Part shown: piece by piece, positions 1 to 64,000 of the stretch | Numbering within the stretch: position 1 is the stretch's first letter | Layout: each line of letters opens with the position of its first letter | NCBI RefSeq assembly: GCF_032854445.1 | Contig: NC_088303.1 | Coordinates: 2,983,501-3,047,500 of the forward strand | Reading direction: 5' to 3' | Length of the DNA stretch: 64,000 nucleotides | DNA from: Liolophura sinensis | Taxonomy: Eukaryota > Mollusca > Polyplacophora > Chitonida > Chitonidae | The notes under the pieces: generated by a model | Seen by the model: the letters and a program-made list of their open reading frames with translations, nothing else | Told to the model about the DNA's origin: nothing | Database searches by the model: none | Position numbers and translations under genes: made by a program

Positions 1-3000
1 TCCAATCCGTACCAAAATGGATGGTCGAGGACACTTGATTTGGGGTTCCCCCTGTGTTATGCAGGTTACCTGGTCGTAAAAGAGATAAGATGATGATCCC
101 TGCAAGGCCTGGATGAATGGTAATAATAGACCATCATTTTTGCGAAATTTAATCCTGGTACATAGACTTGTTTTGAAAGTATCCATATTTCATTGGTATT
201 TATGAAATTCAAACATTTAAGATACGCCACTTGTAAAGTTTTAATAATAAGTTGAGTCACACGTTGACGCACCTCTAAGTTCTGCCATGTCTATCTCCCC
301 AGACCGTGGCCAAGTTCCGTATTTGCTGTCCTTTGGCATAAGCCAGATGGCTGAACAAAAAGAGAAATGCTAGTAAAATATGAGGAATATTTCATACAAA
401 ATGCAATGACGACGGCTATGCAAAACTGTCATTTCAAGGATACATGCATAAAAAGGTATTATAAAACGAAGGGTATGGTTTCCATGAAAATGGAGAAAGA
501 TATGGAAACAAAAATTTAAAATTGAAAAAAGAAATTGAAAAGCTTACCTGGCCAGAGCCAATCCCCCTTGGGCATCTTAGCCCAGATCTCCACCCTCCCG
601 TAACGGATGGTCCCCGTGCTCTTCAGTTTACAGGACATGGCGGGTGGAATGATCCCGTCCTTGCTGGCATCGTGGTAACAACCATGGTTATTAGAGTTCG
701 TGCACGTGCCATAAGTTTCTGCAAACACATATGGTCCATCGATAATGGAGGTTGGTTTGAACTAAGAAAGTGGATCAAGTGACGTGTTTTATGTTTATAG
801 TGCGAGATGTCCACGTGCCATTGTTTTCAACGATTCTATAGGGCACCAATCAGTTACATAAATTTTCTCCTTTTAAAAATTCTCGAAAGGTTCAGTTATT
901 GGTGTTGTGTTTGGTTTTAGAAAAAAAATATCCCTGAAATGATTTATTTATTTATTTGATTTATGTTTTACGCCGTACTTAAGAATATTTCATTTATACA
1001 ACGGCGACCTGCATTATGGTGGGAGGACACCGAGCAGAGCCAAAGGGAAACCCACGACCATCCGCAGGATGGTGGAAGACCTTCCCACGTATAGCCGGAG
1101 AGGAAGCCATCATGACCCTCTCACAGTGACCGCACTGGTGAGAGTCTCCTTAGTCATGCGCCGCGCTGACATGCCGACCATCTCGACCAAAGAGGCCCCT
1201 ACATGAAATGACAAGGAGATAAATGAAAGTTATAATGAATCACAATCATAAATAACGTTTAAATCTTCCCCAAAGTTTCTAGGTCTATACTTTTTAAAAA
1301 AAAAAAAAAACCTCAATGACTTGAATAAAGGTTACGATGGATATATAAAAGAGAACTGTGGTGCATTTTTTGCTTTTGCTGTGTGGCCGATCAGACTACT
1401 GGCTCTGCTTCATCCAGCATGAGCCATTGATTAATGCGGCCATGGTGTGAGTAGAAACTTCCACTGGGTTGACAGCTTTACGTCGGGTGTTCTGGCGAAG
1501 ATCGGTAGTCTACTAAAAGATTCACTACCAAGAAACCTCATAATTCTCATAAAAAAGGAAATGGTTTTGAGTCCCCACCAATCCAATAAATAAAGGAATA
1601 AATTCTTAATTCTAGGTTTCGTTTTGAACGCTAAATCTTCAGCCATCGATAAAAAAGTTTTTAGATCCTGGAAAATGCCATTTAAATACGGAAAAAGAAC
1701 AGGAGGGAAACCAAAGAAAACAACCGTTGAATTTTTTATGTTTTGAGTTTTAAACTTGGAAAGTTTCCATTGAGAGATTTGTTAGTACCTATACAATCTC
1801 CAAATCGACCTAGAAGTAAAATACTTACTGTGAATATCAAGAATTCCATGTGTAAGAAAGTTCTCTCCAAATCTGTCCACTGTTAGGGTCTTTGATACAA
1901 AAAATTTAAAGGCTCTTTAAGAAATATCAACATATCTTACATAAATATCTAAGTTTAAAAATATCGCTGTTTAAGACTGCACCAACGCTTGAAAAGTTTG
2001 TAGAATCCATAAGCGCTTGATTCACATTAATAGGGCAACGGCGTTACGGAAATTGCTTGGAAACGGATAAAACAAGAAGCAACAACACTTAAAATAGTAT
2101 TTTTTTTGTGGTCAAATGAAATTGACCTTCCAGCTGTATATTCATTCCTTTATATAACTCATCCATTCCGATATAGCGATGATTTCACCGTATCATAAAG
2201 GATGCGAATTCAAATCCAGCCCTCGCCTGCCGTTTTAAATCATCATGTTTTCAGGTACCTGGTGAAGGGAAGTTCTTCCTACCGGACATTCCAGTTTCTA
2301 CCGCCAATAAACCTCAGTGCCGTTGTTTATTCAGTAAAAAATTCTTAAGTGCGAATACATATTTTAAATAACTTTATCCGTTTTTGCCAAATTGAGAAGG
2401 TTTTTTGTGGTTTTTTTCTTTTTCTTTATATAACTTCCCTTATTCTTGAACATATGAAGTAAAGTGATTTGAAATGCCTACTGCGATTTACCGGTTTGAG
2501 GTGGAGAATTCCGTTCTTCACGAAACAATTCCTGCTCTCTGGGCTGTAGATCTGGAACTCGCCATTCTGCATAGGGAGGGATGGAAGTTATACAAGCCTT
2601 GAAGTGTTACGTTTAATACATTGTTGAACTGTACAGGAAACCGGCCAAAATACCAATAATAAACACAGATTTGCCCATATTTTCTTCGCTGAACAAAGGG
2701 TTTCGTTGTCAGTTGTTAGGAAATCCATGTTTCTTTCAAAAGCAAAGTTGTACTATTTTCTACGCATGTCAAATAAAAAAAATGTGAAGGTTCACAAAAA
2801 TGTGAATGCAAGGTTGTAACAATCTGCACAGACATGCAAATTAATATGTACGTGTGTTTGTACACAGCTGCAAACACATGCTATACTGCACATGCTACAG
2901 TGCAGACAGGTGGCATAATTACTGGCAAAAAGACAAAAAAAAATAATGATACGCATATATTCCGGAGTGAGGGCGAATTCCAACTGGCTGACCGAAATTT

Positions 3001-3924
3001 GATTTAACCGAACCAGTTTTGATTGTGAAATGGATCTTTTGATTTCAATTGTAAACACTTGAATAGGCTCATATTAAAAGTAATGCGTCATAGTTTGTTC
3101 TTTCTTATATCATAAAACTAGCCAATAAAATTTACATTTTCAGTTTTTGCTTATACATCGAAAATTGCTTCGTGAAATCGACGCCACATAATTCCTATAT
3201 TATACAAATATTTCTATGCAGTGGTATTTTTTAGTTTAGCAATACTTCTATGCAGTGTATTTTTTAAAAGCACAAAGACTCCTATGACCACACAAATACT
3301 TATGTAGTGTATCAGATGTCTATTAGTTTCTGACACAAGTACTTCCATAATATACAGATATTCTGCAGTCCCAGTTATACCTACCCCAAAGCCGCTGGCC
3401 GCCACTTCATTGGTCCATTTGCTGTGATCAAAGTGACTGAAATCATCATGGAACACCTGGTGAAAGTCCCGCACGTGGCTCTATACACAAAACACCAACG
3501 ACAAGCTGGCGGCATTAACGTGTACAAAGGAAACCTCTGCGCCTGCATTATGAGCATTTTAACAACCAAACAAAAGCAATTTTCAGTAAAGAATAAAATG
3601 TATAGCTGACAGAACTTCCACTGTGATAAATGTACACACAGCGTATATCGTAAGACGGTCCAAGCCGTTTTGCATCTTGCACTTACAATAAAAGTAAAAT
3701 CATTTCACCAAGGAAGTGATTTAAAGTTATCCATTCATCCCAGCCATGTGCTTCAGCGAAATGACGACTTATAAACTGAATTATTACTTCAGATACGGCT
3801 TCAGCCCTAAAAAGAAAACATTTGGTAAATATTATATTTGCACGTAAATAAATCACGTACCGACATCAGAATAAGCTTGGCCTATAGCCAGAGCTATTGT
3901 CACCAACGTATGTAGTACAAACAT
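1..3924 (-). CDS. GH16 beta-1,3-glucanase (laminarinase-like), copy 1, partial and frameshifted
   Basis: Secreted glycosyl hydrolase family 16 enzyme expected to cut, or as a non-catalytic relative bind, beta-1,3-glucans such as laminarin. Exons seen: 3861-3924 (signal peptide, starts MFVLHTLVTIALA), 3385-3480, 2492-2566, 1829-1889, 548-718, 273-350 and 1-69; the remaining exons lie left of the window. All junctions are GT/AG. Exon 6 holds the catalytic block GEIDMAE, keeping the Glu-x-Asp-x-x-Glu spacing. Exon 5 ends in the conserved GDWLWP. Exon structure matches copy 2 exon by exon, so this is a tandem duplicate. Oddity: exon 2 is one base long relative to copy 2 (between the EPRAGL-like start and VFHDDF), so the frame entering from exon 1 reaches a stop, and no alternative splice site I tried repairs it. 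The promoter also lacks the TATA-like box of copy 2. It is either a pseudogene or carries a sequencing indel. Confidence 0.8.
943..1205 (-). mobile_element. tRNA-headed SINE (family A), near full length
   Basis: On the plus strand it runs from the 3' tail TTTATTTGATTTATG through the core TTTTACGCCGTACT, AATATTTCATTTATAC and GCATTATGGTGGGAGGA to a tRNA-like head ending near 1200. The head is on the minus strand and contains an A-box-like TTGGTCGAGATGG. The same core recurs at about ten places in the window. It lies in an intron of GH16 copy 1. Confidence 0.7.
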
Positions 3925-4538
3925 TTTGTCCCTTCCACAGGCGGATTTTGGGACTTTCTGCACGCTTTCGAGGCCTTGTGTCCACACTAATGGCAGCTCG
4001 TCACGAGAGAGGCGAGATTCCACATATGTAATTCTGATGTCGTCAGCTGTTCATTTTCCCAGACATCACCCACACAGTGGAATGCTAAGATAACGCCGTG
4101 ATAACGCACTGGAATCAGATTGTACTTGAGACATTTAGTTAATTAAGCTACATTTTGTTCTCCTATCTACATACTATTTTCCGTTACGTATTTGCCCTTG
4201 ACACACCGACCTCAAAACTGTTTTCAGATCCTCATTTTAAAATGTCAGTTGGAGAGACAGCAAAATTCCTCTATCTACATGTGCAAATCTTGAATATTTG
4301 TGTAAGTTTTCGTTCCTTAAAATAAACATCAAGTCTTTTTTGTTCTTTGTCATTCCACACGATTTCCCTGTTGATAGTGATCGGGGGATACAATGTGGAT
4401 CATGACCGCAGGGGATACATAAGTACCTATTATAAGGATAACATATACCTAATATGAGGATAACATTTCAAATAAGTAAATTCTTTGAAAAAAACAGTAA
4501 ATAAACAAAAAACACAGAAAAAAGTTAATGAATCCTCT

Positions 4539-4544
4539 TTTATT
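4539..4544 (-). terminator. Polyadenylation signal of GH16 copy 2
   Basis: AATAAA on the minus strand, about 80 bases beyond the distal stop at 4623-4625. The position is typical for a short 3' UTR. Confidence 0.5.
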
Positions 4545-4622
4545 GTATAATCACGGGATACGCATGTTTCCGTAATTTCTCTGCAAACTGATAAATCGTG
4601 TAGATCGAGTTTCAGGGAGAGA

Positions 4623-7600
4623 TTACTTGTAGGTCCACATTGTCACAGACTTCACCTTGCATGGCCGCCTCGTCTCCTTCCACGTCGGGTACCACTGCTC
4701 CTTCGCCGCCCAGAACTTCTCCATGGCTTTTTGTTTGTCCGTCACTGTTTAGCCAGGCTTGGGATAAGGTGTGTTTCTGGCTTTGTCTTGGAACCAGCCT
4801 TTGGTACTACCCACAGCCACGTTTAGAATCATGTAAAACTGAAAAATGTAGATGGACTGAGAGAATATAGTGTAGATCGGACAAGTGGTAACAAAAGCTA
4901 TCCTAGGGCTTAGAAACTTATTTCTGTCAAATATCAATTTGCACGTTTGCATACAACAGAAAAAAATAAACAGTTATGTGTTCAGCTATGGGCTCGGTGT
5001 TTTCTTTTCACAGAATTGTCATAACAGGTGAAAATGACAGAATGACACAATGTATTTTACAGACTATAGAACTGTTGGCATTTTCCTTGGGTTGAGAAGC
5101 TACCTTTAGAACAAGCTCAAATTTACGATAGGCTGCAACATGCTGTGTAAAAGGGTCGATGTTGCCTTGAACTTGGGTACCTCTTCAGCAATAGCCCATG
5201 TGAAAGGTCAGGATGTCAGCAAATTCGACCAGCGGTCCAACAGACAGGCAGGGAGAGTGACTTACAACGGTCCATGTGAAAGGTCAGGATGTCAGCAATT
5301 CGGCCAGTGCACCAGCAAACAGGCAGGGAGAGTGACTTACAACAGCCCATGTGAAAGGTCAGGATGTCAGCAATTCGACAAGTGGACCAGCAAACAGGCA
5401 GGGAGAGTGACTTACAACAGCTCATGTGAAAGGTCAGGATGTCAGCAATTCCACCAGTGGACAAGCAGACAGGCAGAGAGGGTGACTTACAACAGCCCAT
5501 TTGAAAGGTCAGAATGTCAGCAATTCGACAAGTGGACCAGCAGATAGGCAGGGAGAGTGACTTACAACAGCCCATGTGAAAGGTCAGATGCCAGCAATTC
5601 CACCAGTGCACCAGCAGACAGGCAGAGAGGGTGACTTACAATAGCCTAAGTGAAAGGATAGGATGTCAAAATAACAAGGAAATAAACATCTAACCAATTC
5701 ATTTAAACCAGCAAAAAAGATCTCCAAAACTTTATACTATATAAACGAAAGCTACACAGCAAAAATTAAAATTTTCTTAATTCGATAATTTTCGACTGGT
5801 GGATGATTATCGTGGATTACTTGTTTGTCGAATGGAGCGTCCTTCCCGCCATGAGTGTAGATGCTGTTCCCTTGGAGATAATGGTGGAAATATCCGTCAG
5901 GTGGCGTAGTGGCGTTCAGTATCATGCGATCATCAATAGAAATACTGAAATATTAAGGTATAACAGTAAGTGCTGCATAGAATTGAACACAATTACACAG
6001 TTTTCCACCGAATCCTTTACTATAAACATTTTTCACAGGCCTAAGTTAGCGTGCCTATTAGGTGTATGTTTGTGGGCGTGGGGACGGCTCTATGGAGCAC
6101 TCTCTGACACGTTTTATATGTGAGTGGAATGAGTCGGACTCCGTTATAACGGCGGGAATTTAGAGGAGAGACAACCCGTAAACATGATTAATTTCTTCTT
6201 TCAAAACTTTTGTTGGTAATAGAAGCTAACTGCATCTTGCGGTAAACTGTAAATTAGCATTATTTCTAAGTAAATTAAGAGAGTTCATCTGACTCAGTGA
6301 AAGGATTTAAATTTATACTCAAATGTACATCAAACTGAGGATGTTTGTGGGTTTCCTTCCGGCTCTGCGTGGCAATTTTCTCCACCACCACCACCCCCCC
6401 CCCCCCCTTCCTCCTTCCACCAATACCGACCTTCATATAAATGAATATCTTTGAGCACGGTGTTAACACCGATGAAACAAATAAATAAATCACAGATATT
6501 TCTGTTACCTACTAGATGTGAGAAGCGGTCCAGTCCATGACAAATTTGTGGAAGTCTCTGGCATAGGAGTGGCCATTCCAGCTAACACAGTAAAATGAAC
6601 ACGTGACAGAGGTTAGCAACTCTTGATCATTAACATGTAGCCTACAACTTTACATAAGTGTGGTATATGGTAATCACTTCTGTCTTGTTCAGCTAGAAGG
6701 AACGACCGAACTAAAATGGCTACCTGAACGTATGAGAAATGATGTGAACGCTTCCTGGCTTTTCCAGATGTACAGATAAAAAGGAGAAGAGACCATTTTG
6801 TAAACATTACAAGACTAAAGATATATGACATTAGACAGGAATTTCTGAAAATCTCGCCAGTAAAAACATCTGACAAAACAGAAAAACTCCAAACTTTACG
6901 GTAATGGCATATGACAAAATAGAAGACATTCTGAATAAGAGTTGTAAATGCATTTAATAGAGAGCGCATAAAAACTTAGATTCCCAGTTGTAAGTACACA
7001 GAGTCACGCAACTGATCAATTTTTGACAACAATGGCTGTGTGTTTGTGACCTGACCACGATGGCTGTGTGTTCTGACGACAATGACTGTGTGTTCTGTGA
7101 TCTGACGACAATGACTGTTTGTTCTGTGATCTGACAACAACGGCTATGTCTTCTGTGATCCGACGATAATGGCTGTGTGTTCTGTGATCTGAAGACAATG
7201 GCAACGTGTTCTGTGATCTGACGACAATGGCAATCGTGTTCTGTGATCTGACGACAATGGGTATGTGTTCTGTGATCCGACGATAATGGCTATATATTCT
7301 GCGATCTGACGACAACGGCTATGTGTTCTGTGATCCGACGACAATGGCTGTGTGTTCTGTGATCTGAAGACAATGGCAACGTGTTCTGTGATCTGACGAC
7401 AATGGGTATGTGTTCTGTGATCCGACGATAATGGCTGTGTGTTCTGTGATCCGACGACAATGGTTGTGTGTTCTGTGATGTAACGACAATGGCTATGTCT
7501 TCTGTGATCTGACGACAACGGCTATGTGTTCTGTGATCTGACGACAATGCCTATGTATTCTGTGATCTGACGACAACGGCTATGTATTCTGTGATCTGAC

Positions 7601-10600
7601 GACAATGGTTGTATGTTCTGTGATCTGACAACAATGGTTGTGTGTTCTGTGATGTAACGACAATGGCTATGTCTTCTGTGATCTGACGACAACGGCTATG
7701 TGTTCTGTGATCTGACGACAATGGCTATATATTCTGCGATCTGACGACAATGGCTGTGTTCTGTGACTTACTGTGTGTGTGAGATCTGCCGATGACCATG
7801 TTGCCAGTCCGTGCCAAAATGGATGGTGGATGTGACTTGATTAGGGGTTCCTCCTGAATTATGCAGGTTTCCTGACCATAAAAGAGACAAACGTATACCT
7901 ATATGTGCAGCTGCAGTCGAAGATGGACTCGAGGCTGCAACCTTACAGGTGTTGATCAGCCAGATCATCACTTTAGGGTCAAGTGACCCATGTGGGCCTA
8001 TAGGCCTATTGTTTTTGCACATCTGGTAGCGAATTACAATCCCCTTTGCATGTCCTCGTCTCTGCTAGTGAGGGTTGCCATGGTTTTTTTTTTTTAAATA
8101 ACACATGTAGTCAAAAACCTTAATTTATCTGAATTTAGGCATTGTTCCAGAATGTTGATTCTCCCGCTCTCACCGCATGTGGGTCCCTGGTGACAATAAG
8201 CGATCATGTGGCCATTTGCCACATGAAGATCACTTGCCAAACACCAACATGATGTGCATATCTGTACGTCATATATGGGAAAGATCATCGGTAACTTGCT
8301 AAAGGTCGATGGTTTACCAAGAGTACTCGGGTTTTCTCCACTCACGAAAATGACCGCCATCGTATAAGTAACAAACAATCTTGAGGATTAAACAAAATGA
8401 AAATGACAATAAATAAAGAAATAAATATTCCATGCAGAATGTACAATTAAGTGCTTAAGAAATAGATCTGAGAGTCTGCAAAAGTAGGGCATACCCATTT
8501 ACCCCGACACACCGTTCTGGTTGGTTGGGGTCTGCTGGTTGCTGCTTTTCCGTCACATGTAATGCTCAATCTCTGACGTTTGCGAACATAACGTATACCC
8601 ACCTCTAAGTTCTGCTATATCAATCTCCCCAGAACGAGGCCAGACTCCGTACGCTTTGTCTCTAGGGACCAACCAGATGGCTTTGTAGGTACAAAATAGA
8701 AAACAAGAAACGAACGGTTTAACAAAGTGTTAGTTGAAAAAAGACACGCATTAAACACGCAATTTATCCTGCATTCAACCTTATTGTCTTTCTTGTTACG
8801 TCTCATTCTCTGTATCCTTTCCTTACAAGAAAAGGCAGCGCAAAACTGAAGCAAGCATTGCTAACAAGGATGCTGAAAACTATGTCTATAAGAGTCCTTT
8901 TACTCATGTTTTCAAACTTTTTTCAAATTTGAGGGAAATTCATTCAATTGTTTGCATTCAGAGAAGAGCTCAGTACAATGACGTAGCATCACATTCTATA
9001 CTACTCACACTGATGCAACTGCAGGTTAATTTTTGTGAACATCATTTAAATAATTTAAATAACTCTTATAATAAGAGTCATTCCAACACTGAAAGGTGTA
9101 CATAGAAAAAAGTATGTACGTAAAATTCTTAAAACCTACCAACTAGTATATTCTTCATGAAGCCTACCACAGAGTTAAACATTTGAATGCCTTCAAACTT
9201 TCTTTAAAAACAAGTGATTTTGTAGAATTTAATCGTATAACTCTTGGGGCACTGGGCAGAAAGGTTCGCTCACAGTGCCATACGGTTTTAAGCTTTTCCG
9301 TACTAAATGGACTTTTAGAACTGGCCTATATTTGTTGTTGTTCACCTGTGTGAATTACAGTGGCATAAAACTTGGATATTTCACCTACAAGGTTAGAAGT
9401 CATTAACTGGTGGCTACAAGTTAACTGATTTGTTTTATACTAACAAGCTGATTAGCAGAATAATAACCTTAGAAAAACCTTGAACATGTATAGTAACTCA
9501 ATTAAACCAACGCTCACCTGGCCAGAGCCAATCCCCCTTGGGCATCTTAGCCCAGACCTCCACTCTCCCGTATCGGACTGACCCTGTGCTCTTCAGTTTA
9601 CAGGACATGGCCGGTTGGATGATCCCGTCCTTGCTGGCGTCGTGGTAACACCCGTGGCTACTCGTGCAGTTGCCATACGTCTCTGAAACACGTTCCATGC
9701 ATCAGACCTTGGAACCTTTTTGTGTAAGCCATTTAAACCAACATGAAAGAAAGGCAGGTGAGATCTAGCCAGATCACGAGAACCAGGAATTAAACATTTT
9801 ATAGACCTGCGTCAAACCTAATCTATTTTTTATTTTTGTTACGAAAATCCCGATCGAATTTGAGGGATATTAATGCGGCTTACTGAACAGCTGAAATGCC
9901 TGTGCATGTAGGAACAAAATGCACTGAAATCATTCTAAAAACCAGATGCATGTCAAGTTACTTCATAGGCCTATACTACACATCTCTGACAAACATCCGG
10001 TACATCAGTCTGTGAAACTTGCAAATGTTGAGTTGTATTGAAAAAAAAACTCCTAGTCAAATGAAATTTGGTATCCATATAAGTCAATGAAACACGTGCA
10101 CATGTGAATATTAATGACAGATGTTGTGTTGTATTGAGGAAGGAAAGAATGTACACACAGAGGGACAGCAATCAAACCCAATTAAAACACAGTGACCCAG
10201 GTGCATACGTACTAAGTCTGTGAAATATGTTGGACTGAGCAGAATAATTATAGATGGTCATTCTTTAAATTAAAAAAGTGAATTGTATATACGGAAATCT
10301 ATGCTTCAGCCATTAATTAATGTTTTGCATCTCACAATTGGTTTATTTCAATACTTCAGAATTCTTCACTATCATCGAGGGCATAGAGGTTCCACTATTA
10401 CTTACTTACTATATCCAGAATTCCATGTTCAAGAAAGTCTTTTCCGAATCTGTCCACTGTCAGGGTCTGCATTGATACCATTTGAACAGCAGTCAAAATA
10501 TAGCGTATTTCCCGTAACTATATTGTAAGTAAATTGTCACGTTAAAGATGTCACATAACAAACTTTGTCGTAAATCTTCAACGACTGTTACTGTATACGT

Positions 10601-12894
10601 AAATGGTAAGAACTTCGCTCAATCTTCAAGGAAACAAGGCCACACATTGTTGTGGATATATAACTACTTTTGTTTAAACATACTTTACTCCACTGAGTGC
10701 ATCCGTGCGCCCATGACATTTCAGGCACTACGGTCGTTCTTGTCTTCAGCCTGACACGGAACAAGACTCTTGTATATCGAGATTTTGCAAAGTTACAATG
10801 TTTCCGTTGGAACTCACCGGTTTTAAGTACAAAATTCCATCCTTCACAAAGCAGTTCCTGCTCTCAGGGCTGTAGATCTGGAACTCGCCATTCTGAAAGA
10901 ATATAGGGGGACGTCATCTGTCTTCTACAAACATAGACCCGAGTAGCATGTATGTGGTAATCGTCATTATAGCTGGTGCCCTCACACTGCACTACCATTA
11001 CATCCACTGTTGTATGCCTACAGCGAATGTCGATTTCACGTACATAGCCATTTCTGTCCTGCGCGAAAATGTTAAACAGAATTTTAGAGGTTATTTTTGA
11101 CCCTAGAAATAAAAACTTTCATCCCGTCATAAATGTTATCTTAAGATAAAACTGTCAAAACTTCAGTTTTGAGTACCCCGTGTCAACAAAATGAGCATTA
11201 TGAGGAGGTTTTGAAGTTGGACCTGTCCTAACGGTTTCCTCGAATACAATCTGAAAAAAAACTTTGCGTATCGCTATTCCTATATCCAGCTGAGTGTATT
11301 CAGGCTGCGTGGAATAGGCTCCCAAGGCGCTAAAGAAGGGTGACACATAAGGTATACATAAAATATTATGTGTGTGTATACATTTCTCTGCTTAAAACTG
11401 TTTGTGTTTGACTACAGTCTCCAAGATGCTGTCCAAGATTTCTACATATATATATTTCTACTCTGGTGATGGACATTTTGTACCTACACCAACAGTCACA
11501 GTAAACCCATGTGGACGACAAAAGGCAATTTGCATGTACGGAAGTCCATATTTTCCACATATTAATGTACGTATATGCGTCTGCTGTGGGCTTTACGTCT
11601 TACCGGTACTTCAATGGGTGTGTGTACGTGTATAATAGTGGGGGTGTCTTCTTGGGGCAGCGCCTGTCCATGCCGCTGAAGTGCCGCAACAGTACACTAA
11701 AGCATCACGCCTTAGACACCAGACATGACAACCCATCCTGTCACATTTTACCGACACCTTTGCTCTAGCCGGTCATTGCTGAGCGCAAAACAGGACAGCA
11801 ACAAGTACTATTTATTAAAGTTTTTGGTATGAACCGACCCTGGTTTGATCCCGGGTACCCTATCTTCCAGGCGGACGCTCTAACCATTATGGGCCATTGA
11901 AGTGGTTCCAGCATGTCATTTATTTATTCGATTGGTGTTTTACGCAGTACTCAAGAATATTTGCCTTACACGACCACGGCCAGCATTATGGTGGGGAGGA
12001 AACCGGGCAGAACCCCATGGCCATCCGCAGGTTGCTGGAAGACCTTAATACTTATGCCAACATATTAAGTCTACAAATATACTTTTATAGTTTACAATAA
12101 CTATTTGTACATAAATTCGCCAATAATACACAAACACTGTAATTAGTATAAAAAAAGCTTCTACCGTCCCAAATATACGTACCCCAAACCCACTGGCAGC
12201 AATTTCATTCGTCCATTTGCTATGATCCAGCCCTCCGCTGAAGTCATCGTGAAACACCTGTACCAGTCCTGCGCGAGTTTCTGTACACAAAACTTTGAAT
12301 TTTTTTTTGATTCATGTTTTAGGCCGTGCCCAAGAATATTTCACTTGTAAGCAATGCCCCCAGAAGTATGGTGAGGGGGAACTGGACAGAGCCAGAGAGA
12401 AACCCTCGATCATCAGCAAGATGCCTGACATTTTCGGATACATAGCAGCTAAAATTAAAAAAATTAAATAATTTTTATTTATTGGATTTGTGTTTTTACA
12501 CCGCACTCAAGAATCGCAGGTTGCTGCTAGATCTTCCAACGTACGGCCGGAGAGGAAGCCAACATGAGCTGGATTTGAAGTCACATCAACTGTAATGGTG
12601 AGAGGCTCCTGGGTCATTACGCTAAATAAATATTACAAAATTCATTTCGTATAGAGACAGCCTATTTCATGAATACACTGCAAACAAATCCGCAATACCG
12701 TTCCTTTGTATAATACATTAACCATAATATGCCTATTATATACATGCTGTAAGATATTTTATTTTTTTTTCACATTAATGATATAAATGTACAGTACCTG
12801 AACTATTGAAATTGCTTAAAAATAACATACCGACGTCAGAATAAGCTGGAATTATCAACAGTGAAATTAAGACCAGGACCTGCAGTACAAACAT
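4623..12894 (-). CDS. GH16 beta-1,3-glucanase (laminarinase-like), copy 2, ten exons
   Basis: Exons on the minus strand: 12831-12894, 12183-12280, 10818-10892, 10406-10466, 9518-9682, 8603-8680, 7772-7871, 6513-6581, 5821-5944 and 4623-4838. Phases agree across all nine introns. It begins with a hydrophobic signal peptide (MFVLQVLVLISLL, cleavage probably near residue 19) and would be about 349 aa, usual for animal laminarinases. Landmarks: NGEFQIYSPE (exon 3), TLTVDRFG (exon 4), GDWLWP (exon 5), catalytic GEIDIAE with E173, D175 and E178 (exon 6), STIHFGTDW (exon 7), HKFVMDWT (exon 8), DAPFD (exon 9), MILNVAVG (exon 10). The expected role is extracellular hydrolysis of beta-1,3-glucan for digestion or immunity. 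Exon 4 has two overlapping donors; the downstream one keeps the frame. Oddity: read literally, exon 10 stops at 4749-4751, after KPG; about 45 further family-like residues follow in shifted frames to a stop at 4623-4625. Confidence 0.87.
5185..5650. repeat. Minisatellite, 75-bp unit, about 6 copies
   Basis: The phrase TGAAAGGTCAGGATGTCAGC recurs at 5201, 5277, 5352 and onward with a period of 75-76. It lies in the last intron of GH16 copy 2. The unit is a multiple of three, so both strands show a repetitive open frame with no sign of being a gene. Confidence 0.9.
7016..7769. repeat. Minisatellite, 29-bp unit, about 26 copies, abutting a splice donor
   Basis: The phrase TTCTGTGATCTGACGACAA recurs every 29 bases (7384, 7413, 7442 and so on). 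On the minus strand the array begins about five bases inside the intron after GH16 copy 2 exon 7, whose donor GT is at 7771-7770, and fills most of the donor half of that intron. Confidence 0.92.
11635..11897 (-). mobile_element. tRNA-headed SINE (family B)
   Basis: The minus-strand head reads like a tRNA: ATAATGGTTAGAGCGTCCGC followed by GGGATCAAACC, resembling A and B boxes. The body contains CTTGGGGCAGCGCCTGTCC and CACCAGACATGACAACCC. Related body fragments occur at about 26010-26130 and 33050-33170. It lies in intron 2 of GH16 copy 2. Confidence 0.6.
11917..12050 (-). mobile_element. Family A SINE, tail and core only
   Basis: It carries TTTATTTATTCGATTGGTG, TTTTACGCAGTACTC and CATTATGGTGGGGAGGAAAC, ending at GCTGGAAGACC. 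The tRNA head is missing, and it directly adjoins the family B SINE. Confidence 0.65.
12305..12640 (-). mobile_element. Two partial family A SINEs
   Basis: One degenerate copy (about 12305-12430: CATGTTTTAGGCCGTGCCC, AGTATGGTGAGGGGGAAC) is followed by a second (about 12466-12640: TTTATTGGATTTGTG, ACGGCCGGAGAGGAAGCC, GTGAGAGGCTCCTGGGTCA). The second has lost its central part. Both lie in intron 1 of GH16 copy 2. Confidence 0.6.
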
Positions 12895-12942
12895 TTTGCC
12901 TTTTCCATAGACAGAATGCTTAATTTTCAGGGCACTGGGTGC

Positions 12943-12949
12943 TTTTTAT
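12943..12949 (-). promoter_or_regulatory. TATA-like box of GH16 copy 2
   Basis: On the minus strand the sequence GGATAAAAAGC lies about 50 bases upstream of the start ATG at 12894. That spacing would suit transcription starting near 12920. The flanking CATTAGTG is also found upstream of copy 1 (about 3990), where the box reads GGACACAAGG instead, so the duplicated promoter has diverged at this motif. The assignment rests on position and motif only. Confidence 0.45.
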
Positions 12950-12959
12950 CCGCACTAAT

Positions 12960-14078
12960 GGGGCGATCACGTGTGCTGGCGAGCTGTTTACTGGGGATTC
13001 CTCATACGTGTGCTATGTTATCACCACCTGTTCCCTTCAAAGCCGTCTCAGACTTGAACTTTTGATAGCAGCCAACAAATGTCAAGGACACGGCATAAGC
13101 ACGTGCGACATATATATACATATTACGCACTTAAACACGAGCTTCCGGACACTGTGTGTTTGGTTGGTTAACTCATTGCTTATTTCAGTACAGATATTGC
13201 TATTATGACTTTCTGACGCTGCACTTTGATGTCAGGGAAGTGTAAAAATTTATTGATTTATTGCTGGATTTAAATCTGCAATCTCAATGATCATGGGCTA
13301 GAGAAGGTCTGGTAGTGGCTATTTATTTGCTTTGCCACCGATGACCATAACGATTGAATGATTGATTGATGTTTTACGCCATACTCAAGACTATTTCATT
13401 TACATGACTGTAGCCAGGCAGGAAACCCATGACAACACAGAACACTGGTGTAAGTCCATAGGATATAGGTAGCCATAAAGAACAATGATCCGAACTAACT
13501 TTCCAGATACTCGCTCTGTAGTTAGTTCTACCTTTAACTTTAAATACCGTAAATGTATTAAAGTGAAAATCCTGAATTACAGTAAATCTCCTTGAATTTC
13601 ATGGATTTTTTCACCAACGAATTACCATGCTGTTCAAATTCTGGGGAAAAATTTTATGTGATTCACAGCAAATCACATACCTGTACCTATCATCAGCTGG
13701 TCACCCTTTTTAACTGCAGTTTGTCTAAGTAGAGCAATTAGTTGCCGGAAAACTCAGTGAAATTATAGATGATTTTACTGTAAAAGTAGGGCCTACATAA
13801 AACCAAGTTCAATGCCATACACTGGTTAAAAAAAATATTGACAAAATTATCTCTCACTTCACTTTCAAATTATTTGAAAAGCACCAAGACATTAGCACAT
13901 TCTTCAGAAATACATTTATTGTCATTTGACCTGTACAGCAATGCATCGGGTATACACCACATAGTAAAGAAACAGGACATGGAAAGATCCATTTTTCCGA
14001 ACGCTTCCAACAACTTGTTTACATTTCTCTATTAGTCACAGTGTAATGTGCTCAAGAAAACATTTCTACTAACAAGGG
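12960..14078. other. Intergenic region between GH16 copy 2 and NOP9
   Basis: GH16 copy 2 starts at 12894 and NOP9 ends at 14079, both on the minus strand. The gap holds a family A SINE fragment near 13360-13440 (TTTTACGCCATACTCAAGA) and the probable NOP9 3' UTR (about 13895-14078). I see no other gene. The stretch 13540-13790 is AT-rich with an ACAGTAAAT-like motif at intervals, possibly a decayed MITE. Confidence 0.6.
13915..13920 (-). terminator. Polyadenylation signal of NOP9
   Basis: AATAAA on the minus strand, about 160 bases downstream of the NOP9 stop codon at 14079-14081. It is the first such hexamer after the stop. Confidence 0.5.
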
Positions 14079-17000
14079 TCACTTCCTAAACTTCCTCTTC
14101 TTTTTAGCAAACTGTTTATGTGATTTTTGTTGTTGTTGCTGCTGCCATTTTCCGTTAGGCCTGTTCCTATTCCCACTGGCCTTGTTCCACTTTCCTCCCG
14201 AATTCTTGTCATCCAGTTTCTTGGTCTTCACTGTGAACTTATCACCGATATCAAACGCAGAATCTTCTTCATACTTGAAATAAATAACATGAATTATCAT
14301 TAAACAAGATAACTTTCAACTAAACTCTGCCCTTTCACTATTCCATGTTGCTAGGCAACTCAAAGACTAAAGGTCAAAAGTTATGTTCTTCCACAATTGA
14401 AATGGTCCACTTTCAGGAAATGTTGAAAATCAGTTTTTCATAAAAAGAAATGAGAAATTTAATGTATGAAGTAAGCCTTGAAATCAACCCTAGCATTCAT
14501 TCAACTCATCCAAAAAGTCTCCTACAGGCTTTATTATCTGTGGTGACAGTAAATGATGCAATTCCACATTAAGCCAGAAGCACTAAAACAGAATAAATCA
14601 AACCCTTAGATTTGATTGATTTATTTATTTCATTGGTGTTTTACGCCAAACTCAAGAATATCTGAGAGATGATGGAGCACTGTGGAGGGAGGAGACCAGA
14701 CAGAGCCCAAGGGAAGTCCACAGCCATCTTCCTATTATCTTTGTACAACAATGTAAAGCTGATTCAACCATCACGATAATTACTGTTAATTAGTAAATCC
14801 TGTTAAAAAACTTTTTTCTGTATGGTGAGTTTTATGCTGCCAGTTCAACACATACCCTTATTCATTTCATGGGGATCTAATTTCAGTAGACTGCATATTT
14901 CAGTCAATGTATAGGATCTAAATGCTGTCCAGGACTAAATGTAAGTTATTCATGTTGTTTAATTCCAAGAGTTCCATTGCTCTTAGAAAGCCACTGATTT
15001 GAATGGTGATTTGGAAGGCTGCATTTTATTCTATGGGGAAAATGTAACTTTTAGCACCTAATTCATTATTTTCTGTTCTTTATTTCCTTTTATTTAAAAA
15101 CAACCTTTTAGGACAAGTACACTAATCAATGTCGATCCACTTTATTGTTGGAGGAGACCATGATTAGAAAACAGTGCCCTTTGTCAGTTACAAACCTCCT
15201 GACTCACAAATCACAGCTAAGCCAGAAGGAGCTAGATACCAGCATACAGCCTCACCGGTCAAGGGCAGATATCTGCTATAGGAGCAATGCTTTAGTCTAG
15301 CTTGCCATCAACTGCAATATATCTCACTCTTTGATCAAGACACCATAAAATATCTTAAGTGTCCTTTGTTTGCAGCAAAGAAGTAAATGTTAGCCTCTAA
15401 GTAGCTGCAATGCAGAGTCCAAATTGCTTTATCTCAACCCATACCTGGTCAGTGACCCTCAGTGATGTACTTCCACTTCCTTTTTCTTTCTGGTGTTTTT
15501 TGGGGCCAGGGCCTGAAAAAACCAAAAATATTTCATAATATTTTTTTTTCTCTGTCCAATGTCTAACCTAATAATAAAAAAAGTCTCAACTAAACAAGAA
15601 CACATTTAAGTTCCTAAGGACAACTGAACAATTTTACACACAAAAAACATTTTCTCTCCAATCAGGCATTTGTTTGTAAATGACAGAAATCTTGTGATTT
15701 TTACTTTTTAGACTAAGACCATTATCCTTTCTATATTCACAAACACGTACGAGATTCTTGCAACAGGTCTTCAAACATTTTGCGTTTTTTTTATCTTTGC
15801 TCCTTGAAGTTCTCGCCAATCCTTCCGTCTATGAATGAAATGATAAATGGCAAAGTTCCGATGCATGAATCTGCCAAACTGGTCGCCTTGCAACTTGGAC
15901 TCGTGTTTCGAGAGTTCTTCTGCCAGGCCAGTCTTCTGTTTCAGAGATGAGCAGTCCCATATCGTCTGTAATGCCCGACTGCCATTCTTACTGCACGCCA
16001 ACTCCAGGTAACAGCCCTGCGTAAATAAGACCATCATGTTGACAGAAACTTGAAAGTACATTTCAAAATGTCTGTGAAATAAAACTATAATCTTTTCACA
16101 TGATATGCAGGCTGTATGACATGCTGGTCAAAGACATACTGTATTATCCACATCACAAACAAAACAGAAAACATACCTTCAGCCTCTGTATCACCTGTGT
16201 TATTTAGATCTTACCTAGCCGCACATCAAACATAAACCGGAAAACGTACCTTCAGCCTCTGTATAACCTGTGTTATTCAGATCTTACCTAGCCGCACATC
16301 AAACATAAACCGGAAAACGTACCTTCAGCCTCTGTATCATCTGTGTTATCCAGATCTTACCTAGCCGCACATCAAACATAAACTGGAAAACGTACCTTCA
16401 GCCTCTGTATCACCTGTGTTATCCAGATCTTACCTAGCCGCACATCAAACATAAACCGGAAAACATACCTTCAGCCTCTGTATAACCTGTGTTATCCAGA
16501 TCTTACCTAGCCGCACATTAAACATAAACCGGAAAACATACCTTCAGCCTCTGTATAACCTGTGTTATCCAGATCTTACCTAGCCGCACATTAAACATAA
16601 ACCGGAAAACGTACCTTCAGCCTCTGTATAACCTGTGTTATTCAGATCTTACCTAGCCGCACATCAAACACAAACTGGAAAACGTACCTTCAGCCTCTGT
16701 ATAACCTGTGTTATTCAGATCTTACCTAGCCGCACATCAAACACAAACTGGAAAACGTACCTTCAGCCTCTGTATCATCTGTGTTATCCAGATCTTACCT
16801 AGCCGCACATCACAAACAAAACAGAAAACGTACCTTCAGCCTCTGTATAACCTGTGTTATTCAGATCTTACCTAGCCGCACATCAAACACAAACTGGAAA
16901 ACATACCTTCAGCCTCTGTATAACCTGTGTTATTCAGATCTTACCTAGCCGCACATCAAACACAAACTGGAAAACGTACCTTCAGCCTCTGTATAACCTG

Positions 17001-20000
17001 TGTTATTCAGATCTTACCTAGCCGCACATCAAACACAAACTGGAAAACGTACCTTCAGCCTCTGTATCATCTGTGTTATCCAGATCTTACCTAGCCGCAC
17101 ATCAAACATAAACCGGAAAACGTACCTTCAGCCTCTGTATCACCTGTGTTATCCAGATCTTACCTAGCCGCACATCAAACATAAACCGGAAAACGTATCT
17201 TCAGCCTCTGTATAATCTGTGTTATCCAGATCTTACCTAGCCGCACATCAAACATAAACCGGAAAACGTACCTTCAGCCTCTGTATCATCTGTGTTATCC
17301 AGATCTTACCTAGCCGCACATCAAACATAAACTGGAAAACGTACCTTCAGCCTCTGTATCATCTGTGTTATTCAGATCTTACCTAGCCGCACATCACAAA
17401 CAAAACAGAAAGCATACCTTCAGTCTCTGTATCATCTGCTCTTTGCAATTGCCAGAGACACTGGAGCTCTTGTAGAAAGTGTCCACAATGTGGCTGCCGC
17501 AGGGGTTACAGGCCAGCTGTACTAACTGTACAGGGTCTAAACTTAGCAGGCTGTCCACTGCGGGACTGGGGTCCTCGAACCGTAACATATGTTGGAGGAT
17601 CACTGAGCCGTGCAAGTTCACCTGGCTCAGGGGTGGCTTCAACGGTGCTGGCTGAATAGAAAATCCAACAATTACATCAAAGCTCAGACACACACATCTG
17701 TACTGTACTAACAGCTCAATTTATTTATTTATTTAAGTCAAGAGTTTTTTCCCTTTATTTCAAACCTAAAGGCGTTCAGTTGCAGGGTGGATGAAACTGA
17801 CCGGGTAACCAACTCATCTATGTCAAGTTACTGAGCATACTCGTGGAAGGCAAGTGGTTCTCAACAAACCTTAGCCTGTACAGACTCGACAAACAGCCAC
17901 TATCACCTTTGTCTGCCCACTGTCACACATGGTGACAGAAAGGCCACAGACTGAGTGCGGGCAGCGGAATCTACAAATTCCCTGGCAGTGGGTCCATCAC
18001 CTCAATAATGGCAGTAGCATAGCTGCACACCACTTCATAGCCACATAGCAGTACACTCTTCTGAACTAAAACCTCAAAATGAATTCAAAACCCATCTATT
18101 CAACTGCCACTTGGACACAATTTATTTGATTGAATGCTTAATGACATATCACATACTTTAACTTTTACAACAGAAATACACTGATCCCTCGAAATTACGC
18201 GGATTGATTTACGGTGAAATCATAATTTACAGGATAGTGTGGAGTCCCTCGTTTTTTCTTTTTTCTGTTCCAGTATCAAAATATTCACAGGAAAAAGGGC
18301 AAAATTGTTGTGACAAGTACGTCTTTAGGCATCACTTTTGGCCAGATTTGAGTGTATATGGAGTTTTTATTAATGTAAATTCGTATTACCATAAATAAAG
18401 ACTGCGCTGATAATCGTAATCCTATTGTACGTAGGTAAACAAAGAAACATGCTCGAGCCAGAGTCGATGAACAAACGTGATTTCAGCTGACACGCTTCCC
18501 TTGACCCCAAGTTGTTTATTTTTATTTTCTAAAGCTGGAAGATCCATTGATGAAATCTAACATGTTGCCCATGTCTTTGGTAATCTGGTGGCTCGACATT
18601 CTGCGAAAAATTAAGTATTCTCTTGGTATGTGGCACTCTCCGTTTGGTGTATTTAGCGTACAGTATATTTGCTGAACACTGAATGGTGGAGAGTTAGTCA
18701 GCGCAGACAAAAACTGTGAATCTCTTTATAGTTTAGGTTTCTTTCAAATTGCCATGACTCTCACCTGCCTGAGCAGTGGGAATTTGAATGAAGGACGTTA
18801 TCAATCTGTTCAACTGCTACGTAAATAAATATGGAAATATATGTATTTTGCAGTAACCTTTGCTCGACCTACAATGACTTGACAAAAGTCCGCCTTTGTG
18901 TTTATTTTGACTGACTGATTTGTTGTCACCAGTCCAGTGATATAACAATGTGTCGCCACCATCTTTGATTTCTTACACATTGTCAAGGCAGATAAATTTC
19001 TGTTCTCTTAAAAATACATTATTCCATAAAAAACCCCAAAGAATTCTTGATATACCCTTGTCATGCAGGTGTAAAGTTCACCTTTCTTGAAGATAACAGG
19101 CCTGGATCTCGATTCATGGATAAAGCAATCAATTCAGTAATGTTAGGCTCGGTAAATCAGTTTAGGCCTACAAGTACTGGTGACAATGTTCCATTATTTC
19201 AAGACTTTATAGTGAGACATGCAATAGTTTTTATAATTGGTACTGTTTTATTACATCGGGTATGGTAAATGGCCTAAAGTTTCGCACCTGAGTTACTGTC
19301 GTTTACTTTCGCACAATTTCAGTTGAAGGCAAGATAACAAAAGAGAGTGACCAGTTGCCCGCTAAGAGCCCTCATCATGCGATGAATAAGTCTACAAATG
19401 TATATTAGCTAAAAACGAATTTCACCAAGAAATATCTGTCATCAGCTTCCTGTGCCCATGTCAATCTACTCGCACATTTTGTTTCTCTACAGTTGGAACT
19501 GTCCTCCTATTGCAGGCGATTCCTTTCCCATGTTTTTATATCAGGAACCTCCATCAAACACAGGAAACGTACCCCAAGAGAGGTTTCCGCCAGTGACACA
19601 TAAGATCACTGTCCTGCCTTTCAAAATCACGTGATTGATGGGCAGACACGTGGAAATTTTGAGTTCTTTTGATTGTAAGTGACTTGTATCTACATGTAGA
19701 TAAAACCAATCCGTATAATTAAAATTTCATCTGAGAGGACTCAATTAAAAATTACGTAAATTAAGTATTCTTGATTATGAATGATGGGCGGTAGTTGACA
19801 GTCTTTCAAATTAACAACGAATAAGAAATGTTTAGTTGCAGCAGTGCAAATCCACGTGTGCAGGTGTCGCTTTGATCGCAATTTGACATCTTCATCTCAT
19901 CTGCTGGTAGGGCTAGTTAGCAAGTATGGATTTGCAGTATGCTAAATTCTGCTACAGCTTTGTATACAGAGAGCCCTGCAGTTTAAAAACAGATATTTGA

Positions 20001-23000
20001 CAAGACACTCCATATGTGTAAAGGTAATGGGTAGATACACTAAATCTCTACAAAATTTTGGAGATTTTTCTCCCAAATTCCCATTTATCTCACCATAGCA
20101 ATAATAAAACAATCAACCTGTTGCGAAATGCATGTACTAAAATCATTATGATTAAAACTGAGGAAAACATGAACTGTTGTTGGTAGGAGCATAGACTAAC
20201 TGCTCAGTGAAACGTGAACTGTTGTTGGTAGGAGCATAGACTAACTGCTCAGTGAAGCATGAACTGTTGTTGGTAGGAGCATAGACTAACTGCTCAGTGA
20301 AACGTGAAATGTAGTTTGTAGGAGCACAGACTAATTGCTCAGTGAAGTGTGAGCTGTTGATGGTAGGAGCATAGACTAACTGCTCAGTGACACCTGAACT
20401 GCTGTTGGTAGGAGCATAGACTAACTGCTCAGTGAAGCATGAACTGTTGTTGGTAGGAGCATAGACTAACTGCTCAGTGAAGCGTGAGCTGTTGATGGTA
20501 GGAGCATAGACTAACTGCTCAGTGATACGTGAACTGTTGTTGGTAGGAGCATAGACTAACTGCTCAGTGACACCTGAACTGCTGTTGGTAGGAGTATAGA
20601 CTAACTGTTCAGTGAAGCATGAACTGTTGTTGGTAGGAGCATAGACTAACTGCTCAGTGAAGCGTGAGCTGTTGATGGTAGGAGCATAGACTAACTGCTC
20701 AGTGAAGCATGAACTGTTGGTGGTAGGAGCATAAACTAACTGTTCAGTGAAGCATGAACTGTTGTTGGTAGGAGCATAGCCTAACTGCTCAGTGAAGCGT
20801 GAACTGTTGATGGTATGAGCATAGACTAACTGCTCAGTGAAGCGTGAACTGTTAATGGTAGGAGCATAGACTAACTGCTCAGTGAAGTGGAAGCTTGTTT
20901 ATTACATTTTTGAACTGTCAGTATAATCCCCAGAACAACCCTGATGCTATCCTGCGGCACTCAGTAACAACCACAAACAACACAATGAATCCTGGGATAC
21001 ACTTTCTGAGTTCCACGGCAAAACATTTAGGACATTTACCATAACTCAATCAACACAAGTACCTCAAATTCTTGTCAGTAACATTTCGATTTCTGCTTAT
21101 TCCAGCCATTACAAATTATCTCCCTTGTCAGGATTTAATTTTGCGTGGACTGGATTATAACATGGTATGAATCTTTTGCGTCCAAATGAGTGGGATATTT
21201 CCACGAAACAGTGTATGTCTAATTGAAAACAATGACACACCTTTAAAATATCTGATACTACGCCTGGTGGGATTTTTTATGGTAAGTGACCACGTGTGTT
21301 TCTTCACCTTACCTTTTCAATACTGGATTCTGACATTTTCCCACCTTTTGGGCTGTCTGTATTATAAAGCACTTCATATGTGGAGAGTGAGGAGAGAAGA
21401 GGTACAATTGATTTTCGCCTTTCCTCTGGTTTATAACAATGAAAAGCTTTCTGAAGGTGCTGTCAAAATACAAAAGAGTAAAATACACACAAACATTTCT
21501 CTTTGTGAATGCAAAACGAAGAAATTTTAATTATTTATTTGATTGAAAAATACTTCACTTATACAACTGCTGCCAGCATTATGGCAGGAGGAAACCAAAG
21601 CTAAGAAATATTTACTATGATTAAATAACTGGACTGTTAATGAACTGAATGTTTAAACTTGAATCAGGACTAAACTGTAACCATGGAAATACAATGAACT
21701 GAACAGTGTTCAAGACAGAAGTCAAGATTTTTTCGTTTTTTTGACACCCAGGTTCTCGATAAATTTATTTATTTACTTGATTTGTGTTTTACGCCAAAAT
21801 CAAGAATATTTCATTAATATTAATGGCAGACATTGCCATGTTCAGACAGTAAGCCAAGAGCTGGACTCAAACTCACAGTGACCACATTGGTGAGAGGCTC
21901 TTGCGTCAGTATGCTGCAGTAGCAAACAGTTGAAGCTCCTCGCTCTGAACAAATTAAATGTACATGTAATTCAATAGTGGAACCTAACGCGCATGTGTGT
22001 CTCTGAACTTTGGATCATTGACTCCCTTCTCATTTCCTACAAGTATGGCAGGCGAAGTAATGAGAACTGATGCTCTGTCTCATGGGTCACTGCTGTTTAG
22101 TATAGCTCAATGAATCTTTACTAAAACATCATCAAGATTTTTTCTTTCCTGTGAAATACATTTTTACCTTCACAAATTTGTCCTGACAACACGCCAATCG
22201 TTGGCAAGTTTCTGCCACTTTGCTAATCACCCCCAAATGATGAATAGCTAAGATGTCTTCAATATGATGAGACAATTCCTTGAATAAAACCTTAAACTGA
22301 AACAAAGAAAACATGTTTGCGCATTCTCTACACAACTTCAAACAAGGCCATTATAAAGTAAACAAAAAATACAGAAAAATTTAATAACGTTTCACTTAAA
22401 CAGTTCTCTGTGTGCGAATGAGATGAAAAAACAAATCAACCAGATTTTTCTGTTTCACAAAAACTGAAGATACTGTAATGCTGCAATCTGAGTATAATGG
22501 AATCTAGTTCCAAATCAAAGCAACATTTTCTCACTTGATTCAATCCAAATTTGGATGACATTCCAAATGCACTTAGTGTAAATGTTTTTGATGAACTTAA
22601 GAACAGTCCACAGTACAAAGTAGATGTGATCAGCATAATCTCTCATATATCAGCTGACAGCATATCAAATTTTCATTAGAAATCCCCTTTTATCATTAAC
22701 ATGTAAAATTCTAAATCAGACACAGGTCACAGTACTGTTTGGCTTAATCCATATAACATAAATCCTACAATGCACGGAAATGGCTGGTAAACATTATCAA
22801 AATATTTACTACTGTGATCATGTATCTTTCTGAAGTAATGAAGAAAAAATGTTTTTTAGACTGAAAAAAAAAAAACAAAAAGAAAAAACAAAACAGAACA
22901 AGATCTGCTACCTGATTGGAATCCTTAATAGTGGTAAAGACTTTCTGAAGAACAAAGTTGGCCTGTGGGTCAACGGCAAAGAGAAGAGCTTTGCCCTGAA

Positions 23001-26000
23001 ACAGCTTTGTCATCATCTCCTGGTGAACTGTTTCAGAACTAAGAGCAAGTAACTGCTCCATCAAGTATGAGCCGGAGACATTCTGAACCAAAGGAGGCAG
23101 CCTGTAAAAATTCAAATATTATTAACATTAAGTTAATGGATTCAGAAACCATCTGCAATTTTTGCCTAAATACACGAAAATCAAATATTATGCAAAGTAC
23201 CTGAAGCGGTAACATAGTAAATACTGAAAATTAAGAACCAAGTTTAGGCCTAGAAAAGATGCAAAGAAAAATTAAGAAATCTTTGCTGTACATTTGGAGG
23301 TATTGCATGGACAAAATCACATCTTTAACTCATGTTCCTCAACCGGGGTGAATTGTAAATATCCATGTGAACTGCATGAATACTGACCATGTGTAAATTT
23401 ATATCATGGTTAAGATGCATGCAGATGTTGAGGGAATCTGTCCAATACTTCACAGACAGACAGTCCATTTGTGATGTATTGCTGGCACTGTGGAGAGTTG
23501 AACTTTCCACTAAGTATAGCATCAACTTAGCTTAGAATGTATCAAAATCAGGATATCCACGCTAGCTTACCCAGAATCCTCTGTATCTTCAGCAGATGTA
23601 TCAGACAGCAGGCTGGACACCTGCAGGATTTTCTGACAGTGCTCCTGACACAGCTGTGGATTTCTTCTGTGTAACACCAGCAATAATGTCTGGATCACAG
23701 TTGTGGACAAGGTCTCTGTAAGGCAGCCTGCAAAAAAAAACAAAAAAGAAAAGTTGGAAAAAAACACTCGTTTCTATATAACTTGATTGATTGATTTATT
23801 GATTGGCTGGGGTTCCAACACTAGCCGTATTAGTATGACAAGTAATAAATGACTGAAAAGGTCAGAGGTCAAATGGATTGGAATTGAATCCTTTTTAAGA
23901 GCTTGAAATAAAAAAGTTGACCTCGTTTTAAACCCAAGTCATCATATAGAGATCTTTATATATTTATTTATTTCACACAAATAAATAATTGTATTAAAAT
24001 GACATGAACAAAATCTTATACATTAACTTTGTCATGTTACAGGGTTTAAACACATTTATATTTGAAAAGTAGTGATACTGTACTGCAAAAAGACACTGCC
24101 AATTCTTAAAATAACTTTACATGTAAAAACAAAGCCTATTTCTTACCTTCCAAATTATTAAGGCTCATGATATTATCTGTCAGGGTGGATAACTTCTCTT
24201 TGACTGGTTCAGGCATGTCACAGGGTTTAAACATCTCCTTTTGCTCTACAGAGAAACAGTAGTCCAGGATACTTTCAATTAGAACTTTATAAATAAATAA
24301 ATAAGAGATCTTACCCAGGTGTTGGCTGACTTCAGATTACATTGATTTCATACCAGTATTTAGGATATTAATGTTATGTTATGTTACCAACCTTCACACC
24401 TTATTTAAAATTGCACTTGTAAGGTGATTTTTTTACTTGTATTTACCATTTCAACACTGGAGGTGACTATTACAGCAGGAAAAACGTAAAAGTTGTCATC
24501 ACAGCCATAATTTTACACTGAATTACTACATGTAACTAAAATTTCACAGGTTAATGAAATAAACAAACCTTTATTTTGACCTCTGGATAGTTTACTGCGC
24601 ACTAATTTCTCCTCCACACTGACTCCGCCCACCACTTCTAACAAAACCCTGACAATGTGACTAGCATACATGTGGCTCACAAACTGTTCTATGTGTTCTT
24701 CAACAAAATCACACAACAACAGAAGCAATTGTTCGAGAGTCTTCTCATCTTTGTTGTTGTCTTTGTCTCTCAGAGTGCTCTCCCCTGATTTTGAGAGGTA
24801 CCCTGGTAATGTCATCAGTAGTTTCTGCAACACATGGCTGGCAAATCTGTCTGTACAGACAGTGTACCAGTCTTGGCTAAAGGCTGTAATCAGGCATCGG
24901 ACTTGGTCCTTGTCACACAGAGTGATAAGATCTTCTATAATTCTGCTGGCTGTCTGGTTCTGAGCGACACTGATGGCCTCCTCATTTAACTGTGATACAA
25001 CATTGTTGACAAATAAATCTGAAAGACAAATGGCCCACTAGGGTGAATTGGGGTGTGAATTAGGGCATGAATCATAATGTTTATTTATTTACTTCTGTTT
25101 TACACCATACTCAAGAATATTTCAATTTCGGCGGCCCAGCAGTATGGTTGGAGGAAGCCCGTTGGAGGAAACCGGGCACAGCCATGGGAAACATATGGAC
25201 GGAGGACCTGACCTCACAGCACCCGCATCAGTGAAAGGCCCCTGAGTCATTCCTGACACGCTAACATCCTCAGCCACAGAGGGACCTAATAATAATAAAA
25301 CAATCAATTAAATGGAAATTTACTGAGGTCTGGAAATCATTACATATTTTGTACACACTGTTAAATTGGCTTGTTAAATCTATTTCTTAGCTGCATCTAA
25401 GCAGTTCTGTCAGTGTCTTTAAGTTGTTTCTGTGGGTCTGTAGATTGGTCAAATTTTTGATATCCTATCACTTTAAAATGGTGTCAGAGTGTAAGATGAC
25501 AGGAAACACTACTTTTGTTTAAGCAAGGCAATGAATAGAATGGGCTTGCAGACACAACGATTATTAATCAAGTAATACCTCAGGTGTATGAAAAGATAAC
25601 ACACAAAAGTGACAGGTGGGAGGAGAGGGCCAAGTTTGTGTTCATTTGCTGTTTATTACAATAATTGACAAAGTTAAACAGTATCTTGCTCAGCCCATAT
25701 TTTAGTGACTTTTTACAGAATGAACCACAGTCACTGTATCTTACAACAATTACATGTTCAACTTAAAGCTGCAGCCAAAGCAGTGAGAGCTAAACACTGT
25801 ATAACAGACTAGGCCTACTAAAAGCCCAGCAATAACAACACACACCTGTATACCACAATTGGGTAAATATCCACAATTGGGTAAATATCCACAATTGGGT
25901 AACTATCCACAATTGGGTAAATGCCAATATCCCATTTCATATGCCTTACACTTTACAATTTTGCAAATATATATGAAGACAATGCTTCCTTGTAGCAGGC

Positions 26001-26770
26001 TAACAACAAATCTATTGTGCTGCCTCACTGGACCATGCAAAAGATACCAGACAGGACACCAGACAAGACATCCCACCCTGTACTTTGTCTACCGCCCTTA
26101 TACTGAGCGTCAAGTGACAAAGTGCAAACTGTCAGTTTTAAAGCAATTTGTATGACATGAGCCAGCTTGTATTCCGCAAAGACTATGATCATTTGACCCT
26201 CTGGCAGTTGTAAAGACTAGGCTGATGCTTTTGTTAGCCAAAGAGCCCTACTCGGAAGTTAAAAAAGAAAAGCTGGTTAATCAACGATAATCACACAGCA
26301 GCCTACACTTAAAACTCCCCGACCATCTTAGTGCATTCCTGGATGTAAAAGCCCCAGAAACGCACATGTCACACAATATTAAGAAGTTTGAGTGGCAAAT
26401 ATATTATCAAGAGCAGAGTGTTGACGGATGCTGTAAATCACATGGATTACGGAGAACAGTTCGTAGCTGACATGTATAAGGGAAACTGATGAGTTCGAGG
26501 CCATTAAATTATGCTTCAAGATAAAGCAGGTAAATATAATTTTCTTTCATTCACTAGAAAGGTGAACTGTAAGTTATCTCCCAAACCAAGGTTCTCACTT
26601 TTATCTTCCTCGTTATCAAAGCCGCCATCAAGTGACTGCGAAACACGTCGATAATAATTTAAAGTTTCTTCCTTCAGAACTCCAATTTTCACTTTAGGCT
26701 CTGTGTCAGTGGAGGAATTCTGTTTGAATTTGCCCATGATGATCATCTTATCTCGGGCAAAACATTTCAT
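14079..26770 (-). CDS. NOP9: NOP9, nucleolar Pumilio-repeat protein
   Basis: Pumilio-like RNA-binding protein of the nucleolus, needed in the known family for small-subunit pre-rRNA processing. Exons: 26599-26737 (from MGKFKQ; upstream in-frame ATGs at 26746 and 26770), 24569-25018, 24147-24245, 23571-23727, 22912-23101, 22168-22296, 21345-21459, 17418-17647, 15751-16016, 15445-15512 and 14079-14273. Every junction is GT/AG and phases agree. Predicted length is about 678 aa, near the usual 630-700. Pumilio-type helices include DRFASHVLQKLL (exon 2), NPCGSHIVDTFY (exon 8), SKNGSRALQTIW and DQFGRFMHRNFA (exon 9). The lysine-rich tail (KKKRKFRK) suits nucleolar targeting. Exon 7 (HLQKAFHCYK...) was found by phase and homology. 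Oddity: in exon 9 a run of eight A's (plus strand 15785-15792) shifts the frame to an early stop; with seven the frame continues to a good donor (GTACGT) and into exon 10. Head-to-head with AFG3L2. Confidence 0.93.
14622..14735 (-). mobile_element. Family A SINE fragment
   Basis: It contains TTTATTTCATTGGTGTTTTA and CGCCAAACTCAAGAATATC followed by a degraded GGAGGGAGGAGACCAGACAG. It sits in the last intron of NOP9. Confidence 0.6.
16165..17417. repeat. NOP9: Minisatellite, about 73-bp unit, 17 copies, derived from NOP9 exon 8 end plus donor
   Basis: The phrase ACCTTCAGCCTCTGTAT recurs 17 times, and an 18th version is the authentic end of exon 8 (17418 onward). On the minus strand each unit reads like the exon's last bases CAGAGGCTGAAG followed by GTACGTTTT, a good donor, then CTAGGTAAGATC, a second donor-like site. 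The array starts at the true donor and fills almost the entire 1.4-kb intron 8. One unit (near 17200) has lost its donor GT by substitution. Confidence 0.95.
17701..20160. other. NOP9 intron 7, unique part
   Basis: Intronic DNA between exons 8 and 7, acceptor side. I see no exon on either strand; open frames here are short and lack family resemblance. Confidence 0.5.
20165..20889. repeat. Minisatellite, 45-bp unit, 16 copies
   Basis: The phrase GGTAGGAGCATAGACTAACT recurs with an exact 45-base period, and the variable segment around AGTGAAGCATGAACTG separates unit types. It lies in NOP9 intron 7, about 460 bases downstream of the exon 7 donor. Confidence 0.95.
21533..21600 (-). mobile_element. 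Family A SINE fragment
   Basis: A short remnant with TTATTTATTTGATTG and CAGCATTATGGCAGGAGGAA in intron 6 of NOP9. Confidence 0.5.
21762..21925 (-). mobile_element. Family A SINE, internally deleted
   Basis: It contains TTTATTTACTTGATTTGTG, TTTACGCCAAAATCAAGAA and GGTGAGAGGCTCTTGCGTCA. The middle section is missing. It lies in intron 6 of NOP9. Confidence 0.6.
25078..25290 (-). mobile_element. Family A SINE
   Basis: It has TTTATTTATTTACTTCTG, TTTTACACCATACTCAAGA, GGCGGCCCAGCAGTATGG and the head-proximal GTGAAAGGCCCCTGAGTCAT. It lies in intron 1 of NOP9. Confidence 0.65.
25857..25925. repeat. Short tandem repeat, 18-bp unit, four copies
   Basis: CCACAATTGGGTAAATAT is repeated four times in NOP9 intron 1. 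A family B SINE-like fragment (CACCAGACAAGACATCCC) follows at about 26010-26130. Confidence 0.85.
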
Positions 26771-27324
26771 CTCAAATCACGTGTACTGAGAAAATAATTT
26801 TGTGGTGTTGCTAGCCGCGTTTCGTAGCCGGCATGGACCCTTCTGAATATCCAATTGATAGATTCGAAAGTGGACTTCCAGTGTATTTCATATTCATTCA
26901 ATAATTTTTAATTACTGGTTCTGCAAGAAAAAATTTTAATTTATTTAATGTTAATAACATGTACAATTAATTATTTGGCCACAAATAATAGGCGAACACA
27001 ATTGGTCCATGAACAACTATGTTTTTCTTGAACAGGTTAGTTATTTTGAATATTAGGTAATATTTTATTACTTTTATTTATCGAATAGGAAATAAAATAA
27101 ATACTTTACAACGATGTTTAACTGGCATGGCAATTATAATAAAACAGCTCAAGTGCAATTTTCGAGGGGTACCAAAATACGAATATTCGTCTGTAGGCTA
27201 AAAGACAGTAGCTCCATGTTTTTAGCGAAGGTCGTCGTTCACCTTCGATCTGCGATGTTTTCGTAATAAGTTGTCAAAATCTGCTACATAACTCATTCTG
27301 GGTCTGCGGTGGTAAAAAAAAACC
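26771..27324. promoter_or_regulatory. Divergent promoter region between NOP9 and AFG3L2
   Basis: NOP9 (minus) and AFG3L2 (plus) start codons are about 590 bases apart, so both promoters must lie here or in the 5' UTRs. I see no TATA box at a convincing distance on either side. The part near 26820 has a CG-containing stretch (GCCGCGTTTCGTAGCCGG). The rest is AT-rich and I recognise nothing in it. Confidence 0.55.
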
Positions 27325-55065
<27,741 letters not shown>

Positions 55066-55369
55066 TACAAAATTGTTTTATGTTTTTTTTTTCTTAGTTG
55101 TTACATTTGACCCAGGGTACAGAATCCCTGAACATACACATTCTAATTTAAATGACTGACCTTGAGGCAATTTCCTGCCAAATAGATGCTGAATATTTTA
55201 ACTACAGTAGTAGAACAGATGAAAGCAACAAAGCAACACGTTTAGTAATTTGCCATGCCAGAGCCTCAGCATTGTAAGACTCTATGCTTGTTTCTACAAC
55301 TAGACTGAACTAAATTATTGAATCTTCTGTAATGTACAGGGTTTTGTGATTTCTTAATTGATGGTAATG

Positions 55370-55960
55370 TGGACTTGTGTCAAAACCTGTGCCCATACTG
55401 TCCTCTTTTTCCCCGTTAACATCAGATTTGATGATGATAATGTGGACTTGATAAATCTGAGTTGTCATGTGTCAGACCTGTGGCCACACTGTCCTCTTTC
55501 CTGTTAACATCAGATTTGATGATGATAATGTGGACTTGATAAATCTGACTTGTCATGTGTCAAACCTGTGGCCACTGTTCTCTTTCCCATTAACATCAGA
55601 CTTGATGATGATAATGTGGACTTGATAAATCTGACTCGTCATGTGTCAGACCTGTGGCCACACTGTCCTCTTTCCTGTTAACATCAGATTTTGATGATGA
55701 TAATGTGGACTTGATAAATCTGACTCATGTGTCAGACCTGTGGCCACACTGTCCCCTTTCCTGTTAACATCAGATTTGATGATGATAATGTGAACTGATA
55801 AATCTGACTTGTCATGTGTCAGACCTGTGGCCACACTGTCCTCTTTCCTGTTAACATCAGATTTGATGATGATAATGTGGACTTGATAAATCTGACTTGT
55901 CATGTGTCAAACCTGTGGCCACACTGTCCTCTTTCGTGTTAACATCAGATTTGATGCATT
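55370..55960. repeat. Minisatellite, about 86-bp unit, about 7 copies, in the 3' UTR
   Basis: The phrase GATGATGATAATGTGGACTT recurs at 55430, 55518, 55604 and onward. Units share GTCATGTGTCAGACCTGTGG and TTAACATCAGATTTGATG. If the 3' UTR call is right, this array is transcribed into the mature message. Confidence 0.93.
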
Positions 55961-56685
55961 TGTATCTCGTGAGGACAGGACGCAGATGGGATTAATCGTG
56001 TGTGTCCGTGCTTGTAATTGGATCATTCGTTCACTTATGACATTCTCTTTACACAGGTGTGTGTATTTGTAACTAGTCTTTTAAAGCTAGTGATGCATTG
56101 CTTTTATCCAATGAAAACAGTTATGATTTATCATCAGCTCTAGTTGACTGATTTACATGTAGCTATTAATGTAATGTGCCTTACTGATAAGAATTTCAAA
56201 TTGGTTTATGATTGGTAAATGAAAGCTGCATTGACACCATCCTCTGGTTTCGTTCATACAGATTTTATTAATGATTTATCAGGAGCAAATTAGACAGTTC
56301 CATTCTCATCATACTCAGATTGGTGAGTTTCAGACTAGTGATCAACAGCTGAAAGTATAAATGCATTTGTTCCACATACTGAGCAGAAATGATGTTTTGT
56401 CAGATTTCTCTGCTGTACCAATATCATCATGTGTTTGCCAATTTTTGCATTGAATCATTTATTGCAAACGACATTGCAGAGATTATAGATGTACACATAT
56501 TATGTGGGAATGTTTAGGTGACTTCCTTTGTACATAGTCTCTCATCGCCATCCTCCATTGTTTCGTGGGATTGCTGTACAGGCCTTGTGACTGTTTTATT
56601 GCTGTTTATAAAAGATGTGATATATGCCTGAATGTGACAGTTTCTGTTGTCAGATTGTGTTTGATAAGCATGTATGAAAAAAAAA

Positions 56686-56691
56686 AATAAA
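56686..56691 (+). terminator. Polyadenylation signal, probably of AFG3L2
   Basis: AATAAA inside an A-rich stretch, about 1.6 kb after the stop codon, followed by AACTACTAAAG. No closer plus-strand hexamer looked convincing. Confidence 0.45.
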
Positions 56692-56764
56692 CTACTAAAG
56701 AAACCTATCATTGTCTTCTATTCAGTTCTTTTCTACTTATATGGTTAAACAATCAAATAATCAT

Positions 56765-56965
56765 TTTTTTTATTTTATGCTCAAGAATATATTACTTACA
56801 TGGCTACAGCAGGGACGGGAGTCAGTGGAAGAATGGCCCCCACATAACCTTATATGGTATGGTTGTTGTCAAGCTGGTAGGAGCAGGATGTGAACACACC
56901 CACTTATGGCCGAGTGCCTACAGTCACAAGGAAAACATCACTAGGCTAGCAATGGTGTGTCTGCT
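56765..56965 (-). mobile_element. Degenerate family A SINE
   Basis: Fragments such as TGCTCAAGAATATATTACTT and a damaged CAGCAGGGACGGGAGTCAG mark an old copy. Confidence 0.4.
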
Positions 56966-58259
56966 ACAGGATAACTTATACATTCTTCAACACCAATAAA
57001 ATCAACACTGACACATGCACAGCCTGGAGAAAAACCACCACCAGCCAGCCAGCTGAAAAATACCCTGACTTTAAAGCTATGAAATAAAATAATTTGTAAC
57101 TAATAAATAAGTGAATAAAATGTAACTGGTAGTATTTATAATATATTTCTCCATACTCGAGAAGTTTTTTGCTTATAAGCAGACAGTCATTTTTATGGGT
57201 TGAATCAACCAGTGCCCAAAGTAAATCATTGACCTTTGAGAGATTCAGGCTGGCACGCCATATTGGACAAATGGACCAACAAACTCCATCAGCTCATACT
57301 GGAGTACCTTTCCTGCCCTACAGTGACTCTGCTCCTAGCTGACTTGACCATTGTTCCTGTCATAAATGAGTACTACATTACCAATGTAAAAATGTTTTTG
57401 CAAAAGCAAAAGAGGAGAACAGTCCACAGAGCTTAGGCCCGAGTTACTTGAGGTGGGAAAGGTTACCTAGTGACACCAACGATTTGTGCACAAGGAGAGA
57501 AATGGAATCCAGAAATTCCTTGGTCCAGAGCCACGGTTGAATCTGCACCTCACGTGCCAGCAGTCAAGAGAAGCACACTTTAGTACATGCTGCCTCCAGC
57601 CATGTTTTAAGGCTCAACCAAATAAAAAAGTTCTTACAGGTTTATTTTAGAAACAATGACCTGAATTACCACTGGATCTTCAGTATGGTTTCATCATGTC
57701 TTCGTTAACAGAACACACTGGTGACATCAAAGTAATATTGCAGACAAGGTATATCACAAAGAATTGTAATCAGCACATGATAAACTGTGAAATTACTTCC
57801 ACATAGGGAGGTCCATGTATGTTTCATGCTTAAATGAAGATGGTGATGTGAAACAGGTTATAAACACCATTACCCATTCCACACAGATAAAAATTCCAGA
57901 ATTGTTGAGAAAGTAAATGGAAAAGCTTCAAGAATTAGACAACGTGCAGATGTAGGCCCCGTAACATGAATACTTCACACAGGATATTTCATCAACCAAC
58001 AATTTCAATTTGAAGTTGATTAGTTACTTGCTGCTTTCATCCGTTTATCGCTCCCATTCAAGATCTAATCAACAAGTACATTTAGTTTAATGCAGACCAG
58101 AAAATAACATATATGAACAGTGGAATATGTGTGGAATTTAAACAAATACCACTGCATGCAGTGCAACTTACATCAATGAAAATATTTTGTGATTAACTTT
58201 TTTTGTATTTGACAGTGATTAAGGAGACAAAATAAAATCAGAGACATATTAAAGGTCAA
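56966..58259. other. Intergenic region without a recognised gene
   Basis: AT-rich sequence downstream of AFG3L2. The longest open frame (57236-57436) resembles nothing I know and has no splice or start context. I see no repeats here. Confidence 0.5.
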
Positions 58260-58361
58260 CTAATCGATGAAAGAGAAGTTGAATTCAGTTTCGCTGTCAG
58301 GAAGAGGCTTCCTTTCTTCTGTGGTGCCACTGCTGCAGAATACTGCTTTCTTTAAGCTGTA
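58260..58361 (-). CDS. Possible short terminal exon of an unidentified gene
   Basis: On the minus strand an acceptor-like TTTTACTGTACAG is followed by an open stretch encoding GTTEERKPLPDSETEFNFSF and ending at a stop (58260-58262). The composition is protein-like, but length and context give little support and I do not recognise it. It could be chance. Confidence 0.2.
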   Translation of the reverse strand, partial: YSLKKAVFCSSGTTEERKPLPDSETEFNFSFID

Positions 58362-58539
58362 CAGTAAAAGTGTGTCAAAACATCTCTACTGGTACACTTC
58401 ATAAGTAAATACTACATAACTGAAAGCAAAGTGTACACACAAATACCAATTCACCATGAGTGATACAATTAAATATTCCACACCCTCCACTCCTTTTACA
58501 TTTGTCAAGTTACAGCTGTATACATTCTGAAGGTTAAAC

Positions 58540-58570
<31 letters not shown>

Positions 58571-59179
58571 TGGATTTGAAACCCAGCAAAAATACATATT
58601 TATGATCCAGTTTCCTCTGGTTTTCTTCAGGCACAAACTTGATCATACAAGTAATAAATACAGCAATTTAATAACAATCAAATAAATACATCAATTTAAG
58701 TCAGAGAAAAGTTTAAAGGCATACCACCTCACTGGACCAAAACATGGAACAAAACATAAAGGTATGTGGATATTAGAACGGCAAAAGGATCTTGAAGACA
58801 CAGCTGTTTACCCAGAAGAGACTGTATGTAGGGCGTATCAGTCATATAAGGCGAAATCATGCTTCAGAATGACATTTACAGGCTATCGGATAGACTCTTT
58901 GTTCACTTGTTAGTACTATCTTATTGAATTAAATACATGTTGAGAAGCTGGATTTCGCGTTACACAAAGTCAATATCATGCATCTAGGACTACTGCAGCA
59001 TCACAGATAACTGCTTCAGGGGCAGGGGCTCCTGAGCCCTTCCCTAAGGTTCACTTAGTTCCTGCATGGTGAACCCAGCTTTATAACGAATTAGGAATTT
59101 TACACACAGTTTCAACTGACGATTTCTTTGTATGGTTATATGATTGAAGAAGCTGTTTGATAATAAAAATGTCCTTAAA

Positions 59180-60775
59180 GGTCTCAGTGACAGCTACATG
59201 TACATGGCATGTAACAATCTCCTGTTACCTGACCTGCTGGGTACACCTGTTGTAATCTGCAGAATATTCCACACAGACAAAGCCTATGTAACTGTCTCTT
59301 ATAACAGAGCCTTTCATTCCTGGGTTCTATTGTCTGTACCTGTACATGGCATGTAACAATCTCCTGTCCCCTGACCTGCTGGGTACACCTGTTGTAATCT
59401 GCAGAATATTCCACACAGACAAAGCCTATGTAACTGTCTCTTATAACAGAGCCTTTCATTCCTGGGTTCTATTGTCTGTACCTGTACATGGCATGTAACA
59501 ATCTCCTGTCCCCTGACCTGCTGGGTACACCTGTTGTAATCTGCAGAATATTCCACACAGACAAAGCCTATGTAACTGTCTCTTATAACAGAGCCTTTCA
59601 TTCCTGGGTTCTATTGTCTGTACCTGTACATGGCATGTAACAATCTCCTGTTACCTGACCTGCTGGGTACACCTGTTGTAATCTGCAGAATATTCCACAC
59701 AGACAAAGCCTATGTAACTGTCTCTTATAACAGAGCATTTCATTCCTGGGTTCTATTGTCTGTACCTGTACATGGCATGTAACAATCTCCTGTTACCTGA
59801 CCTGCTGGGTACACCTGTTGTAATCTGCAGAATATTCCACACAGACAAAGCCTATGTAACTGTCTCTTATAACAGAGCATTTCATTCCTGGGTTCTATTG
59901 TCTGTACCTGTACATGGCATGTAACAATCTCCTGTTACCTGACCTGCTGGGTACACCTGTTGTAATCTGCAGAATATTCCACACAGACAAAGCCTTTGTA
60001 ACTGTCTCTTATAACAGAGCATTTCATTCCTGGGTTCTATTGTCTGTACCTGTACATGGCATGTAACAATCTCCTGTTACCTGACCTGCTGGGTACACCT
60101 GTTGTAATCTGCAGAATATTCCACACAGACAAAGCCTATGTAACTGTCTCTTATAACAGAGCCTTTCATTCCTGGGTTCTATTGTCTGTACCTGTACATG
60201 GCATGTAACAATCTCCTGTTACCTGACCTGCTGGGTACACCTGTTGTAATCTGCAGAATATTCCACACAGACAAAGCCTATGTAACTGTCTCTTATAACA
60301 GAGCATTTCATTCCTGGGTTCTATTGTCTGTACCTGTACATGGCATGTAACAATCTCCTGTTACCTGACCTGCTGGGTACACCTGTTGTAATCTGCAGAA
60401 TATTCCACACAGACAAAGCCTTTGTAACTGTCTCTTATAACAGAGCATTTCATTCCTGAATTCTATTGTCTGTACCTGTACATGGCATGTAACAATCTGT
60501 TACCTGACCTGCTGGGTACACCTGTTGTAATCTGCAGAATATTCCACACAGACAAAGCCTTTGTAACTGTCTCTTATAACAGAGCATTTCATTCCTGAAT
60601 TCTATTGTCTGTACCTGTACATGGCATGTAACAATCTGTTACCTGACCTGCTGGGTACACCTGTTGTAATCTGCAGAATATTCCACACAGACAAAGCCTA
60701 TGTAACTGTCTCTTATAACAGAGCATTTCATTCCTGTATTCTATTGTCTGTACCTGCACATAACATGGATCTGTA
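59180..60775. repeat. Tandem repeat, 142-bp unit, about 11 copies
   Basis: The phrase TTCATTCCTGGGTTCTATTG recurs with an exact 142-base period (59314, 59456, 59598 and onward); some right-hand units are 3-4 bases shorter. Units are nearly identical, pointing to recent amplification or homogenisation. The array lies just downstream of the minus-strand terminal exon at 60832-61017. Confidence 0.96.
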
Positions 60776-60831
60776 CAACATACAAATTCGGTTTCTCTCA
60801 CAGTAATCAGCTCTCAGATTTTCAGGTACTG

Positions 60832-61017
60832 TCAGTCCCAGTCCTGAGGTTCATCATGCTGCTCTCCGTCTTCACCCTGGTGGTTCTCTACAGGGGGGTC
60901 CACAGGACGAATGTTATTGAGCAAGTCCCTCATGGCATCCATCAGGGCCCCTACACCCTGCCGCAGGTTGTTACCCTGCTCTCCCCCTGCAGCACCCTCA
61001 GGCTCCTGGGCTACTTC
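60832..61017 (-). CDS. Terminal exon of an unidentified gene, acidic C-terminus
   Basis: On the minus strand an acceptor (TTGTATGTTAG) is followed by 62 codons ending in a stop at 60832-60834. The peptide starts EVAQEPEG, has a likely short helix (LRQGVGALMDAMRDLLNNI) and ends in an acidic tail (GEDGEQHDEPQDWD). I do not recognise the family with confidence. The helix-plus-acidic-tail layout loosely recalls GON7, the small KEOPS-complex subunit, but that is a guess. The upstream intron contains the 42-bp minisatellite, and earlier exons must lie beyond the right edge. Confidence 0.6.
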   Translation of the reverse strand, partial: EVAQEPEGAAGGEQGNNLRQGVGALMDAMRDLLNNIRPVDPPVENHQGEDGEQHDEPQDWD

Positions 61018-61127
61018 CTAACATACAAAGAAACAAAAAACACTGAAGTCAGGCCAAGTAATGACGAACTGAGTGATATATTTACTGATATTGATAATCA
61101 TAAATATGATTTAGTGTATACATGTAT

Positions 61128-64000
61128 CATGGTCTCACCACAGCTGACCGGACACTGACTCATGTTCTTCATGGTCTCAACACAGCTGACTGGCCATTGA
61201 CTCATGTGCTTCATGGTCTCACCGCAGCTGACTGGCCACTGACTAACACGCATCATGGTCTCACCACAGCCGACTGCCCAATGACTAACGTGCATCATGG
61301 TCTCACCACAGCCATCTCGCCACTGACTAACCTGCATCATGGTCTCACCAAAGCCGACCGCCCACTGACTAACCTGCATCATGGTCTCACCACAGCCGAC
61401 CGCCCACTGACTAACATGCATCATTGTCTCACCAAAGCCATCTGGCCACTGACTAACCTGCATCATGGTCTCACCACAGCCATCTGGCCACTGACTAACC
61501 TGCATCATGGTCTCACCACAGCTGACCGCCCACTGACTAACCTGCATCATGGTCTCACCACAGCCATCTGGCCACTGACTAACGTGCATCATGGTCTCAC
61601 CACAGCCGACCACCCACTGACTAACCTGCATCATGGTCTCACCACAGCCGACCGCCCACTGACTAACATGCATCATTGTCTCACCAAAGCCGACCGGCCA
61701 CTGACTAACGTGCATCATGGTCTCACCACAGCTGACCGCCCACTGACTAACCTGCATCATGGTCTCACCAAAGCCGACCGCCCACTGACTAACCTGCATC
61801 ATGGTCTCAACACAGCCGACCGCCCACTGACTAACCTGCATCATGGTCTCACCACAGCCATCTGGCCACTGACTAACGTGCATCATGGTCTCACCACAGC
61901 CATCTGGCCACTGACTAACGTGCATCATGGTCTCACCAAAGCCGACCGCCCACTGACTAACCTGCATCATGGTCTCACCAAAGCCGACCGCCCACTGACT
62001 AACATGCATCATTGTCTCACCAAAGCCGACCGGCCAATGACTAACGTGCATCATGGTCTCACCCCAGCCATCTGGCCACTGACTAACGTGCATCATGGTC
62101 TCACCACAGCCGACCGCCCACTGACTAACCTGCATCATGGTCTCACCAAAGCCGACCGCCCACTGACTAACACGCATCATGGTCTCACCACAGCCGATCA
62201 CCCACTGACTAACGTGCATCATGGTCTCACCAAAGCCAACCGGCCACTGACTAACGTGCATCATGGTCTCACCACAGCCATCTCGCCACTGACTAACCTG
62301 CATCATGGTCTCACCAAAGCCGACCGCCCACTGACTAACCTGCATCATGGTCTCACCACAGCCGACCGCCCACTGACTAACCTGCATCATGGTCTCACTG
62401 CAGCTCACCTGCCACTGACTAACCTGCATCATGGTCTCACCACAGCCGACCACCCACTGACTAACCTGCATCATGGTCTCACTGCAGCTCAACTGCCACT
62501 GACTAACCTGCATCATGGTCTCACCACAGCCGACCGCCCACTGACTAACCTGCATCATGGTCTCACTGCAGCTCACCTGCCACTGACTAACCTGCTTCAT
62601 GGTCTCACCACAGCCATCTGGCCACTGACTAACGTGCATCATGGTCTCACCACAGCCATCTGGCCACTGACTAACGTGCATCATGGTCTCACCACAGCCG
62701 ACCGCCCACTGACTAACATGCATCATTGTCTCACCAAAGCCGACCGGCCACTGACTAACGTGCATCATGGTCTCACCACAGCTGACCGCCCACTGACTAA
62801 CCTGCATCATGGTCTCACCAAAGCCGACCGCCCACTGACTAACGTGCATCATGGTCTCACCACAGCCATCTGGCCACTGACTAACGTGCATCATGGTCTC
62901 ACCACAGCCATCTGGCCACTGACTAACGTGCATCATGGTCTCACCAAAGCCGACCGCCCACTGACTAACCTGCATCATGGTCTCACCAAAGCCGACCGCC
63001 CACTGACTAACATGCATCATTGTCTCACTAAAGCCGACCGGCCAATGACTAACGTGCATCATGGTCTCACCCCAGCCATCTGGCCACTGACTAACGTGCA
63101 TCATGGTCTCACCACAGCCGACCGCCCACTGACTAACCTGCATCATGGTCTCACCAAAGCCGACCGCCCACTGACTAACCTGCATCATGGTCTCACCACA
63201 GCCGACCGCCCACTGACTAACGTGCATCATGGTCTCACCAAAGCCAACCGGCCACTGACTAACGTGCATCATGGTCTCACCACAGCCATCTCGCCACTGA
63301 CTAACCTGCATCATGGTCTCACCAAAGCCGACCGCCCACTGACTAACCTGCATCATGGTCTCACCACAGCCGACCGCCCACTGACTAACCTGCATCATGG
63401 TCTCACTGCAGCTCACCTGCCACTGACTAACCTGCATCATGGTCTCACCACAGCCGACCGCCCACTGACTAACCTGCATCATGGTCTCACTGCAGCTCAA
63501 TTGCCACTGACTAACCTGCATCATGGTCTCACCACAGCCGACCGCCCACTGACTAACCTGCATCATGGTCTCACTGCAGCTCACCTGCCACTGACTAACC
63601 TGCTTCATGGTCTCACCACAGCCATCTGGCCACTGACTAACGTGCATCATGGTCTCACCACAGCCATCTGGCCACTGACTAACCTGCATCATGGTCTCAC
63701 CACAGCCGATCACCCACTGACTAACGTGCATCATGGTCTCACTGCAGCTCACCTGCCACTGACTAACGTGCATCATGGTCTCACCACAGCCATCTCGCCA
63801 CTGACTAACCTGCATCATGGTTTCACCACAGCCGACCGCCCACTGACTAACCTGCATCATGGTCTCACCAAAGCCAACCGGCCACTGACTAACGTGCATC
63901 ATGGTCTCACCACAGCCATCTCGCCACTGACTAACCTGCATCATGGTCTCACCAAAGCCGACCGCCCACTGACTAACCTGCATCATGGTCTCACCACAGC
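61128..64000. repeat. Very large minisatellite, 42-bp unit, about 68 copies, 1008-bp higher-order repeat, continues past the window
   Basis: The unit is CCTGCATCATGGTCTCACCA plus CAGCCGACCGCCCACTGACT plus AA, 42 bases. Rare markers recur 1008 bases apart (CCTGCTTCATGG at 62591 and 63599; CATGCATCATT with GGCCAATGACT at about 62003 and 63011), so 24 units form a higher-order block. On the minus strand the frame is open for over 960 codons with a 14-residue period (core MMQVSQW). Each unit also contains donor-like CAGGTTAGT and TGGTGAGAC. It lies upstream of the terminal exon at 60832-61017 and is therefore probably intronic. Confidence 0.96.

Follow-up and report, generated by a model that had tools for sequence, protein, structure and literature searches.

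A minisatellite at an exon-donor junction of NOP9

The window (the whole stretch of 64,000 nucleotides analysed here) carries the NOP9 gene of Liolophura sinensis on its minus strand, with PF22493 matched at 393-463 upstream and at 460-514 downstream of one intron. This intron is occupied by a tandem array, and the features around it are as follows.

17418..17652, minus strand: NOP9 exon founding the array, 235 bp, PF22493 393-463; its last 18 bases are the founder
17412..17420, minus strand: authentic NOP9 donor AAG/GTATGC; last exon base 17418; splicing here keeps the frame
16017..17417, minus strand: NOP9 intron, 1401 bp, phase 0
16149..17417, minus strand: NOP9 array, period 73, in which the exon-donor junction recurs 17 more times, each unit having 18 bp of exon-like and 55 bp of intron-like sequence, last unit shortened
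17376..17386, minus strand: second donor-like site CTAG/GTAAGAT, first copy, its GT 35 bp into the intron; present in all units but the last
15771..16016, minus strand: last NOP9 exon, with stop codon, PF22493 460-514; open reading frame 15771-16127

Tandem Repeats Finder placed the array at 16149-17432 with a period of 73, 17.6 copies and a 94% match, which moves its low end from the 16165 given by the first-pass annotation. The array takes up about 91% of the intron (17417-16149), in line with the annotated view that it fills nearly all of it. When the minus strand was split at the NOP9 exon tail, 18 junction copies were obtained, of which the first, at 17435, is the exon's own end, and all 17 spacings between them were exactly 73 bp. 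A DNA search of the single haploid assembly gave 8 matches among the best candidates scored, all of them inside the NOP9 array.

The true donor reads CTGAAG/GTATGC, with its GT at 17417-17416. Among the 17 further copies, AAG/GTACGT occurs 12 times, AAG/GTATGT four times and AAG/ATACGT once, so that GT is kept in 16 of 17, just as the annotation had it (17 downstream near-copies, GT intact in all but one). Its claim that AACACAG stands before the exon-like 18 bases was likewise borne out, directly before them and in 17 of 17 copies. The second donor that it assigned to each unit was found as TAG/GTAAGA in every junction copy except the last of the 18, which lacks 17 bp there. In translation, the 18-mers are free of stops in all 18 copies, exon included (VIQRLK in 11, MIQRLK in 6 and IIQRLK in 1).

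The inner units are 89-100% alike (mean 95%) and thus homogenised, while the boundary units are set apart from them. The first and last units agree with each other at 43 of 46 columns; the first agrees with 15 of the 16 inner units at 35-38 of 46 columns, and with the remaining one at 41. The array therefore shows three marks of the mirage type: it is a minisatellite (units of 10 to about 160 bp are reported), its unit crosses the exon-intron boundary of the host (18 bp of exon and 55 bp of intron), and distinct boundary units enclose homogenised inner ones.

The second site TAG/GTAAGA pairs better with U1 than the true donor does (-9.4 vs -5.7). By position weight matrix the commonest decoy scores 6.38 against 8.68 for the true donor, so donor strength alone might suffice for that decoy. 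An in-frame TGA lies 21 nt into the intron, ahead of both the first decoy and the second donor-like site. Recursive splicing at CTAG/GTAAGAT was considered and set aside, the bases before the site being, by eye, not clearly pyrimidine-rich.

Junction arrays in other genes

The array is not peculiar to one NOP9 intron, as arrays of this type were found at AFG3L2 in the same window and at 7 of the 106 exon hits sampled elsewhere. The AFG3L2 features are the following.

47373..47483, plus strand: AFG3L2 exon, founder of the second exon-donor array; phmmer to 6nyy (AFG3-like protein 2) E 1.4e-11, tblastn 77% identity
47484..47761, plus strand: AFG3L2 array of 52 bp units, with 5 further copies of the exon end and CAG/GTAGGT, GT in all

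In tblastn, four of the later units aligned weakly with the AFG3L2 stretch that the exon matches (E 0.38 to 5.7). By inspection, the bases shared at the founder junction are CAG in NOP9 and AGTGGAAG in AFG3L2. At least two AFG3L2 exon ends lay one base too far (47484 for 47483; 43227 for 43226) in the placement, tail-copy and intron-size counts.

The survey covered 198 kb from two gene families, chaperonins and myosins, which are not a random sample, and yielded 106 exon hits. These comprise 47 of the 50 chaperonin and 59 of the 81 myosin HMM matches listed (65 of 213 myosin candidates having been scored), and their exon bounds are inexact. Donor-side arrays were present at 7 of the 106 hits, with 3 to about 17 copies each, and acceptor-side arrays at 1, an asymmetry that is not significant (P 0.07). 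Near-copies of the last 18 nt were found within 1.5 kb downstream of 9 of 93 exons (8 after removal of one artefact), each with at least two copies. Because exon tails mispaired with introns gave, over ten shuffles, a mean of only 0.6 exons with at least one near-copy and 0.2 with at least two, these tail copies are not due to chance.

In the placement test, no array spanned a whole exon, against 12.0 expected, and 0 of 2000 random shifts gave so low a number. Arrays beginning in an exon and running downstream numbered 8 (7 without the artefact) against 5.3 expected (P 0.14, not significant), and those ending in an exon 2, one of them touching an overrun hit, against 4.6 (P 0.15, not significant). 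No exon hit was touched by 58 of the 68 arrays. The artefact is L014 519-932, an HMM hit that extends past its exon into arrays of the intron; it was not counted as a mirage, and it accounts for one array among the 8 with an upstream edge in an exon, one among the 2 with a downstream edge there, and one exon among the 9 with tail copies. L021 5496 and 6592 were also rejected as a mirage; these exons resemble each other, lie about 1 kb apart and are read by us as mutually exclusive myosin exons.

Decoy donors across arrays

Across eight arrays, GT was kept in 65 of 67 decoy copies and U1 pairing was at least as good as that of the true donor in 39 of 67, so the decoys are mostly unpurged in these eight arrays. 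Copies within one array are not independent. The 67 decoys are the 70 rows less NOP9 +1596 and L014b +519, which are not units, and L014a +853, a degraded edge copy; with all rows GT stands at 65 of 70. A ninth array, L023, has GT in only 8 of 17 copies, which brings the nine arrays together to 73 of 84; the U1 energies cover the other eight. At L025b, GTC replaces GTG at the donor in 13 of the 16 copies listed. Both departures could reflect selection against strong decoys, or the spread of one variant.

A stop codon precedes the first decoy in 7 of the 8 arrays checked, about as often as the 6 of 8 or so that a rough hand estimate predicts by chance. In the chaperonin array L014a (66 bp units), the reading frame stays open to +432 nt.

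Origin and persistence of the arrays

Taken together, the NOP9 array is probably a mirage-type minisatellite that arose from a duplicated exon-donor junction and has persisted since splicing ignores the downstream copies. A short tandem duplication would have joined exon and intron at the shared CAG, with breakpoints 18 bp into the exon and 55 bp into the intron, and the array would then have expanded and become homogenised through slippage or unequal exchange. Such duplications probably arise throughout these chiton genes. Those spanning a whole exon would be removed, whereas those running from exon to donor would survive, the first donor, on the full exon, being used. Junction duplicates would thus persist because they come after the true donor and would be passed over in splicing: only the true donor belongs to a complete exon with an acceptor, and it is also transcribed first. 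That several percent of the sampled exons carry such an array would follow from tandem duplication being so common in this chiton. Most likely, the NOP9 array has no function.

The 18 bases common to exon and units give no direction by themselves, so the array might have come first and lent the NOP9 exon end its similarity. However, this exon end lies inside the conserved PF22493 domain, which indicates the direction from exon to array and bears out the annotated junction origin; the bases copied in the AFG3L2, chaperonin and myosin arrays likewise belong to exons matching conserved families, and we give an array-first origin next to no weight. The annotation had also suggested that the exon-like 18 bases could be spliced in as micro-exons of six residues each. 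The open frame of all 18-mers and the AACACAG before each agree with that suggestion, but it would require introns of 55 nt, against a smallest of about 228 nt among 14 AFG3L2 introns (exon ends approximate), and by eye no clear pyrimidine tract precedes AACACAG. Micro-exon use of the NOP9 units is unlikely, and we attach hardly any credence to it. A special mechanism, for example one linked to transcription or R-loops, might instead seed arrays at exon-donor junctions rather than everywhere. The slight excess of arrays with their upstream edge in an exon would fit it, yet that excess is not significant and includes the boundary artefact, and most arrays touch no exon hit at all; such seeding is improbable.

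Somewhat more room is left for a reading in which the downstream donors are used appreciably and nonsense-mediated decay clears the resulting faulty transcripts, the array serving to lower or tune NOP9 output. Any donor beyond the true one meets the in-frame TGA, the second donor outpairs the true one with U1, and nearly all arrays checked have a stop before the first decoy. Furthermore, the portions available of a minigene re-analysis (PMC12480690) give donor hexamer rank as explaining 66% of competing-donor choices, and 91% where donor strengths clearly differ, which counts against position as a rule. On the other hand, chance predicts roughly as many stops, decay could not clear use of the first decoys in L014a, and the lancelet cases, with RT-PCR done there, are reported to splice without disturbance (PMC3087553 and PMC3902484, as excerpted). 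We regard a role of decay as doubtful and favour arrays whose copies are simply ignored.

We give even chances to the wider proposition that junction arrays occur genome-wide in this chiton, at several percent of exons and perhaps in thousands of introns, with the first of the near-identical donors nearly always taken. If so, donor choice would depend on position and exon context instead of donor strength, and this genome would amount to a large natural experiment on how 5' splice sites are chosen and how introns grow. Competition between near-identical donors has so far been studied in engineered minigenes. The 7 of 106 exon hits with tandem copies of their own donor would let RNA-seq test position and exon context against donor strength.

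Relation to known systems

In the open-licence literature that links minisatellites to chitons, or to molluscs together with splice sites or exon-intron junctions, no mollusc case of a junction-derived array was recognised. An intronic 27-bp minisatellite is described in abalone, with no link to an exon named in the accessible part of PMC6905558. The chiton genome paper PMC11068029 does not use the term 'tandem repeat' in its main text, PMC12005716 contains neither 'tandem repeat' nor 'minisatellite', and the available sections of PMC8724738, on U1 and exon enhancers, hold nothing bearing on duplicated donors.

Intron gain by tandem duplication around AG/GT (Rogers) is discussed in the part of PMC3087553 at hand. 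It shares its starting step, a tandem duplication around a splice junction, with the NOP9 case, which lengthens an existing intron, with no new intron shown. Tandem donors are likewise supplied by the human IFI6 (6-16) minisatellite (original report, Turri 1995), which also sits at an exon-donor junction. According to extracts of PMC4526556, two downstream repeat units of IFI6 serve as donors and yield different isoforms, whereas use of the NOP9 copies would create a premature stop.

In lancelets, as far as the available text of PMC3087553 and PMC3902484 goes, mirages are minisatellite-like tandem duplications across exon-intron boundaries (Adh3, troponin C, globins BflGb6 and BflGb9, PGBD5), with many copies carrying AG/GT signals and boundary units that escape homogenisation. 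Hence, with lancelet mirages and IFI6, the kind is already known. Because mirages are best known from lancelets, a lancelet host was considered for the present DNA and rejected. Searches of the genome for the GFP family and for a fluorescent protein of lancelet origin gave no match, a result that by itself proves nothing; the mitochondrial gene order looked molluscan. The NOP9 array resembles these mirages in spanning an exon-intron boundary, in its many copies and in its unhomogenised boundary units. It differs in its mollusc host, in having 17 further copies where the two lancelet globin haplotypes have 6 and 3 repeat units, and in a sampled rate of several percent of exons in the chiton genome. 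Such a genome would show that mirage-type arrays are not confined to lancelets and can commonly add to the length of introns.

The NOP9 exon-donor junction is repeated through its own intron

The NOP9 exon at 17652-17418 on the minus strand closes with ATGATACAGAGACTGAAG/GTATGC, and the array behind it holds 18 copies of this junction, the exon itself being the first. All 17 spacings are exactly 73 bp, and the repetition starts at the first base of the exon's last 18.

NOP9 features
17417-16017, minus strand: intron, 1401 bp, phase 0
16149-17432, minus strand: array (TRF, 94% match)

Gene identity was provided by Pfam PF22493 (positions 393-463 before the intron, 460-514 after it) and, as a second line, by another exon similar to solved NOP9 structures. 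About 91% of the intron is occupied by the array, in agreement with the first-pass annotation, which described it as nearly filled. The GT is kept in 16 of the 17 further copies (12 AAG/GTACGT, four AAG/GTATGT, one AAG/ATACGT), as had been claimed for 17 decoys, i.e. downstream copies of the true donor. A second donor-like site had been placed in every unit; TAG/GTAAGA, whose GT lies 35 bp inside the intron, is indeed present in the first 17 of 18 copies, but the last copy lacks 17 bp at this position. When the whole genome (609,464,459 bases, 632 contigs) was searched at the DNA level, with only the best candidates scored, all eight matches listed lay inside the array.

Another array, of 45 bp units (20152-20898, minus strand), probably lies within a NOP9 intron and is open as a 248-residue frame. 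As 45 is a multiple of three, this openness is perhaps chance.

A second case in AFG3L2

47442-47761: AFG3L2 array, period 52 (TRF)

The founder exon of this array was identified by its match to 6nyy (E 1.4e-11; 77% identity), and CAG/GTAGGT is retained in all five further copies. In four later units the end of the AFG3L2 protein is still matched weakly by tblastn (E 0.38 to 5.7), one of these units carrying a stop. Two other arrays in AFG3L2 introns lie near exons: that at 43265-43790 begins 38 bases after one, and that at 48213-49357 ends 27 bases before the next. A 261-residue open frame within an AFG3L2 intron (46082-46864, minus strand) looks like a putative Tc1/mariner-type transposase, named by eye.

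Rate in chaperonin and myosin genes

The sample comprised 106 exon hits (47 of the 50 listed matches for chaperonin and 59 of the 81 listed for myosin) in 28 stretches totalling 197,824 bp. Self-BLAST, TRF edges and a near-copy scan were combined, and the results were read by eye. Donor-side arrays were found at seven hits (6.6%; 95% interval 2.7-13.1%) and an acceptor-side array at one.

Arrays at sampled loci
L009: donor side, 109 bp units
L014: two, donor side, 66/88 bp and 60 bp units
L025: two, donor side, 66 bp and 31 bp units
L031: donor side, about 140 bp units
L023: donor side, 32 bp units with only about 9 exonic bases each; weakest case
L032, 956-1251: acceptor side, myosin gene, period 95, TTTTCAG followed by nearly 50 bases of exon, in three copies

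In L032 the real exon start is the last copy. The asymmetry of 7 to 1 is suggestive only (P 0.07). Near-copies of the last 18 nt followed nine of the 93 exons that had 1.5 kb downstream, always at least two per exon; one of the nine is a boundary artefact. Ten shuffles mispairing exon tails with introns gave on average 0.6 exons with at least one near-copy and 0.2 with at least two. On the acceptor side, near-copies were seen at 0 of 91 exons, L032 falling outside this test because it is too near the locus edge.

The repeat table of the genome paper gives 0.08% for the simple repeat/microsatellite/RNA class and 14.04% unclassified (PMC11068029); therefore such arrays may sit within the unclassified fraction. 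Locus L021, a myosin head gene, carries a pair of similar exons separated by about 1 kb (5496-5600 and 6592-6687), which are probably mutually exclusive.

Birth and survival of the arrays

In a random-shift test with 2000 shifts, on 127 exons (the 106 sampled hits and 21 from the window) and 68 arrays at least 80 bp long, no array covered a whole exon against 12.0 expected, and none of the shifts gave so low a count. Upstream array edges fell in exons eight times (one an artefact, an HMM hit overrunning its exon at L014 519-932) against 5.3 expected (P 0.14), and downstream edges twice (one touching the same hit) against 4.6 (P 0.15). Thus overlap on the donor side has roughly the frequency expected if it were invisible to selection, and arrays over whole exons are removed. 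Special seeding at junctions is not required by these counts. By inspection, the founder junction ends share CAG in NOP9 and AGTGGAAG in AFG3L2, which fits microhomology or slippage without proving it.

Tandem duplication of short stretches is common in these genes: arrays of at least 80 bp make up 25% of the sequence in the window and 16% in the sampled loci. We propose that a duplication across an exon-donor junction places its copies downstream of the true donor. Splicing would stay with the first donor, the sole one attached to the complete exon with its acceptor, and nothing would then prevent the copies from multiplying and drifting. The first donor would be favoured by exon definition and by being transcribed earliest.

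Strength and consequences of the decoys

Among 19 donors picked from the two window genes (17 used for the weight matrix), the true NOP9 donor was second weakest in U1 duplex energy (-5.7); its decoys reached -6.4 and -6.8, and TAG/GTAAGA -9.4. Weight-matrix scores were 8.68 for the true donor, 6.38 for GTACGT, 10.22 for GTATGT and 9.80 for TAG/GTAAGA, which puts the commonest decoy below the true donor. In eight arrays, after two rows that were not units and one degraded edge copy had been removed from the 70, the GT was kept in 65 of 67 copies, and for 39 of the 67 the pairing with U1 was no weaker than that of the true donor; in a ninth, L023, it was kept in 8 of 17. In L025 the 31 bp array (minus strand, from 3087) has GTGAGT at the donor of the exon itself and again in its final copy. 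Of the 15 copies listed between these, 13 read GTCACT, GTCAGT or GTCAAT and two GTTAGT, which looks like the spread of a weakened donor through the array. In minigene data, donor hexamer rank accounts for 66% of competing-donor choices, and 91% if strengths clearly differ (PMC12480690), which counts against a pure position rule.

Use of any later donor in NOP9 would bring in an in-frame TGA that lies 21 nt beyond the exon end. Of eight arrays checked, seven have a stop ahead of the first decoy; the exception is the chaperonin array L014a (66 bp units), whose frame is open to +432 nt, so decay could not hide use of its first decoys. The first-pass annotation had also proposed an 18-base micro-exon. 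Modelled on the second NOP9 copy, it would keep the frame and add six residues, MIQRLK (VIQRLK from most other copies), but would require 55-nt introns, against about 228 nt for the smallest of 14 AFG3L2 introns.

Assembly and mitochondrial copies

The published assembly has 609,495,693 bases in 632 scaffolds (N50 37,343,639, longest 96,433,062; PMC11068029), and the animal was renamed Liolophura sinensis by correction (PMC12441733). Contig C99 (108,685 bases) contains COX1 at seven places spaced by about 15.5 kb, and one more match is on C632. The mitochondrial genome thus seems to be present there in several copies joined head to tail, which probably arose when a circular molecule was assembled. 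The gene order in these copies looks molluscan.

Comparison with known systems

Among the papers listed in searches of an open-licence library, no mollusc case of such a junction array was recognised. Lancelet mirages, minisatellites spanning an exon-intron boundary, are reported to be regularly spliced, and the NOP9 array matches their description as far as tested (PMC3087553, PMC3902484). Human IFI6 represents the other outcome, since there two downstream repeat units serve as donors (PMC4526556). This kind of structure is therefore already known, and the phylum and the rate appear new.
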